This document shows positions 1 to 64,000 of a stretch of DNA of 64,000 nt, one piece after another. The stretch is from Rhodococcus sp. UNC23MFCrub1.1. Lineage in GTDB: Bacteria > Actinomycetota > Actinomycetes > Mycobacteriales > Mycobacteriaceae. The notes beneath the pieces are model-generated. The model ran no database searches. It saw only the letters and a list, made by a program, of their open reading frames with translations, and was not told where the DNA came from. The stretch spans positions 124,001 through 188,000 of the forward strand of contig NZ_JMLQ01000002.1 in the NCBI RefSeq assembly GCF_000686025.1. The letters are read 5' to 3'. A program made the position numbers and the translations under genes. Within the stretch, counting starts at the first letter, position 1. The number at the start of each line of letters is the position of its first letter.

Positions 1-292
1 GCCAGGGGTACAGCATCGATCGCGAGGCGACGCAGGTGATCACGTAGATCGCGCTGCACAGCGCGACCGCCGACGCCCACCGCAGCCACGCGGCCGCGGG
101 CACGGTCGTCGGATGTCCGGGTGTGGACGGCGCTGGATGCAGATCGGCGGTGACGGCGGCCAGGTCTGCATCGGAGCGGGCCGAGACCACGGCCGCGGAG
201 CGGGTGTCGAACTCGTCCAGGGTCAGGCGCCCGTCTCCCACCGCGGCGGTGAGGAGTGCGAGTGCCTGCTCGTGTGTCTGCGGTGCGGTCAT
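1..292 (-). CDS. DUF1707 (SHOCT-like) membrane protein, 5' part only
   Basis: Reading the minus strand from an ATG at 292 gives an uninterrupted frame to the window edge (97 residues seen). It begins MTAPQTHEQALALLTAAVGD and continues with GRLTLDEFDTRSAAVVSA and a SDADLAAVTADL stretch, the pattern of the DUF1707 domain found at the N-terminus of many small actinobacterial membrane proteins. A hydrophobic segment (WASAVALCSAIYVITCV) follows near residue 75 and is probably the first membrane helix. Function is unknown. It is divergent from the PadR gene, and the palindromes at 348-397 lie between them, so the two may be co-regulated. The C-terminus is outside the window. Confidence 0.6.
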   Translation of the reverse strand, partial: MTAPQTHEQALALLTAAVGDGRLTLDEFDTRSAAVVSARSDADLAAVTADLHPAPSTPGHPTTVPAAAWLRWASAVALCSAIYVITCVASRSMLYPW

Positions 293-309
293 CGAACGCT
301 CGATTCGTC

Positions 310-339
310 GGGGTGGTCGAGATCGGGGTGGTCGAGATC
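310..339. repeat. Tandem 15-bp direct repeat
   Basis: The 15-mer GGGGTGGTCGAGATC occurs twice head to tail (310-324 and 325-339), followed by a partial third unit (GGGGGTCGA). It sits in the DUF1707/padR intergenic region just upstream of two palindromes. It could be a regulator-binding array or simple slippage; nothing in the sequence decides between these. Confidence 0.6.
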
Positions 340-347
340 GGGGGTCG

Positions 348-397
348 ACAGTCCACTGTGGAATGTCCGATCTCAGACTGCACCGTCCACTGTGGAC
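348..397. promoter_or_regulatory. Paired palindromic operator upstream of padR
   Basis: Two related palindromes lie between the DUF1707 gene and the PadR gene. The first is ACAGTCCACTGTGGAATGT (348-366, 8 of 9 arm positions pair). The second is GTCCACTGTGGAC (385-397, perfect 6-bp arms around one base). Their centres are about 34 bp apart, roughly three helical turns, so two regulator dimers could bind the same DNA face. The second copy lies 26 bp before the padR start. Autoregulation by PadR is the simplest reading, but binding is inferred. Confidence 0.6.
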
Positions 398-422
398 TGT
401 CAAGGTGTGGGACGATGACGCC

Positions 423-941
423 ATGGCCGACACTCGTGGCACCACCGTCAACGCGACGGCGGCCTCTCTGCTGGGATTCCTGCACAACGGGCCCATGTCC
501 GGATGGGACCTCGTCGCCACGGCGCAGGTCTGCATCGGCGGCTTCTGGACGGTCACGCGCTCCCAGGTCTACCGCGAACTCTCCGGCCTCGCCCGCGCCG
601 GACTGGTGGAGGAACTCGAGACGCAGGCGCGTGATCGCAAGCCGTACCGCATCACCGACGCGGGGCGAACCGAGTTCGCCGCCTGGATCTCGGTGCTCCC
701 CGAGCCGGAGGTCATTCGTCATCCGCTGCTGCTGATGATCTCCTTCGGCGAGCACGTGCCGGCGTCCGTGCTGAGCGAGGCAGTGGCGGCGCACCGGAGC
801 ACGCATGAGGAGAACCTGCGCCGGTATCGCGAGCAGAAGGACGCCGCGCTCGACGATCCGTACGCCGCGGCCACCCTCGATTTCGGCATTGCCTACGAGA
901 CGATGGTGCTGAGCTGGCTCGACGGCCTGCCCTGGCAGTAG
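423..941 (+). CDS. PadR-family transcriptional regulator
   Basis: This 172-residue protein has the PadR winged-helix layout: an N-terminal helix (LLGFLHNGPMSGWDLVA), the recognition region around VTRSQVYRELSGLARAGLVEE, and a wing containing RDRKPYRITDAGRTEFAAWI. A C-terminal helical dimerisation arm similar to the Vir_act_alpha_C domain follows. The ATG at 423 was chosen because the frame upstream is not PadR-like and the operator palindromes at 348-397 lie just before it. PadR proteins are usually ligand-responsive repressors of detoxification or efflux genes. The target here is probably its own promoter and perhaps the divergent membrane protein gene. Confidence 0.88.
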   Translation: MADTRGTTVNATAASLLGFLHNGPMSGWDLVATAQVCIGGFWTVTRSQVYRELSGLARAGLVEELETQARDRKPYRITDAGRTEFAAWISVLPEPEVIRHPLLLMISFGEHVPASVLSEAVAAHRSTHEENLRRYREQKDAALDDPYAAATLDFGIAYETMVLSWLDGLPWQ

Positions 942-942
942 G

Positions 943-956
943 CGACCGGCCTCCGG
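943..956 (-). repeat. Partial REP-like element
   Basis: The plus strand reads CGACCGGCCTCCGG here. This is the core of the short repeat seen complete at 17858, 17885 and 62128, in reverse orientation and lacking one end. It starts at the padR stop codon. Confidence 0.4.
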
Positions 957-957
957 G

Positions 958-1025
958 GTTTCTGCTCTCCTCGCGCCGCCTGCGAGCGGGATCCCGCCGA
1001 ATCAGTCTGCGAGAGGAGCAGAAAC
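958..1025. terminator. Long inverted repeat between convergent padR and thioesterase genes
   Basis: Arms at 958-974 (GTTTCTGCTCTCCTCGC) and 1009-1025 pair at 15 of 17 positions. The loop contains a second perfect palindrome, GCGGGATCCCGC (986-997). The right arm lies inside the last codons of the minus-strand thioesterase gene. Location between two converging genes suggests a bidirectional terminator, although there is no T-run. Confidence 0.5.
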
Positions 1026-1826
1026 GCCACTCGCGCCGGCGCGCGCCACCACGCACGCGATCGTGCGTACCGCGTCGTCCACCATGAACCACACCGTCAC
1101 CGCCGGTGCACCGTCCACGTCGTGCCGACGCCAGCGGAGCGTGACGTGATCCGGCGCCATGATCGGCGAGAGGTACTCGATGACCGCGCGGTGCGGTCCG
1201 CCGGTGATCTCGCCGGACTCCGCGCGGGCGAGCACCTCCTCGACGGCCTGCCAGTAGGCGGCGTTGTTCACGTGGTTGAACGCGTCGACGTCGGTGATGC
1301 GCAGCGGGAACGCGAGATCTGTCAGTGAGGACTCCGGGGCCGGATCGCGGAGCCACTGCTTCCACCTGAGTCTGGTCTCGCCCGCTGTGCGGGTGAGCAG
1401 CGCGAGCCCCTCGTCGGAGATGCGCGTCGGCATGCCCGTCGTCGACGAGATGCTGATCCAGAATCCCTCGGTGCGGATGTGCGCGCCCTTGTCGCCGGTG
1501 ATGTCGACGCGCATGTTCGACCATCGCGTCGACAGACCGGAACACCAGCGCCGCAACGTGATCCGCTCGGGCCAGACCGACGGTCGGTCGATGTCCATGA
1601 TCGTGCGGCGCACGATCCAGAACGGATCCGTCTCCCCGAGTCCGGAGGCGTCGAGGTTGTCCGACCCGATGTCCTGCAGGTACCGGGCGACGGAGTCGTA
1701 GCGCAGGCGGTTCGCGGTGTCGACGTCGCCGGCGCGGATGGGCCACGCGGTCTCGAACCCCTCGCCCGTCGGCGGCTGTGGTGCGAGTTCGTGGTTGGTG
1801 ACGGGGGAGAGGTCCATGGTGCTCAT
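1002..1826 (-). CDS. Acyl-ACP thioesterase family protein
   Basis: This 274-residue protein is a double hot-dog acyl-ACP thioesterase of the FatA-like type. The first hot-dog half carries ETAWPIRAGDVDTANRLRYDS and a WIVRRTIMDIDRPSVWPE stretch. The second begins near FPLRITDVDAFNHVNNAAYW, which matches the family's D-x-x-x-H-V-N-N catalytic region. Such enzymes release fatty acids from acyl carrier protein in the cytoplasm. The ATG at 1826 was chosen because it follows the aroQ stop (1841) by 14 bases and gives normal family length; the frame upstream only shadows aroQ. The two genes are probably co-transcribed. No functional link between them is evident. Confidence 0.82.
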   Translation of the reverse strand: MSTMDLSPVTNHELAPQPPTGEGFETAWPIRAGDVDTANRLRYDSVARYLQDIGSDNLDASGLGETDPFWIVRRTIMDIDRPSVWPERITLRRWCSGLSTRWSNMRVDITGDKGAHIRTEGFWISISSTTGMPTRISDEGLALLTRTAGETRLRWKQWLRDPAPESSLTDLAFPLRITDVDAFNHVNNAAYWQAVEEVLARAESGEITGGPHRAVIEYLSPIMAPDHVTLRWRRHDVDGAPAVTVWFMVDDAVRTIACVVARAGASGVSAPLAD

Positions 1827-1840
1827 TTCCGACGTGATGG

Positions 1841-2335
1841 TCAGGACGTGCGGGCGCAGATCTCGTCGACGGCGTAGCGGTACCCGCGGACGCCGCACCC
1901 GGCGATCACCGACACGGCGATCCCCGAGACGAAGCTGTGGTGTCGGAACTCCTCGCGGGCGTGCACGTTCGAGATGTGGATCTCGACGACGGGGATCTCG
2001 GGCACGACCAGAGCATCGCGCAGAACGACCGACGTGTGGGTCAGACCGCCCGGGTTGATGACGATTCCCGACGCCGTCCCGCGCGCCTCGTGAATCCAGT
2101 CGATCAACGTGCCCTCGTGGTTGGACTGCTCGGCACGAATCGTGCGTCCGTGGCGTTCCGCGGTCTCGCGGCACAGCGCGACCACGTCGTTGAGCGTCTC
2201 GGTGCCGTAGACCTCGGGTTGGCGGGTTCCGAGCATGTTCAGGTTCGGACCGTTGAGCACCAGGATGGGCAGCGGGGAGGCCGGAGGCCGGCCGTCGTCA
2301 GGCAGCGTGTCGTGGTGGGCGTGACCGTGGGTCAT
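1841..2335 (-). CDS. aroQ: 3-dehydroquinate dehydratase, type II
   Basis: This enzyme converts 3-dehydroquinate to 3-dehydroshikimate, in the shikimate pathway or quinate catabolism. The type II signature is complete: [21 protein letters not shown] with the active-site tyrosine, [32 protein letters not shown], and [17 protein letters not shown] with the catalytic histidine. The 164-residue protein carries about 22 extra N-terminal residues (His-rich, then RPPASPLP) before the usual start of the fold. Part of that extension is encoded by a copy of the GC-rich repeat at 2276-2294. It is divergent from an MFS gene 32 bp away and followed by the thioesterase gene. This may be a paralogue, with the main aro genes elsewhere. 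Confidence 0.93.
2276..2294 (+). repeat. REP-like element variant inside aroQ
   Basis: GGAGGCCGGAGGCCGGCCG shares the AGGCCGGAGGCCGG core of the repeats at 17858, 17885 and 62128. It lies in the poorly conserved N-terminal extension of the minus-strand aroQ gene. Confidence 0.4.
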
Positions 2336-2367
2336 GGGTGCGGACTCTACCCGGGAGACTGAGCAGC

Positions 2368-3660
2368 ATGCGCGCGTGGATCGTCTGGGGAACAGGTGTC
2401 CTCGCCTACATCGTCGGCGTCCTGCATCGCACGTCGTTCGGTGTGTCGGGGCTCGACGCGGCGGATCGGTACGCCGCGAGTCCGTCGGTGCTGTCGTCGT
2501 TCGTCGTCCTGCAGGTCGTCGTCTACGCGGCCATGCAGATCCCCGCGGGAGTGCTGCTCGACAGGGTGGGTCCGCGCGCGATGATCGTCACGGGAGCGCT
2601 GGTCATGGCGTCGGGGCAGATGATCCTGGCGTTCACCGACTCGCTGCCGGTGGCGGTGGCGGCCCGTGCCGTCGTGGGTGTCGGTGATGCGCTGACGTTC
2701 ATCTCGGTGCTGCGGCTGGTGCCGAAGTGGTTCGCGCCCCGCCGGGTTCCGCTGGTCTCGCAGCTGACGGGCATCTTCGGGCAGGTCGGGCAGGTGCTGT
2801 CCGCGGTGCCGTTCCTGACGCTGTTGCACGGCGGGGGGTGGTCCGTCGCCTACGGCGCGGCCGCGGGCAGCGGGGTGGTGGTCGCGCTGGCCGCGTTCCT
2901 CGCCGTCTCGAACTCGCCCGATCCCGGACCCGGCAGCGCGCCGCGGGTGACGTTCCGCGAGACGGTGCGCAACATCTCCGTCGTCTGGTCACGGCCCGGT
3001 ACCCGGCTCGGCTTCTTCTCCCACATGGGGACGCAGTTCTCCATCACCGTGTTCGCGCTGATGTGGGGAGTGCCCTACCTGAGTTCGGCGCAGGGCGTGT
3101 CGTCCGCGGTGGTGGGTGCGCTGCTCACCACGTCGGTGGTGTCGGCCATCGTGTCGGGCATCGTCGTCGGCATCCTGACGGGGCGCTATCCCATGCGCCG
3201 GTCGTGGATGGTGCTGGCGATCATGGCCAGCAACGCTCTCATGTGGGCGGTGGTGCTCGCTCTTCCGGGACCCGCGCCGACGTGGTTGCTCTTCGTCCTG
3301 GTGGTCGTTATTTCGGTCGGTGGCCCGGGGTCGGCCATCGGCTTCGACTACGCGCGCACGTTCAACCCGTCGGTCGCGCTCGGCACCGCCCAGGGCATGG
3401 TGAACATCGGCGGATTCCTCGCGTCGCTGCTGGTGATGCAGGCCATGGGCGCCATTCTGAACGCGATGGGCGGCTACACCTTCGAGGCGTTCCGCGTCGC
3501 GTGGCTCACGCAGTACGCGGTCTGGGCCGTGGCGGCGACGGGTGTGCTGGTGGCCCGCCGCAAGACCCGTCGCGACGCGGGGATCTCGCCCCGGACCTGG
3601 CGTGAGGTCAGGGAGCGGATGCGGTCGCAGCGACCGGCACGGGAGCCGTCGGAGCCGTGA
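2368..3660 (+). CDS. MFS transporter
   Basis: The 430-residue protein has about twelve hydrophobic helices and the motif-A-like loop after helix 2 ([19 protein letters not shown]), typical of the major facilitator superfamily. The opening [28 protein letters not shown] resembles the nitrate/nitrite-type and related single-subunit MFS carriers, but the substrate cannot be read from sequence. The ATG at 2368 was chosen over one ten codons upstream because GGAGA precedes it at good spacing and the first helix begins right after it. Its 3' end overlaps the convergent MFS gene (3608-4825) by 53 bp. Confidence 0.82.
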
Positions 3661-4825
3661 AGGCCGACCGCCCGGCGAGGACCCCGAGCAGTGCCAGCAG
3701 CATGGTGACGGCCGCGAAGACCAGCACCGCCGTCACCGACAGGGTGTCGACGATGCCGCCGCCCACCAGGGCACCCGTCGCGATGGCCACCTGGAAGGTC
3801 ACGACGTAGATCGCCGACGCGCGGTCCGCCGCGGCCCCGGCCGGTGCCGAGTGCAGGACGGCGGACTGGATGCACACCGGGATGGTGGTGAAGGCCATGC
3901 CCCACAGAGCGATGGCGACGATCGCCAGCACGCCGGATCCGGTGGACAGCGCCAGGACCAGCGCCGCGAGCGCCGTGGTGATGGCGGTGAGGACGACGAT
4001 CGTCGAGCGCCACGGACCGCGGTCGTACGTGCGACCGATGAGCCAGATGCCGGCGACGCCGGCGAGTCCGTAGACGAACAGCATGGTCGAGAGCACGCTC
4101 CCCGATGTGCCGATGCCCTCGCCGACCACGAGCGCGAAGTACGTGTAGCCGGCGAAGTGGCCCAGCGCGGCGAGGAACGTGATGCCGCACAGCAGGACGA
4201 GCACCCTGCTGATGCCGGGGCGCGACGTGGCCGTGGTGGCGACCGGAGTCGCGACCGGGAGAGCGGGCAGCAACCGGGTGAGGGCGACGGTGATGGCCAG
4301 CGCGACGACGCCGAGCGTCGCCGCGGCGACGCGCCAGTGCGTCCACTGTCCGAGGGCGGCGGTCAGCGGATTGCCCGCGACGAGTGCCAACGACGTCCCG
4401 GCGTAGACGAGCGCGATCGCCTTCGCGCGCTTGCCCGGTGCGGCGAGTGACGCCGCGACCGGAGCCACCACGGCCCAGAACACACCGTGGGTGGCCGCGC
4501 AGATCAGTCGTGCTCCGACCAGCATCGGATAGCCGACGGACACCGCCGACACGAGTTGCGACACCGCGAGTGCTCCGGCGGTGATGACGACGACCTTGCG
4601 ACGGTCCCACGACTTCACCGCCGCCATCAGCGGCAACGTGATCACGGCGACCGCGTACGCGTAGAAGGTCAGCAGCAGCCCGATGGCCGATTCGCCGACA
4701 CCGAGGTCGGCGGACATCTCGGGGAGCAGTCCCACCGGCAGCGTCTCCGCCGTGACGTAGATGAACGCGGTCGCGCCGAGGACGAGCAGAGCGGGCGTGT
4801 TCGCGCGCGGAGGTGCCGTGGACAT
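3608..4825 (-). CDS. MFS transporter, DHA1-like drug/sugar efflux family
   Basis: This 405-residue carrier has about twelve helices. FIYVTAETLPVGLLPEMSADLGVGESAIGLLLTFYA is characteristic of the DHA1 group that includes AraJ, SotB and chloramphenicol-type exporters. The start at 4825 is the second methionine of a longer frame. It was chosen because the residues before it are not hydrophobic and a 16-bp LacI-type operator ends only three bases upstream. The gene is divergent from the LacI regulator at 4875, so repression by that regulator is likely. The substrate is unknown. It overlaps the convergent MFS gene tail to tail by 53 bp. Confidence 0.82.
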   Translation of the reverse strand: MSTAPPRANTPALLVLGATAFIYVTAETLPVGLLPEMSADLGVGESAIGLLLTFYAYAVAVITLPLMAAVKSWDRRKVVVITAGALAVSQLVSAVSVGYPMLVGARLICAATHGVFWAVVAPVAASLAAPGKRAKAIALVYAGTSLALVAGNPLTAALGQWTHWRVAAATLGVVALAITVALTRLLPALPVATPVATTATSRPGISRVLVLLCGITFLAALGHFAGYTYFALVVGEGIGTSGSVLSTMLFVYGLAGVAGIWLIGRTYDRGPWRSTIVVLTAITTALAALVLALSTGSGVLAIVAIALWGMAFTTIPVCIQSAVLHSAPAGAAADRASAIYVVTFQVAIATGALVGGGIVDTLSVTAVLVFAAVTMLLALLGVLAGRSAFTAPTAPVPVAATASAP

Positions 4826-4827
4826 GC

Positions 4828-4843
4828 TGTGTAACGATACACA
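4828..4843. promoter_or_regulatory. LacI-type operator between divergent MFS and lacI-family genes
   Basis: TGTGTAACGATACACA pairs at 14 of 16 positions and has a central CG, as is usual for LacI-family operators. It abuts the MFS start codon (4825) on one side. On the other side TAGAGT (4861-4866) is a good -10 hexamer for the LacI gene, whose ATG at 4875 would then be at or near the transcription start. One dimer could control both genes. Confidence 0.7.
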
Positions 4844-4874
4844 CGGACGGGGGTGGGCGATAGAGTGGCGATCG

Positions 4875-5906
4875 ATGACCTCGCACACACGCGTCACCAT
4901 GGCCGACGTCGCGGCGGCGGCCGGCGTCTCGGTCATGAGCGTGTCCTACGCGTACGGGCGGCCGGAGCGGGTCTCGGACGAGACGCGGGGGAAGGTGTTC
5001 GACGCCGCCGAGCGACTCGGCTACACCGGCCCGCACCGGGGCGCGCAGTCGCTCCGCAGCGGCCGCAGCAACAACCTCGCCGTGCTTCTGACGGAGAAGC
5101 TGACGTACGCGTTCGACGACCCGCAGGCCCGCCGGTTCCTGTCCGGAGTGGCCGACGCGTGCCTCGACACCGACACCGGCCTGGTGATCCTGCCGAACAC
5201 GCGCGTCGCCCGCGACGTCGACCGGGTGCGCGACGCCGCCGTGGACGGGTACGTCTTCTGGACCACGGTCACCGGGGACCCACTGCTCGACGCGGCCGTC
5301 GCCACCGGGCGACCCGTGTGCGTGCAGGGCGGTCCGGAGCACGACGGCACGACGTTGGTCAGCATCGACGACGCCGCCGCGGCCGAGGCGGTCGCCCTGA
5401 TCGCCCTCGCGGGTGCCGCGCGACCGCTGGTGCTCGCTTTTCCTGCCGACGAGCATCGGGAGCGGCGCCTCGTGCACGGACCGGATCCGGAGACGATCGA
5501 CTTCCCGGTGACGAGGAACCGTCTGCGGGGCTACCGTGCGGCTGCCGAGGCGCTGGGGCTCGACTGGTCCGCGGTGCCCGTGGCGTTCGGCACCGGCAGC
5601 TTCCGCTCGGAGGGGACGCGCGCGATGCAGGATCACCTGGACGCGCTGCGGCCGGACACGGTGCTGGCGATGAGTGACGAGGTGGCGCTCGGAGCATTGT
5701 CGGTGGTGCGGGACCGCGGCCTGCAGGTGCCGGGCGACCTGGCGATGGTCGGGTGGGACGACACCGAGGAAGCGGCGGGCGCAGGGCTGACGACGGTGGC
5801 CCAGTCGCTGTACGAGCAGGGGCGCAGCGCTGCGCGGGCCGTGCTCGCGGGTGAGCCGGTCGCGACACCGGAGTGGCACGTCGTGCGGCGGACCTCGACG
5901 AGGTGA
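4875..5906 (+). CDS. LacI-family transcriptional regulator
   Basis: The 343-residue protein has an N-terminal LacI helix-turn-helix (TMADVAAAAGVSVMSVSYAYGRPERVS, then ETRGKVFDAAERLGY) and a hinge near GAQSLRSGRSNNLAVLL. A periplasmic-binding-protein-like effector domain follows, containing DGYVFWT, DTVLAMSDEVALGALSVVRDRGL and GWDDTEEAAGAGLTTV. The ATG at 4875 was chosen for its position just downstream of a -10 TAGAGT; a second in-frame ATG at 4899 starts directly at the HTH. The effector is unknown. The operator at 4828-4843 implies control of the adjacent exporter and of itself. Confidence 0.9.
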   Translation: MTSHTRVTMADVAAAAGVSVMSVSYAYGRPERVSDETRGKVFDAAERLGYTGPHRGAQSLRSGRSNNLAVLLTEKLTYAFDDPQARRFLSGVADACLDTDTGLVILPNTRVARDVDRVRDAAVDGYVFWTTVTGDPLLDAAVATGRPVCVQGGPEHDGTTLVSIDDAAAAEAVALIALAGAARPLVLAFPADEHRERRLVHGPDPETIDFPVTRNRLRGYRAAAEALGLDWSAVPVAFGTGSFRSEGTRAMQDHLDALRPDTVLAMSDEVALGALSVVRDRGLQVPGDLAMVGWDDTEEAAGAGLTTVAQSLYEQGRSAARAVLAGEPVATPEWHVVRRTSTR

Positions 5907-5918
5907 GGCGTGCGAGGC

Positions 5919-5975
5919 TGCACACGAACCACCGCCCCGGGGCCGGATGTGCTGATTCGTCACGGCCTGTGTGCA
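5919..5975. terminator. Imperfect inverted repeat after lacI-family gene
   Basis: TGCACACGAA (5919-5928) pairs in two blocks with TTCGT (5956-5960) and GTGTGCA (5969-5975), enclosing a GC-rich loop with CCCCGGGGCC. It follows the stop codon by 13 bases. A transcript-ending hairpin is plausible; there is no T-run. Confidence 0.35.
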
Positions 5976-6017
5976 ACCGGGGTACGGCGCATCTGACCGT
6001 GCAGTAGGTTCGGCCTC

Positions 6018-6977
6018 ATGAGTGGCGCCGATCACACAGACATTTCCCCTACCGACCATCGCGATCCCGAGCTGCAGGACCAGGCCGAGCGGGTCGCCGC
6101 CGCTGCCCGGCTGACGATGAAGGACAAGCGCGAGAACGCGTCCGGTGGACTCAGTGGCCTGGTCGCCTCGCGAGCCGGCGACTGGGACCTCACGGACCAG
6201 GACGTCGACAGCATGCGGCGCCAGGAGAAGTTCTGGAACCCGCTCGTCGACAAGTACTTCCGCATGGAGATCGACGGGTGGGAGACCATCCCGCCGCCAC
6301 CGGTGCTGCTGGTCGGCGTGCATTCGGGTGCACCGTTCGTGTGGGACGCCTGGACGGTGGGGGCGCAGTGGTGGCGACGGTTCGGCCCGTCACGCACGTT
6401 GCACGGCACCGCACACGACGCGCTGATGGCCTTCCCCCTCATCGGCACGGTGTTCCGGTCGATGGGTGTCCTGCCCGCTGCTCCCGACTCGATGTCCACG
6501 GCACTGGCCGAGGGGCGCGACGTCATCGTGTGGCCCGGAGGTGAGGTCGACTCGCTGCGACCGTGGAGCGAACGTGACGTCGCCACCCTCGGCGGGCGCA
6601 CCGGCTTCATCAAGCTCGCCATCCGCTGTGGGGTGCCGATCGTGCCGATCGCCACCGTCGGCGGCGCCGACGCCATGCCCGTGCTGGTCCGCGGTGACAA
6701 GCTCTCGAAGATGCTGGGGCTGGACAAGATCGCGCGACTCAAGGTGTTCCCCATCGCCGTGTCGCTGCCGTGGATCATCGCGCCGGCCGCACTTCCGCAG
6801 ATCCCGCTGCCCGCCAAGATCCGGACCCGCTTCATGCCGCCCGTCGAGGTGGATCACGATCTCGCCCGCGTGGACGACGAGGAGTACGTGGAGGCCAAGT
6901 ACGAGGAGGTGCGGCGCTCCATCCAGTCGGGCATGGACGCGCTCGCCACCAAGAGGAAGTTCCCGCTCTTCCGCTGA
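6018..6977 (+). CDS. PlsC-like lysophospholipid/diacylglycerol acyltransferase family protein
   Basis: The 319-residue protein contains a glycerolipid acyltransferase core. The PPPPVLLVGVHSGAPFVWDAWT region (H102, D110) replaces the classic H-x4-D block, and WPGGEVDSLRPW near residue 175 stands where other members have a F/W-P-E-G motif. The longer His-Asp spacing resembles the actinobacterial HSG...PWD subgroup thought to act on diacylglycerol or lyso-lipids. A charged N-terminus of about 80 residues precedes it. It probably transfers acyl chains at the inner membrane face. The following MerR gene begins 16 bases after its stop. The substrate is not determinable. Confidence 0.72.
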   Translation: MSGADHTDISPTDHRDPELQDQAERVAAAARLTMKDKRENASGGLSGLVASRAGDWDLTDQDVDSMRRQEKFWNPLVDKYFRMEIDGWETIPPPPVLLVGVHSGAPFVWDAWTVGAQWWRRFGPSRTLHGTAHDALMAFPLIGTVFRSMGVLPAAPDSMSTALAEGRDVIVWPGGEVDSLRPWSERDVATLGGRTGFIKLAIRCGVPIVPIATVGGADAMPVLVRGDKLSKMLGLDKIARLKVFPIAVSLPWIIAPAALPQIPLPAKIRTRFMPPVEVDHDLARVDDEEYVEAKYEEVRRSIQSGMDALATKRKFPLFR

Positions 6978-6993
6978 TGCCTAAGCTGACGGG

Positions 6994-7377
6994 GTGAGTC
7001 ACAGCATCGCGGAGGCGTCCGAGCAGACCGGGCTGACCATCGACACGCTGCGGTACTACGAGCGTGACGGGTTGCTCCTGCGCGCGGTGCCGCGGTCGTC
7101 CACCGGACAGCGCCGCTACAGCGACGACGACATCACGTGGATCGTCCTGATCACCCGACTGCGCGCCACCGGGATGTCGATCGCGGAGGTGCGGCACTAC
7201 GCCGACCTGGTGCGTCAGGGCGAGGGGACGGAGCAGCAGCGGCTCGACGCCCTCCGCGCGCATCGGGAACGGGTGCTGGCGCAGCTCGCCGAGGTGACCG
7301 GCCATCTGCGCGCGATCGACCACAAGATCGAGCTCTACGTCGACAGGCTTGACCTGGAGCGCACTCCAGCACGTTGA
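6994..7377 (+). CDS. MerR-family transcriptional regulator
   Basis: This 127-residue protein has the MerR N-terminal winged helix: [25 protein letters not shown], then [38 protein letters not shown] coiled-coil dimerisation helix (about 85-120) follows. There is no cysteine cluster for metal sensing, so an organic effector or redox signal is more likely. The start is the GTG at 6994. Its last codons overlap the promoter at 7349-7379 that drives the next gene. That promoter has the long spacer and central dyad expected for MerR activation, so control of the aldo/keto reductase is strongly suggested. Confidence 0.9.
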
Positions 7378-7379
7378 GT
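7349..7379 (+). promoter_or_regulatory. MerR-type 19-bp-spacer promoter for the aldo/keto reductase
   Basis: TTGACC (-35, 7349-7354) and TTGAGT (-10, 7374-7379) are separated by 19 bp. The spacer region holds the dyad CTGGAG-CGCA-CTCCAG (7354-7369). An overlong spacer with a central dyad is the hallmark of promoters that MerR proteins activate by untwisting DNA. The expected start point falls at about 7386, the ATG of the reductase, so the mRNA is probably leaderless. Confidence 0.8.
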
Positions 7380-7385
7380 GGGGGC

Positions 7386-8381
<996 letters not shown>

Positions 8382-8401
8382 GCCCCGAGGCCACCCCCCC
8401 A

Positions 8402-8465
8402 CCGCGAGTACGTCGACAGTGTCGTGATTCCACTCGCGATCACGACACCACGGACGTACTCGCGG
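8402..8465. repeat. Nested palindromic repeat, copy A (possible bidirectional terminator)
   Basis: The outer arms CCGCGAGTACGTC (8402-8414) and GACGTACTCGCGG (8453-8465) pair perfectly over 13 bp. The inner arms GTGTCGTGAT (8419-8428) and ATCACGACAC (8439-8448) pair over 10 bp. It lies between the converging aldo/keto reductase and membrane-protein genes. A second copy with the same architecture occurs at 19357-19418. Confidence 0.75.
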
Positions 8466-8473
8466 AGAGTGGC

Positions 8474-9214
8474 TCAGGACTGGTCGAGCCGCACCGCTCG
8501 CACGAACGTGTAGAGCAGTGCGGGAACGGCGATGACCAGTGACATGACCGGTGCCCACACGACCAGCGCGCCCAGCGGGGGAACGTCCTCGAACAGCATG
8601 TTGTAGCCGATGATGGACGTGACGGCGACACCGGCGATCGCGATGTGAGTGGCCAGCATCCAGCGATCGAGGAAGACACCGGCGAACAGGCCGAGCACCA
8701 CGAAGAAGGTGGTCTTCCCGACGGCGTAGGCGGGCGGCATGTCGGCGCTGAGGTTCGCGGCGAGGATGCCCAGGTTGGACAGGACGACGAAGGCGAAGGC
8801 GGTGTGCAGCCGCGGCCACGAGGTCACCGTCCACCAGAGAGCGGCGGCGAACGCGAAGGCCGCGCAGCCGATCTGCACGCCCACCGTGAACGTGGTGGTG
8901 CCGCCGAAGCCGTACAGGATCTCGAGGGTGGCGCACACGCCCATCGACGCGGTGAAGAAGGCGATGATCCACCGCACGACGCGCTGATCGGTGAACGACG
9001 ACATGAGGCCGACGATCCACTCGTAGCGAGCCTCGAGTTCGCCGATCGGCTCGTCGTCGTCGTACCGGGGTTCGTCGTATTCGGTCTCGTCGTGCCGCAC
9101 CGGTTCCGGCGCCGGGTACTTGGCTCGGGGTCCGACGCCCGGACTGAAGGCCGTGGTGAAGGCGCCCGGCGCGCTGTAGGCCTGCCCCGGTCGTCCGTCT
9201 CGTGCACTGACCAT
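8474..9214 (-). CDS. Putative polytopic membrane protein
   Basis: I do not recognise this family. The 246-residue protein has a polar, acidic N-terminus (HDETEYDEPRYDDDEPIGELEARYEWIVGL) followed by about six hydrophobic helices from residue 75 onward (VVRWIIAFFTASMGVCATLEI, FTVGVQIGCAAFAFAAALWW, FAFVVLSNLGILAANL, FFVVLGLFAGVFL and others). The ATG at 9214 was chosen because AAGGGAACGGGA precedes it at ribosome-binding distance; another ATG lies ten codons upstream. It converges on the aldo/keto reductase gene. No catalytic motif is visible. Confidence 0.6.
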   Translation of the reverse strand: MVSARDGRPGQAYSAPGAFTTAFSPGVGPRAKYPAPEPVRHDETEYDEPRYDDDEPIGELEARYEWIVGLMSSFTDQRVVRWIIAFFTASMGVCATLEILYGFGGTTTFTVGVQIGCAAFAFAAALWWTVTSWPRLHTAFAFVVLSNLGILAANLSADMPPAYAVGKTTFFVVLGLFAGVFLDRWMLATHIAIAGVAVTSIIGYNMLFEDVPPLGALVVWAPVMSLVIAVPALLYTFVRAVRLDQS

Positions 9215-9410
9215 GTCGGGTCCCGTTCCCTTCGGTGCCCGCATTCGCGGGCGGCCTCGTCCCGCCCGGCGTGTCGCGAGCGTCGTGATGGGTGTCGTGC
9301 GGTAAAGCGTCCAACCGCCTGTGGGTTCACCGTAAACCAGGCTTTCGGACCTGCGCTGCGGATGGATGGTGCCACGGATTGTTTTGGAGTTCGTCACAAC
9401 GTCCAAGAAC

Positions 9411-9428
9411 AAGCAAGCATGCTTGCTT
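9411..9428. promoter_or_regulatory. Perfect 18-bp palindrome, probable TetR-type operator of the 9.4-19.4 kb operon
   Basis: AAGCAAGCATGCTTGCTT is its own reverse complement. It lies 30 bp before the first gene of the acyl-CoA operon, followed by a short T-run. The operon's last gene encodes a TetR regulator, the family that typically binds such palindromes. Autoregulation of the whole operon is inferred; a terminator is less likely because the palindrome leaves no loop. Confidence 0.7.
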
Positions 9429-9458
9429 TTTTGGCCCGTGGGTGCGACCGTTCCAGGC

Positions 9459-10271
9459 ATGGCTGCTCTCGAGGTGTTGCTGCAGGACCTGCGTGCGGAG
9501 GGCGACGCGCTGGACGCGCTGGTCGCCGATGCCGACGACGCCGCGTGGCGTACGGACACCCCGGCGGCCGGCTGGACGGTGGCGCATCAGATCGCTCACC
9601 TGCACTGGACCGACCACGTCGCCGCGCTGACGACGGCCGGCGCCTCCGGTGACGAGGACGCCGAAGCGGCATTCGACGCGGTGATCGCCGACGCGATGGG
9701 CAGTCCGGACTCGTTCGTGGACTCCGCTGCCGACGCACTCGCCGGAGAGCAGGTCAGCACCCTGTTGTCGCGATGGCGGCTCGGCCGAGTGCAACTGCTC
9801 GACGTCCTGACACACGTGCCCGACGGCGTGAAGATCCGCTGGTTCGGCCCGCCGATGAGCGCGATGTCGATGGCCACCGCGCGCATCATGGAGACCTGGG
9901 CACACGGTCAGGACGTCGCGGACGCCCTCGGCGTGGTCCGGGAACCCACCGTGCGGCTGCGTCACGTCGCGCACATCGGCGTACGCACCCGCGACTTCGC
10001 CTATGCGATCCGCGGCCTGACGCCGCCGTCGGCACCGTTCCGCGTCGAGCTCACCGCTCCCGACGGGAGTGAGTGGTCGTGGGGGCCGGAGGACGCGGAG
10101 CAGAGTGTCACGGGTTCCGCTCCGGACTTCTGCCTGCTCGTCACGCAGCGCGTGCACCGTGACGACACCGACCTGGTGGCCGTCGGCGACGACGCGGCGA
10201 CGTGGCTGGGTCTCGCGCAGGCGTTCGCGGGGGCCCCCGGCGGTGGCCGGGACGTGCGGGTGGCGTCGTGA
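9459..10271 (+). CDS. TIGR03084 family protein (DinB/maleylpyruvate-isomerase-like metal-binding fold)
   Basis: The 270-residue protein matches the actinobacterial TIGR03084 family. It begins with the DinB-like four-helix pattern LLQDLRAEGDALDALV and AAGWTVAHQIAHLHWTD, and later carries METWAHGQDVADALG. These histidines and aspartates probably bind a metal. The ATG at 9459 was chosen because it begins the conserved fold and sits 30 bp after the palindromic operator. The reaction is unknown. The family is usually found, as here, directly ahead of an AtuA homologue in acyl-CoA catabolic operons. It overlaps the next gene by four bases (GTGA). Confidence 0.85.
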   Translation: MAALEVLLQDLRAEGDALDALVADADDAAWRTDTPAAGWTVAHQIAHLHWTDHVAALTTAGASGDEDAEAAFDAVIADAMGSPDSFVDSAADALAGEQVSTLLSRWRLGRVQLLDVLTHVPDGVKIRWFGPPMSAMSMATARIMETWAHGQDVADALGVVREPTVRLRHVAHIGVRTRDFAYAIRGLTPPSAPFRVELTAPDGSEWSWGPEDAEQSVTGSAPDFCLLVTQRVHRDDTDLVAVGDDAATWLGLAQAFAGAPGGGRDVRVAS

Positions 10272-11980
10272 CGGAGATGATCAGGGTCGGGAACTGCTCC
10301 GGCTTCTACGGTGACCGCGCGTCGGCCATGCGCGAGATGCTCGACGGCGGTGATCTCGACGTCCTCACGGGCGACTACCTGGCCGAGCTGACGATGCTCA
10401 TTCTCGGACGCGACCGGATGAAGGATCCGACGCGCGGCTACGCCAAGACGTATCTGCGGCAGCTCGAGGAGTGCCTGGGCACTGCGCTCGACAAGGGCGT
10501 CACCCTGGTCAGCAATGCCGGTGGGTTGGCGCCCGCACGACTGGCGGACGAGATCCGGTCCCTCGCCGACCGTCTCGGTCTGACCGTCTCGGTCGCCCAC
10601 GTGGAGGGAGACGATCTGCACGACCGCGCCGAGGAACTGGGCCTCGGCTCCCCGCTGACCGCCAATGCCTATCTCGGCGCCTTCGGTGTCGCGGCGTGCC
10701 TGGACGCCGGGGCGCAGGTCGTGGTCACCGGACGCGTCACGGATGCGTCGGTGGTGGTGGCCCCGGCGATCTCCCGGTTCGGGTGGACCCGCGATCACCT
10801 CGACGAACTCGCGGGCGCCGTCGTCGCCGGCCACATCATCGAATGCGGAACTCAGGCGACCGGCGGGAACTACTCCTTCTTCGGTGAGATCGAGGATCTG
10901 CGTCGACCGGGGTTCCCCCTCGCGGAGATCCGGTCGGACGGGTCGTCGGTGATCACCAAGCACGAGAACACCGGCGGCGCCGTGACGGTCGGAACGGTGA
11001 CGGCGCAGTTGATGTACGAGATCACCGGCCCGCGCTACCTCGGCCCGGACGTGACCGCGCGGCTCGACACGGTGCGGGTCTCGCAGGACGGACCCGACCG
11101 CGTGCTGGTCACGGGGACTCGCGGCGAGGCGCCGCCGCCCACCCTCAAGGTCTCCCGGAACACGCTCGGCGGGTTCCGCAACGAGATGACCTTCGTGCTC
11201 ACCGGGCTCGACATCGAGGCCAAGGCCGACCTGGTGCGCACCCAGATGACCGAGGCGCTGACGCCGCCGCCGCGCGACGTCGACTGGACTCTGGCGCGCA
11301 CCGACCACCCTGACGCCGACACCGAGGAGGCCGCCAGTGCGGTTCTCCGTGTCGTTGTCCGCGACGCTGATCCGCAGCGTGTGGGTCGCGTGTTCAGCGC
11401 TGCCGCAGTGGAACTCGCGCTGGCGAGCTACCCCGGTTTCTGTGTGACGACGCCTCCGGGTCAGGGGTCGCCCTACGGCGTCTTCGAGGCCGGGTTCGTC
11501 GATCAGGCGGTGCCGCGGCACGTGGCGGTTCTCGCGGACGGCACGCGCGTCGACATCGCACCGCCCACCGTCACCACGGCTGTCGAGGCGGACCCGTCCG
11601 ACGCGCCCGCAGGCCGCCCGCCGGCCGAACCGACACGCACGCTGCCGCTCGGCACGGTGGCGGCGGCGCGCAGCGGTGACAAGGGCGGCAACGCCAACGT
11701 CGGGGTCTGGGTGCGCGGCGACGCCGCGTGGGCCTGGCTCCGGTCGACTCTCACCACCGAGCTGGTGACGACGCTGCTCCCGGAGACGGCGGGCCTGCGC
11801 GTGCACCGGTACGAGTTCCCGCACCTGCGGGCCGTGAACATCGTCGTCGACGGGATTCTCGGAGAGGGCGTCGCATCCGGCGCTCGCTTCGATCCCCAGG
11901 CCAAGGGCCTGGGGGAGTGGCTGCGATCGCGGCACGTCCCGATACCCGAATCAGTACTCGCAGAAAGTGGACTCGCATGA
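10268..11980 (+). CDS. atuA: AtuA family protein (DUF1446), acyclic terpene utilisation
   Basis: The 570-residue protein starts at a GTG that overlaps the previous stop. Its N-terminal DUF1446 domain includes RVGNCSGFYGDRASAM, TLVSNAGGLAPARLADEI, DASVVVAPAISRFGW and ECGTQATGGNYSFF. The smaller C-terminal AtuA-like domain (from about residue 455) carries TVAAARSGDKGGNANVGVWVRG. AtuA is required for citronellol/geraniol breakdown in Pseudomonas, but its reaction is not established. Related proteins occur in leucine and other branched acyl-CoA operons. The next gene overlaps by ATGA, so translation is probably coupled. Confidence 0.88.
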   Translation: MTEMIRVGNCSGFYGDRASAMREMLDGGDLDVLTGDYLAELTMLILGRDRMKDPTRGYAKTYLRQLEECLGTALDKGVTLVSNAGGLAPARLADEIRSLADRLGLTVSVAHVEGDDLHDRAEELGLGSPLTANAYLGAFGVAACLDAGAQVVVTGRVTDASVVVAPAISRFGWTRDHLDELAGAVVAGHIIECGTQATGGNYSFFGEIEDLRRPGFPLAEIRSDGSSVITKHENTGGAVTVGTVTAQLMYEITGPRYLGPDVTARLDTVRVSQDGPDRVLVTGTRGEAPPPTLKVSRNTLGGFRNEMTFVLTGLDIEAKADLVRTQMTEALTPPPRDVDWTLARTDHPDADTEEAASAVLRVVVRDADPQRVGRVFSAAAVELALASYPGFCVTTPPGQGSPYGVFEAGFVDQAVPRHVAVLADGTRVDIAPPTVTTAVEADPSDAPAGRPPAEPTRTLPLGTVAAARSGDKGGNANVGVWVRGDAAWAWLRSTLTTELVTTLLPETAGLRVHRYEFPHLRAVNIVVDGILGEGVASGARFDPQAKGLGEWLRSRHVPIPESVLAESGLA

Positions 11981-13125
11981 GCACCTGGGGTGGCCCCGAC
12001 CGAGCGCAACTCCGTAAGACGGTCCGGGGGTTCGTCGACCGCGAGGTGCTGCCGCACCTCACCGAGTGGGAGCGTGACGGCGAGATTCCCCGTAGCCTGC
12101 ACCGCGCGGCAGCCGAGATCGGTCTGCTCGGGGCGCCGTTCCCCGAGGCGGTCGGCGGTGGCGGCGGCTCGCTGGTCGACGCCACGGTCATCTGCGAGGA
12201 GATGCACGAGGCGGGTGCGTCCGGCGGCCTGTTCGCGTCCTTGTTCACCTGTGGGATCGCGTTGCCGCACATGGTCGCTGCGGGCAACCCCGACCACCTC
12301 GAGAAGTGGGTCCGGCCCACGCTCGACGGCGAGCTGATCGGGTCGCTGGCCATCACCGAGCCCGGCGGCGGATCCGACGTGGGACACCTGCGCACCCGAG
12401 CGGTGCGCGACGGGGACCACTTCGTCGTCAACGGCGCGAAGACCTACATCACCTCGGGGTGCCGGGCCGACTTCGTGGTCACCGCCGTCCGCACCGGGGG
12501 AGACGGCGCGGCCGGCGTCTCGCTGCTCGTCGTCGAGCGCGGCACACCGGGATTCGAGGTGTCCCGCAAGCTCGACAAGATGGGATGGCGGGCCTCCGAC
12601 ACCGCCGAACTGTCGTACACCGACGTGCGCGTGCCCGTGGAGAACCTGGTGGGCCCGGAGAACTCCGGGTTCGCCCAGATCGCGCAGGCCTTCGTCTCCG
12701 AACGCGCTGCGCTGGCCGCGCAGGCCTACTCCTCGGCGCAGCGGTGCCTCGATCTGACGGTGGCGTGGACGCGGGACCGCTCGACGTTCGGCAAGCCGCT
12801 CATCGCCCGTCAGGCGGTGCAGAACACGCTCAGCGAGATGCACCGCAAGATCGACGTGGCCCGCACGTACACGCACGCACTGATCGATCGCCACGTCGAG
12901 GACGGCGACGACTGCATCGCCGAGGTGTGCTTCGCGAAGAACACCGCGGTCGAGGCCGGCGAATGGGTCGCCTCGCAGGCGGTACAGCTGTTCGGTGGAC
13001 TCGGCTACATGGCCGAGAGCGAGGTCGAGCGTCAGTACCGCGACATGCGCATCATCGGCATCGGCGGCGGCACCACCGAGATCCTCACCTCGCTGGCCGC
13101 GAAGCGACTGGGGTACACCGCATGA
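11977..13125 (+). CDS. Acyl-CoA dehydrogenase (isovaleryl/citronellyl-CoA type)
   Basis: This 382-residue flavoenzyme introduces a trans-2 double bond into an acyl-CoA. Core motifs are LAITEPGGGSDVGHLRTRA (FAD and substrate contact), NGAKTYITSG, and QLFGGLGYMAESEVERQYRDMRI near the C-terminus. The usual C-terminal catalytic glutamate position (YEGT) reads IGGGTTEI. The base is therefore probably the helix-G glutamate in FVSERAALAAQA, as in isovaleryl-CoA dehydrogenase and other branched-chain enzymes. It overlaps both neighbours by ATGA. Context suggests it feeds the carboxylase encoded next. Confidence 0.9.
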   Translation: MSTWGGPDRAQLRKTVRGFVDREVLPHLTEWERDGEIPRSLHRAAAEIGLLGAPFPEAVGGGGGSLVDATVICEEMHEAGASGGLFASLFTCGIALPHMVAAGNPDHLEKWVRPTLDGELIGSLAITEPGGGSDVGHLRTRAVRDGDHFVVNGAKTYITSGCRADFVVTAVRTGGDGAAGVSLLVVERGTPGFEVSRKLDKMGWRASDTAELSYTDVRVPVENLVGPENSGFAQIAQAFVSERAALAAQAYSSAQRCLDLTVAWTRDRSTFGKPLIARQAVQNTLSEMHRKIDVARTYTHALIDRHVEDGDDCIAEVCFAKNTAVEAGEWVASQAVQLFGGLGYMAESEVERQYRDMRIIGIGGGTTEILTSLAAKRLGYTA

Positions 13126-14720
13126 CGACTCTGACCTCCCGACTCGACAGCTCCGGTGACGCGTACGTCTCGGCCGCCGACACCATGATCGCGAAGCTCT
13201 CCGAGGTGGAGACCGAACACGCCAAGGCATTGGGCGGCGGGGGCGAGAAGTACGTCGCACGGCACCGCAGCCGCGGCAAGATGACCCCGCGCGAGCGCAT
13301 CGAGATGCTCGTCGACCCGGACTCGCCGTTCCTCGAGCTGTGCCCGCTCGCGGCCTGGGGCACGGACTTCCCGGTCGGCGCCAGCGTGGTCGTCGGCATC
13401 GGTGTCGTCAGCGGCGTCGAGTGCCTGATCGTCGCCAACGACCCCACCGTGCGGGGCGGCACGAGCAATCCGTGGACCCTGCGGAAGACGCTGCGAGCGA
13501 ACGACATCGCGATGCAGAACCGGCTGCCGGTCATCTCACTGGTCGAGTCCGGCGGTGCCGACCTCCCCACGCAGAAGGAGGTGTTCATCCCGGGTGGCCG
13601 CATCTTCCGTGACCTGACGCGCCTCTCCGCGGCCGGCATCCCCACCATCGCCCTCGTGTTCGGCAACTCCACCGCCGGCGGCGCCTATATCCCCGGCATG
13701 TCCGATCACGTCGTCATGATCGAGGAGCGGTCCAAGGTGTTCCTCGCCGGACCGCCGCTGGTGAAGATGGCCACCGGCGAGGAGACGGACGACGAATCGC
13801 TCGGCGGCGCCCGCATGCACGCCCGGACCTCCGGTCTCGCAGACCATCTCGCGGTGGACGAGAAGGACGCCATCCGCATCGGCCGCGGCATCGTGAAGCG
13901 GCTCAACTGGCACAAGAAGGGTCCGGCGCCGCGCACCGAGGTGCTCCCGCCCCGGTACGACGAGGAGGAACTGCTCGGTATCGTGCCGGCCGACCTCAAG
14001 ATCCCGTTCGACCCACGCGACGTCATCGCGCGCATCGTCGACGACAGCGACTTCGACGAGTTCAAGCCGCTCTACGGCTCGTCTCTGGTCACCGGATGGG
14101 CGGAACTGCACGGGTATCCGGTCGGCATCCTCGCCAACGCCCGCGGCGTCCTCTTCAGTGAGGAGTCGCAGAAGGCGACGCAGTTCATCCAACTGGCGAA
14201 CCGTTCGAACACGCCACTGCTGTTCCTGCACAACACCACCGGCTACATGGTGGGCAAGGAGTACGAGGAGGGCGGGATGATCAAGCACGGGTCGATGATG
14301 ATCAACGCCGTCTCGAACTCCACCGTCCCGCACATCTCGGTGCTGCTCGGTGCGTCGTACGGCGCCGGGCACTACGGCATGTGCGGTCGCGCCTTCGACC
14401 CGCGCTTCCTCTTCGCCTGGCCCAGCGCCAAGTCCGCGGTCATGGGCGGTGCCCAACTCGCGGGCGTCATCTCGATCGTCTCCCGCGCCTCCGCCGAGGC
14501 CCGCGGACAGGCGTTCGACGAGGAGGCCGACGCGGGTCTGCGCGCGATGATCGAGCAGCAGATCGAGGCCGAGTCGGTTCCCATGTTCCTGTCCGGACGC
14601 CTGTACGACGACGGCGTGATCGACCCCCGAGACACCCGCACGGTGGTGGGGATGTGCCTGTCGGCCATCGCCTCCGCCCCGATCGAGGGCACCGCCAACT
14701 TCGGTGTCTTCCGGATGTGA
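13122..14720 (+). CDS. Acyl-CoA carboxylase, carboxyltransferase (beta) subunit
   Basis: The 532-residue protein contains both halves of the biotin-dependent carboxyltransferase: RSRGKMTPRERIEMLVDPDSPF, SLVESGGADLPTQKEVF, FGNSTAGGAYIPGMSDHVVM, and the second crotonase half with LANARGVLFSEESQKATQFI and GASYGAGHYGMCGRAFDPRFLFAWP. This pattern is closest to methylcrotonyl-CoA or geranyl-CoA carboxylase beta subunits, which carboxylate 3-methyl-2-enoyl-CoA esters. It pairs with the biotin subunit 5 bp downstream. Whether the substrate is methylcrotonyl-, geranyl- or another branched enoyl-CoA cannot be settled from sequence alone. Confidence 0.92.
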   Translation: MTTLTSRLDSSGDAYVSAADTMIAKLSEVETEHAKALGGGGEKYVARHRSRGKMTPRERIEMLVDPDSPFLELCPLAAWGTDFPVGASVVVGIGVVSGVECLIVANDPTVRGGTSNPWTLRKTLRANDIAMQNRLPVISLVESGGADLPTQKEVFIPGGRIFRDLTRLSAAGIPTIALVFGNSTAGGAYIPGMSDHVVMIEERSKVFLAGPPLVKMATGEETDDESLGGARMHARTSGLADHLAVDEKDAIRIGRGIVKRLNWHKKGPAPRTEVLPPRYDEEELLGIVPADLKIPFDPRDVIARIVDDSDFDEFKPLYGSSLVTGWAELHGYPVGILANARGVLFSEESQKATQFIQLANRSNTPLLFLHNTTGYMVGKEYEEGGMIKHGSMMINAVSNSTVPHISVLLGASYGAGHYGMCGRAFDPRFLFAWPSAKSAVMGGAQLAGVISIVSRASAEARGQAFDEEADAGLRAMIEQQIEAESVPMFLSGRLYDDGVIDPRDTRTVVGMCLSAIASAPIEGTANFGVFRM

Positions 14721-14725
14721 CCGTC

Positions 14726-16696
14726 ATGACCATTTCGTCAGTACTCGTTGCCAACCGCGGCGAGATCGCCCGCCGCGTGTTCACGACCTGCCGCGCCGAG
14801 GGCATCGACACGGTTGCCGTGTTCTCCGATCCGGACTCCGCGTCACCGCACGTCGCCGACGCCGACGTCGCCGTCCGGTTGCCCGGTTCCGCGTCGTCGG
14901 AGACGTACCTCCGCGGAGACCTGATCATCGAGGCGGCGCAGCGCGCCGGCGCCGACGCGATCCACCCCGGTTACGGGTTCCTGTCCGAGAACGCGGAGTT
15001 CGCGCGCGCCGTGCAGGATGCGGGCCTCACCTGGATCGGTCCGCCGGTGAAGGCGATCGAGTCGATGGGGTCGAAGGTCGAGTCCAAGGCCATGATGCAG
15101 AGCGCCGGTGTGCCGGTGCTCGATCGGCTCGACCCCGCGTCCGTCACGCAGGACGATCTGCCGGTGCTCGTGAAGGCGTCCGCCGGTGGTGGTGGTCGCG
15201 GTATGCGCGTGGTGCGTGAACTCGACGCACTGCAGGACGAGATCGACGCGGCGTCGCGGGAGGCGCTGTCCGCCTTCGGTGACGCGACGGTCTTCTGCGA
15301 GCGCTATCTCGAGACGGGCCGCCACATCGAGGTCCAGGTCATGGCGGACCGCCACGGCACGGTGTGGGCGGTGGGCGAGCGGGAGTGCTCCATCCAACGA
15401 CGCCACCAGAAGGTGGTCGAGGAGGCGCCGTCTCCGCTCGTCGAGCGCGTTCCGGGTATGCGGGAGAAGCTCTTCGAGGCGGCACGCATCGCCACCGAGG
15501 CGCTCGACTACGAGGGGGCCGGCACCGTCGAGTTCCTCAGCGACGAGCGCGGCAACTTCTACTTCCTCGAGATGAACACGCGCCTGCAGGTCGAGCACCC
15601 GGTGACCGAGTGCACCACCGGTCTCGATCTGGTGGCACTGCAGATCCACGTCGCCGCGGGCGGAGCGCTCCCGGCCGAGCAGCCCACCACGCGCGGACAC
15701 TCGATCGAAGTGCGTCTGTACGCGGAGGATCCGGCGCGCGACTGGCAGCCGCAGAGCGGCGTCGTGCACCACGTCGAGTTCGACGGAGCGCGAGAGTTCG
15801 AGGTGCTCACGCGGACAGGCCTGCGGGTGGACTCGGGCATCGTCGACGGCAGCGTGGTGGGGACCCACTACGACCCGATGCTCGCCAAGGTGATCTCGTA
15901 CGCGCCCACCCGGGAGCAGGCGGCCGGAATCCTGGCGAAAGCGCTGCTGCGCGCGCGCATTCACGGGGTGCGCACCAACCGCGACCTGCTCGTCACGGTG
16001 CTGAGACACCCCGCGTTCCTCGCGGGCGACACCGACACCGCGTTCTTCGCGACGCACGATCTCGCGGTCCTCGCTCGGCCGCTCGTCGACGACCGGGGTG
16101 TGCGGCTGTCCGCACTCGCCGCAGCGCTCGCGGACGCCACCCGATCGAGAGAATCGGCGACGGTGGGCCGATCCCTCCCCAGCGGCTGGCGCAACCTCGC
16201 CTCCGTGCCGCAACGCAAGACGTACGCGGTGAACGGCACCGAGATCGTCGCCGAGTACCGGCTGTCGCGCGGAACGCTCGTCACCGACGTCGACGACTGC
16301 GCACTGGTCCGGGCCGAGTCCGACCGGGTGGTGCTGCTGGCCGACGGTGTGCGACGCGAGTTCCACGTCGCGGTCCACGGCGACGCCGTGTTCGTCGACT
16401 CGTCGCTCGGACCGGTACGGCTCGAACGGGTTCCGGTGTTCGTCGATCCGAGCGAGATCGTCGCCGCCGGATCGCTGCTGGCACCGATGCCCGGCAGCGT
16501 CGTGCGGATCGGTGCTGCCGTCGGCGACACCGTCACCGCCGGCCAACCGATCCTGTGGCTCGAGGCCATGAAGATGGAACACACGATCACCGCACCCGCG
16601 GCGGGCGTGCTGACCGAGCTCACGGTCACCGTGGGACACCAGGTGGACGTCGACGCCGTACTGGCGGTCGTCGCAGCAGAAGGAGATCAGGCATGA
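14726..16696 (+). CDS. Acyl-CoA carboxylase, biotin carboxylase/biotin carrier (alpha) subunit
   Basis: The 656-residue protein has the biotin carboxylase domain (SVLVANRGEIARRVFTTCR; IHPGYGFLSENAEFA; the ATP loop VKASAGGGGRGMRVV; ECSIQRRHQKVVEEAPS; FLEMNTRLQVEHPVTE). A linker domain follows, and then a C-terminal carrier with the biotinylation site EAMKMEH (Lys about 616). Length and layout fit LiuD/AtuF-type alpha subunits. It carboxylates biotin with bicarbonate and ATP and hands it to the upstream beta subunit. The ATG at 14726 starts the conserved fold. The next gene overlaps by ATGA. Confidence 0.94.
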   Translation: MTISSVLVANRGEIARRVFTTCRAEGIDTVAVFSDPDSASPHVADADVAVRLPGSASSETYLRGDLIIEAAQRAGADAIHPGYGFLSENAEFARAVQDAGLTWIGPPVKAIESMGSKVESKAMMQSAGVPVLDRLDPASVTQDDLPVLVKASAGGGGRGMRVVRELDALQDEIDAASREALSAFGDATVFCERYLETGRHIEVQVMADRHGTVWAVGERECSIQRRHQKVVEEAPSPLVERVPGMREKLFEAARIATEALDYEGAGTVEFLSDERGNFYFLEMNTRLQVEHPVTECTTGLDLVALQIHVAAGGALPAEQPTTRGHSIEVRLYAEDPARDWQPQSGVVHHVEFDGAREFEVLTRTGLRVDSGIVDGSVVGTHYDPMLAKVISYAPTREQAAGILAKALLRARIHGVRTNRDLLVTVLRHPAFLAGDTDTAFFATHDLAVLARPLVDDRGVRLSALAAALADATRSRESATVGRSLPSGWRNLASVPQRKTYAVNGTEIVAEYRLSRGTLVTDVDDCALVRAESDRVVLLADGVRREFHVAVHGDAVFVDSSLGPVRLERVPVFVDPSEIVAAGSLLAPMPGSVVRIGAAVGDTVTAGQPILWLEAMKMEHTITAPAAGVLTELTVTVGHQVDVDAVLAVVAAEGDQA

Positions 16697-17853
16697 GCTT
16701 CATCGAGACGGACGAGCAGAAGAGCCTCCGCGCCGCGGTGGCCGGACTGGGCAAGCGCCACAACTACATCGACTACGTGCTACCCAAGGCACGCAAGGGT
16801 GAGGCACTCACCGAACTGTGGCACGAGGCCGGGCAGTTGGGCTTCCTCGGGGTGAACCTCCCCGAGGAGTACGGCGGCGGCGGTGCCGGCATCTACGAGC
16901 TCGCACTGGTCCAGGAGGAGATGTCCTCGTTCGGTGCGGGCCTGCTGCTCGTGGTCGTCAGCCCGGCGATCTGCGGCACCATCATCGCGAAGTACGGCAC
17001 CCCCGAACAGAAGCAGTCCTGGCTGCCCCGCCTCTCGGACGGCTCCGCGATCATGGCGTTCGGCATCACCGAGCCCGACGCCGGCTCCAACTCCCACCAG
17101 ATCACCACCACCGCGCGACGCGACGGTGACGAGTGGGTGCTGCGCGGCAGCAAGATCTACATCTCCGGCGTCGACCAGGCCGACGCGGTGCTCATCGTCT
17201 CCCGCACGGAGGACGCGAAGACCGGGAAGCTCAAGCCGGCGCTGTTCATCGTGCCGACCGATGCACCTGGCCTGAACAAGACGCAGATGCGCATGGACAT
17301 CATCGAGCCCGATCATCAGTTCACGCTGTTCCTCGACGACGTCCGGCTGCCGGCCGAGGCGCTGGTCGGTGAGCCCGACGCGGCGTTGATGCAGTTGTTC
17401 GCGGGTCTCAACCCCGAGCGCATCCTCGGTGCGGCGATGGCCGTCGGCATGGGCCGCTACGCCCTCGACGCCGCCGTGAAGTACGCGAACGAGCGCACCG
17501 TGTGGAAGAGCCCCATCGGGGCGCACCAGGGGATCGCGCATCCGTTGGCGCAGTGCAAGATCGAGCTCGAACTGGCGAAGCTGATGATGCAGAAGGCCGC
17601 GGTGCTCTACGACAGCGGTGACGATTTCGGTGCGGCGGAAGCGGCCAACATGGCGAAGTACGCGGCCGCCGAGGCCAGCATCAAGGCCATCGACCAGGCC
17701 ATCCAGACGCACGGCGGCGCAGGCCTGACCGAGGAGTACGGCCTCGCGTCCATGCTCGGTGCGGCGCGCATCGCCCGCGTGGCTCCCGTCAGTCGGGAGA
17801 TGATCCTGAACTTCGTGTCCCAGCACTCGCTGGGCCTGCCGAAGAGCTACTGA
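16693..17853 (+). CDS. Acyl-CoA dehydrogenase, second copy
   Basis: This 386-residue protein has the acyl-CoA dehydrogenase fold: LPEEYGGGGAGIYELALVQEE, AFGITEPDAGSNSHQITTTA, RGSKIYISGVDQADAVLIV, and TERTVWKSPIGAHQGIAHPLA in the C-terminal helical domain. A YEGT motif is absent (the position reads APVSREMIL). The glutamate in GLNPERILGAAMAVG is the likely catalytic base. It is clearly divergent from the dehydrogenase at 11977, so the two probably act on different intermediates, before and after carboxylation and chain shortening. It is coupled to the neighbours by ATGA and TGATG overlaps. Confidence 0.9.
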   Translation: MSFIETDEQKSLRAAVAGLGKRHNYIDYVLPKARKGEALTELWHEAGQLGFLGVNLPEEYGGGGAGIYELALVQEEMSSFGAGLLLVVVSPAICGTIIAKYGTPEQKQSWLPRLSDGSAIMAFGITEPDAGSNSHQITTTARRDGDEWVLRGSKIYISGVDQADAVLIVSRTEDAKTGKLKPALFIVPTDAPGLNKTQMRMDIIEPDHQFTLFLDDVRLPAEALVGEPDAALMQLFAGLNPERILGAAMAVGMGRYALDAAVKYANERTVWKSPIGAHQGIAHPLAQCKIELELAKLMMQKAAVLYDSGDDFGAAEAANMAKYAAAEASIKAIDQAIQTHGGAGLTEEYGLASMLGAARIARVAPVSREMILNFVSQHSLGLPKSY

Positions 17854-18701
17854 TGGCGGGCAGGCCGGAGGCCGGTCGGGGCTCGGGCAGGCCGGAGGCC
17901 GGTCGGGGCGACGGACCACCTGTGCGGGTCGATCGGTCGGAGGGCGTGGTGACTCTGACACTCGACACCCCGCACAATCGCAACGCCCTCTCCACCGCCC
18001 TGGTCGACGGCCTGACGGCGGGGCTCCGCGACGCGGGCGCGGATCGGGACGTCCGCGCCGTGGTCCTCACCCACACCGGCGGAACGTTCTGTGCTGGTGC
18101 CGATCTCACGGAGGCGGGCAGTTCGGTCTCCTCGCGCACCGAGCAGATGCTGACGCTGCTGCGGGCGATCCTCGAGACGCCGAAGCCAGTGATCGGCAGG
18201 ATCGACGGGCATGTGCGTGCCGGCGGTATGGGCCTCGTGGGCGCGTGCGATCTGGTGGTGGCCGGGCCGAGGAGTTCGTTCGCGCTGACGGAGGCGCGGC
18301 TGGGGTTGGCCGCGTCCATCGTCTCCTTGACGGTGGTGCCGAGGATGACCTCGCGTGCGGCGAGCCGGTACTTCCTGACGACGGAGACGTTCGGCGCGCA
18401 CGAGGCGGAGGCCATCGGGCTCGTCACCGAGGCTGCGGCCGACACCGGGGCCACGGTGGCCGAACTCGTCGCGGCGATCCGTCCGTCGTCACCGCAGGGT
18501 CTCGCGGCGTCGAAACGCCTCACCACCGCCGCGATGCTCGAGGAGTTCGACCGCCGGGGCGCGGACCTGGCGGAGGAGTCCGCGAGGCTGTTCGCTTCGG
18601 ACGAGGCGCGGGAGGGGATGATGGCCTTTCTGCAGAAGCGCAGCCCGTCGTGGGCCGCACCGGCGGAGTCGTCCGGTGCCGCTGTGGGGAAGGAGACGTG
18701 A
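17853..18701 (+). CDS. Enoyl-CoA hydratase/isomerase family protein
   Basis: The 282-residue crotonase has VTLTLDTPHNRNALSTALVDGL, the oxyanion-hole region TGGTFCAGADLTEA, and RIDGHVRAGGMGLVGACDLVVA. It likely hydrates the carboxylated enoyl-CoA, as LiuC or AtuE do. The residue usually supplying the second glutamate lies in SSFALTEARLGLAAS. Unusually, the first 22 codons are made of two tandem copies of a 27-nt unit coding for GRPEAGRG-type repeats; the conserved fold begins only after them. Start and stop overlap neighbours by one to four bases. The native start may have been displaced by the repeat. Confidence 0.88.
   Translation: MAGRPEAGRGSGRPEAGRGDGPPVRVDRSEGVVTLTLDTPHNRNALSTALVDGLTAGLRDAGADRDVRAVVLTHTGGTFCAGADLTEAGSSVSSRTEQMLTLLRAILETPKPVIGRIDGHVRAGGMGLVGACDLVVAGPRSSFALTEARLGLAASIVSLTVVPRMTSRAASRYFLTTETFGAHEAEAIGLVTEAAADTGATVAELVAAIRPSSPQGLAASKRLTTAAMLEEFDRRGADLAEESARLFASDEAREGMMAFLQKRSPSWAAPAESSGAAVGKET
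17858..17908 (+). repeat. REP-like element, two tandem copies inside the enoyl-CoA hydratase gene
   Basis: Two exact copies of a unit containing CAGGCCGGAGGCCGGTCG begin at 17858 and 17885 (period 27 nt). They are read in frame and give the peptide repeats AGRPEAGRG and SGRPEAGRG. The same unit is found inside NRPS2 (62128-62150) and, in reverse with one mismatch, at 26257-26277. Confidence 0.8.
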
Positions 18702-18706
18702 CGGCC

Positions 18707-19381
18707 ATGACCGTGCCCACTCGTCACCGGGTCGGTGACACCCGCAGCCCGAAGCAGGATCGCAGCCGCGCCACGCGACTGCGTCTGCTCGAGTCCACGA
18801 TCGACGCGCTCGCCACCGAGGGATGGGCGGCGACGACGGTCGCCGTCGTGGCCGAGCGGGCCGGCGTCTCTCGCGGTGCCACCCAGCACCACTTCCCGAC
18901 GCGGGAGGACCTCATCACCGCGGCGCTCGAGTACATGTTCGACACGCGCATGGGGGAGGCGCGAGCCGAGAGCAGTGCGCTCCCGCAGGGCGCCGGGCGG
19001 ACCGAGGCCGTGGTCACCCGGCTGGTCGACTACTACACGAGCCCCATCTTCCGTGCCGCGCTGCAGGTCTGGACCGCCGCGGCCGCGGATCCCGAGATGC
19101 GTGCCCGGGTCCTGCCTCTCGAGGAGAAGTTCGGTCGCGTGGCGCACCGCACGGCGGTCGATCACCTCGGCGCCGACGACAGTGATCCGCGCACCCACCG
19201 ACTCGTGCAGGCCACCCTCGACCTGGCCCGCGGGCTCGGTCTCGCCGACGTGCTCAGCGACGACTCGCGCCGCCGCGCCGAGATCGTGAAGGTGTGGGCC
19301 TCGGTGCTCGACGCGTCCCTGGCCCTCGATACCCCCACCACCAGCACCAGCACCCCCGCGAGTACGTCCGAACTGTCGTGA
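18707..19381 (+). CDS. TetR-family transcriptional regulator
   Basis: The 224-residue protein has a TetR DNA-binding domain (RATRLRLLESTIDALATEGWAATTVAVVAERAGVSRGATQHHFPTREDLITAALEYMF). An all-helical ligand domain with VDYYTSPIFRAALQVWTAA follows. ATG 18707 is preceded by AAGGAG at about 11 bases; a GTG three codons earlier overlaps the hydratase stop and is an alternative. It closes the acyl-CoA operon and is the obvious candidate to bind the palindrome at 9411-9428, with an acyl-CoA intermediate as inducer. Its Ser/Thr-rich C-terminal tail and stop codon fall in the palindromic repeat at 19357-19418. Confidence 0.9.
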   Translation: MTVPTRHRVGDTRSPKQDRSRATRLRLLESTIDALATEGWAATTVAVVAERAGVSRGATQHHFPTREDLITAALEYMFDTRMGEARAESSALPQGAGRTEAVVTRLVDYYTSPIFRAALQVWTAAAADPEMRARVLPLEEKFGRVAHRTAVDHLGADDSDPRTHRLVQATLDLARGLGLADVLSDDSRRRAEIVKVWASVLDASLALDTPTTSTSTPASTSELS

Positions 19382-19418
19382 TCGGCGCTCGCATCACGGC
19401 ACTTTCGGCGTACTCGCG
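19357..19418. repeat. Nested palindromic repeat, copy B
   Basis: The outer arms CGCGAGTACG (19357-19366) and CGTACTCGCG (19409-19418) pair perfectly. The inner arms around TGTCGTGAT (19374-19382) and ATCACGGCA (19393-19401) pair with one wobble. The layout matches copy A at 8402-8465. The TetR stop codon (19379-19381) lies inside it, so the repeat both ends the protein and could end the transcript. Confidence 0.72.
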
Positions 19419-19446
19419 ACAGTCCGCACTCCGATAGGCTGCCGCC

Positions 19447-19980
19447 ATGAACTCCGTGCGGTGGGCCGGCGTGGCAGCAGTGGTGCTGCTCGGGCTCACC
19501 GGTTGCGGATCCGACTCCGATGCCGCCACCGACGACGCGCCGTCCACGTCCGCGTCGCAGGGACCCGGCCCGTTCTTCGGCGTCTGCGGCGGTCTGTCCG
19601 ACGAGGAGGTCCGCACTGCGTTCGCCGTGCCGTCGTTCGCGATCGTGACCCGCAACTCGGTGGGCTGCGAGTGGGAGGTGTCGGGTCCGACGGGTCCGTC
19701 CGTCAGCTTCTCCTGGTACCGCGGCAGTCCCATCGGGCGCGAACGGATGGGCTCGGAGCTCATCGGGCGCCCGGCCGAGGACATCGAGATCGACGGCAAG
19801 CCCGGGTTCGAAGCCAGGTCGGAGAACGCGACGGGCGAGACCTATCTCTGCGAGAACGGATTGCAGTACGGAGACGACTTCGTCCACTTCTCCGTCATGT
19901 ACGCCGACAGCGTTCCCACCGCGGATCCGTGCGCCGTCGCCGAGAGGCTGATGGCGCTCGTCGCGGAGCGCGCGCAGTGA
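19447..19980 (+). CDS. DUF3558 lipoprotein
   Basis: This 177-residue exported protein has an N-terminal signal with lipobox LTGC (Cys20) and a low-complexity Ser/Asp linker. The DUF3558 pattern follows: FFGVCGGLSDEEVRTAFAVP, then GCEWEV and a C-terminal DPCAVAERLMALVAE. DUF3558 lipoproteins are abundant in mycobacteria and rhodococci; their role at the cell envelope is unknown. Paired cysteines (FGVC, GCEW, YLC, DPC) probably form disulfides. It overlaps the next lipoprotein gene by GTGA, so the two are an operon and likely arose by duplication. Confidence 0.87.
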   Translation: MNSVRWAGVAAVVLLGLTGCGSDSDAATDDAPSTSASQGPGPFFGVCGGLSDEEVRTAFAVPSFAIVTRNSVGCEWEVSGPTGPSVSFSWYRGSPIGRERMGSELIGRPAEDIEIDGKPGFEARSENATGETYLCENGLQYGDDFVHFSVMYADSVPTADPCAVAERLMALVAERAQ

Positions 19981-20498
19981 GGGCCGGACGCGTGCTGGCG
20001 GCGCTGTCGGTCACCGCGGTGCTCGCCGGATGCGGGTCGACCATCGAGGGCACGCCCGTGGCAGCGGGCGTGAGTGGCGCGGACGGCGAGTTCCGCTCGC
20101 TCCTCGAGGAGTGCGACACCGTGACGCCGGAGCAGATCGCCGACGTCGTGGGCGGCGACGCCATCGACCAGGGCTTCATCGGGGCCATCTGCCGGTGGGA
20201 CCTGACCGGCCCGGGCGGCGCGGTCAAGGTGACGTTCGACTGGTTCGAGACGGGGTCGCTCGCGGCCGAGCGCGAGGTGAACGAACGTATGGGGTGGACG
20301 GTGAGCGACGTCGAGGTGTCCTCGCGGAAGGCCCTCGAGATCCGTCAACCGGACGATCCGGCATCGTGCGGCGTGGCGGCGCAGTCGCCCGATTCCGGGG
20401 TCATCGGCTGGTGGGTGCAGTATCGGCCGGGGAACCCGACCGACCCCTGTGAGTCGGCCACGCGGTTGATGCAGCTCTCGCTCAATCTGTCGGCGTGA
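19977..20498 (+). CDS. DUF3558 lipoprotein, second copy
   Basis: The GTG at 19977 overlaps the preceding stop. It gives a 173-residue protein with a signal peptide, lipobox LAGC (Cys19), and the DUF3558 features LLEECDTVTPEQIADVVGGD, CRWDLTGPGG, DDPASCGVA and DPCESATRLMQL. The same spacing of cysteines as in its upstream neighbour supports a tandem duplication. It is presumably a lipid-anchored surface protein of unknown function, possibly working as a pair with the first. Confidence 0.86.
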   Translation: MRAGRVLAALSVTAVLAGCGSTIEGTPVAAGVSGADGEFRSLLEECDTVTPEQIADVVGGDAIDQGFIGAICRWDLTGPGGAVKVTFDWFETGSLAAEREVNERMGWTVSDVEVSSRKALEIRQPDDPASCGVAAQSPDSGVIGWWVQYRPGNPTDPCESATRLMQLSLNLSA

Positions 20499-20538
20499 CG
20501 ACGGAAGGGTGAACTCCTGTACCCGATGCAGGGGCGTT

Positions 20539-20568
20539 TTGACCATCAGGCGCGCCGCCGGGTACCGT
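20539..20568 (+). promoter_or_regulatory. Promoter of the rpsL-rpsG-fusA-tuf cluster
   Basis: The 291-bp gap 20499-20789 holds no gene. TTGACC (20539-20544) and TACCGT (20563-20568), 18 bp apart, form a good housekeeping promoter. It would give a leader of about 210 nt before rpsL. No T-loop or ribosomal-protein binding site could be assigned in the leader by eye. Confidence 0.6.
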
Positions 20569-20789
20569 TACAGGTCGTGCCCGGCCCAGCCGGTACGTCT
20601 GTGTGCCTATGCGAGGTACAGCCGTGTTCGAGTTCACCATCGAGCAAGAACCGCGGCTGCCGTGTGGGGGTATGCGACACACCCGACCGCGGGGTGCACG
20701 AAGCCCGCGGAAGCACTACTGGGTGAGGGGCAGCGTTCTCTTGCCCCAACTGCTAGATCCCTGTTTCTCGACACGAAGAAAGCCGGTTC

Positions 20790-21164
20790 ATGCCAACAAT
20801 CAACCAGCTGGTCCGCAAGGGTCGCACCGACAAGGTCGCGAAGCTGAAGACCGCTGCCCTGAAGGGCAGCCCGCAGCGCCGTGGTGTGTGCACTCGCGTG
20901 TACACCACCACCCCGAAGAAGCCGAACTCCGCGCTTCGTAAGGTCGCTCGCGTCCGCCTGACCACGTCCGTCGAGGTCACCGCCTACATCCCCGGTGAGG
21001 GCCACAACCTGCAGGAGCACTCCATGGTGCTCGTGCGCGGTGGTCGTGTGAAGGACCTCCCGGGTGTCCGTTACAAGATCATCCGTGGCTCGCTCGACAC
21101 GCAGGGCGTGAAGAACCGCAAGCAGGCTCGCAGCAAGTACGGCGCCAAGAAGGAGAAGAGCTGA
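20790..21164 (+). CDS. rpsL: 30S ribosomal protein S12
   Basis: The 124-residue protein is a complete S12: [12 protein letters not shown] at the start, [20 protein letters not shown], and [17 protein letters not shown]. The lysines corresponding to positions 43 and 88, where streptomycin-resistance changes occur, are present, so the sequence is of the drug-sensitive type. S12 sits at the decoding centre of the small subunit. It heads the conserved str cluster, with rpsG two bases after its stop. Confidence 0.99.
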
Positions 21165-21165
21165 C

Positions 21166-21636
21166 ATGCCACGTAAAGGCCCAGCACCCAAGCGCCCGCT
21201 GATCAACGATCCCGTCTACGGTTCGCCGCTGGTCACCCAGCTGGTCAACAAGATCCTGCTGGACGGCAAGAAGTCGACCGCGGAGCGCATCGTGTACCAG
21301 GCTCTCGAGCAGGCACGCGAGAAGACGGGCACCGATCCCGTCGTGACGCTCAAGCGCGCACTGGACAACGTCAAGCCGGCCCTCGAGGTCCGCAGCCGTC
21401 GTGTCGGTGGCGCCACCTACCAGGTTCCGGTCGAGGTTCGTCCGGGCCGCTCCACCACGCTGGCTCTGCGCTGGCTCGTCTCGTTCTCCCGCGCTCGTCG
21501 CGAGAAGACGATGGTCGAGCGTCTGGCCAACGAACTCCTCGATGCCAGCAACGGTCTCGGCGCAGCAGTCAAGCGTCGCGAGGACACGCACAAGATGGCG
21601 GAAGCCAACAAGGCATTCGCGCACTACCGCTGGTGA
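21166..21636 (+). CDS. rpsG: 30S ribosomal protein S7
   Basis: This complete 156-residue S7 starts [20 protein letters not shown] and contains [28 protein letters not shown] and the C-terminal [17 protein letters not shown]. It binds the 3' major domain of 16S rRNA and nucleates small-subunit head assembly. It is co-transcribed with rpsL and separated from fusA by 90 bp containing a strong hairpin. Confidence 0.99.
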
Positions 21637-21642
21637 TCGCGT

Positions 21643-21678
21643 CTCGGGGGCGCCGGGAAACATCCGGCGCCACCCGAG
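21643..21678 (+). terminator. Strong hairpin between rpsG and fusA
   Basis: CTCGGGGGCGCCGG pairs with CCGGCGCCACCCGAG across a GAAACAT loop, with one bulge. No T-run follows, so partial termination, RNA processing or mRNA stabilisation is likelier than full termination. Confidence 0.5.
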
Positions 21679-21726
21679 CGTTGAACCTTCGACTCACTTC
21701 TTCCAACACCAAGGCGGGATGAATTC

Positions 21727-23829
21727 GTGGCACAGGACGTGCTGACCGACCTGAACAAGGTCCGCAACATCGGCATCATGGCCCACATCGATGCCGGTAA
21801 GACCACCACTACCGAGCGCATCCTCTTCTACACCGGTATCTCGTACAAGATCGGTGAGGTCCATGACGGCGCAGCCACCATGGACTGGATGGAGCAGGAG
21901 CAGGAGCGTGGCATCACCATCACGTCTGCTGCCACGACGTGCTTCTGGAACGACAACCAGATCAACATCATCGACACCCCCGGGCACGTCGACTTCACGG
22001 TCGAGGTGGAGCGTTCGCTCCGCGTCCTCGACGGTGCCGTCGCCGTGTTCGACGGCAAGGAGGGCGTCGAGCCCCAGTCCGAGCAGGTGTGGCGTCAGGC
22101 CGACAAGTACGACGTGCCGCGCATCTGTTTCGTCAACAAGATGGACAAGCTCGGTGCGGACTTCTACTTCACCGTGCAGACCATCAAGGATCGCCTCGGC
22201 GCCAAGCCGTTGGTCATCCAGTTGCCGATCGGCGCCGAGGACAGCTTCGAGGGCATCGTCGACCTGATCGAGATGAACGCGAAGGTCTGGCGCGGAGAGA
22301 CGAAGCTCGGCGAGACCTACGAGACCGTCGAGATCCCCGAGGAGCTGAAGGAGCGGGCCGAGCAGTACCGCACCGAGCTGCTCGAGACCGTCGCCGAGTC
22401 CGACGAGGCACTGCTGGAGAAGCACTTCAGCGGTGACGAGCTGACCATCGACGAGGTCAAGACCGCGATTCGCAAGATGACGGTCAACTCCGAGCTGTAC
22501 CCGATCCTGTGCGGTTCCGCGTTCAAGAACAAGGGCGTCCAGCCCATGCTCGACGCGGTCATCGACTACCTCCCGTCCCCGCTCGACGTCGCCGAGACCA
22601 TCGGTCACGCCGTGGGCGACGAGGAGAAGGAACTCACCCGCAAGCCGTCCGCCGACGAGCCGTTCGCGGCGCTCGCGTTCAAGATCGCGACGCACCCGTT
22701 CTTCGGCAAGCTGACGTACGTGCGCGTGTACTCGGGCAAGGTCGACTCCGGCTCGCAGGTCATCAACTCGACCAAGGGCAAGAAGGAGCGTCTGGGCAAG
22801 CTCTTCCAGATGCACTCCAACAAGGAGAACCCGGTCGCGACCGCCAGCGCCGGCCACATCTACGCCGTGATCGGTCTGAAGGACACGACGACGGGTGACA
22901 CGCTCTGCGATCCGCAGAACCAGATCATCCTCGAGTCGATGACGTTCCCGGACCCGGTCATCCAGGTGTCGATCGAGCCGAAGACGAAGTCCGACCAGGA
23001 GAAGCTCGGCACGGCCATCCAGAAGCTGGCCGAAGAGGACCCGACCTTCTCGGTCAAGCTCGACGAGGAGACCGGCCAGACCGTCATCGGCGGCATGGGC
23101 GAGCTCCACCTCGACATCCTCGTCGACCGCATGCGTCGCGAGTTCAAGGTCGAGGCCAACGTCGGCAAGCCGCAGGTGGCCTACCGCGAGACGATCACCA
23201 AGATCGTCGAGAAGCAGGAGTTCACCCACAAGAAGCAGACGGGTGGCTCCGGCCAGTTCGCGAAGGTCATCATCGGCCTCGAGCCCTTCATCGGCGAGGA
23301 CGGCGCGACCTACGAGTTCGAGAACAAGGTTTCCGGCGGTCGTATCCCGCGCGAGTACATCCCGTCCGTGGATGCCGGCGCGCAGGACGCGATGCAGTAC
23401 GGCGTTCTCGCCGGCTACCCGCTGGTGAACGTCAAGCTGATCCTGCTCGACGGCGCGTACCACGACGTCGACTCGTCCGAGATGGCGTTCAAGATCGCGG
23501 GTTCGCAGGCCTTCAAGGAAGCTGCCCGCAAGGCCGGTCCGGTCATCCTCGAACCGCTCATGGCGGTCGAGGTGATCACGCCCGAGGAGTACATGGGCGA
23601 CGTGATCGGCGATGTGAACTCCCGCCGTGGCCAGATCCAGGCCATGGAGGAACGCAGTGGTGCCCGTGTCGTCAAGGCGCTGGTTCCGCTGTCGGAGATG
23701 TTCGGTTACATCGGTGACCTGCGGTCTCGCACCCAGGGCCGAGCGAACTACTCCATGGTCTTCGACTCCTACGCAGAGGTTCCCTCGAACGTCTCGAAGG
23801 AGATCATCGCGAAGGCCACCGGAGAATAG
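21727..23829 (+). CDS. fusA: Elongation factor G
   Basis: This 700-residue translocation GTPase has all G motifs: [22 protein letters not shown] (P-loop), RGITITSAA (switch I), DTPGHVDFT, and [10 protein letters not shown]. Domains II-V follow, ending in the IV/V region with [10 protein letters not shown] and [15 protein letters not shown]. Translation begins at a GTG (21727) that encodes [16 protein letters not shown]. It belongs to the str cluster with rpsL, rpsG and tuf. Confidence 0.99.
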
Positions 23830-23927
23830 TCTCCGAAGCTGGACCCGGTACCACCGTCACACCGCACCACCCGTAAGTACATCCGTAATGCTGCATAACG
23901 CAGGCAATAACAGTCCAGGAGGACACA

Positions 23928-25118
23928 GTGGCCAAGGCGAAGTTCGATCGGACCAAGCCGCACGTCAACATCGGCACCATCGGTCACGTTGACCACGGTA
24001 AGACGACGCTGACGGCTGCAATCACCAAGGTTCTGCACGACAAGTTCCCGGACCTGAACGAGGCGTCGGCCTTCGACCAGATCGACAAGGCTCCGGAGGA
24101 GAAGGCTCGTGGTATCACGATCAACATCTCCCATGTCGAGTACCAGACCGAGAAGCGTCACTACGCACACGTCGACGCTCCCGGCCACGCCGACTACATC
24201 AAGAACATGATCACCGGCGCGGCACAGATGGACGGCGCGATCCTCGTCGTCGCAGCGACCGACGGCCCCATGCCCCAGACGCGCGAGCATGTCCTGCTCG
24301 CTCGCCAGGTCGGCGTGCCGTACATCCTCGTCGCGCTGAACAAGGCCGACATGGTGGACGACGACGAGATCATCGAGCTCGTCGAGATGGAGGTGCGCGA
24401 GCTCCTCGCCGCACAGGAGTTCGACGAGGACGCTCCCGTCGTCAAGGTCTCCGCTCTCAAGGCCCTCGAGGGCGACGAGAAGTGGGCCGAGTCGGTTCTC
24501 GAGCTCATGCAGGCAGTGGACGACTCGGTTCCGGACCCCGTCCGTGAGACCGAGAAGCCCTTCCTCATGCCCGTCGAGGACGTCTTCACCATCACCGGTC
24601 GCGGCACCGTCGTCACCGGCCGTATCGAGCGTGGCTCGGTCAACGTCAACGAGGATGTCGAGATCGTCGGCATCAAGGAGAAGTCGACCAAGACCACGGT
24701 CACCGGCATCGAGATGTTCCGCAAGCTGCTCGACTCGGGCCAGGCGGGCGACAACGTCGGCCTCCTCGTCCGCGGCATCAAGCGCGAAGATGTCGAGCGT
24801 GGACAGGTCGTCGTCAAGCCCGGCACCACCACTCCCCACACGGAGTTCGAGGGCCAGGCATACATCCTGTCGAAGGACGAGGGCGGTCGCCACACCCCGT
24901 TCTTCAACAACTACCGCCCGCAGTTCTACTTCCGTACCACGGACGTGACGGGCGTCGTGACCCTCCCCGAGGGCACCGAGATGGTCATGCCCGGTGACAA
25001 CACCGAGATGTCCGTCGTGCTGATCCAGCCGGTCGCCATGGACGAGGGCCTGCGCTTCGCGATCCGCGAGGGTGGCCGCACCGTCGGCGCCGGTCGCGTC
25101 ACGAAGATCAACAAGTAA
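23928..25118 (+). CDS. tuf: Elongation factor Tu
   Basis: The 396-residue EF-Tu is complete: [64 protein letters not shown], and the domain II/III barrels ending GRVTKINK. It delivers aminoacyl-tRNA to the ribosome. The GTG start at 23928 is preceded by CAGGAGGACAC, a strong ribosome-binding site. The 98-bp gap after fusA is relatively AT-rich and could carry an extra promoter. A hairpin terminator follows. Confidence 0.99.
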
Positions 25119-25126
25119 GACCGCCT

Positions 25127-25175
25127 CACACCGAACGGCGCTCACCCTGCGGGGTGCGCGCCGTTCGGCGTGTGT
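25127..25175 (+). terminator. Terminator of the str cluster
   Basis: CCGAACGGCGC (from 25131) and GCGCCGTTCGG (ending 25168) form a perfect 11-bp stem with inner CACCC/GGGTG pairing. Flanking CACA/TGTG extend it. It lies between tuf and the convergent gene at 25180 and can serve both. Confidence 0.8.
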
Positions 25176-25179
25176 GGAA

Positions 25180-25845
25180 TCAGGGCAGCACGACGACGTC
25201 CGCGGGAGAGCGCGGATCGATCTCGTAGTGGTCCTCGTACTGGCTGCTCATGCCGGTGACGCGCAGTGTCTGCCCCGCGCGGATCGCGCTCACGTCGATG
25301 CCCGTCTGCGTGTTGACGAAGACGGTGGTCTCCCCGGTCCGGTCCGCGATCGTGAACTTGTACCCGTACGGCAGATCGTCCACCACGGCGCTCGTGACGC
25401 GTCCGACGACCGTCACCAGCGACGCCTCGGTGGACTCGCCGACCACGCGGACCACCACCGGTCTGGGTGCCACCGCATCGACCGGTCCCAGCGACACGAT
25501 GCTCGTCGGTCGCACCACCAGAAGTCCGGACTGGTCCGCGAGCGACCCCGTGACACGCACCGATGTACCCGGCACGACGTCGGTGGGCGCCGAGGCGCTG
25601 ATGTAGATGCCGGCGGTGCGGTCCTGGATCCCGAACCCGACGTCGAGGAAGCTCGATGCGAAGGCGCCGGGCGGTGTGGTGACCGTGCCGACCACGGTGA
25701 CCGTGGCGCCGGCGGAGAGAGTGCGCACCTGCGCGATGGGCGGAGCACCGCCCGGAGCGGCCGATGCAGGGGATGCTCCGAGCGTGAGTGCCACGAGGGC
25801 GGTGAGGGTCGTGCCGACAGTGCGGCGAAGGATCGTGCGCATCAT
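25180..25845 (-). CDS. Secreted protein with OB-fold-like domains
   Basis: The 221-residue protein has a typical signal peptide (TILRRTVGTTLTALVALTLGASPASA, cleavage likely after ASA). Two repeats of OB-fold character follow: TVVGTVTTPPGAFASSFLDVGFGIQDRTAGIYIS with VPGTSVRVTGSLAD, and VTVVGRVTSAVVDDLPYGYKFTIADRTGETTVFVN with RAGQTLRVTGMSSQY. This resembles the nucleic-acid-binding OB domains of secreted nucleases such as YhcR, but no catalytic domain is present. ATG 25845 begins the signal peptide; the longer frame upstream is not credible. Function is unknown. Confidence 0.7.
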   Translation of the reverse strand: MMRTILRRTVGTTLTALVALTLGASPASAAPGGAPPIAQVRTLSAGATVTVVGTVTTPPGAFASSFLDVGFGIQDRTAGIYISASAPTDVVPGTSVRVTGSLADQSGLLVVRPTSIVSLGPVDAVAPRPVVVRVVGESTEASLVTVVGRVTSAVVDDLPYGYKFTIADRTGETTVFVNTQTGIDVSAIRAGQTLRVTGMSSQYEDHYEIDPRSPADVVVLP

Positions 25846-25945
25846 GTGAGTTCCGTTTCCGCGCCGATCCCGCGTCGGCGCGCGCGCAACCCTCGTCCTC
25901 TCGGGTCGCGACGGCAACCGTGCCGAAAAGCGTTGTGACGCCGAC

Positions 25946-26230
25946 TCACTCGACGGCGAAATCCTCCACCGTGACCACAACGGGAATCCGGACGACACGC
26001 GCGAGCGTCTCCTGGACGGCGTGGACGACGGAGTCGGGATCTCCCGGACAACGGACCGTGATGTGCACGGCGCAGGACTCGTGCCCCACCACCACGCCCT
26101 CGATGCGTCGACCCGGCAGCAGCGTCACGGCCTCACCGAAGAGGCCGGAGTGCAGGCCGGCCACACCGGGGACCGCGAGCACCGCCGCGGCGATGAGGTC
26201 GGCCTCATCGGGCTCGAGCGGAGCGGTCAT
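25946..26230 (-). CDS. Asp23/Gls24-like small protein
   Basis: The 94-residue protein contains LIAAAVLAVPGVAGLHSGLFGEAVTLLPGRRIEGVVVG, then VHITVRCPGDPDSVVHAVQETLARV. This is the actinobacterial short form of the Asp23/Gls24 envelope-stress family. Such proteins lie at the cytoplasmic face of the membrane and are linked to alkaline and cell-wall stress; the mechanism is unclear. ATG 26230 starts the conserved part. It is divergent from the glutamate racemase-like gene, with a REP-like repeat between them. Confidence 0.7.
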   Translation of the reverse strand: MTAPLEPDEADLIAAAVLAVPGVAGLHSGLFGEAVTLLPGRRIEGVVVGHESCAVHITVRCPGDPDSVVHAVQETLARVVRIPVVVTVEDFAVE

Positions 26231-26256
26231 CCGCTCAGTCTGCGCTCTGTCACATT

Positions 26257-26277
26257 CCGACCGGCCTCCGGCCTTCC
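26257..26277 (-). repeat. REP-like element, reverse orientation
   Basis: CCGACCGGCCTCCGGCCT followed by TCC is the reverse complement of the element at 17858 and 62128 with a single mismatch. It lies in the 113-bp gap between the divergent Asp23-like and racemase-like genes and may affect their promoters. Confidence 0.65.
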
Positions 26278-26343
26278 CGCATCCATCGTGGCCGCGCGCC
26301 GACGTCCGGAGGTCGGCCGGCACCGGGGCGGTAGATTGTCACC

Positions 26344-27108
26344 GTGAACGTCGCGCTGATCGACTCGGGCCTGGGGTCGTTGCCCACGGCAGCCCGCCTG
26401 CGTCGACTGCGCCCGTCGCTCGACCTTCATCTGTACCTCGACCCGGACAACGCGCCGTGGGGACCCAAGCCCACCGCGTGGACGGAGGCGCACGTCGTGG
26501 AGACGGCGCGGCGCGCCGTCGACGGTGGAGCCGAGGTGGTGGTGCTGCCGTGCAACACCGCCAGCGTCATCGCGCTCGACGCGACCCGCGCGGCCCTGGG
26601 GTCCACCCCCGTGGTCGGGACGGTTCCGGCCATCAAACCCGCTGCACTGCAGTGTGACTCGATCACGGTGTGGGCGACGGCGGCGACCACCGCGTCGTCG
26701 TATCAGGCGCGCTTGATCGCGGAGTTCGCGTCGGGTCGCACGGTGTCGGCCGTCGCGTGCCACGGGCTCGCCGATGCCATCGACCGCGGTGATCTCGCGG
26801 CCGTCAGCGCGGCCATCGCGTCGGCAGCGGCGCGGACGCCGGACGACGTGCAGGGCATCGTCCTGGGGTGCACCCATTATCCGCTGGTAGCGGACGAGAT
26901 CATGGCGGCGCTGCCGCCGGGTGTGCGGATGTTCGACAGCGCCGAGGCCGTCGCGGCCCAGACTCTGCGCCGCCTCGACGAGGTGTCGTCGCCGCGTGAG
27001 GGACACGGGAGCGTGTCGGTGACCCTGTCGGGACGCGACGGTTCCCTCCCCGACAGTGCGTTGCGCTTCGCGGCCGGGCGATCGCTCGCGGTGCCCGCGA
27101 CGCTCTGA
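26344..27108 (+). CDS. Glutamate racemase-like protein (Asp/Glu racemase family)
   Basis: The 254-residue protein has the two-domain Asp/Glu racemase signature: ALIDSGLGSLPTAARLRRL with the acidic D7, the paired catalytic cysteines in VLPCNTASV (C70) and VLGCTHYPLV (C176), and YLDPDNAPWG replacing the usual YvaD-FPYG. It interconverts L- and D-glutamate in the MurI family, supplying peptidoglycan. It is slightly short and divergent from standard MurI (NAPWG, extra Ala-rich loops), so it may be a second racemase or have another substrate. It starts at GTG 26344. Confidence 0.78.
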   Translation: MNVALIDSGLGSLPTAARLRRLRPSLDLHLYLDPDNAPWGPKPTAWTEAHVVETARRAVDGGAEVVVLPCNTASVIALDATRAALGSTPVVGTVPAIKPAALQCDSITVWATAATTASSYQARLIAEFASGRTVSAVACHGLADAIDRGDLAAVSAAIASAAARTPDDVQGIVLGCTHYPLVADEIMAALPPGVRMFDSAEAVAAQTLRRLDEVSSPREGHGSVSVTLSGRDGSLPDSALRFAAGRSLAVPATL

Positions 27109-27138
27109 CGCCGTCACCGTCCCGGGAATGAGGAGTCG

Positions 27139-28377
27139 GTGGGGGGGGTTGGACCCACGGTGACGACGACCGAGGTGCGACCCCAGTCCTGGATGACCCC
27201 CGTTCGCTCGTTCTGGGTGGTGGCCCTCGTGTTCTTCACCGTCATGGGATCGTCGGCGGCGCCGTCCCCGCTGTACCCCGTGTACCAGTCCCGATGGGGA
27301 TTCGGCGCGTCGACGCTGACCATCGTCTTCGCCGTGTACGTCTTCGCACTACTCGCCGCCCTGTTGACCGTCGGGTCGCTGTCCGACCACCTCGGCCGTA
27401 AGCCCGTGATCGTGACGTCGCTGCTCGTGCTGATCGCCAGCCAGGTCGTCTTCGTGTTCGCCGACGGGGTCGGCTGGCTCATCGCCGCGCGCGTCGTGCA
27501 GGGTCTGGCGGCCGGCGCGGCCATGGGTGCCCTGACCGCCGCGATCATCGATCTGCAGCCGACCGACCGTCTCGGCCCCCTGGTGAGCTCGGTCGCACCG
27601 GCCTTCGGGCTGGGAGCAGGCGGTATCGCGGCCGGACTGCTGGTGCAGTTCGCGCCGTTCCCCACCACGCTCGTGTACGTCGTGATGATCGTCGCGCTGG
27701 TCGTCCTCACGGCGCTCGTCGTGGCAGTGCCGGAATCCGCGGTCCGGGCAGGCTTCGACGACCGTCGACACGTCGTGCGGGTGCTGACGCCGACCCTCGG
27801 GCTGCCCGTGTCGATCCGTGCCCACTTCTGGCCGGTCGTCCCCGCGCTCGTCGCGACGTGGTCGCTGGGCGGGTTCCACCTGTCGCTGGGGCCGTCCATC
27901 ATGGGCACGGTCTTCGATCTCCGCGGCGCCGTCGTGGGCGGGCTGGACATCTTCACGATGTTCACGGCCGGAGCGATCGGTGCCGCGTCCGCTCGTACTC
28001 TTCTCCCGCGCACGGCCATGACCGCCGGTGCACTCACTCTCGCTGCGGGCATCGTGGTGAATCTCGTCGGGCTGCACATCGCGTCGGCGCCGCTGTACTT
28101 CGTCGGGACCGCGGTGTCCGGGTTCGGCTGGGGCGCGACGTTCCTCGGCGCGATGAGCATCATCGGCGCTCTCGCACCGCCGGAGCATCGCGGCAGTGTC
28201 TTCGCCACGACGCTCGTGCTGAGTTACCTCGCCTTCAGCGTGCCGGCCATCGTCGCGGGTGTGGCGATCCACTCGGCCGGTCTCCTCGTCACCGCGACGG
28301 TCTACGGAGCGGTCGTCGTGGCGCTGGCGTCGGGTGCCGTCACGACGACGGTGCTCCGCTCACCCGCGCGCGTCTGA
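27139..28377 (+). CDS. MFS transporter
   Basis: The 412-residue carrier has about twelve helices, motif A between helices 2 and 3 (GSLSDHLGRKPVIVTSLLVL) and AARVVQGLAAGAAMGALTAAIIDL, typical of drug-proton antiporter MFS proteins. The GTG at 27139 has AGGAG three bases upstream, which is tight. An alternative GTG at 27160 is equally possible and does not change the membrane domain. It follows the racemase-like gene by 30 bp and may share its transcript. The substrate is unknown. Confidence 0.82.
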   Translation: MGGVGPTVTTTEVRPQSWMTPVRSFWVVALVFFTVMGSSAAPSPLYPVYQSRWGFGASTLTIVFAVYVFALLAALLTVGSLSDHLGRKPVIVTSLLVLIASQVVFVFADGVGWLIAARVVQGLAAGAAMGALTAAIIDLQPTDRLGPLVSSVAPAFGLGAGGIAAGLLVQFAPFPTTLVYVVMIVALVVLTALVVAVPESAVRAGFDDRRHVVRVLTPTLGLPVSIRAHFWPVVPALVATWSLGGFHLSLGPSIMGTVFDLRGAVVGGLDIFTMFTAGAIGAASARTLLPRTAMTAGALTLAAGIVVNLVGLHIASAPLYFVGTAVSGFGWGATFLGAMSIIGALAPPEHRGSVFATTLVLSYLAFSVPAIVAGVAIHSAGLLVTATVYGAVVVALASGAVTTTVLRSPARV

Positions 28378-28421
28378 CCCAGCACTGCGCGGACGGGTTC
28401 CATGAGGAATATTGGTGTCCC

Positions 28422-29522
28422 ATGACGTCTGCCGACACCGTGACCGGACGTGCGCGTTTCACCCGCGACGAGATCCCCCGGCTCCTGGGCCTGGCAGCAG
28501 TGCTCGTGGCGCTGCACGTCGTCGGGTGGGGCCTGTTCCTGCACTACGACTCGATCCCGGCGATCCACGGCCTCACCGGCGCGGACGGCACTCTCGTCTA
28601 CGCGGGCGCCGGGGTGTTGGCCTACACGTTGGGCATGCGGCACGCCTTCGACGCCGACCACATCGCGGCCATCGACGACACCACCCGACTGTTGCTGCAG
28701 AAGGGCAGGCGGCCCCTGGCGGTCGGACTGTTCTTCTCGCTCGGGCACTCGACGGTCGTGTTCGCGTTCGTCGCCGCGATCGCGTTCGCCGCATCGCGCG
28801 CGACGGACTTCCGGGACGCCTTCGCGGACACCGGCGGCCTCATCGGCACCCTCGTCTCCGGCACGTTCCTCTACCTCATCGCGGCCCTGAACCTGGTCGT
28901 CCTCGTCGGCATCGTGCGCATGTGGCGTGCCGCGCGGCGCGGACAGTTCTCCGACGAGACGCTCGACGATCTCCTCGCACGCAGAGGACTGCTCAATCGG
29001 ATCTTCCGCGGCCGCTACGACCGGATGATCAGCCACTCGTGGCAGATGTATCCGCTGGGGCTGCTCTTCGGCCTGGGGTTCGACACCGCCACGCAGGTCG
29101 GTCTGCTCGCCGTGGCGGGCACCAGCGCCATCGCCGGTGGCCTGCCGCCGATGGCCATCATCGCGCTGCCGGTGCTGTTCGCGGCCGGCATGTCGACGAT
29201 GGACACGCTCGACGGCGTCTTCATGTCCAAGGCGTACGGCTGGGCCTTCGTCACGCCGGTCCGGAAGATCTACTACAACATCACGATGACGGGCCTGTCG
29301 ATCTTCCTCGCCCTCGTGGTGGGCACCGTGCAGATCCTGTCGTTGCTCGGTGAGGAACTCGGACTGTCCGGCGGCATCTGGGACGCGGTGGCCGCAGTGG
29401 ATCTCACCCTGGCGGGCCAGATCGTGGTGGTCGTGTTCGTGGTGGTCTGGATCGGCTCGATCGTCTATTACAAGGCGGCGCGCATCGACGACCGGTTCGA
29501 GCGGGAGACGCCGGCGAGCTGA
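28422..29522 (+). CDS. Nickel/cobalt permease, HoxN/NixA (NiCoT) family
   Basis: This 366-residue eight-helix transporter carries the NiCoT signature GMRHAFDADHIAAIDDTTR in helix 2 (H and D residues that bind Ni or Co). Further conserved segments are LGHSTVVF, LGFDTATQVGLLA and FAAGMSTMDTLDGVFM. It imports Ni2+ or Co2+ with high affinity. In this window cobalt supply could serve B12-dependent EutBC at 42.6 kb, and nickel could serve urease or hydrogenase elsewhere; both are inference. ATG 28422 starts the protein. It converges on the Mur ligase gene with only 10 bp between stops. Confidence 0.94.
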   Translation: MTSADTVTGRARFTRDEIPRLLGLAAVLVALHVVGWGLFLHYDSIPAIHGLTGADGTLVYAGAGVLAYTLGMRHAFDADHIAAIDDTTRLLLQKGRRPLAVGLFFSLGHSTVVFAFVAAIAFAASRATDFRDAFADTGGLIGTLVSGTFLYLIAALNLVVLVGIVRMWRAARRGQFSDETLDDLLARRGLLNRIFRGRYDRMISHSWQMYPLGLLFGLGFDTATQVGLLAVAGTSAIAGGLPPMAIIALPVLFAAGMSTMDTLDGVFMSKAYGWAFVTPVRKIYYNITMTGLSIFLALVVGTVQILSLLGEELGLSGGIWDAVAAVDLTLAGQIVVVVFVVVWIGSIVYYKAARIDDRFERETPAS

Positions 29523-29532
29523 TCCGCGGGAG

Positions 29533-31035
29533 TCATCGGGCGACGATCGCGTCGTGCAGTTCGGCGTGATCGTCGAAGTACACGGTTCGGCTGCCGAAGT
29601 GCTGCCAGGTGTCGTTGCCTCGCCCCGCCACGACGACGGTGTCGCCGGCCGCCGCGTCCGCCACGGCGTGGTGGAATGCTGCGCGCCGGTCCGCGATCTC
29701 CACCACGCGGACGCCCCGATCACCGGACCGGGCGCCGCGGACGACGTCGGCGCGAATCGAGTGCGGATCCTCGCCGTTGGCACTCTCGTCCGTGACGACG
29801 ATGTCGTTCGCATAGGCCGCGGCGACCGTGCCCAGCTCGACGCGCTTGCCCACGTCACGGTCACCGGTCGCCCCGATGACCAGGATCAGGCGCCCCGGGG
29901 TGATGCGCCGCAGGTACGGCAGGATCGCGCGCTGGCCGGACACGTTGTGCATGTAGTCGACGAGGGCGGTGAAGTCCTGGCCGGCCGACACGGTCTCGCA
30001 TCGGCCGGGAATGTTGTGCAGCGCCGAGATGCCGGCGGCCGCACGCTCCGCGTCCACCCCACCGGAGACGAGGGAGGCGAGTGCGACCAGAGCGTTCGCC
30101 ACCTGGTGGGGGCCGAGAACCTGCAGTGAGAGCGGGATGTCGCCCACCGGGGTCCGGGCGAGGAATCGGGTGCGATGCGTCGTGCAGTCGATGCGATCGG
30201 CGCGGAAGTCCGCCGAAGGATCGGACACCGAGCACGTCACCGTCGGCACCGCGCACTCCGACGCGAGCCGCCGCCCGTACTCGTCGTCGATCATGACGAC
30301 GGCCCGTCCGGTGCGGTCAGGGGTGAACAGTGAGGCCTTGGTCCGGTAGTACTCCTCCATCGAGCCGTGGAAGTCGAGGTGGTCCCGGCCGAGATTGGTG
30401 AAGGCGGTGACGGCGAACTCCACCCCGTCGACGCGGTGCTGGGCGATGGCGTGCGAGGACACCTCGAGGGCGGCGGCCGTGCATCCGTTGTGGACGAACG
30501 TCGACAGCGTGCGTTGGAGCACCGTCGCCTCGGGAGTGGTGCGCACCGGGGCCTCGTCGCTGCCGGCGCCGCTGACCGCGACCCCGGAGATCATCCCCGC
30601 ACGATGACCCGCGGCGCGCAGGCCGGCGTGGTGGAAGTGCGTCGTGCTGGTCTTGCCGTTGGTGCCCGTCGCTCCGAACACGGCCATCGACGAGGACGGG
30701 CTCCCGTGGAACCATGCGGCCAGCGGACCGACGACGACCCGCGGATCCGCGACCACGATGCTCGGCAACCGGGTGCCGGGCCGATCGCTGAGCACGGCCA
30801 CCGCGCCGGCGCGCTGGGCGTCCTCCTCGAAATCGAGACCGTGCCAGCGTGTTCCGGGGAGCGCGACATACAGATCGCCGGGCCGCACCGCACGCGAATC
30901 GTCACAGAGATCGTCCACCGTGACCGGCTCGGCGGGACCTGTGACCGATCCGCCCGCGCGGTCGGCGACGTCGACGAGGGACCTTGCCCCCTGGCCACCG
31001 GCATGCCGGATCGGACGGCGGGACACGACACTCAC
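29533..31035 (-). CDS. MurE-like Mur ligase family protein lacking the DNPR signature
   Basis: The 500-residue ATP-dependent ligase has the three Mur domains. The N-terminal domain carries DSRAVRPGDLYVALPGTRWHG. The central ATPase has FGATGTNGKTSTTHF, TTPEAT, EVSSHAIAQHRVDGVEFAVTAFTNLGRDHLDFHGSMEEYY and the carbamylated-lysine region YRTKASLF. The C-terminal domain has LVDYMHN and GATGDRDVGKR. Where MurE has D-N-P-R for diaminopimelate it reads DESANGEDP, so another amino acid or acceptor is likely. The GTG at 31035 was chosen because TACCGC (31042-31047) can act as a -10 for a leaderless start. It is divergent from the GNAT gene. Confidence 0.8.
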   Translation of the reverse strand: MSVVSRRPIRHAGGQGARSLVDVADRAGGSVTGPAEPVTVDDLCDDSRAVRPGDLYVALPGTRWHGLDFEEDAQRAGAVAVLSDRPGTRLPSIVVADPRVVVGPLAAWFHGSPSSSMAVFGATGTNGKTSTTHFHHAGLRAAGHRAGMISGVAVSGAGSDEAPVRTTPEATVLQRTLSTFVHNGCTAAALEVSSHAIAQHRVDGVEFAVTAFTNLGRDHLDFHGSMEEYYRTKASLFTPDRTGRAVVMIDDEYGRRLASECAVPTVTCSVSDPSADFRADRIDCTTHRTRFLARTPVGDIPLSLQVLGPHQVANALVALASLVSGGVDAERAAAGISALHNIPGRCETVSAGQDFTALVDYMHNVSGQRAILPYLRRITPGRLILVIGATGDRDVGKRVELGTVAAAYANDIVVTDESANGEDPHSIRADVVRGARSGDRGVRVVEIADRRAAFHHAVADAAAGDTVVVAGRGNDTWQHFGSRTVYFDDHAELHDAIVAR

Positions 31036-31100
31036 CAGGATGCGGTACCCGAAAGTAGAACGCTCAACCACCTCTGTGCGGCACCCGGGACACTGGAGGG

Positions 31101-31610
31101 GTGAGCGCAGCCGACGGAGACTCCACGCAGGCCCGAGTGGTGCTGAGGACCATGCCCGACGATCGACTTCCCGAATGGGTCGAGCGCAGCCGCGGTGACT
31201 ACCGCGCGGATCGCGTCCGGGCGGGTGACACCCTCGAACAGGCGACCGACAACGCCGAGCAGAGTTTCTCCGCCTACTTCCCCGACGGTCGTCCGGCACC
31301 GCATCATCAGGTGTACGACGTGCTGGACGGCGAGACCGTGGTGGGGTCACTGTGGATCGGGCCCCAGTCGATCGCGACCACTACCGACTGGTGGGTCTGG
31401 GACGTCGCCATCGACGAGCGGTACCGGGGTCGCGGCCTCGGCCGGGCGGCGATGCTCCTGGCGGAGGACGCCGTGCGGGAGAACGGCGGAACGGTACTCG
31501 GGCTCAACGTCTTCGGCTTCAACACGGCGGCGCGTCGGCTGTACGAGTCGCTGGGGTACGACACCGCGTCCCTCCGGATGCAGAAGGTTCTCCGGAAGGA
31601 CGCGCGATGA
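31101..31610 (+). CDS. GNAT-family N-acetyltransferase
   Basis: The 169-residue protein has the GNAT acetyl-CoA fold: VVGSLWIG, VWDVAIDERYRGRGLGRAAMLLAEDAV (the R-G-R-G-L-G pyrophosphate loop), LGLNVFGFNTAARRLYESLGYD and a terminal strand. It acetylates an unknown amine. The GTG at 31101 has GGAGGG directly upstream. The conserved RTMPDDRLPEWVERSRGDYRADRV begins soon after, so a later ATG (31152) would remove part of the fold. It overlaps the alarmone synthetase gene by ATGA, which suggests translational coupling. Confidence 0.87.
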   Translation: MSAADGDSTQARVVLRTMPDDRLPEWVERSRGDYRADRVRAGDTLEQATDNAEQSFSAYFPDGRPAPHHQVYDVLDGETVVGSLWIGPQSIATTTDWWVWDVAIDERYRGRGLGRAAMLLAEDAVRENGGTVLGLNVFGFNTAARRLYESLGYDTASLRMQKVLRKDAR

Positions 31611-32353
31611 GCGTGGACGAGCCGGTGGTGTTCGACCTCACCGCGGCGCGCGACGAGTTCACCCGCTTCATGATGTCCTACCGCTTCGGCATGCAGGAGC
31701 TCACCACCAAGATCGACATCCTGAAGGACGAGTTCACGCACCTGCATTCCTACAGCCCCATCGAGCACGTGGTGTCGCGGCTGAAGACGCCGCGCAGCAT
31801 CGCCGAGAAGGCCGTGCGCAAGGGGATTCCGTTGACGTTCCAGGCGATTCGCGCCGGTCTGTTCGACATCGCCGGCGTCCGGATCACCTGTAGTTTCATC
31901 GCCGACACCTATGCGGTGAAGGAGATGCTGGCGTCGCAGAGCGACATCCGAGTGCTCGAGTTCGAGGACTACATCGCGAATCCGAAGCCCAACGGGTACC
32001 GCAGTCTCCACCTCACCATCGAGATTCCGGTGTTCCTGTCCGACCGCACGGAGCACGTCTTCGTGGAGCTGCAGATCCGGACCATCGCGATGGACTTCTG
32101 GGCGAGTCTCGAACACAAGATCTTCTACAAGTACGACGGTGAGGTGCCGCAACGCCTGCGGGACGAGTTGCGCGAGGCGGCGATGGCCGCGGGCACGCTC
32201 GACATCACGATGGAGCGACTGCACGCCGAGGTGGTCCGTCTCGGCGACGCCCGCACCGACGCCGGCCCCGACTACGAGGAGCTGTTCCTGCGCTCGCTCA
32301 TGCCGGGACTGGCGCCGGATCCGCGGTCAGGCGGGGACGTTCCGCACCCGTAG
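31607..32353 (+). CDS. Small alarmone synthetase-like protein (RelA/SpoT synthetase domain)
   Basis: The 248-residue protein contains only a RelA/SpoT-type nucleotidyltransferase domain: SRLKTPRSIAEKAVRKGI, GLFDIAGVRITCSFIADTYAVKEML, NPKPNGYRSLHLTIEI and ELQIRTIAMDFWASLEHKIFYKY. There is no HD hydrolase domain and no TGS/ACT regulatory part, as in RelQ/YjbM-type synthetases that make (p)ppGpp from GTP or GDP and ATP. Its activity would be set by expression or allostery. It is coupled to the GNAT gene upstream, and its last 27 bp overlap the convergent NCS1 gene. Confidence 0.88.
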   Translation: MSVDEPVVFDLTAARDEFTRFMMSYRFGMQELTTKIDILKDEFTHLHSYSPIEHVVSRLKTPRSIAEKAVRKGIPLTFQAIRAGLFDIAGVRITCSFIADTYAVKEMLASQSDIRVLEFEDYIANPKPNGYRSLHLTIEIPVFLSDRTEHVFVELQIRTIAMDFWASLEHKIFYKYDGEVPQRLRDELREAAMAAGTLDITMERLHAEVVRLGDARTDAGPDYEELFLRSLMPGLAPDPRSGGDVPHP

Positions 32354-33913
32354 CGAGGTCTTCGTGGCCAGCACCCAGTAGAGGGCGAAGCCGATGCCGC
32401 AGCCGATGAACCAGCTGTACTGCGCCGCGGTGTGCATTCCGGTGAGGGTGCCGCCCGTGAGCACGGGGAACATCGCGAAGACGGCACCGACGGCGGTGGC
32501 GATCAGCGCGGCCGGGTTGTAGCCCTTGGCGTAGTGGTACGTGCCGCTCTCGTCCATGGTGAACAGGTCGTCGACGATGACCTTCTGCTTGCGGATGAGG
32601 TAGTAGTCCGCGATGAGGATGCCGAACAGCGGTCCGATGAACGCTCCCAGGGTCTCGAGCGTGTAGTGGATGACGTCGGGATTGTTGTAGAGGTTCCACG
32701 GCGTGATGAGCACGGAGCCGACGGCGGCGATCATGCCGCCGGCGCGCCAGCTGATCTTCTGCGGGCTGACGTTGGAGAAGTCGAAGGCCGGCGAGATGAA
32801 GTTCGCGACGATGTTGATACCGATCGTGGCGATCGTGAAGGTCAACGCGCCCAACATGATCGCGAAGGTGCTGTCGATGCGCGCCACCGTCGTGACGGGG
32901 TCGGTGATGAGCTCGCCGAAGACGGGAACGGTGAGGGACGCGGTGACGACGACGAGGATCGAGAAGAGCAGGAAGTTGACGGGCAGGCCCAGGAAGTTGC
33001 CGCGCTTCACGGCGGCGTAGCTCTTTCCGTAGCGCGAGAAGTCGCCGAAGTTGAGCATCGGACCCGAGAAGTAGGAGACGACGAGCGCGATCGCGCCGAG
33101 CATGACGGGCACCGCGGCGAACCCCGTGTAGGTGACGTCGCCGAGGTTCAGGTCGATGGCGCTCCAGCCGGCTTCGTGAATCAAGTAGCCGCACAACAGG
33201 AACATGACGACGTAGACGGCCGGGCCGCAGAAGTCGATGAACTTGCGGATGGACTCCATGCCGCGCCAGAAGACCGCCGCCTGCAGGACCCACAGGAGCA
33301 TGAAGCTGCCCCACCCCAGAGTGGACAGTCCCGCGAAGCCGTGGAGGTCTCGGTCCGCCCACGGACCGAGCGCCGGGAACAGCTTGATCAACACGATGTC
33401 GAGCGCGGCGGAGGCCAGGAAGGTCTGGATCCCGTACCACGCCACCGCGATCAGTCCTCGGATGATGGCGGGAACGTTGGCCCCGAGGACGCCGAAGACC
33501 GATCGACAGATCACCGGGTACGGGACACCTGCGACCTGACTGGGCTTGGCCACCAGGTTGCAGAAGACGTAGACGATCGAGATGCCGACGAGGAGACAGA
33601 CGAGCACCTGCCAACTGGCCAGTCCCAGCGCGAAAAGGCTGCCCGCGGTGACGTATCCGCCCACGGAGTGCACGTCGGACATCCAGAACGCGAAGATGTT
33701 GTAGGACGACCAGGTCTGCTTCCGCAGCGGGGCGAGGTCCTCGTTGGTGAGCCTCGGGTCGTACCCCTCCTTGATCACTCCACCCCCCACCGGATGTCCC
33801 TCTGCTGTCGACCCGCCTCCGGCGTACCCGTGTGCCTCGATCAGATCGTTCACACCGGAGCGGGACCCGGGAGGCGGGTCGAACGGGCCGGTGTGCGGAA
33901 TGGTGTCGGTCAT
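32327..33913 (-). CDS. NCS1-family nucleobase/hydantoin/allantoin transporter
   Basis: The 528-residue protein has about twelve membrane helices of the NCS1 (Mhp1-like) family: SSYNIFAFWMSDVHSVGGYVTAGSLFALGLASW (helix 1), GVPYPVICRSVFGVLGANVPAIIRG (helix 3), NFGDFSRY, NFISPAFDFSNV and GPLFGILIADYYLIRKQ. The long Gly-rich N-terminus (about 55 residues) is polar. Members import uracil, allantoin, hydantoins or cytosine with Na+ or H+. The GntR regulator gene follows upstream in the same orientation and probably controls it. The substrate is not determinable from sequence. Confidence 0.88.
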   Translation of the reverse strand: MTDTIPHTGPFDPPPGSRSGVNDLIEAHGYAGGGSTAEGHPVGGGVIKEGYDPRLTNEDLAPLRKQTWSSYNIFAFWMSDVHSVGGYVTAGSLFALGLASWQVLVCLLVGISIVYVFCNLVAKPSQVAGVPYPVICRSVFGVLGANVPAIIRGLIAVAWYGIQTFLASAALDIVLIKLFPALGPWADRDLHGFAGLSTLGWGSFMLLWVLQAAVFWRGMESIRKFIDFCGPAVYVVMFLLCGYLIHEAGWSAIDLNLGDVTYTGFAAVPVMLGAIALVVSYFSGPMLNFGDFSRYGKSYAAVKRGNFLGLPVNFLLFSILVVVTASLTVPVFGELITDPVTTVARIDSTFAIMLGALTFTIATIGINIVANFISPAFDFSNVSPQKISWRAGGMIAAVGSVLITPWNLYNNPDVIHYTLETLGAFIGPLFGILIADYYLIRKQKVIVDDLFTMDESGTYHYAKGYNPAALIATAVGAVFAMFPVLTGGTLTGMHTAAQYSWFIGCGIGFALYWVLATKTSLRVRNVPA

Positions 33914-34046
33914 CGTGTCTCCGTCGCTGGTGCGGACCGTGGTCGGTGCTGCGGAGAAGTCTGAGCCCGTTGTATTTCCGTGTCGTGACGAAACCGATAT
34001 ATCTCTTTACCGGCAGGTTTCCGGGTCCGGTCTGTCCGGTTCCGGC

Positions 34047-34748
34047 TCAGGAGAGCAGGCCGGAACCCGCCGGAAGCGTCGCGATGACGTCGTTCAGCCG
34101 CTCGTTGTGGTGCCCTGCCGCCGCCAGGAGTGCCGCCGAGTCGCGGTCGACGAACGCGCGGACCATGACGCTGTGATCGTCGTTCAACGCCGCGCGGTCC
34201 GCACCCAGCACGTGCACCATCGGTTGGACCGGCTCCGTGACGTTCCACGCGACGTCGAGCATGTGGAGCAGGCGGTACATCCGGGACGGCGCGGTGAGGG
34301 CGACGTGGAACTCGCGGCTCAACCGGTGGTAGCGCTGGGGATCGTCGTCCGCGATCGAGGATCGGAGGTCTCGCTCGATCTGTTCGGCACGACGCCGTTC
34401 CCCGTCGGTGGCGGCCTCGGCCGCCACCGCGAGGGCGGCGTTCTCGAGCACCTCCCGAACGATGTACATCTCGCGCAGTTCCTGAGACGTCAACTGCGCG
34501 ACCGTGTATCCGAGGTTGGGTCGATGCGACACCAGATTCTCGCCGATGAGGGTCTTCAGCGATTCGCGCACCGGGATGCGGCTGACTCCGAACACGTCGG
34601 CGACGTCGCCCAGGGGAATGGGCGTTCCCGGCGGGGCGTCACCCGACAGGATGACCCGGCGGAGTTCGGTGAGGATCTCCTCCTGTGAACCACCCGCGAC
34701 GTCGCGGGACAGTTTCGCGAGCAGGGCCGAGCGGCGACGCGGCGGCAT
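34047..34748 (-). CDS. GntR-family regulator, FadR subfamily (FCD domain)
   Basis: The 233-residue protein has an N-terminal winged helix (EEILTELRRVILSGDAPPGTPIPLGDVADVFGVSRIPVRESLKTLIGENLV). An all-helical FCD ligand domain follows, with REMYIVREVLENAALAVAAEA and the metal-site-like RLSREFHVAL and HHNERLNDVI. FCD regulators usually respond to organic acids or purine-degradation intermediates. It lies 133 bp upstream of the NCS1 transporter gene in the same direction. The gap holds an AT-rich segment (GATATATC region near 33997) that may be promoter and operator. Control of nucleobase uptake is the natural inference. Confidence 0.88.
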   Translation of the reverse strand: MPPRRRSALLAKLSRDVAGGSQEEILTELRRVILSGDAPPGTPIPLGDVADVFGVSRIPVRESLKTLIGENLVSHRPNLGYTVAQLTSQELREMYIVREVLENAALAVAAEAATDGERRRAEQIERDLRSSIADDDPQRYHRLSREFHVALTAPSRMYRLLHMLDVAWNVTEPVQPMVHVLGADRAALNDDHSVMVRAFVDRDSAALLAAAGHHNERLNDVIATLPAGSGLLS

Positions 34749-35149
34749 CGTGACCCCTTCTGCGAACCGGGACGGGACATGGCGACTCTAACCGGGGGAG
34801 TCGTCGGACGCTCGCGTGTCGCCGCATCGGTGCGACGAGAGTTGGTGAACGTTCACGTCGGCGGACGCCGGTCGATCGATCCGCTGCCGGGCAGTCGGCT
34901 CGCCTGCCCGAGCTCGCGGCGCGGGCTCCCCGGTGCACGTCGATCTGCCGTGGACGATCCGGTCGGCGGCCGCTCGATCCGAGCGAACCTCAAGTCTCGC
35001 TTGACAGTCGAGACCAGGCACGCCGACCGGTCGGGGTCACGGCGCGCCGAGCAGCGCCGATGCACGGTGCGCGCGGGGCGGGTGTCCCTCGAACGGACCA
35101 CAGCGCGATTCCCGCGTCGGCGGGTGTTCGGGCCGATCCTGCCCGACTT
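34749..35149. other. Intergenic region without a credible gene; one perfect palindrome
   Basis: No frame in this 401-bp stretch looks coding. It contains GTGAACGTTCAC (34845-34856), a perfect 12-bp palindrome that could be an operator, and TAGAGT on the minus strand (34785-34790), a possible -10 for the GntR gene. The rest is GC-rich sequence of no recognised type. Confidence 0.45.
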
Positions 35150-35179
35150 ATGACAAATACCGAGAGAGGCCCTTACGAT
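35150..35179 (+). promoter_or_regulatory. Promoter of the MftF-like gene, leaderless
   Basis: ATGACA (-35, 35150-35155; five of six consensus bases) and TACGAT (-10, 35174-35179) are 18 bp apart. The start point falls at the ATG at 35186. This decides the start against an in-frame ATG at 35150, which is itself part of the -35 box. Confidence 0.65.
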
Positions 35180-35185
35180 GACCCG

Positions 35186-36592
35186 ATGCGCGACGGTCGT
35201 CTTCCCGATGGATTCGGAGTGCGTATCGATCCTCGAGTGCGGACTCTCTCGAACGGTCGAGTTCTCCTCGGCGGATCGCCCACCAGGATGGTGATGCTGG
35301 CACCCGCCGCGGCCGCGATGATCGGCGACGGATTCCTGCGGGTGTCCGATCCCGACTCCGCGACGGTGGCGCGTCGACTGCTCGACTCCGGTGTCGCGAA
35401 CCCCCGGCCGATGAGCACTCCGTCCGCCGCGGACGTGACGGTCGTGATCCCGGTCCGCGACAACCACGAGGGACTGCTGCGGCTGATGCGCGCGCTGCGT
35501 GGACTCCGCGTGATCGTCGTGGACGACGGGTCCCGCGTTCCCGTCCGGCACGCCGAGATCGCCGTGGACGAACTGTGTGCCTCGGTCGCGGTGGTGCGGC
35601 ACGACGCCCCGCGGGGACCGTCCGCGGCGCGCAACGCCGGCCTCGCCGCGGCCACGACCGACTTCGTCGCGTTCCTCGACTCCGACGTGGTGCCGCGCAA
35701 GGGCTGGCTCGAAGTCGTCCTCAGTCATTTCTCCGACCCCTCCGTCGGGCTGGTCGCTCCGCGCATCGTGGCGCTCGAGCCGGAGGGTAGTGCGCTCGCC
35801 CGCTACGAGCGCGCACGGTCCTCCCTCGATCTCGGTCGCCGGGAGGCCCCGGTGTTCGCGGGTGGCCCGGTGTCGTACGTCCCCAGTGCGGCGGTCGTCG
35901 CCCGGCGACGGGCCGTGCTCGACTGCGGAGGCTTCGACGAGGCCATGCACGTGGCCGAGGACGTCGATCTGTGCTGGCGACTGCAGGACGCGGGATGGCG
36001 CCTGCGGTACGAGCCGGTGGCCCGCGTCGCCCACGATCACCGCGTCACTCTGCGAAAGTGGTTCGGGCGCAAGCTGTTCTACGGTACCGGTGCCACCGAG
36101 CTGGCCTCCCGTCACCACGGGAAGGTGCCGCCCGTGGCCATGGCGCGGTCGACCCTGCTCGCACTGCTGCTGGCCGCCTCGGGGACGCGTGCGGGCATGG
36201 TCGGTGCGCTGGTCACGCTGATCACCACGGTGGTCCGCCTACGGCGCCTGTTCGTCGATCTGGATCACCCCACTCGCCTCGCCGCGGTGTTCGCGGCACG
36301 CGGAACCGTCGGGGGCGCTTGGCAGTTGGCCTCCGCGGCGGTGCGGCACTACTGGCCGGTCACGCTGGTGGCCGTGCTGTTCTCCCGGCGCATCCGACGT
36401 CTGGCGCTGGCCATCGCGGTGGCGGAGGGTGTGCGGGACTGGGTCGAGCACCGGGAGCCGGGCGGCCTCGGTCCGGTGCGCTACGCGGCGTACAAGCGCA
36501 TCGACGACGTCGCCTACGGCACCGGACTCTGGGTGGGTGCCGTGTCGCACCGCGACCCCCGTGCTCTGGTGCCGCGTCTCGGCAACCAGTAG
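35186..36592 (+). CDS. MftF-like glycosyltransferase (mycofactocin-system glycosyltransferase family)
   Basis: The 468-residue protein opens [24 protein letters not shown] and then has a GT2 domain ([58 protein letters not shown]). It ends with membrane-associated helices and [22 protein letters not shown]. This whole layout is that of MftF, which adds glucose units to the redox cofactor mycofactocin. None of mftA-E is present in the window, so it is an orphan here; the other genes may lie elsewhere, or the protein may modify something else. The ATG at 35186 fits a leaderless promoter. Confidence 0.8.
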
Positions 36593-36683
36593 TCCCCGCC
36601 ACCTGCTCTGTGAGCTGGGTTACAGTGGAGGCCGGTCGAGTGTGCCGATCTGCCGGGCGAGGCTGTTGACGGAAGCGGGGTCT

Positions 36684-37973
36684 GTGGTGACGGTCAATCC
36701 GTGGGTCGCGATGAGGCCCGGGGACGACGCCGCCACGCTCGCACGCTCCGTCTCCCGCGCTCACGAGACCTTCGTCGGGCCCGGTCTGTCGACCGTGGGA
36801 CTCGCCCGTCCCGTCGACCCCCAGTCGCCCGTGCGGTCCGTCGTTCTCGACTCCTGGCTGCGCAGCCGCGACATGGGCGTCGACCCCGATCGTGGCGCGG
36901 ACGATCTCCTCGACGACGTCACGCTCGCGCAGTACCGCGCCGATCACCCGATGTCAGTCATCCGACCCGTGGTGCGCAAGCTCCTCGTCGAGGACGCCGC
37001 CGACACCGGCCTTCTCGTGGCCATCACCGACGCGTCGGGCCGGCTGCTGTGGGTCGAGGGCGACACCGCGGCGAAGGATCGCGCGAACGCCATGAACTTC
37101 ACCGAGGGCGCTGACTGGAGCGAGGGGCGGATGGGCACCAACGCCCCCGGCACCGCGTTGGCCATCGATCACTGCGTGCAGATCTTCGCCGCCGAGCACT
37201 TCTCGCGGCCCGTGCACGAGTGGAGTTGCAGTGCAGCCCCCGTCCACCACCCCGTCACCGGCCGCATCCTGGGGGCCATCGACATCACGGGCGGTCCGCG
37301 CGTCGCGGTTCCCGAGGTGCTCTCGTTGGTCCGCGCGACGGTGGCGGCGGCCGAGTCCGAACTGCGATTGCATCTGCTCGAGTCCCCGCGTCCCGATCTC
37401 GACACCGGAGTCCGGCTGGAGGTACTCGGGGCCGGGCGCCCGTCGTTGGTCCGCGGCGGTGAACGCGTCGCCCTGTCCGGACGGCACGCCGAGATGCTGC
37501 TGCTGTTGCGGGCGCATCCCGAGGGGCTGAGCTCCGACCATCTCGCCGTGCTGCTCGACGAGAACGAGCTGGACTCGGTCACCGTCCGAGCCGAGATGTC
37601 GCGCCTGCGCAAGGTTTTCGGAGCCGACGGCGTGGCCTCGCGGCCCTATCGACTGGTGGCGGAACTGTCGTCGGACGTCGAGGACGTGCGGGCGGCTCTC
37701 GACCGCGGGGACGTCGACGCGGCGCTGCGGCTCTACTCCGGCGTGGTGCTCCCGTCGTCGTACGCCCCGGGTATCGCGGAGATCCGCGAGGAGTTGCGAG
37801 TGCGCGTCCAGGCGGCGCTGCTGCGGTCCGGTGACCCGGTGCTGCTGGCGCGGTGGACGGCGTCGGTGCACGGCCGCGAGGACGCCACCGCGTGGTCGGC
37901 CTACCTCGCCACGCTCAGCCCGTCCTCGGCGCTGTACGGGCAGGTCCAGGCTCGCCTCGCCCTGCTGGGCTGA
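36684..37973 (+). CDS. GAF-domain transcriptional regulator of the aldehyde dehydrogenase locus
   Basis: The 429-residue protein has an AcoR-like sensor part: SVVLDSWLRSRDMGVDPD, then a GAF domain with LLVAITDASGRLLWVEGD, NFTEGADWSEGRMGTNAPGTALA, and HEWSCSAAPVHHPVTGRILGAIDITG. Instead of the AAA+ and Fis domains of sigma-54 activators it carries a C-terminal winged-helix-like region (RHAEMLLLLRAHPEGLSSDHLA, then VRAEMSRLRKVFG) and a helical tail. This is the actinobacterial form that works without sigma-54. GTG 36684 has GGAAG at 8 bases; GTG 36687 is an alternative. It probably activates the aldehyde dehydrogenase gene 104 bp downstream. Confidence 0.82.
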   Translation: MVTVNPWVAMRPGDDAATLARSVSRAHETFVGPGLSTVGLARPVDPQSPVRSVVLDSWLRSRDMGVDPDRGADDLLDDVTLAQYRADHPMSVIRPVVRKLLVEDAADTGLLVAITDASGRLLWVEGDTAAKDRANAMNFTEGADWSEGRMGTNAPGTALAIDHCVQIFAAEHFSRPVHEWSCSAAPVHHPVTGRILGAIDITGGPRVAVPEVLSLVRATVAAAESELRLHLLESPRPDLDTGVRLEVLGAGRPSLVRGGERVALSGRHAEMLLLLRAHPEGLSSDHLAVLLDENELDSVTVRAEMSRLRKVFGADGVASRPYRLVAELSSDVEDVRAALDRGDVDAALRLYSGVVLPSSYAPGIAEIREELRVRVQAALLRSGDPVLLARWTASVHGREDATAWSAYLATLSPSSALYGQVQARLALLG

Positions 37974-38077
37974 CCGAGTCGGCTCTGCAACGGTCATGCA
38001 ACCGTCGTCGTTCTAGTGTCCTGCATCACAGCCCCCGATGACCGTGGGGGTGGATCACCGATGAAGGAGCATGTTCG

Positions 38078-39600
<1,523 letters not shown>

Positions 39601-39601
<1 letters not shown>

Positions 39602-40152
39602 TGCAGCCGAACCACGGGTCGGCACCGCCTCCGAGGCTCAAAGCAACCGCCGGGGCGATGGAGCTTCTCCGTCGCCTCGGCGGGCTCCACGGCGCGCTGA
39701 TGATGCATCAGAGCGGCGGATGCTGCGACGGGTCGTCGCCGATGTGTTACCCCGCAGGCGAATTCATCGTCGGGGACCGCGACGTCCTGCTCGGGCTCCT
39801 CGACCTGCGCGCGGAGGTCGGCACCGTCGCGGACGACCTGCCGAGCGACGGCGACGCCGTTCCGGTGTGGATCTCGGGGTCGCAGTTCCAGGCGTGGAAG
39901 CACACCCAGATGGTGCTCGACGTGGTGCCGGGCCGGGGCAGCGGCTTCTCCCTCGAGACGCCGGAGGGGTTGCGGTTCCTCAGTCGTGGGCGCGCCTACA
40001 CCCCCGAGGAGAACGCGGAACTCGAGTCGCAGGACCCCATCACCGGCGCGCAGTGGGAGGAGGGCGCTCGCCCGCCCGTCCCCACCGAGTCCATCGTGGT
40101 CGCCGAGGCCGTCGACGCCTGCCCGGTGCCGGGGATGGCGATACAGGGTTGA
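39601..40152 (+). CDS. DUF779 family protein
   Basis: The 183-residue protein has the DUF779 features HGALMMHQSGGCCDGSSPMCYPAGEF (clustered cysteines, likely metal or redox-active), VWISGSQFQAWKHTQMVLDVVPGRGSGFSLETPEGLRFLSR, then a nonconserved tail. DUF779 genes almost always follow an ExaC-type aldehyde dehydrogenase, as here with a one-base TGATG overlap, so a role in aldehyde handling or enzyme maturation is inferred. The C-terminal 50 residues are longer than in many members and low in conservation. Confidence 0.86.
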
Positions 40153-40155
40153 GTC

Positions 40156-40196
40156 GGGTGCGCTGAGCCGCGGTCACCGCGGTTCAGCGCACCGTC
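40156..40196. repeat. 41-bp palindromic flanking repeat, left copy
   Basis: This 41-bp sequence (GGGTGCGC at its left, CAGCGCACCGTC at its right) is itself palindromic around CCGCGG-TCA-CCGCGG. It matches the copy at 41076-41116 at 36 of 41 positions in the same orientation. The DUF559 gene's stop codon (40174-40176) lies inside it. Confidence 0.8.
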
Positions 40197-41037
40197 GGAG
40201 CGCCGCTCGGACTTCGGCGATCACCTCGTCGGGTCTCTGGGTGAGGTCGCGCCAGGTGTATCGCAACAGCGTCCACTCCTGGACGACGACGTTCTGCCGA
40301 GTTCGGTCTCGGTGAAAGGCGGTGGGGTCCGAATGGAAGGCCCAGTCGTCGATCTCGATGCAGACGCGTTCGTCGAGGAACACGAAGTCCAGCACGTACC
40401 CGCGCCACGGGAAGTTGACCATGAACCCCGTGATGCGTCCACTGCGCATCACGGTGACGAAGAGGCGCTCGGCTTCCGACCGAGTTCCTCCCTCCGCTGC
40501 CACCAGAAGCTTCTCGGCCGCGGGGGCGCCCCGTCGCCGGGGATTTCGATCGTGTGCGCGCCGGAGCACCGCCGGCGACATCCGCCCGCGCAAGGCGACG
40601 TCGACGATGCCCATCCCCATCTCCTCGGACGCTTCGAGAACCGTGAGACCCGAGGCCGTGACTCGGATTCCGCGCATCGCCACCACATCGGCGGGGTCGA
40701 GGTTCCGTCGCCGCACCCGGACACCCGACGGTGCCCTGCTCCGTCCTCCGCGCGGGACCGTGACATCGACGATGCGCGGTGCAACCGGGACGAGTCCGTG
40801 CCAGTACGCGGCACTCACCGATGTCACCACGGCCCCGTCGCCTGCCCAGTACGCCGCGCACCGCACTCGGGCGGCATCCGTCCACGGTCTGTCGCAGGCG
40901 ACGTACACACCGCGTGTGACCCGGCGCCAGCGGCCGGCCCGGACGCGCCGATCGATCGCGTCCTGGCTCACCCCGGCGTCGTGAGCTTGCTTCGCGGTGA
41001 TGACACCGTCGTGGAGCGCGAGAAGTCGATCGATCAC
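40174..41037 (-). CDS. AbiEi-like / DUF559 domain protein
   Basis: The 287-residue protein starts with an AbiEi-type winged helix (HDGVITAKQAHDAGVSQDAIDRRVRAGRWRRVTRGVYV). It ends with a DUF559 domain of the Vsr-like endonuclease fold (RITGFMVNFPWRGYVLDFVFLDERVCIEIDDWAFHSDPTAFHRDRTRQNVVVQEWTLLRYTWRDL). The D...E-x-D pattern of the nuclease core is present. Such genes are numerous in actinobacteria and have no known partner toxin; function is unproven. The gene is bracketed by two 41-bp repeats 920 bp apart and lacks operon neighbours, which suggests insertion as a unit. The last codons come from the left repeat. Confidence 0.8.
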   Translation of the reverse strand: MIDRLLALHDGVITAKQAHDAGVSQDAIDRRVRAGRWRRVTRGVYVACDRPWTDAARVRCAAYWAGDGAVVTSVSAAYWHGLVPVAPRIVDVTVPRGGRSRAPSGVRVRRRNLDPADVVAMRGIRVTASGLTVLEASEEMGMGIVDVALRGRMSPAVLRRAHDRNPRRRGAPAAEKLLVAAEGGTRSEAERLFVTVMRSGRITGFMVNFPWRGYVLDFVFLDERVCIEIDDWAFHSDPTAFHRDRTRQNVVVQEWTLLRYTWRDLTQRPDEVIAEVRAALRRCAEPR

Positions 41038-41075
41038 AGGCGTTGGACGGCCGCGTCGGCCCTCCTGGTTCCGCC

Positions 41076-41116
41076 GGGTGCGCGCGGCCGCGGTTACCGC
41101 GGGTCAGCGCACCGTC
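41076..41116. repeat. 41-bp palindromic flanking repeat, right copy
   Basis: This is the second copy of the repeat at 40156-40196, in direct orientation (36 of 41 identical), 39 bp upstream of the DUF559 start codon. The 87 bp that follow, up to the ethanolamine permease start, hold no other recognisable site. Confidence 0.8.
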
Positions 41117-41203
41117 CAGTGGAAAAACAACCGCAACGTCCCCGCAACAGAGAAGTCCTAGCCTCACCTCACCACCCGCTCACACTCCGAAAGAGGCTCA
41201 CCC

Positions 41204-42634
41204 ATGGCCGTGAAGGAACCGCGCCCCGTAGCGTCCGATTCTCAGGCAGAATCGTCCGACTACCTGGCCAAGCGCACGCTCAAGACCGGCAGCGCGGGGT
41301 GGGTGCTGCTGGCAGGGTTGGGCGTCAGCTACGTCATCTCGGGTGACTACTCGGGGTGGAACTTCGGACTCGAGCAGGGCGGGTTCGGTGGTCTGCTGAT
41401 CGCCGGCATCCTCATCGCGGGCATGTACCTGGCGATGGTGCTGGGCATGGCGGAGATGTCGTCTGCGCTCCCGGCAGCGGGCGGCGGATACACGTTCGCC
41501 CGGCGCGCGCTCGGACCGTGGGGCGGATTCGCCACCGGCACAGCCATTCTCATCGAGTACGCCATCGCCCCCGCGGCCATCGCGACGTTCATCGGCGCGT
41601 ACGTCGAATCGCTCGGCCTGTTCGGGATCACCGACGGGTGGTGGGTGTACCTCGCCGTCTACGCCATCTTCATCGGCGTGCACCTCGCCGGTGTCGGTGA
41701 AGCGCTGAAGGTCATGTTCGTCATCACCGGCATCGCTCTCGTAGGCCTCGTCATCTTCGCTGTCGCCGCGATCTTCCAGTTCGACGCCTCCAACCTCACC
41801 GACATTGCCCCGACGGATGCCGCGGGCGCCTCGAGTTTCCTGCCGATGGGGTACCTGGGGATCTGGGCCGCGGTGCCGTTCGCGATCTGGTTCTTCCTCG
41901 CGATCGAGGGCGTGCCGCTCGCGGCCGAGGAAGCGAAGGATCCGGCGCGCAACGTGCCACGCGGCATCATCGCCGCCATGGCGGTGCTGCTGGTGACCGC
42001 CACCGCCATGCTGATCCTCGTGACGGGCGCCGGCGGAGCCGACGCGATGCAGGCGTCGGGCAACCCGTTGGTGGAGGCGCTGGGAGACAGCGGCGCCGCG
42101 ACGGTGGTCAACTACATCGGCCTCGCCGGTCTGATCGCCAGCTTCTTCTCCATCATGTACGCCTACTCCCGGCAGCTGTTCGCGCTGAGCCGCGCCGGCT
42201 ACCTGCCGAAGTCCATGTCGGTGGTCAACAGCCGGAAGGCGCCGACGCTGGCGCTGATCGTGCCCGGCATCATCGGCTTTGCCCTGACGTTCACCGGCAA
42301 GGGCTCGATGTTGTTGAACATGGCCGTCTTCGGGGCAGCGCTGAGCTACGTTCTGATGATGGTGAGCCACATCGTGCTCCGTCGCCGCGAGCCCGACATG
42401 CCGCGTCCGTACCGCACTCCGGGCGGCACGGTCACGACCGGATTCGCGCTCGTCATCGCCGCCTTCGCCGTGATCGCGACGTTCCTCGTGGACAGTCAGG
42501 CGGCGCTGTGGTGCCTGGTCGTGTTCGCGCTCTTCATGGTCTACTTCGGCGTCTACAGCCGCCATCACCTGGTGGCCAATTCTCCGGACGAGGAGTTCGC
42601 GGCGCTCGCCGCTGCCGAGGACGAACTCGGGTGA
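41204..42634 (+). CDS. eat: Ethanolamine permease
   Basis: This 476-residue APC-superfamily transporter has about twelve helices. VLLAGLGVSYVISGDYSGWNFGLEQGGFGGLL is characteristic of the Eat ethanolamine permeases; further matches are AEMSSALPAAGGGYTFARRALGPWGGFATG and FAIWFFLAIEGVPLAAEEAKDPARNVPRG. It imports ethanolamine with protons. It forms an operon with eutB and eutC, coupled by GTGA and ATGA overlaps, so uptake and cleavage genes are co-expressed. Confidence 0.93.
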   Translation: MAVKEPRPVASDSQAESSDYLAKRTLKTGSAGWVLLAGLGVSYVISGDYSGWNFGLEQGGFGGLLIAGILIAGMYLAMVLGMAEMSSALPAAGGGYTFARRALGPWGGFATGTAILIEYAIAPAAIATFIGAYVESLGLFGITDGWWVYLAVYAIFIGVHLAGVGEALKVMFVITGIALVGLVIFAVAAIFQFDASNLTDIAPTDAAGASSFLPMGYLGIWAAVPFAIWFFLAIEGVPLAAEEAKDPARNVPRGIIAAMAVLLVTATAMLILVTGAGGADAMQASGNPLVEALGDSGAATVVNYIGLAGLIASFFSIMYAYSRQLFALSRAGYLPKSMSVVNSRKAPTLALIVPGIIGFALTFTGKGSMLLNMAVFGAALSYVLMMVSHIVLRRREPDMPRPYRTPGGTVTTGFALVIAAFAVIATFLVDSQAALWCLVVFALFMVYFGVYSRHHLVANSPDEEFAALAAAEDELG

Positions 42635-44043
42635 GCACCTACCACCAGCAGATCTCGGGATCGACCTACACCTTCGACGGTCTCGTCGAGGTCATGGCGA
42701 AGGCCACCCCGGCGCGATCGGGCGATCAACTCGCAGGCTGCGCGGCGGAGTCGGACGCCGAACGTGCCGCCGCCGCCTGGGTTCTGGCGGATCTGCCGTT
42801 GCAGACGTTCCTCGACGAGCAGGTGGTGCCGTACGAGAGCGACGAGGTCACCCGCCTCATCATCGACAGCCATGACGCGCAGGCATTCGACGCGGTCTCT
42901 CATCTGACGGTGGGCGGTCTGCGGGACTGGTTGCTCACGGTCGCAGCGGAACCCGACAGCGCCCGGACACTGCGGGACGTCGCGCCCGGCCTCACCCCGG
43001 AGATGGTGGCCGCGACGAGCAAGATCATGCGCAACCAGGATCTCATCGCGGTGGCGCGGGCGGCGACGGTGATCTCGGCGTTCCGCACCACCATCGGTCT
43101 GCCCGGAACGATGGCCACCCGCCTGCAGCCCAATCATCCGACGGACGACCCGCACGGAATCGCCGCGGCAACGCTCGACGGTCTGCTGATGGGCTCGGGC
43201 GACGCCGTCATCGGCATCAACCCGGCGACCGACTCACCTGCTGCGACAGCCGATCTGCTGTACCTGCTCGACGAGATCCGCCAGCGTTTCGAGATTCCGG
43301 TGCAGTCGTGTGTGCTCTCCCACGTCACCACCACCGTGGACCTGATCGGCAAGGGTGTCCCGGTGGATCTCGTGTTCCAGTCCATCGCGGGAACCGAGGG
43401 TGCCAACTCCAGTTTCGGGGTGACGGTGCCGATGCTTCTGGAGGCCAACGAAGCGGGAAAGTCGTTGCACCGCGGCACTGTCGGGAACAACGTCATGTAC
43501 CTGGAGACGGGCCAGGGTTCGGCGCTGTCCGCGAACTCCCACTTCGGGACCGGGGGCAAGCCGGTCGATCAGCAGACGCTCGAGACCCGCGCGTACGGGT
43601 TGGCCCGAGCGCTCGATCCGCTGTTGGTCAACACGGTCGTGGGCTTCATCGGACCCGAGTACCTCTACGACGGCAAGCAGATCATCCGCGCGGGACTCGA
43701 GGATCACTTCTGCGGCAAGATCCTGGGTCTGCCCATGGGTGTCGACGTCTGCTACACCAACCATGCCGAAGCGGACCAGGACGACATGGACACGTTGTTG
43801 ACGCTGCTCGGTGCCGCGGGCGCCGCCTTCGTCATCGCCGTGCCGGGTGCCGACGACATCATGCTCGGCTACCAGAGCCTGTCCTTCCACGATGCCCTCT
43901 ACGTCCGGCAGGTGTTGGGCCTCAAGCCCGCTCCCGAGTTCGAGGCGTGGATGCACCGGCTGGGGATGACCGACGACGCGGGGCGGGTCCTGCCCGTCGA
44001 CGCCGCGTCGTCGCCGCTGCGAGCACTGACGACGCCGGCATGA
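42631..44043 (+). CDS. eutB: Ethanolamine ammonia-lyase large subunit
   Basis: The 470-residue protein is a full-length EutB: TFDGLVEVMAKATPARSGDQLAG, TTIGLPGTMATRLQPNHPTDDP, GDAVIGINPATDSP, QSIAGTEGANSSFGV and GLPMGVDVCYTNHAEADQDDMD. With EutC it cleaves ethanolamine to acetaldehyde and ammonia using adenosylcobalamin. The start is the GTG overlapping the permease stop. No microcompartment shell genes are nearby, so acetaldehyde would be released to the cytosol. Confidence 0.97.
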   Translation: MSTYHQQISGSTYTFDGLVEVMAKATPARSGDQLAGCAAESDAERAAAAWVLADLPLQTFLDEQVVPYESDEVTRLIIDSHDAQAFDAVSHLTVGGLRDWLLTVAAEPDSARTLRDVAPGLTPEMVAATSKIMRNQDLIAVARAATVISAFRTTIGLPGTMATRLQPNHPTDDPHGIAAATLDGLLMGSGDAVIGINPATDSPAATADLLYLLDEIRQRFEIPVQSCVLSHVTTTVDLIGKGVPVDLVFQSIAGTEGANSSFGVTVPMLLEANEAGKSLHRGTVGNNVMYLETGQGSALSANSHFGTGGKPVDQQTLETRAYGLARALDPLLVNTVVGFIGPEYLYDGKQIIRAGLEDHFCGKILGLPMGVDVCYTNHAEADQDDMDTLLTLLGAAGAAFVIAVPGADDIMLGYQSLSFHDALYVRQVLGLKPAPEFEAWMHRLGMTDDAGRVLPVDAASSPLRALTTPA

Positions 44044-44765
44044 GCACCCCGGACTTCTGGACCGACCTTCGCGTGACGACGCAGGCGCGCATCGGGCTCG
44101 GCCGGGCGGGGGACGCCCTGCCGACGACGCGGGTGCTCGAGTTCCGGGCCGCCCACGCCGCGGCGCGGGACGCGGTCCACATACCGCTCGACACCGACAG
44201 CTTCGCTCGGGAGATCGCCGCGGTCGGACTCGGTGATCCGGTGGTCGTGTCCAGCAAGGCGTCCACCCGCAGCGAGTATCTGCGTCGTCCCGATCTGGGA
44301 CGGCAGCCCGAGGACCTGTCCGGCGTCGACACGGTCGACGCGGACATCGGAATCGTGTTGTGCGACGGGCTCTCCCCGCGGGCACTGATGGATCACGGCG
44401 CAGGACTGCTCGGTGCGCTGAAGGACTCGCTGGGCACGTTCACGATGGCGCCCCCGGTGATCGCCACCCAGGCGCGGGTCGCGCTGGGAGACCATGTCGG
44501 AGCAGCACTGGGCGTGGCGACTCTGATCGTCGTCATCGGTGAACGGCCGGGACTCTCGGTCGCGGACAGTCTCGGCATCTACCTGACGCACGGTCCGAAG
44601 CCCGGCCGTAACGACTCCGAGCGCAACTGCATCTCGAACATTCACCCGCCCGGCGGCATGCACTACGACCATGCGGCGCGGGTGACGGCATCGTTGGTCG
44701 CGGGTGCGCGCACGCTCGGGCGGTCCGGCGTCGATCTCAAGGACTCCTCTCGCGAACTGACCTGA
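44040..44765 (+). CDS. eutC: Ethanolamine ammonia-lyase small subunit
   Basis: The 241-residue EutC has TQARIGLGRAGDALPTTRVLEFRAAHAAARDAV, IVLCDGLSPRALMDHG, IGERPGLSVADSLGIYLTHGPKPGRNDSERNCISNIHPPG. These are the B12-binding and subunit-contact segments of the small subunit. It overlaps eutB by ATGA. Expression with the permease and the NiCoT importer upstream in the window would support B12-dependent ethanolamine use as a nitrogen or carbon source. Confidence 0.97.
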   Translation: MSTPDFWTDLRVTTQARIGLGRAGDALPTTRVLEFRAAHAAARDAVHIPLDTDSFAREIAAVGLGDPVVVSSKASTRSEYLRRPDLGRQPEDLSGVDTVDADIGIVLCDGLSPRALMDHGAGLLGALKDSLGTFTMAPPVIATQARVALGDHVGAALGVATLIVVIGERPGLSVADSLGIYLTHGPKPGRNDSERNCISNIHPPGGMHYDHAARVTASLVAGARTLGRSGVDLKDSSRELT

Positions 44766-44777
44766 CCCGCGCACCGT

Positions 44778-44783
44778 TAGGGT
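44778..44783 (+). promoter_or_regulatory. Likely -10 of the amidohydrolase gene
   Basis: TAGGGT lies so that transcription would start close to the GTG at 44792. That points to a leaderless or near-leaderless mRNA separate from the eut operon. No clear -35 was seen. Confidence 0.35.
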
Positions 44784-44791
44784 CTGACATC

Positions 44792-46297
44792 GTGCTGCTG
44801 CAACGTGTGCGCGTCGATCCCGCGCGGGACGACCTCTCGGACGTCCGCATCGTCGACGACCTGGTGAGCGAGATCTCGGCACCCGGGGAGCGCCTGACTC
44901 CCGCCTCCGCCGAGACCGTCGTCGACGGGCGCGGGGGAGTGGTGCTGCCCGGGTTCGTCGACGGGCACCTGCACATGGCGCAGTGGGCACTCGCGCGCCG
45001 CCGACTGGACGTCGGCGCGGCCACCAGTGCACGGCACCTCGTCGACCTGCTGGTGGCGTCGGGCCTCACCGCCGACGTTCGTGCACAGGGCTTCCGGGGT
45101 GCCCTCTGGCCGGACGCACCGCACAAGGACATGCTCGAGGCCGCGCTGCCGGGTGTGTCCGTCGCGGTGACGAGCATGGATCTGCACACCGTCTGGCTCT
45201 CCCCGGCGTTGCTGCGCGAGCTCGCGGTCGATCACCCCACCGGTGTCTTCCGTGATCACGACGCCATCGCGATCGCGAGTGCCGTCGACGCGCGTGTCGG
45301 TACGGGCGTGCTCGACGAGTACGTGTGCGAAGCCACCGAGGATCTCGCCGCGCGGGGCGTGACCGAGGTCCTCGACTTCGAGTTCGACGACAACCTCACC
45401 GCGTGGACGCGGCGCTTCGCCTCCGGTCGTCCGGCGGTGCGGGTGAGCGCGTCGACGTGGCCGACGTGGCTCGACGAGACTCTGGCGGCCGGACACCGGA
45501 CCGGCGACGTCGCCGCGGACACGGGCCGCATGCTCCGCATGGGGCCGCTGAAGATCATGGCCGACGGGTCGCTCAACACGCGGACGGCCTGCTGCCACGA
45601 CCCCTATCCCGACGCGGGGCACGCGGCGCCGGCGACGCACGACGCCGAGGCACACGGGCTGCTGCTCGTCGACCATCCGGAGCTGGTGCGATTGATCTCG
45701 CGCGCGGCGGGCGGTGGGATCGCCGCCGCGGTGCACGCCATCGGTGACCGCGCCAACACCGTCGTGCTCGACGCCTTCGAGACCGTGCGCGCGCTCATGG
45801 ACTCGGGTGCTCTCCCCGTCGTCGGTGGACGCGTCGAGCACGCGCAGCAGGTCCGCCCGGAAGACCTGGACCGGTTCGCGGCGCTGGGCGTCGTCGCCTC
45901 TGTCCAGCCTCAGCACGCGGTGACCGACCGCGACGTCGCCGACGTGCTGTGGTCCGGCCGACGATCGATCGCGTACGGCTACCACTCGCTGCACCGCCAC
46001 GGCGCGCTGCTGCAGTTCGGGTCCGACGCTCCCGTCTCCCCGCCCGATCCGCGGTCGGCCGTCGCCGACGCCGTGTTCCGCACCGACGACGAGCGACCGT
46101 CCTGGCATCCGGGCGAGGCGGTGCCGATGGACGTCGCACTGCGGGCGGCATCGGGTGGGCGCGCAGGTGTCGACGTCGGATCCGCCGCCGATCTCGTCGT
46201 GCTCGCCGAGTCCCCGTACGTCCTGTCGAACGCCGACCTGCGGTCCGTTCCGGTGATCGCCACGATCAGCGGTGGGCGCGCGACCCACGTGTCCTGA
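44792..46297 (+). CDS. Amidohydrolase family protein (YtcJ-like)
   Basis: The 501-residue protein is a metal-dependent hydrolase of the amidohydrolase superfamily. It has VLPGFVDGHLHMAQWALARRRLDV (first metal-binding HxH), GPLKIMADGSLNTRTACC (lysine region), AAVHAIGDRANTVVLDAFE, GGRVEHAQQV and FGSDAPVSPPDPR (final Asp). This places it with the YtcJ/AF1532-type group, acting on unknown amides or esters. The start is GTG 44792 just after TAGGGT. It lies 26 bp after eutC but seems to have its own promoter. A GC-rich hairpin follows its stop. Confidence 0.88.
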   Translation: MLLQRVRVDPARDDLSDVRIVDDLVSEISAPGERLTPASAETVVDGRGGVVLPGFVDGHLHMAQWALARRRLDVGAATSARHLVDLLVASGLTADVRAQGFRGALWPDAPHKDMLEAALPGVSVAVTSMDLHTVWLSPALLRELAVDHPTGVFRDHDAIAIASAVDARVGTGVLDEYVCEATEDLAARGVTEVLDFEFDDNLTAWTRRFASGRPAVRVSASTWPTWLDETLAAGHRTGDVAADTGRMLRMGPLKIMADGSLNTRTACCHDPYPDAGHAAPATHDAEAHGLLLVDHPELVRLISRAAGGGIAAAVHAIGDRANTVVLDAFETVRALMDSGALPVVGGRVEHAQQVRPEDLDRFAALGVVASVQPQHAVTDRDVADVLWSGRRSIAYGYHSLHRHGALLQFGSDAPVSPPDPRSAVADAVFRTDDERPSWHPGEAVPMDVALRAASGGRAGVDVGSAADLVVLAESPYVLSNADLRSVPVIATISGGRATHVS

Positions 46298-46304
46298 GCC
46301 TTCG

Positions 46305-46331
46305 CCACCGTGTCGGAGACACACGCGGTGG
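46305..46331 (+). terminator. Hairpin after the amidohydrolase gene
   Basis: CCACCG-TGT and ACA-CGGTGG-type arms pair around a CGGAG loop shortly after the stop codon at 46297. This is consistent with a terminator separating the amidohydrolase from the NRPS locus. Confidence 0.5.
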
Positions 46332-46922
46332 CCGAGCAACCCGACCAGTGTCGCTACCCGGCGGTAGTGTCGATGTGTGACAACAGTCTCGCGGTGTGGG
46401 TGCATGTTCCACGCCCGGTCGACGCCGCCGGGAGCGTCGCGGGCCGCATTCGGCGCGTCGGTGGGCCACGGGCGGCGCCTGTTCGGTGGAAAGTTCGACA
46501 ATCCCTCCGGAAACGGGATCGTCGACCGTTTTCGTGCCATTCCTCGTGACGGGGGTGGGGACCGTGTTCCGAAGGCGTCGTCCCTGCTCACACACCCTTT
46601 TCTCGCGTTGCGCGGCGAGCGCGTTGGGTCGCACCCGACGTGGTCGACTAGCATGGAGGGCTGCTTGCCAACGAAAGGACTGTCATCGACCACGTCGATT
46701 CATCGTCACTGATCAGCGACGTAACGAGTGGCGCCCGCATTCCGGTAAGGAATGAGGTGGAAGTGGAGCACGACGCCCACGGGCGAATCGACGGGCACAG
46801 CGCCGGGTACGGATCGCGAATCGGGGGAATCGCTGTCCTGCCACCGTTCACGACGGTGGGCTCGGTCGGCCGGGGCGCGGTGCGCGAGCACGGTGTCGCG
46901 AGAGATCACGGGGAGTAGACGA
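46332..46922 (+). promoter_or_regulatory. Long upstream region of NRPS1
   Basis: This stretch holds no convincing gene. It contains TAGCAT (46649-46654), a possible -10, with a weak TTGGGT 19 bp upstream. Around it is a perfect 11-bp inverted repeat, CGACGTGGTCG (46636-46646) and CGACCACGTCG (46687-46697). Nearer the gene is CATTCC-GGTAA-GGAATG (46738-46754). A 53-codon frame from GTG 46757 to TAG 46918 has a ribosome-binding-like AAGGAA in front and ends four bases before the NRPS1 start. It could be a leader peptide but shows no recognisable domain. No IdeR-type iron box was seen. Confidence 0.45.
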
Positions 46923-49900
46923 GTGGATGACGGTGCACGGTTCGACGGCGGACCGGCTGACGACGACCGCTCCGACGAGACGGTGACGAGCGAGACGCAG
47001 GTGAGCTCGGCGGGAGTGCTGCCCGAGGGCGCGTTCCCGCTGTCGGGAGCACAGCGCGGCATCTGGTTCGCGCAGCAGTTGGCCGGGGACGTGCCGATCG
47101 CGATCGCGCACTACGTCGAGCTGAACGGAAGTCTCGACCTCGACCGTCTCGAGTACGCGCTGGACCGGGCGGGCCGCGAGTTCGGATCGGGCTATCTGCG
47201 TCTGGCCGAGGTGGACGGCGAGCCGTTCCAGTACGTGGACCTCAGCATGCGTGATCACATCTCCTACTTCGACCTGCGCTCCGAGTCCGACCCGGAAGCC
47301 GCGGCGATGGACTGGATGACGCGCGAGTACAGCACCCCGGTGGACATGCTCGTCGACCGTCTCGTGGTGTCCCACGTGCTGCAGTTGAGCGACGAGCGGT
47401 GGTTCTGGTACTCCCGCATCCATCACGTCGCGCTCGACGGTTTCGGCGCGATGACGATGATCCAGCGCACCGCTGCGCTGTACACGGCAGCGGTGGAGGG
47501 CAGGGAGCCCGAACCCTCCAAGGCCGTCGATCTGAACGATCTCTATGTCGACGACGCCAAGTACCGGTCGTCGGACCGCTTCGAGAAGGACGCCGCGTAC
47601 TGGGCGGAGAGAGTGCGCAGCCTCCCGGATCCGCCGTCCCTCTCGGCCGTCACCGCTCCGCCGACGTCGCCCGCGCTCATCGCCGGTGGCTTCGTCTCCA
47701 CCGACCTCGCCGAGCGCCTCGACCGGCGGGTCACCGATCTCGGCACCGCGTCGGCACCGTTCGTGGTCGCCGCCTTCGCCGCGTTCGTCTCCCGCATGAC
47801 GGGGGCCGAGGACACGGTCCTGAGCCTGCCGGTCTCGGCGCGCACGACGGCGGCCATGCGTCGCTCGGGCGGCATGGTCTCCAACGTCGTCCCGCTGCGT
47901 CTCGCACTCCCGCCGAGCTGCACGGTCGCCGAGTCCGCGTCCCGCGCCCAGCTCGAACTCACCGGCGCCCTGCGCCGGCAGCGCTACCGCCACGAGGACA
48001 TTCGTCGCGACAGCGGCGAGTCGGCGACCCAACGCGGACTGTTCGGCCCGTCGATCAACATCATGCTGTTCCACGACGAGCTGCGGCTCGGCGACCTCAA
48101 CGGCTCGTACAACGTCCTGACCACGGGTCCGGTCGAGGACCTGGCGCTGAACATCTATCCCGGTGCGGACAGCCGCGAACTGCGGATCGACTTCGAGGCG
48201 AACCCGCTGCGGTACACGCAGGACCAGCTGAACGCGCATCGTGCCCGCTTCGTGCGCTTCCTCGATGCGCTGATCGATGCCGAGCCCGACGCACCGCTCG
48301 GATCGCTCGAGGTGCTGACCGACGACGAGCGGCGGCGTTTCGTCCCCGCACTGGGCGGCGAGAGCTTCCCGCAGGTCACTTTCGGCGACATCATCGCCCG
48401 CGCCGTCGACGCGGCGCCGGACACGGTGGCCGTCACGTGCGGGTCGGAATCGGTCACGTACGCAGAGCTCGACGCGCGCTCCAACCGCCTGGCCCGGCTG
48501 CTGATCTCGCGGGGCGTCGGACCGGAGAGCGTCGTCGCGGTCGCACTCGGTCGATCGGTCGAGATGATCCACGCGACGTGGTCGATCGTGGCGTCGGGCG
48601 GCGCCTTCCTGCCCATCGACCCGGCGTATCCGCTCGAGCGCATCGTGCACATGCTCGGGGACTCGGGCGCCCGGATCGGCGTGACCACCCGACGACACGT
48701 CGCGGACCTGCCGGACACGATCGACTGGCTCGTCGTCGACGACGACGAGCTGTGCGGCGACCTCGAGGTCTGCTCGCCCGCCCGCATCACCGACGCCGAG
48801 CGATCGGCTCCGGTCCGACCGTTCACCGCTGTGTGGATGATCTACACCTCGGGATCCACCGGCTTGCCGAAGGGCGTCACCGTCGGCCACGACGGACTGT
48901 CGAACATCATCGGCGAGATGACCGCCTCGTACGGGGTGTCGACGAAGTCGGTCGTCCTCGGTGTCGCGTCGCCGAGTTTCGACGCGTCCATCTTCGAGCA
49001 GCTGATGGCGCTCTCGTCGGCGACGACTCTGGCTCTCGCTCCGTCGGGGGTGTTCGGCGGAGAGGAACTCGCGGACTACATCCGCGAGAAGAACGTCACG
49101 CACGTCGTCATCACGCCGGCCGCGTTGGGATCGTTGGACCCGGACGGTCTCGAGCAGATCGAGTCGATCATCAGCGCCGGTGAGGCTTTGCCGTCCGAGG
49201 TGGCGGCACGCTGGGCTCCGCGCACGGCGCTGCGGAACGCCTACGGCCCCACCGAGACCACGATGATCGGATCGATCTCCGATCCACTGGTGCCCGGTGC
49301 TCCCGTGACCATCGGGTCGCCCATCCGAGGAACGCGACAGGTGGTGTTGGACAACAGGCTCCGGCCCGTTCCCGTGGGTGTCGTGGGTGAGCTGTATCTC
49401 GCCGGTGTGGACCTTGCCCGCGGGTACGCCAATCGCTTCGCGCTCACCGCCACGCGCTTCGTGGCCGGACCGTGGGCCGAGCCGGGCGGGCGCATGTACC
49501 GCACCGGTGACCTGGTCCGGTGGACCGAGGACGGCGACATCGTCTACGTCGGTCGCGCCGACTCGCAGGTGAAGATCCGCGGCTTCCGCATCGAACTGGG
49601 CGAGATCGACGCGGTGCTCGCCGAGCATCCCAGCGTCCGTACCGCCGTCACCGTGGCGCACCGGCAGTCGTCCGGGGCCACGGTGCTCGCGGCGTACGTC
49701 GTGCTGCGTCCGGACACGACGCTCGAGCACACCGAACTGCTACGCCATGCGGCGCAGCATCTTCCGTCGCACATGATCCCTGCCGCCGTCGTGGTCCTGG
49801 ACCGCCTGCCCGTCACCGTCAACGGCAAGATCGACCACCGGCGGCTGCCCGAGCCGGTGCTCGCGACGCGCGAGTTCCGCGCCCCGACCACCGTGGTCGA

Positions 49901-52900
49901 GGAGATCGTGGCATCCGTCTTCACGCAACTGATGGGTGTCGACCGGGTCGGACTCGACGACGACTTCTTCGCTCTCGGCGGCAACTCGCTCATCGCGACG
50001 CGCGCCGTCTCCCGTCTGGGTGCCGCACTGGGGACACAGGTCTCGGTGCGCACGTTGTTCGAGGCACCCACCGTCGAGTCGCTCGCGTCCCGGCTGCAGC
50101 AGGGTGGCCACGGCGAGACCCGCACGCCGCTGGTGCCCCGCGAGCGGACCGGGCCGGTGCCGCTGTCGCTCGCGCAGCGCCGCATGTGGTTCCTCAATCA
50201 GTTCGACCCGTCGTCGGTCGCCTACAACATCCCGTTGGCCCTGCGCCTCGAGGGTGATCTGGACATCGCCGCGCTGCAGGTCGCGATCATGGACGTCGTC
50301 GACCGCCACGAGGCGCTGCGGACGTCCTACCCGGACACCGAGAACGGACCGGTCCAGGTCGTCCACGATCCCGAGGCCGTGGTGCCGGACCTGACACCCG
50401 TGCCGGTCGACGCGGGGGATCTGCACGGCGTGCTGATCTCCTTCGCGATGACCACCTTCCAGGTCACGGAGCACGTCCCGCTGGTCGGTCGCCTGTTCCA
50501 GATCAGCGAGACCGACCACGTGCTGGCCATCGTGGTGCATCACATCTCCGCCGACGGTGCATCCCTGACACCCCTCGCGCGCGACCTGATGGCGGCCTAC
50601 AGCGCCCGCATCGCGTTCTACGCGCCCACGTGGACCCCACTGCCCGTGCAGTACGTCGACTACACGTTGTGGCAGCGGGAGGTGCTGGGGTCCGAGGACG
50701 ATCCCACGTCGCTCATCGCGCAGCAGGAGCGCTACTGGGTCGAGACCCTGCGCGACGCACCGGATCTGCTGCCGCTCCCGATCGACCGGGCCCGTCCGTC
50801 CCGGTCGTCGCTCAGCGGCGGAGCGCACGCGTTCGAGATCGATGCCGAGCTCCACGCGAAGATGATCGACCTGGCCGGGCGCCACCGCACCACGCTCTTC
50901 ATGGTGGTGCACGCGGCGCTGGCCGTGACGCTCGCCAAGATCAGTTCTACCGACGACATCGTCATCGGTACCCCGGTCGCGGGACGCGGCGACGCGGCGA
51001 TCGACGACCTCGTCGGCATGTTCGTGAACACGTTGGCGCTGCGCACCACTGTGGGCAGTCGCCAGCCGTTCGACGCGCTGCTGGACCACGTCCGCGAACG
51101 CGACCTGCAGGCGTTCGCCAACAGTGACGTGCCGTTCGAGCGTCTCGTGGAGGTGCTGTCCCCGGCGCGGTCGGAGTCGCGTCACCCGATCTTCCAGGTG
51201 ATGCTGGCGTTCGAGAACATGGGTCACTCGACGGTGGAACTCACCGGACTGCGCCTGTCCACGGTCGATCTCGACCTGCAGGTGGTCAAGTTCGATCTGC
51301 AGCTGACCATGACCGACCGCACCGACGACGCGGGCCGTCCGGCCGGTATGCCGGCCACGTTCTCGTACGCGTCGACACTGTTCGACGCCTCGACCATCGA
51401 CGCGATCACGCGCCGGTTCGTGCAGGTGCTGACCACCATCGTCGACGATCCCAGTGTGTCGGTCGCCGACATCGACGTGCTCGACGCCAGTGACCGCGTG
51501 GTCGCCGAGAGGTCGATCCAGCGCGTGTCCGAGGGCCGTCCCGTGGGCGACGACACCATCGTCTCGCGGGTGCTCGATCACGCGGCGAGCCACCCCGAGG
51601 CGAGTGCGGTGCGGTTCGGCGAGGTCTCGATCACGTACGGGGAGTTGGACTCTCGTTCGCGCGCTGCTGCAGCGAGGCTGTACGCGATGGGGGTGCGGTC
51701 CGGCGATCGGGTCGCGGTGGTGTGCGACCGATCGGTGGATCTGGTCGCCGTGCTGTTCTCCGTCATGCGGGCCGGCGCGACCTACGTGCCGATCGACCCG
51801 GAGTATCCCGGTGACCGTGTCGACTACGTCGTCGCCGACTCCGGTGCGCGCTTCGCCGTGGTCTCCGCTCGGCTCGAGGACCAGGTGCGCCGCGACGGCC
51901 TGACCGTCGTCGTGGACACCGATGTCGTGGCGCCGGAATCGGATTCGGAGGCGGGGTCCACCGCGCTGCTTCCCATGGCACGGCCGGACGACGTCGCGTA
52001 CATCATCTACACCTCCGGATCCACCGGGAACCCGAAGGGTGTCGCGATCCCGCACACCAACGTGGTGACATTGCTGACGAACACCGAGCAGTACTTCGGC
52101 TTCGGACCCGACGACGTCTGGACGATGTTCCACTCCTACGCGTTCGACTTCTCGGTGTGGGAGTTGTGGGGCGCGCTCACCACGGGCGGCAGCGTCGTCG
52201 TGGTGGACCACTGGACCGCGCGCTCGCCGGGCGACTTCCTGGACATGCTCGCCGACCGGGGCGTGACGGTGCTCAACCAGACACCGTCGGCGTTCTACCA
52301 ACTCGCCGAGGCCGAGCGCGATCGGGCGGGCACCGAGCTGTCCCTGCGCCACGTCGTCTTCGGCGGTGAGGCGCTGGATCTGTCGCAGCTGCAGCGCTGG
52401 TACGCGCGGCACGCGGACGACAGTCCCCGCCTCGTGAACATGTACGGCATCACCGAGACGACGGTGCACGTCACCTACCAGGAGCTGACGGCGGCATTCG
52501 CGGCCGCGGCCCAGGGCAGTGTGATCGGCGTTCCCGTCCCGGGGCTCGGCGGCATAGTGCTCGACGACGCCCTGCGGCCCGTGCCCGTCGGCGTTCCCGG
52601 TGAGCTCTACGTCCTGGGTGATCAGTTGGCACAGGGCTACGTCGGTCGCCCCGACCTGAACGCCACCCGGTTCGTGGCCAACCCGTACCTGGCCGGTCAG
52701 CGGATGTACCGATCCGGTGACGTCGTGCGGTGGAACCGCGACGGTGCACTGGAGTACCTCGCACGTGCGGACGCCCAGGTCCAGATTCGCGGGTTCCGCG
52801 TGGAACTGGGCGAGATCGAGACCGTGGTGGCGTCCACGCCCGGCGTCGCGGGGGCCGCGGCGTCGGTGGTGCGGCGTCCGGCCGGCGACGTCCTGGTCGC

Positions 52901-55598
52901 GTTCGTGGTGCCCGAATCGGGCTCCACGGTCGACGCGGCGGCAGTCACCGAACACGTCGCCTCGCTGTTGCCGGCGTATATGGTTCCCGCGCGCATCGTC
53001 GAGCTGGACCGTCTGCCGCTGACCGTGAACGGCAAGCTCGACCGCAAGGCGCTGCCCGAGGTCACCGAGGACTCCGATCGCACGTACCGCGCACCCGAGA
53101 CGCGGGTGGAGAAGGCGATCGCGGGGGTCTTCGAGGACATCCTCGACGTCACGCCCGTCGGCCTGGACGACGACTTCTTCGGGCTCGGCGGCAACTCGCT
53201 CGTCGCGACGCAGGTCGCGTCCCGCATCGGTACCGAACTGGGCGTGCACGTTCCGGTCCGCGCGGTGTTCGACGCGACCACCGTCGCCCGACTCGCGGCG
53301 GTCGTCGCCGAGCTCGGCGCGTCCGATCGACCCGCGCTCGTCGCCGGTCCCCGTCCCGACGTGATCCCGCTGGCACTCGCGCAGCAGCGCATGTGGCTGA
53401 GCAACCGGCTCGACCCGTCGTCGCCGATGTACAACCTGCCGTTGGGCATCCGACTCGAGGGCCGTCTCGATCTCGACGCCCTGCGCCGGGCCGTGCACGA
53501 CCTCGTGACGCGGCACGAGATCCTCCGCACCGTCTATCCCCACACGGACGGCGTACCGCGGCAGGAGATCCTGACGGTCGACGAGGCGGGCGTCGAGCTC
53601 GCGGTCGAGGACGTTCCGTCCGCGCGCTGGATCGACGAGTTCGTCGCTCTCGCGACGAGCGGCTTCGACGTCACCACGGCGGTCCCGCTGCGGCTCGCGG
53701 TCTTCCGTGACCCGGAGGTCTCCACCGAGGCCGTGCTCGCGATCGTCGTGCACCACATCGCCGCGGACGGCGTGAGCCGCGTGGCGCTGACCCGCGACCT
53801 CGTCACCGCCTACCTCGCACGCACCGAGGGCGCCGACCCCGCGTGGGCTCCGCTCCCCGTCCAGTACGCGGACTACGCGGTGTGGCAGCGCGACGTCATC
53901 GGCTCGCCCCGCGACGCCGAGTCGGTCGCGTCCGCCCAGATCGCCTACTGGAAGCAGGCTCTCGACGGCCTGCCCCCGGAGCTGGACCTGCCGCGTGACC
54001 GGGAGCGGCCGGCGTCGCCCACCCGCGAGGGTGCGTCCGTCCACTTCGCCGTGGACGGGTTCGCGGCGGACCGGGTGGAGGCACTGGCGCGCGACCACAA
54101 CGCGACGCGATTCATGGTGGTGCACGCGGCTCTCGCCGTCGTCCTCTCCCGCCTGTCCGGATCGACGGACATCGCGATCGGCACCGCTCTCGCGGGCCGC
54201 GGAGATCCGGCGCTCGACAACCTGGTCGGCATGCTCGTCAACACGGTGGCCCTGCGTCTGCGGGTCGACGAGGATCTGAGCTTCGCCGAACTGGTGGCCG
54301 CAGCCCGTCGCGTGGACGTCGACGCGTTCGCGCACTCGGAGGTGCCGTTCGAGACCGTCGTCGACGCCGTCGCGCCGCAGCGCACGGGATCGGTGCCGCC
54401 GCTCTTCCAGACCGCACTGGCGTTCCGCAACATCACGCCGGCGCGGGTGGAGCTGCCCGAGATCACCGTGTCCGAACTGGAGAATCCGTTCGAGCCCGCC
54501 AACTTCGATCTGTTGCTCACGGTCGACGACGACGGCTCGCGGAAGCCGGGCGGCGACATGACGATGATGTTCACGTACTCGACCGAGCTGTTCGACGAGG
54601 AGACGGTGGAGACCTTCGGCCGGCATCTGGCGTCGGTGCTGCGGGCCGGGGTCACCGAACCCACGCGCGTCGTCGCCGATCTGCCGCTCGCCGAGGTGGT
54701 CACCGCGGCGCCCGTGGTGGAGCCCACGACTCCCGCGCCGTACTCGGGACCATCGGTGGTCACGTCGTTCGCGTCGGCCGTGGAATCGGATCCGGACGCC
54801 CCCGCCGTCGTGATCGGCGAGAACGAGGTCAGCTACGCCGACCTCGACGCTCGTTCCAACCGCCTGGCGCGCTGGCTCGCGGGGGCAGGAGTCGGTGCCG
54901 GGTCGACGGTCGCGGTCCGGTCCGGCGACTCCGGCCTCGACACGGACACCCTGGCCCTGTGGTGGGGGATCCTCAAGGCAGGCGCGGCGTTGGACATCGG
55001 CCGAGTCGCACCCGACGTGATCGTGCTGTCCGGCGCATCCCGCAACGGGAGTCGGGCGCCGCTGATCCTGTCGGTGGACGACGCCGCCGACGACGTGGCG
55101 CAGTTCTCCGCGCGCCCCGTCACGTACGCGGATCGGGCACGCCCGCAGAACGGAGCCGATCCGGCGCTGGTCCTGCCGACCGGGACGGGCTCGGTCGGCG
55201 TGCTCACGTTCGACGAGCTCTCCGGCATCGTGTCCGCCGAACTCGATCGACTCGCCGTGGACTACGAGTCCCGGTTGTTCGCGACGGCGGCGGTCTCGAC
55301 CGTGTCGCAGGCGCTGCGGGCGCTGGTCGCCGGTGTCGCGGGCGCCGCTGTGCTGGTGCAGGACGGAGCGGCGGAGTCGCTGACGGACGTGCTGCTCGAT
55401 CAGTGGGTGACGCACCTGTTCGCCACCCCGTCGGACCTGTCGGCGGTGGACGCCGGGGAGTTCGAGGATCTCGCCGTGGTGGTCACCGACGCGGGCCGGG
55501 GCGACAGCGAGTCGTGCGACGGCTTCGCCGACGGCACCGAGATCGACGTCGTGCCGTTGACCTCGACGGGTATCGGACTCGCCATGCGGAGCTCATGA
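46923..55598 (+). CDS. Nonribosomal peptide synthetase NRPS1: C-A-T-C-A-T-C-(relic A)
   Basis: This 2,891-residue multimodular synthetase has modules as follows (approximate residues). C1: HHVALDG at 167. A1: YTSGSTG at 640. T1: LGGNSL serine near 1022. C2: HHISADG at 1205. A2: YTSGSTG at 1696. T2: LGGNSL serine near 2092. C3: HHIAADG at 2275. From 2613 on there is a truncated degenerate A domain with no carrier. Pocket residues of A2, read by alignment to GrsA, give D-F-W-N-V-G-M-V-H, the threonine code; A1 gives D-A-F-V-I-A-A-M-I, not assignable. An N-terminal C domain implies an acyl starter or an upstream chain. GTG 46923 has GGGGAG seven bases before. No epimerase or thioesterase is present. 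Confidence 0.95.
54759..55598 (+). other. Relic adenylation domain at the NRPS1 C-terminus
   Basis: Residues 2613-2891 of NRPS1 align with the first part of an A domain: [24 protein letters not shown] and [17 protein letters not shown] (A1-A2 core). The ATP-binding YTSGSTGxPKG motif is replaced by LPTGTGSVG with no lysine. The A4-A5 region is eroded (VVVTDAG for the usual VVAGEA, then PLTSTG where YGPTE is expected). The C-terminal subdomain and carrier are absent. The frame stays open with normal codon use, so it appears maintained rather than freshly broken. Confidence 0.75.
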
Positions 55599-55809
55599 CG
55601 GGATCCGTCCACACCACGGAGACAGGCGCCGTTCACACCACCCGGGTGAGCGGCGTGCGCGCCGCCCTGCTCGATAGGGTGGATCAGATGGGGCGACGCC
55701 CCATGAAGCACGCGTGCGCGCATCCGCGGGGAGTGTCGCGAGTACGCAGCGGGATCGTCGGTGGGCAACCACGGGCGAGGCTCGGTATCGATTCACGAGG
55801 AGCACGACG
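55599..55809 (+). promoter_or_regulatory. NRPS1-NRPS2 gap with palindrome and possible promoter
   Basis: The 211-bp gap is long for genes that split one module. TAGGGT (55675-55680) is a possible -10 without a clear -35. Just downstream, ATGGGGCGACGCCCCAT (55688-55704) is a perfect 7-bp-arm palindrome with a GAC loop, able to act as operator or attenuator. AGGAG (55798-55802) is the ribosome-binding site for NRPS2, seven bases before its ATG. Confidence 0.5.
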
Positions 55810-58800
55810 ATGACGGATGGCACTCCCGACGAGACCTCGAACGAGGACCGGTCGCGGGCGGAACGTCCGGGACGCGCGGGGGCACCCCGCCGCGAGCGTC
55901 CGACCAGGGAACGCCCGCGTCGCCGGCAGCGTCCTCGCGCGGCCACCCTGCCGCAGATCCTCGCGGCCGCCGTGGAGGCGAACGCCGACGGTGTGGCTCT
56001 CGTGTTCCGCGACGAGTCCGGCGCGACCACCGAGTGGACCTACCGCGAGCTCGATGCGGCGTCGTCGAAGCTGGCGCGCGAGCTGATCGCGCGCGGCATC
56101 GGCGCCGAGGACGTGGTGGCGCTGGCCGTCACGCGGTCCGCCGAGTCGATCCTGTCGATCTGGGCGGTCGCCAAGACCGGTGCGGCATACGTGCCGGTCG
56201 ATCCGAAGTACCCCGCGGACCGCATCGAGTACATGCTCACCGATTCGGGGGCCACCCTCGGGATCACCACTACGGAGCACCGCGAGACCCTGCCGGAGGG
56301 AGTGGGCCCCAGCTGGCTCGTCCTGGGCGACGCCGACCTGGACGCCGCCGTCGACGCACGGTCCGCCGAGCCGGTCACCTACGCCGATCGCGTGCGGGTG
56401 CTCGGCCCCGCGAACACGGCCTACATGATCTACACGTCCGGATCGACGGGTCGACCCAAGGGCGTCGAGGTGACGCACGCCGGCCTCTCGAGCCTGGTCG
56501 CCGAGCAGCGTGAGCGCTTCGGTATCGACGCGTCCGCCCGCACCCTCGCCGTCGCGTCCCCGAGCTTCGACGCCTCGGTCTTCGAACTGCTCATGGCCGT
56601 GGGGTCCGGAGCGACGATGGTCGTCTCGCCGCCCGACGTCTTCGGTGGCGACGATCTGACGGCTCTGCTGCACGAGCAGCGGGTGACCCATGCCGTCATC
56701 ACCCCGTCCGTGCTGGCCTCGGTCACGCCGTCGGAGTTGCCCGACCTGCGGGTCGTGGTCACCGCCGGTGAGGCGTGCCCGCCGGAACTGGTGTCCCGCT
56801 TCGTGACCGACACCCGCCGCATGTTCAACGGCTTCGGTCCGACCGAGGCCACCATCATGACCAACTGCGCGGAGCTGTTCCCGGACGCGCCCGTCTCCAT
56901 CGGCGGCGCGATCCGCGACTTCCGCACGCCCGTGCTCGACGGCCGCCTGCGCGACGTCCCGGCCGGTGTCGCCGGTGAGCTGTACGCGGCCGGCCCCGGT
57001 CTGGCCCGCGGGTATCACGGTCGGCCGTCGCTCACCGCGGAGCGTTTCGTCGCGGACCCCTTCGGTGAACCCGGCTCGCGCGTGTACCGCACCGGTGACC
57101 TCGCCCGCGTGCGCAGCGGCGGCGCGGTCGACTACCTGGGCCGCTCCGACTTCCAGGTGAAGGTCCGCGGGTTCCGCATCGAACTCGGCGAGATCGACGC
57201 CGCCCTGACGGCGCACCCGGACGTCCGCTTCGCCGCGGCGGCCGGTCATCAGCTGCCCGACGGCTCGACGGTGCTCGTGGCCTACGTGCAGCCCGAGCCG
57301 GGCCACGAGATCGACGTCGACGACGTCACGGCCTTCGTCGGCCGGAGCCTCACCGCGTACATGGTGCCGTCCGAGATCATCGTCATCGACGCCGTGCCCC
57401 TCACACCCGTCGGCAAGCTCGATCGCGCGGCGCTGCCGCAGCCGACCATCGGCACGTCGACGAAGGAGTACCGGGCTCCCGAGACCCGGACCGAGATCAC
57501 GGTGTCCGAGGTGCTGGCGGACCTGTTGTCGGCCGAGCGCGTGGGTCTGGACGACACCTTCTTCGAACTCGGTGGCAACTCGCTGCTCGCGACGCAGGTG
57601 GTCGCCCGGATCAACCAGGCGGCGCAGTCCCGCATCGCGGTGCGGGACGTGTTCGAGGCGACCTCGGTCGCGGATCTCGCCGCGCGCGTGGATCTCTCGC
57701 TCGGTGCCCCCGAGCGGCCGCCGCTCGTGCGCCGTGACCGCTCGGGCGACCTGCCGCTGTCCTACGCCCAGCAGCGGATGTGGCTCACCAACCAGTACGA
57801 CGTGACGTCGCCCGCGTACAACCAGCCGGTCGTGCTGCGGATGACGGGTGCGCTGGATCTCGAGGCGCTCGGCCACGCGTTCGAGGATCTCATCACGCGG
57901 CACGAGACGCTGCGCACCGTCTACCCGCAGACCGACAGTGGTCCGGTGCAGCGCATCGAGCCCGCGTCGTCGGTGTCGGTGGTGCTCGATCCGGAGCGGA
58001 TCGACGAGAGCTCGGTGTACGAGCGACTGACCCCGGTGGTGCTCGACGGCTTCGACGTGTCGTCCTCGGTACCCTTCCGTGCCAAGCTGTTCCAGATCGC
58101 GGACCAGGACTACGTCCTCGCCGTGGTCATGCACCACATCGCCAGTGACGGTGGATCTCTCGCCCCGCTGGTGCGCGACCTCACCACGGCCTACGTGGCG
58201 CGCAGCGCCGGTGCGGCTCCCGAGCTGCCCGAGCTCGAGGTGCAGTACGCGGACTACGCGATGTGGCACCGTGAGCTCCTCGGCGACGAGAGCGACCCGG
58301 AGTCGTTGAGCGCCAAGCAGATCGACTTCTGGACGCGCGCCCTCGCCGGTACTCCCGAGGTCATCGAACTCCCCTCCGACCGGACGCGACCGGCGCAGCC
58401 GTCGTCCCGCGGTGCGACGGTGCCGTTCCGACTCGAGTCGGACGTCGTCGAGGGTCTGAACGACCTCGCGCGACGCACCAACTCGACGCTGTTCATGGTG
58501 GTGCACGCCGCCCTGGCCGTGCTGCTCTCGCGCATGGCCGCGACCGACGACGTGTCCGTCGGCACGCAGATCGCGGGCCGCGGCGAGCAGGCGCTCGATC
58601 CGCTCGTCGGCATGTTCGGCAACACGCTGGTCCTGCGATCGCATCTGGAGCCGGGGGAGTCGTTCGAGGACTTCCTGCTCCGCACCCGCACCGCGGACCT
58701 CGATGCACTGGGCAACTCGGACCTGCCGCTGGACCGGCTGGTCGAGATCCTGCGACCCCAGCGCTCGCTCGCCTACGCGCCGCTGTTCCAGGTACTGCTC

Positions 58801-61800
58801 ATGCTGCAGAACTTCGAACGCACCGAGATCGAGCTGCCCGACGTCACCATCGGTCTCCTCGACTCGGACGTGCCAGTCGCGAAGCTCGACCTGACGCTGA
58901 CGCTCATGGAGCAGGTGAACCCCGACGGGTCGCCCGGTCCCATCGACGGATCGCTGCTGTACGCCACGGATCTGTTCGACGAACCCACCGCACGCACCAT
59001 CGCGGAACGCTACGTCGGCATCCTCGCCGCCGTCGTGGCCGATTCCTCCACCGCCGTCGGCGATCTCCCGCTGACCACCTCCGGCGAGCAGACGCAGCTC
59101 GCCGCGCTGCGCGGCATCGACGCTCCGCTGCCCGCCGAGACCCTCGTCGACGCGTTCCGCCGCGGCGCCGCACAGGATCCGAGTCGGACCGCGCTCGTGT
59201 ACGAGGGGACCTCTCTCACGTATGCCGAGTTCTCCACGCGGGTGAACCTGTTGGCACGGCACCTCGTCGCACTGGGGGTCGGTCCCGACGCCCGCGTGGC
59301 CGTCGGCATGCGCCGCTCGCTCGAGATGATGATCGGGATCTACGCGGTGCTCGAGGCCGGTGGCGCCTACGTGCCGGTGGATCCGGACCACCCGCACGAG
59401 CGCACCGAGTACGTCCTGTCCAGCGCCGCACCCGTCGTCGTGCTGACCACCACGCGCGATCACCGGGACCTGCCCGAGCACCACAACGTGATCGACGTCG
59501 ACACGGTCGATCTCGCCGACGTGTCCGCGGAGCCGCTGACGGATGCGGAGCGGACGGGCACGCTCGTGCCGTCCAACATCGCCTACATCATCTACACATC
59601 GGGCTCGACCGGCCGCCCCAAGGGCGTGGCGGTCTCGCACCGCTCCGTCCTGAACCAGATGCTCTGGATGCACGAGACGTACGACCTCACGGTCGGCGAC
59701 ACGATGCTGCAGAAGACGCCGGTGACGTTCGACGCGTCGGTGTGGGAACTCTTCCTGCCCTTGCAGCTCGGAGCCACCCTCGTCGTCGCGCGTCCGGACG
59801 GCCACCTCGACGTGCAGTACCTGCTCGACCAGGCGCGCTCGCACGGCATCGCGATCCTCGAGTTCGTACCGTCCATGCTCGAGCTCTTCATGTCCGATGC
59901 CGGTCTGGCCCTGCCGGGATCGCTGCGCTACCTGTCGGTGGGCGGCGAGGCGTTGTCCGCCGATCTGGTGCGTCGGTTCGCGGCCTCGTCGGCCGCCGAG
60001 CTCGACAACACGTACGGCCCCACCGAGGCGACGGTCACGTCCACGCTGCACCGGACCACCGACGCCGACGTCCGTACCGTGCCCATCGGTCGCCCGATCC
60101 GTAACACCGGTGCGCGCGTGCTGGACTCGCGTCTGCACGACGTTCCGGTCGGTGTCCCGGGAGAGCTCTATCTCACGGGCGCGCAGCTGGCTCGTGGGTA
60201 CTTCGGTCGGCCCGACCTCACCGCCGATCGCTTCGTCGCCGATCCCCGCACGACCGGTGAGCGGATGTACCGGACCGGCGACCTCGTCTCGGTCACCGCG
60301 TCGGGTGAGCTGGAGTTCCTCGGCCGCACCGACTTTCAGGTCAAGCTCCGTGGTCTGCGCATCGAGCTCGGCGAGATCGAGTCCGCTCTCACAGCGCACC
60401 CGGACGTGGCCCGCGCCGTGGCCATCGTGCACTCCGACGAGCGCACCGGCGAAGCTCTGGTGGCGTACATCGTGCCGGAGGCCGGGCGCGCACCGGAACT
60501 GGCGAGTGTCCTCGACCTGGTCGCCGAGCGCGTCCCCGCGTACATGGTGCCGTCACACCTGACGGTGCTCGACGAGATCCCGCTCAGCCCCAGCGGCAAG
60601 CTCGACCGCCGCGCTCTGCCCGAGCCCGTGGACGTGTCCGGACCGCGGGAGTACCGGGCTCCGGAGACGGTGTCCGAGAAGGTCGTCGCGGACGTCTTCT
60701 CCGCACTGCTCGATGCCCCGCGCGTCGGCATCGACGACTCGTTCTTCGAGCTCGGCGGCAACTCGCTGGTCGGCATGCGCGCCGTCGCGCGGGTCAACGA
60801 GGCGCTGTCCAGCTCCATCGGCGTCCGCGATCTGTTCGAGAAGCCCACGGTGGCCGCGCTCGCCGCCCGGATCGATGCCGCGGCACACACCGGCCGTACC
60901 CGGCCCGTGCTGGCGCCGCGGGAGCGCCCGGAGCGGATCCCGCTGTCGCTCGCGCAGTCCCGCATGTGGTTCGTCAACCAGTTCGACACCGAGTCGGCGG
61001 CCTACAACATTCCGCTCGTCATCACGCTGCGCGGCGCGCTCGACGTGGACGTGCTGCGCGCGGCCGTCGGCGACGTGCTCGAGCGCCACGAGTCTCTGCG
61101 TACGCTCTACCCGCAGGTGGACGGCACGCCGTACCAGGTGATCCTGCCCGCCGATCGGGTCGCCGGACAATTCGCCGTGACCGAGGTCGCCGCGGACGAC
61201 GTGCAGGCGCGCGTACTCGACATGGTGACCTCCGGCTTCGACGTCACCGCGGAGGTGCCGCTGCGCGGCGCACTGTTGCGGACGTCGGACACCGAGGCCG
61301 TGCTGGCGTTCGTCGTGCACCACGTCAGTGCCGACGGATTCTCGATGGGCCCGCTCGCCCGCGACGTCATGACCGCCTACGCGGCACGTCAGGCCGGCAC
61401 GCCGGCGTGGTCCGAGAACGGCCCGCTGCGTCCGCTGACCGTGCAGTACGCCGACTTCTCCCTGTGGCAGCGCGAGATGCTGGGCTCCGAGTCCGACCCG
61501 GAATCACTGGCGTCGCAGCAGGAGTCGTACTGGGTGACGCAGCTCGACGATCTGCCGGAGGTGCTCACGCTCCCGTCGGACCGCCCGCGTCCCGCGGTGT
61601 CCACCGGGGCCGGGTCCGCGGTCCACCACACGATCGATGCCGAGATCCACACTCGCGCGGCAGACTTCGCACGCGCCCACGACGCGAGCCTCTTCATGGT
61701 CGTGCACAGTGCGCTCGCCGTCGTACTCGCCCGACTGTCGAACACCACCGACATCGCCGTCGGTGCCCCCATCGCCGGTCGCGGCGAGGAAGCGCTCGAC

Positions 61801-64000
61801 GACCTCGTCGGCATGTTCGTCAACACGCTCGTGCTGCGCACGCAGGTCTCGCCGCACGCCACGTTCACCGAGCTGCTCGCCGAGACGAAGACCGTGGACC
61901 TCGGCGCCTTCGGCAACGCGGACATCCCCTTCGAGCGGCTCGTCGAGGTCCTCGCTCCGGAGCGCTCGACATCGCACAACCCGCTCTTCCAGGTGGCGCT
62001 GGCGTTCCAGAACCTCGAGCGCACGACGTTCGAACTCGGCGGCCTCGAGGTCGCCCGGTACGACGCCGGCATCCACTCCGCGAAGTTCGACCTGTCCATC
62101 GAGATCACCGAGACGGTGGAGGACGGCGGGCAGGCCGGAGGCCGGTCGGGTGACGTACAGGCCGCGGGCATGACGATGGAGGTGACGTACTCGACCGACC
62201 TGTTCGATGCGGAGACCGTCACGCTGTTCTGCGAGCGCTTCGAGCGCGTGCTGGCCGCGGCGATCGAGACGCCCGACCGCGCCGTCGGCGACATCCCACT
62301 GCTCGACTCCGAGGAGGCGGCGTCGTTGGCACCCGTCACCGGGGACGACGCTGTGGCGGAGCGGACGCTCGGCGACCTCCTCGTCGATGCCGTCGAGAGC
62401 AACCCCGACGGCCCGGCACTGGTCTTCGACTCCGCGGTCCTGTTCGACGGGACGTCGGTGTCCTACCGCGAACTCGGCGAGTTCTCGGCTCGACTCGCCC
62501 GCGTGCTCATCGACCGGGGCATCGGAGCCGGATCCGCCGTGGCGCTGTCCGTCCCGCGCTCCGCGGAGTCGGTCGCGTTGATGTGGGCGGTGACCCGTAC
62601 GGGTGCGGCCTTCGTCCCGATCGACCCCAACTACCCGGCCGATCGCATCGAGCACATGGTGACCGACTCGGGCGTCCGTGTCGGCCTGACGCTCGGCGTG
62701 CACCGGGCGTCCCTGCCCGACGAGATCGACTGGCTCGTCGTCGATTCCGACGAGATCCGGGCACAGGTCTCGGCCGCGTCGGCGGATCCGATCACCGACG
62801 CCGACCGCCGGACGGCCGTCACGCCGGCCGACCGCGCGTACATCATCTACACCTCGGGTTCCACCGGTCTGCCCAAGGGCGTCTCGGTGTCCCATCGTGG
62901 TCTGAACCAGCTCGGGGTCTCCCAGCGCGAGCAGTACCGCGTCGAGAGCGACTCGCGCGTCATGCACTTCGCGTCGCCGAGCTTCGATGCCTCACTGCTG
63001 GAGCTGCTGCTCGCGGTTCCCGCTGCCGCCGCGCTGGTCATCGTTCCCACCACCGTGTACGGCGGTGAGGAGCTGGCGCAGTTCCTGCGCCGTCACGCGG
63101 TGACGCACGCGTTCATCACCCCGGCCGCGCTGGCCTCGGTGGACCACTCGGGTCTCGAAGCGTTGCAGACCATCTCGGTCGGCGGCGAGGCGTACTCGCA
63201 GGACCTGGTCACCAGGTTCGCGCCGGGTCGCCGCATGCTCAACGTGTACGGACCGACCGAGACCACGATCGTCTCGCACATCGGCAAGCCGATGGTGCCG
63301 GGTGGCCCGATGCCGTTCGGTGGCCCGATCCGCGGCGGTCGCGCCATGGTCCTCGACGCTCGGCTCAACCCCGTCCCCGTCGGTGTTCCCGGCGACCTCT
63401 ACACCGCGGGCCCCGGTGTGGCGCAGCACTATCACGAGCGTCGGGCACTCTCGTCCGAGCGGTTCGTCGCCGATCCGTACGGCGAGCCCGGTGCTCGCAT
63501 GTACCGCACGGGCGACGTCGTGCGCTGGTGGCGCCGCCCCGAGACGGGTGACCTCGAACTCGAGTACGTGGGTCGTGGCGACTCGCAGATCAAGATCCGC
63601 GGGTTCCGCATCGAGCCCGGCGAGATCGACGCCGTCGTGTCCTCGCACCCCGAGGTGCAGTTCGCGCTGACCACTCCCTTCACCACCGCTGCCGGGTCCA
63701 AGGTGCTGGTCACCTACGTCACGCTGACCGCGGGATCGTTGCTGCGCGAGTCGGACGTCACCGAGTGGGCAGCGGAATCACTTCCCGCGCACATGGTCCC
63801 GTCCGCCGTGGTCGTCATGGACGAGGTGCCGCTGGGTGCCACGGGCAAGGTCGACCGACGGGCTCTGCCGACGCCCGAGTTCGGTACCGACACCGACACG
63901 TACCGCGAACCCGCCACCGAGACCGAACGCGCGCTGGCAGCGGTCTTCGCCGACGTGCTCGGCGTCGATCGGGTCGGCGCGGACGACGACTTCTTCGCAC
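55810..64000 (+). CDS. Nonribosomal peptide synthetase NRPS2: A-T-C-A-T-C-A-(T), 3' end outside window
   Basis: The frame from ATG 55810 stays open to the window edge (2,730 residues). After an Arg-rich N-terminal linker of about 45 residues, with no C domain, come the following. A1: YTSGSTG at 208. T1: LGGNSL serine near 591. C1: HHIASDG at 773. A2: YTSGSTG at 1261. T2: LGGNSL serine near 1652. C2: HHVSADG at 1835. A3: YTSGSTG at 2347. The start of a third carrier (ADDDFFA) is cut off. Pocket readings are D-A-F-V-V-A-G-I-M, D-A-W-E-S-G-T-V-T (acidic residue at 278, possibly a basic substrate) and D-A-L-F-S-G-V-I-V; none is a confident match. A1-T1 lacks its own C domain and presumably uses C3 of NRPS1. 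A REP-like repeat is inserted in frame at 62128-62150. Confidence 0.95.
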   Translation, partial: MTDGTPDETSNEDRSRAERPGRAGAPRRERPTRERPRRRQRPRAATLPQILAAAVEANADGVALVFRDESGATTEWTYRELDAASSKLARELIARGIGAEDVVALAVTRSAESILSIWAVAKTGAAYVPVDPKYPADRIEYMLTDSGATLGITTTEHRETLPEGVGPSWLVLGDADLDAAVDARSAEPVTYADRVRVLGPANTAYMIYTSGSTGRPKGVEVTHAGLSSLVAEQRERFGIDASARTLAVASPSFDASVFELLMAVGSGATMVVSPPDVFGGDDLTALLHEQRVTHAVITPSVLASVTPSELPDLRVVVTAGEACPPELVSRFVTDTRRMFNGFGPTEATIMTNCAELFPDAPVSIGGAIRDFRTPVLDGRLRDVPAGVAGELYAAGPGLARGYHGRPSLTAERFVADPFGEPGSRVYRTGDLARVRSGGAVDYLGRSDFQVKVRGFRIELGEIDAALTAHPDVRFAAAAGHQLPDGSTVLVAYVQPEPGHEIDVDDVTAFVGRSLTAYMVPSEIIVIDAVPLTPVGKLDRAALPQPTIGTSTKEYRAPETRTEITVSEVLADLLSAERVGLDDTFFELGGNSLLATQVVARINQAAQSRIAVRDVFEATSVADLAARVDLSLGAPERPPLVRRDRSGDLPLSYAQQRMWLTNQYDVTSPAYNQPVVLRMTGALDLEALGHAFEDLITRHETLRTVYPQTDSGPVQRIEPASSVSVVLDPERIDESSVYERLTPVVLDGFDVSSSVPFRAKLFQIADQDYVLAVVMHHIASDGGSLAPLVRDLTTAYVARSAGAAPELPELEVQYADYAMWHRELLGDESDPESLSAKQIDFWTRALAGTPEVIELPSDRTRPAQPSSRGATVPFRLESDVVEGLNDLARRTNSTLFMVVHAALAVLLSRMAATDDVSVGTQIAGRGEQALDPLVGMFGNTLVLRSHLEPGESFEDFLLRTRTADLDALGNSDLPLDRLVEILRPQRSLAYAPLFQVLLMLQNFERTEIELPDVTIGLLDSDVPVAKLDLTLTLMEQVNPDGSPGPIDGSLLYATDLFDEPTARTIAERYVGILAAVVADSSTAVGDLPLTTSGEQTQLAALRGIDAPLPAETLVDAFRRGAAQDPSRTALVYEGTSLTYAEFSTRVNLLARHLVALGVGPDARVAVGMRRSLEMMIGIYAVLEAGGAYVPVDPDHPHERTEYVLSSAAPVVVLTTTRDHRDLPEHHNVIDVDTVDLADVSAEPLTDAERTGTLVPSNIAYIIYTSGSTGRPKGVAVSHRSVLNQMLWMHETYDLTVGDTMLQKTPVTFDASVWELFLPLQLGATLVVARPDGHLDVQYLLDQARSHGIAILEFVPSMLELFMSDAGLALPGSLRYLSVGGEALSADLVRRFAASSAAELDNTYGPTEATVTSTLHRTTDADVRTVPIGRPIRNTGARVLDSRLHDVPVGVPGELYLTGAQLARGYFGRPDLTADRFVADPRTTGERMYRTGDLVSVTASGELEFLGRTDFQVKLRGLRIELGEIESALTAHPDVARAVAIVHSDERTGEALVAYIVPEAGRAPELASVLDLVAERVPAYMVPSHLTVLDEIPLSPSGKLDRRALPEPVDVSGPREYRAPETVSEKVVADVFSALLDAPRVGIDDSFFELGGNSLVGMRAVARVNEALSSSIGVRDLFEKPTVAALAARIDAAAHTGRTRPVLAPRERPERIPLSLAQSRMWFVNQFDTESAAYNIPLVITLRGALDVDVLRAAVGDVLERHESLRTLYPQVDGTPYQVILPADRVAGQFAVTEVAADDVQARVLDMVTSGFDVTAEVPLRGALLRTSDTEAVLAFVVHHVSADGFSMGPLARDVMTAYAARQAGTPAWSENGPLRPLTVQYADFSLWQREMLGSESDPESLASQQESYWVTQLDDLPEVLTLPSDRPRPAVSTGAGSAVHHTIDAEIHTRAADFARAHDASLFMVVHSALAVVLARLSNTTDIAVGAPIAGRGEEALDDLVGMFVNTLVLRTQVSPHATFTELLAETKTVDLGAFGNADIPFERLVEVLAPERSTSHNPLFQVALAFQNLERTTFELGGLEVARYDAGIHSAKFDLSIEITETVEDGGQAGGRSGDVQAAGMTMEVTYSTDLFDAETVTLFCERFERVLAAAIETPDRAVGDIPLLDSEEAASLAPVTGDDAVAERTLGDLLVDAVESNPDGPALVFDSAVLFDGTSVSYRELGEFSARLARVLIDRGIGAGSAVALSVPRSAESVALMWAVTRTGAAFVPIDPNYPADRIEHMVTDSGVRVGLTLGVHRASLPDEIDWLVVDSDEIRAQVSAASADPITDADRRTAVTPADRAYIIYTSGSTGLPKGVSVSHRGLNQLGVSQREQYRVESDSRVMHFASPSFDASLLELLLAVPAAAALVIVPTTVYGGEELAQFLRRHAVTHAFITPAALASVDHSGLEALQTISVGGEAYSQDLVTRFAPGRRMLNVYGPTETTIVSHIGKPMVPGGPMPFGGPIRGGRAMVLDARLNPVPVGVPGDLYTAGPGVAQHYHERRALSSERFVADPYGEPGARMYRTGDVVRWWRRPETGDLELEYVGRGDSQIKIRGFRIEPGEIDAVVSSHPEVQFALTTPFTTAAGSKVLVTYVTLTAGSLLRESDVTEWAAESLPAHMVPSAVVVMDEVPLGATGKVDRRALPTPEFGTDTDTYREPATETERALAAVFADVLGVDRVGADDDFFA
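62128..62150 (+). repeat. REP-like element inside NRPS2
   Basis: This is an exact copy of the unit at 17858 and 17885 (core CAGGCCGGAGGCCGGTCG). It is read in frame as GGQAGGRSG near residue 2110, in the loop at the end of condensation domain C2. The corresponding loops of the other C domains in this locus are shorter. Confidence 0.8.

Follow-up and report, generated by a model that had tools for sequence, protein, structure and literature searches.

A truncated adenylation-like domain at the end of a Rhodococcus peptide synthetase, a candidate docking element for the next protein of the line

Docking domains of the COM, PAX and beta-hairpin kinds are short terminal peptides, helix or hairpin elements. 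The available text of PMC9113145 likewise describes them as short regions, mentions split modules for polyketide synthases only and names no docking class derived from an adenylation (A) domain. According to the accessible portion of PMC8949500, the albicidin, cystobactamid, ramoplanin and enduracidin lines contain an inactive A domain that is complemented in trans by a stand-alone A-T, and the X domain of glycopeptide nonribosomal peptide synthetases (NRPSs) is a degenerate condensation (C) domain that recruits P450 oxygenases. Partial, inactive A domains without their N-terminal part appear, in excerpts of the respective papers, in SidD/Nps6 (PMC10192304) and glidonin synthetase (PMC10587159). 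The fusaoctaxin synthetases NRPS5/NRPS9 of Fusarium have a truncated A domain where the second protein begins, in its first module, with no docking role proposed for it in the available part of that source (PMC6563249). A search of the PMC literature, as far as its text was accessible and with subscription papers and preprints outside its scope, returned no C-terminal truncated A domain named as an interface.

The window analysed here, a 64,000-nucleotide stretch of the genome of Rhodococcus sp. UNC23MFCrub1.1, contains two consecutive NRPS frames, both on the forward strand, as are all window features given below. NRPS1 (46752..55598) is an open frame of 2948 aa to which domain models assign the layout C-A-T-C-A-T-C-A*; its real start codon may sit later, around residue 77. 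The final carrier, T2 (53097..53324, model match at aa 2116-2191), would be the donor for the condensation domain C3 (53364..54698, aa 2205-2649), whose HHxxxDG motif is intact (HHIAADG). After C3 come 299 aa that are recognisable as an A domain in parts only (54699..55595). This is A*, a truncated pseudo-adenylation domain and proposed C-terminal docking or adaptor domain.

The A* of the window matches positions 2-72 of 384 in the Pfam AMP-binding model, above the Pfam gathering score, and positions 1-67 and 110-276 of 401 in an A-domain model built in this analysis; it reaches 33 bits against a TIGR01733 cut-off of 317. The N-terminal half of the A-core fold is present, as judged by Pfam, by aligning the structure model to the A cores of C-A structures and by comparing an A* profile with solved A domains. 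A remnant of the P-loop (A3) at 55173..55199 reads LPTGTGSVG in place of YTSGSTGxPKG. The C-terminal region of NRPS1 also lacks YGPTE, A-sub and a carrier, both in the sequence and in the domain models. The alignment also places a WVTH motif at 55404..55415; its W and H are invariant among 25 aligned A* rows, and NRPS1 stops about 60 aa further on.

An intergenic gap of 211 bp (55599..55809) separates the NRPS1 stop from the start of NRPS2, an ATG at 55810 with GAGGA upstream. NRPS2 opens with an Arg-rich tail (aa 1-46, 55810..55947), the proposed docking partner of A*, followed by an A domain with an intact P-loop and no C domain in front of it (55948..57456, models at aa 56-549) and by a T domain (57481..57693, aa 558-628), the proposed trans acceptor for C3. 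The original prediction had described NRPS1 as ending in C3 and a truncated A-like region without P-loop, A5 core or carrier, and NRPS2 as starting with an intact A-T that lacks a C domain; sequence and domain models agree with both descriptions. Its C-terminal segment of 279 residues is indeed A-like, although that length corresponds roughly to the A-like core and not to the 299 aa that follow the C3 model match. In its own genome NRPS2 is 8835 aa long and runs A-T-C-A-T-C-A-T, a weakly C-matched region, five more C-A-T and a TE-like end. We read the weakly matched region as a putative epimerisation domain, the E and TE labels being our own. The genome also encodes NRPS3 (G000:C2:208159-216657 = L039:3159-11657), a protein of 2832 aa with the same C-A-T-C-A-T-C-A* layout as NRPS1.

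An assembly error is unlikely, since the same junction is present in a second genome of the same species (L203) and in Rhodococcus sp. Leaf247, whose A* has 64% identity to that of the window. These two genomes and the family survey make recent decay unlikely as well, and the 127 homologous A* cases of that survey exclude chance. Related strains with an intact A-T at this position had been named in advance as a sign of decay or misassembly; the three other genomes seen with this cluster (G061, G002 and G016) all carry A* and not an intact A-T. The wide survey picks A*-like sequence and cannot alone show that no relative is intact.

The first segment used as a query (P0001) matched at E 1e-20 or better in 31 of 61 genomes (the genome of the window and 60 relatives), and in the fetched loci the matched frames mostly stop just past the match. 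A profile of 25 A* sequences (A1) scored at least 264 bits in 33 of the 37 genomes of the genus; the matches listed at 229 bits or below were for the most part ordinary A domains, besides a few divergent A*, for instance those of G010:C39 (229) and G016 (193). Since G016 adds an A* by P0001, A* occurs in 34 of the 37. A further profile made from the C-terminal half of A* (A2) was run over 301 genomes of the family, and 95 further loci were fetched; loci were chosen by profile score, with listed matches outside the genus going down to about 104 bits. Altogether 134 locus readings gave 127 A* domains distinct by their last 150 aa (near-identical strains stay in), from 99 genomes and nine genera of one family. 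The original prediction had suggested searching the C-terminal segment for conserved orthologues; with these homologues, the idea of a relic particular to this break gives way to that of a domain domesticated across the family. Named carriers are Rhodococcus sp. Leaf247, R. phenolicus, R. aetherivorans, R. coprophilus and Rhodococcus sp. HM1, SMB37, HNM0563 and 105337.

Outside the family, no A*-like score was found among the best nine candidates per genome at order level (397 genomes, E 1e-22) or class level (394 genomes, E 1e-20), both of which sets include family members; the best score there was 83 bits, in the range of ordinary A domains, and distant forms could be missed by profiles derived from the family. 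Plasmid matches in Nocardia farcinica and Rhodococcus DK17 were rejected as ordinary internal C-A. Three Nocardia records (L086-L088, ORF from 4868) contain a protein that begins with a basic stretch and a degenerate A, with no T hit, followed by C; this degenerate A scores higher as A* than as A.

In all 134 loci read, A* is the C-terminal part of its frame, with 0-36 aa between it and a stop; like docking domains as a class, it is a terminal element at a subunit boundary. Across the A* set, 247-322 aa with an A-like fold follow the C-model match. The P-loop is found in 0/127 and YGPTE in 0/127, the frames ending before the YGPTE position. HHxxxDG is kept in 124/124 testable C domains preceding A*, and the P-loop in 107 of the 108 testable partner A domains; the sole exception is L174 (G091), where the A-start partner is also without one. 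Judged by motif, the C domain would be able, the A in cis dead and the A in trans able.

With at least 1.4 kb of downstream sequence, 109 of the 118 distinct A* have as their next NRPS frame one that opens with an A domain (A-start); none has one opening with C or T, and nine have no NRPS frame nearby. Because neighbouring loci share descent, the independent events are fewer than 109. Including short contigs, the figures for all 127 are 111 A-start and 16 with none. The partner A is interrupted in its frame in L027 and L147. In 111/111 cases the 40 aa before the partner A have a net charge of at least +5, with means of 10.0 basic and 2.6 acidic residues; the 40 aa were counted back from the A model along the partner frame and, in some proteins, extend past the likely start codon into upstream sequence. 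Internal C-A linkers from the clusters of the window's own genome, G032 and G001 reach +5 in 0/56 cases, with a maximum of 0, and a smaller first control gave 0/18. The arginines are positional, with R-9 in 99/107 tails, R-4 in 90/107 and R-12 in 82/107. Per 100 aa, the charge is -9.0 in A* and -4.9 in the first 270 aa of the partner A, which makes A* the more acidic. A pair-specific docking code found no support: in a partial Mantel test on 107 pairs, with C and A-body distances removed, co-variation of A* and tail had a partial correlation of 0.018, a value reached in 92 of 300 permutations. Variation in the tail instead tracks the A body of its own protein (0.36).

We consider it probable, on these sequence patterns, that A* is a domesticated pseudo-A to which the first, Arg-tailed module of the following protein docks, with C3 working in trans. 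The break would then be a functional split module, in which the A and T of NRPS2 complete the module begun by C3 of NRPS1. A*, a domesticated non-catalytic A domain, would form the receptor half of the docking interface and hold the Arg-tailed N-terminus and first A of NRPS2 near C3, which would join the chain on T2 of NRPS1 to the aminoacyl-T of NRPS2. The contact between A* and NRPS2, an attraction of the basic tail to the acidic A* by charge, and the trans activity of C3 are what we infer from these patterns. The original prediction, in which C3 acts in trans and the relic A serves as a platform, is thus favoured as far as the interface is concerned, by the rule that an A-start follows C-A* and by the Arg tail. 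The predicted structure gives no sign that A* occupies the canonical C-A platform position.

Structure predictions bear on two other readings. An AlphaFold model of tethered A* and A reached a pTM of 0.82, with a tail pLDDT of about 35-68. Single A cores align from residues 1-11 of this model in many rows, so a swap between the homologous tandem domains is possible; since such a swap may explain the model, we did not count its A*-A contact. If taken at face value, the model would fit a role of A* as an activity partner of the incoming A, an MbtH-like chaperone or allosteric subunit and not a docking platform, as would the A-start found in every next frame. The evidence fits this role and docking alike, but the tail rule suggests recognition over control of catalysis, and we think the role unlikely. 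It seems similarly improbable that A* acts solely as a structural cap, keeping the terminal C folded and taking no part in recognising NRPS2. A* does covalently adjoin C and is predicted to be well folded, mostly with a pLDDT of at least 90. However, the model of C-A* (pTM 0.69) has a linker with a pLDDT below 60, and about 700 of its residues align with solved C-A didomains at about 21-25 Å rmsd only. The relative orientation is uncertain, and a retained canonical C-A platform is unsupported by the prediction. A terminal C without A* also occurs in the same genus (G032 protein 5, which ends 8 aa past the C-model match), and a cap would leave the Arg tail of the next protein unexplained.

All 126 A* fall into a single pure clade (support 0.914), to which long-branch attraction may have contributed, in a tree whose other members are 108 A-start domains, which are mixed, and 58 internal A domains. 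The dN/dS of A* has a median of 0.22 and a maximum of 0.34 over 94 close pairs (of 100 candidate pairs; the pairs are not independent), compared with medians of 0.11 for C and 0.12 for A-start (83 pairs). A* thus changes at roughly double the rate of C and A. The A* of the window has a dN/dS of 0.30 when compared with Leaf247, where C has 0.13 and A 0.12, and of 0.41 when compared with G016. In comparisons between species the A* of NRPS3 reaches 0.44 and 0.54, and the A* of NRPS1 and NRPS3 compared with each other give 0.54-0.59. Within the species there are too few changes to judge, with two synonymous and two non-synonymous in the NRPS1 A* (dN/dS 0.65) and four of each in the NRPS3 A* (0.39). 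By the close pairs, A* is under purifying selection, the lack of which would have pointed to recent decay. That A* is a functionless, decaying relic of gene splitting is very improbable: it evolves faster than its neighbours, most of all in the NRPS3 copy, and has lost its catalytic motifs, but the dN/dS of the close pairs never exceeds 0.34, and one clade with a similar truncation point and invariant R, G, W and H residues extends through nine genera. Taken together, the comparisons make A* a conserved and selected domain, non-catalytic by motif, that is tied to one kind of protein boundary.

A second device occurs at other C|A breaks: each side carries a mini-pseudo-A some 90 aa long, and these copies are mutually similar (27-55% identity to the first row). 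Examples are L223:13111-13386, L223:13535-13864, L225:15489-15803, L230:3434-3736 and L230:2941-3255. Of 66 matches in the genus at 92 bits or more (19 of 85 rows, below 92 bits, were left out of the pairing), all but six are paired, and the 30 pairs flank a gene boundary, in 30/37 genomes. The pairs have gaps of 90-209 nt and frames of different length. Within the family, 108 of 301 genomes have a mini-pseudo-A match (E 1e-16); the genus search of 37 genomes found none in the genome of the window. Three A-start proteins that begin with a mini-pseudo-A have no Arg tail, with net charges of -6, -2 and -5. The small genomes G005, G015 and G034 have no A* score; each encodes an NRPS frame of some 11,400 aa, perhaps a fused line, in which two weak internal matches to the mini-pseudo-A occur. 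A fragments have seemingly been recruited twice, as A* and as mini-pseudo-A, which strengthens the docking reading.

If A* does dock Arg-tailed proteins, one NRPS2 line may be served by alternative entry proteins. Judged from the gene layout, NRPS1 and NRPS3 may be such a pair: no A-start NRPS frame was found in the 8 kb read downstream of NRPS3, and no Arg-tailed A-start protein other than NRPS2 among the NRPS frames read in this genome. A second C-A* protein beside NRPS1 and NRPS2 is also present in G061, G002 and G016. At what we take to be the pocket landmark positions, the predicted A-pocket residues of the two entry proteins are not the same, and there may therefore be two sets of products. 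Four further multimodular NRPS lines were found in the genome; each is a single frame that has no A*. A* and Arg tails also occur together in the G032 and G001 clusters; the numbers of A* and Arg-tailed acceptors are 2/1 in the window's own genome, 2/2 in G032 (105 kb read) and 2/3 in G001 (65 kb read). Since donor and acceptor numbers do not always match, we tentatively suggest, as an idea that could well be wrong, that one family has turned A fragments into its own docking set (A* with Arg tail, and mini-pseudo-A pairs) and uses it as a many-to-many switchboard, with several entry proteins per line and hence peptide families. In the G032 cluster (L222-L227), the docking elements suggest a non-colinear or branched order, in which protein 1 is followed by 2 or 6 and these by 3 or 5.

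Should the docking reading be true, A* would represent a new class of inter-subunit connector for NRPSs, made from a dead catalytic domain, at the C|A boundary, for which the literature examined describes no connector in its available text. It would also provide a sequence rule to predict protein order in many uncharacterised Rhodococcus-type clusters, where cluster annotation might otherwise read A* as a broken module, and perhaps a part with which C and A-T from different lines could be joined.

Among the systems known so far, A* resembles in position the COM, PAX and beta-hairpin docking domains, which order NRPS subunits and, like A*, are terminal elements at a subunit boundary; going by the available part of that source, it differs from them in being a truncated A domain of 247-322 aa at a C|A boundary (PMC9113145). 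With the albicidin, cystobactamid, ramoplanin and enduracidin lines it shares a degenerate A domain and an amino acid supplied by a separate A-T. There, as the accessible text has it, the dead A is part of the main line and the A-T stands alone as a module of its own, whereas A* ends its protein without a carrier and the A-T opens the next, multimodular and Arg-tailed protein (PMC8949500). SidD/Nps6 (PMC10192304) and glidonin synthetase (PMC10587159) likewise retain inactive, truncated A domains, but in the excerpts at hand it is the N-terminal part that these lack; A* has kept that part and lost the rest, and stands at the protein end. The fusaoctaxin pair NRPS5/NRPS9 also has a truncated A at the boundary of two NRPS proteins working in tandem, although it is fungal and, in the portion of the paper available, the truncated A belongs to the second protein (PMC6563249). 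The X domain and A* are both catalytically dead NRPS domains, and the X domain has, according to the same partial text as above, been kept as a recruitment platform (PMC8949500). A* would be its counterpart among degenerate A domains, and its proposed guest is the next NRPS.
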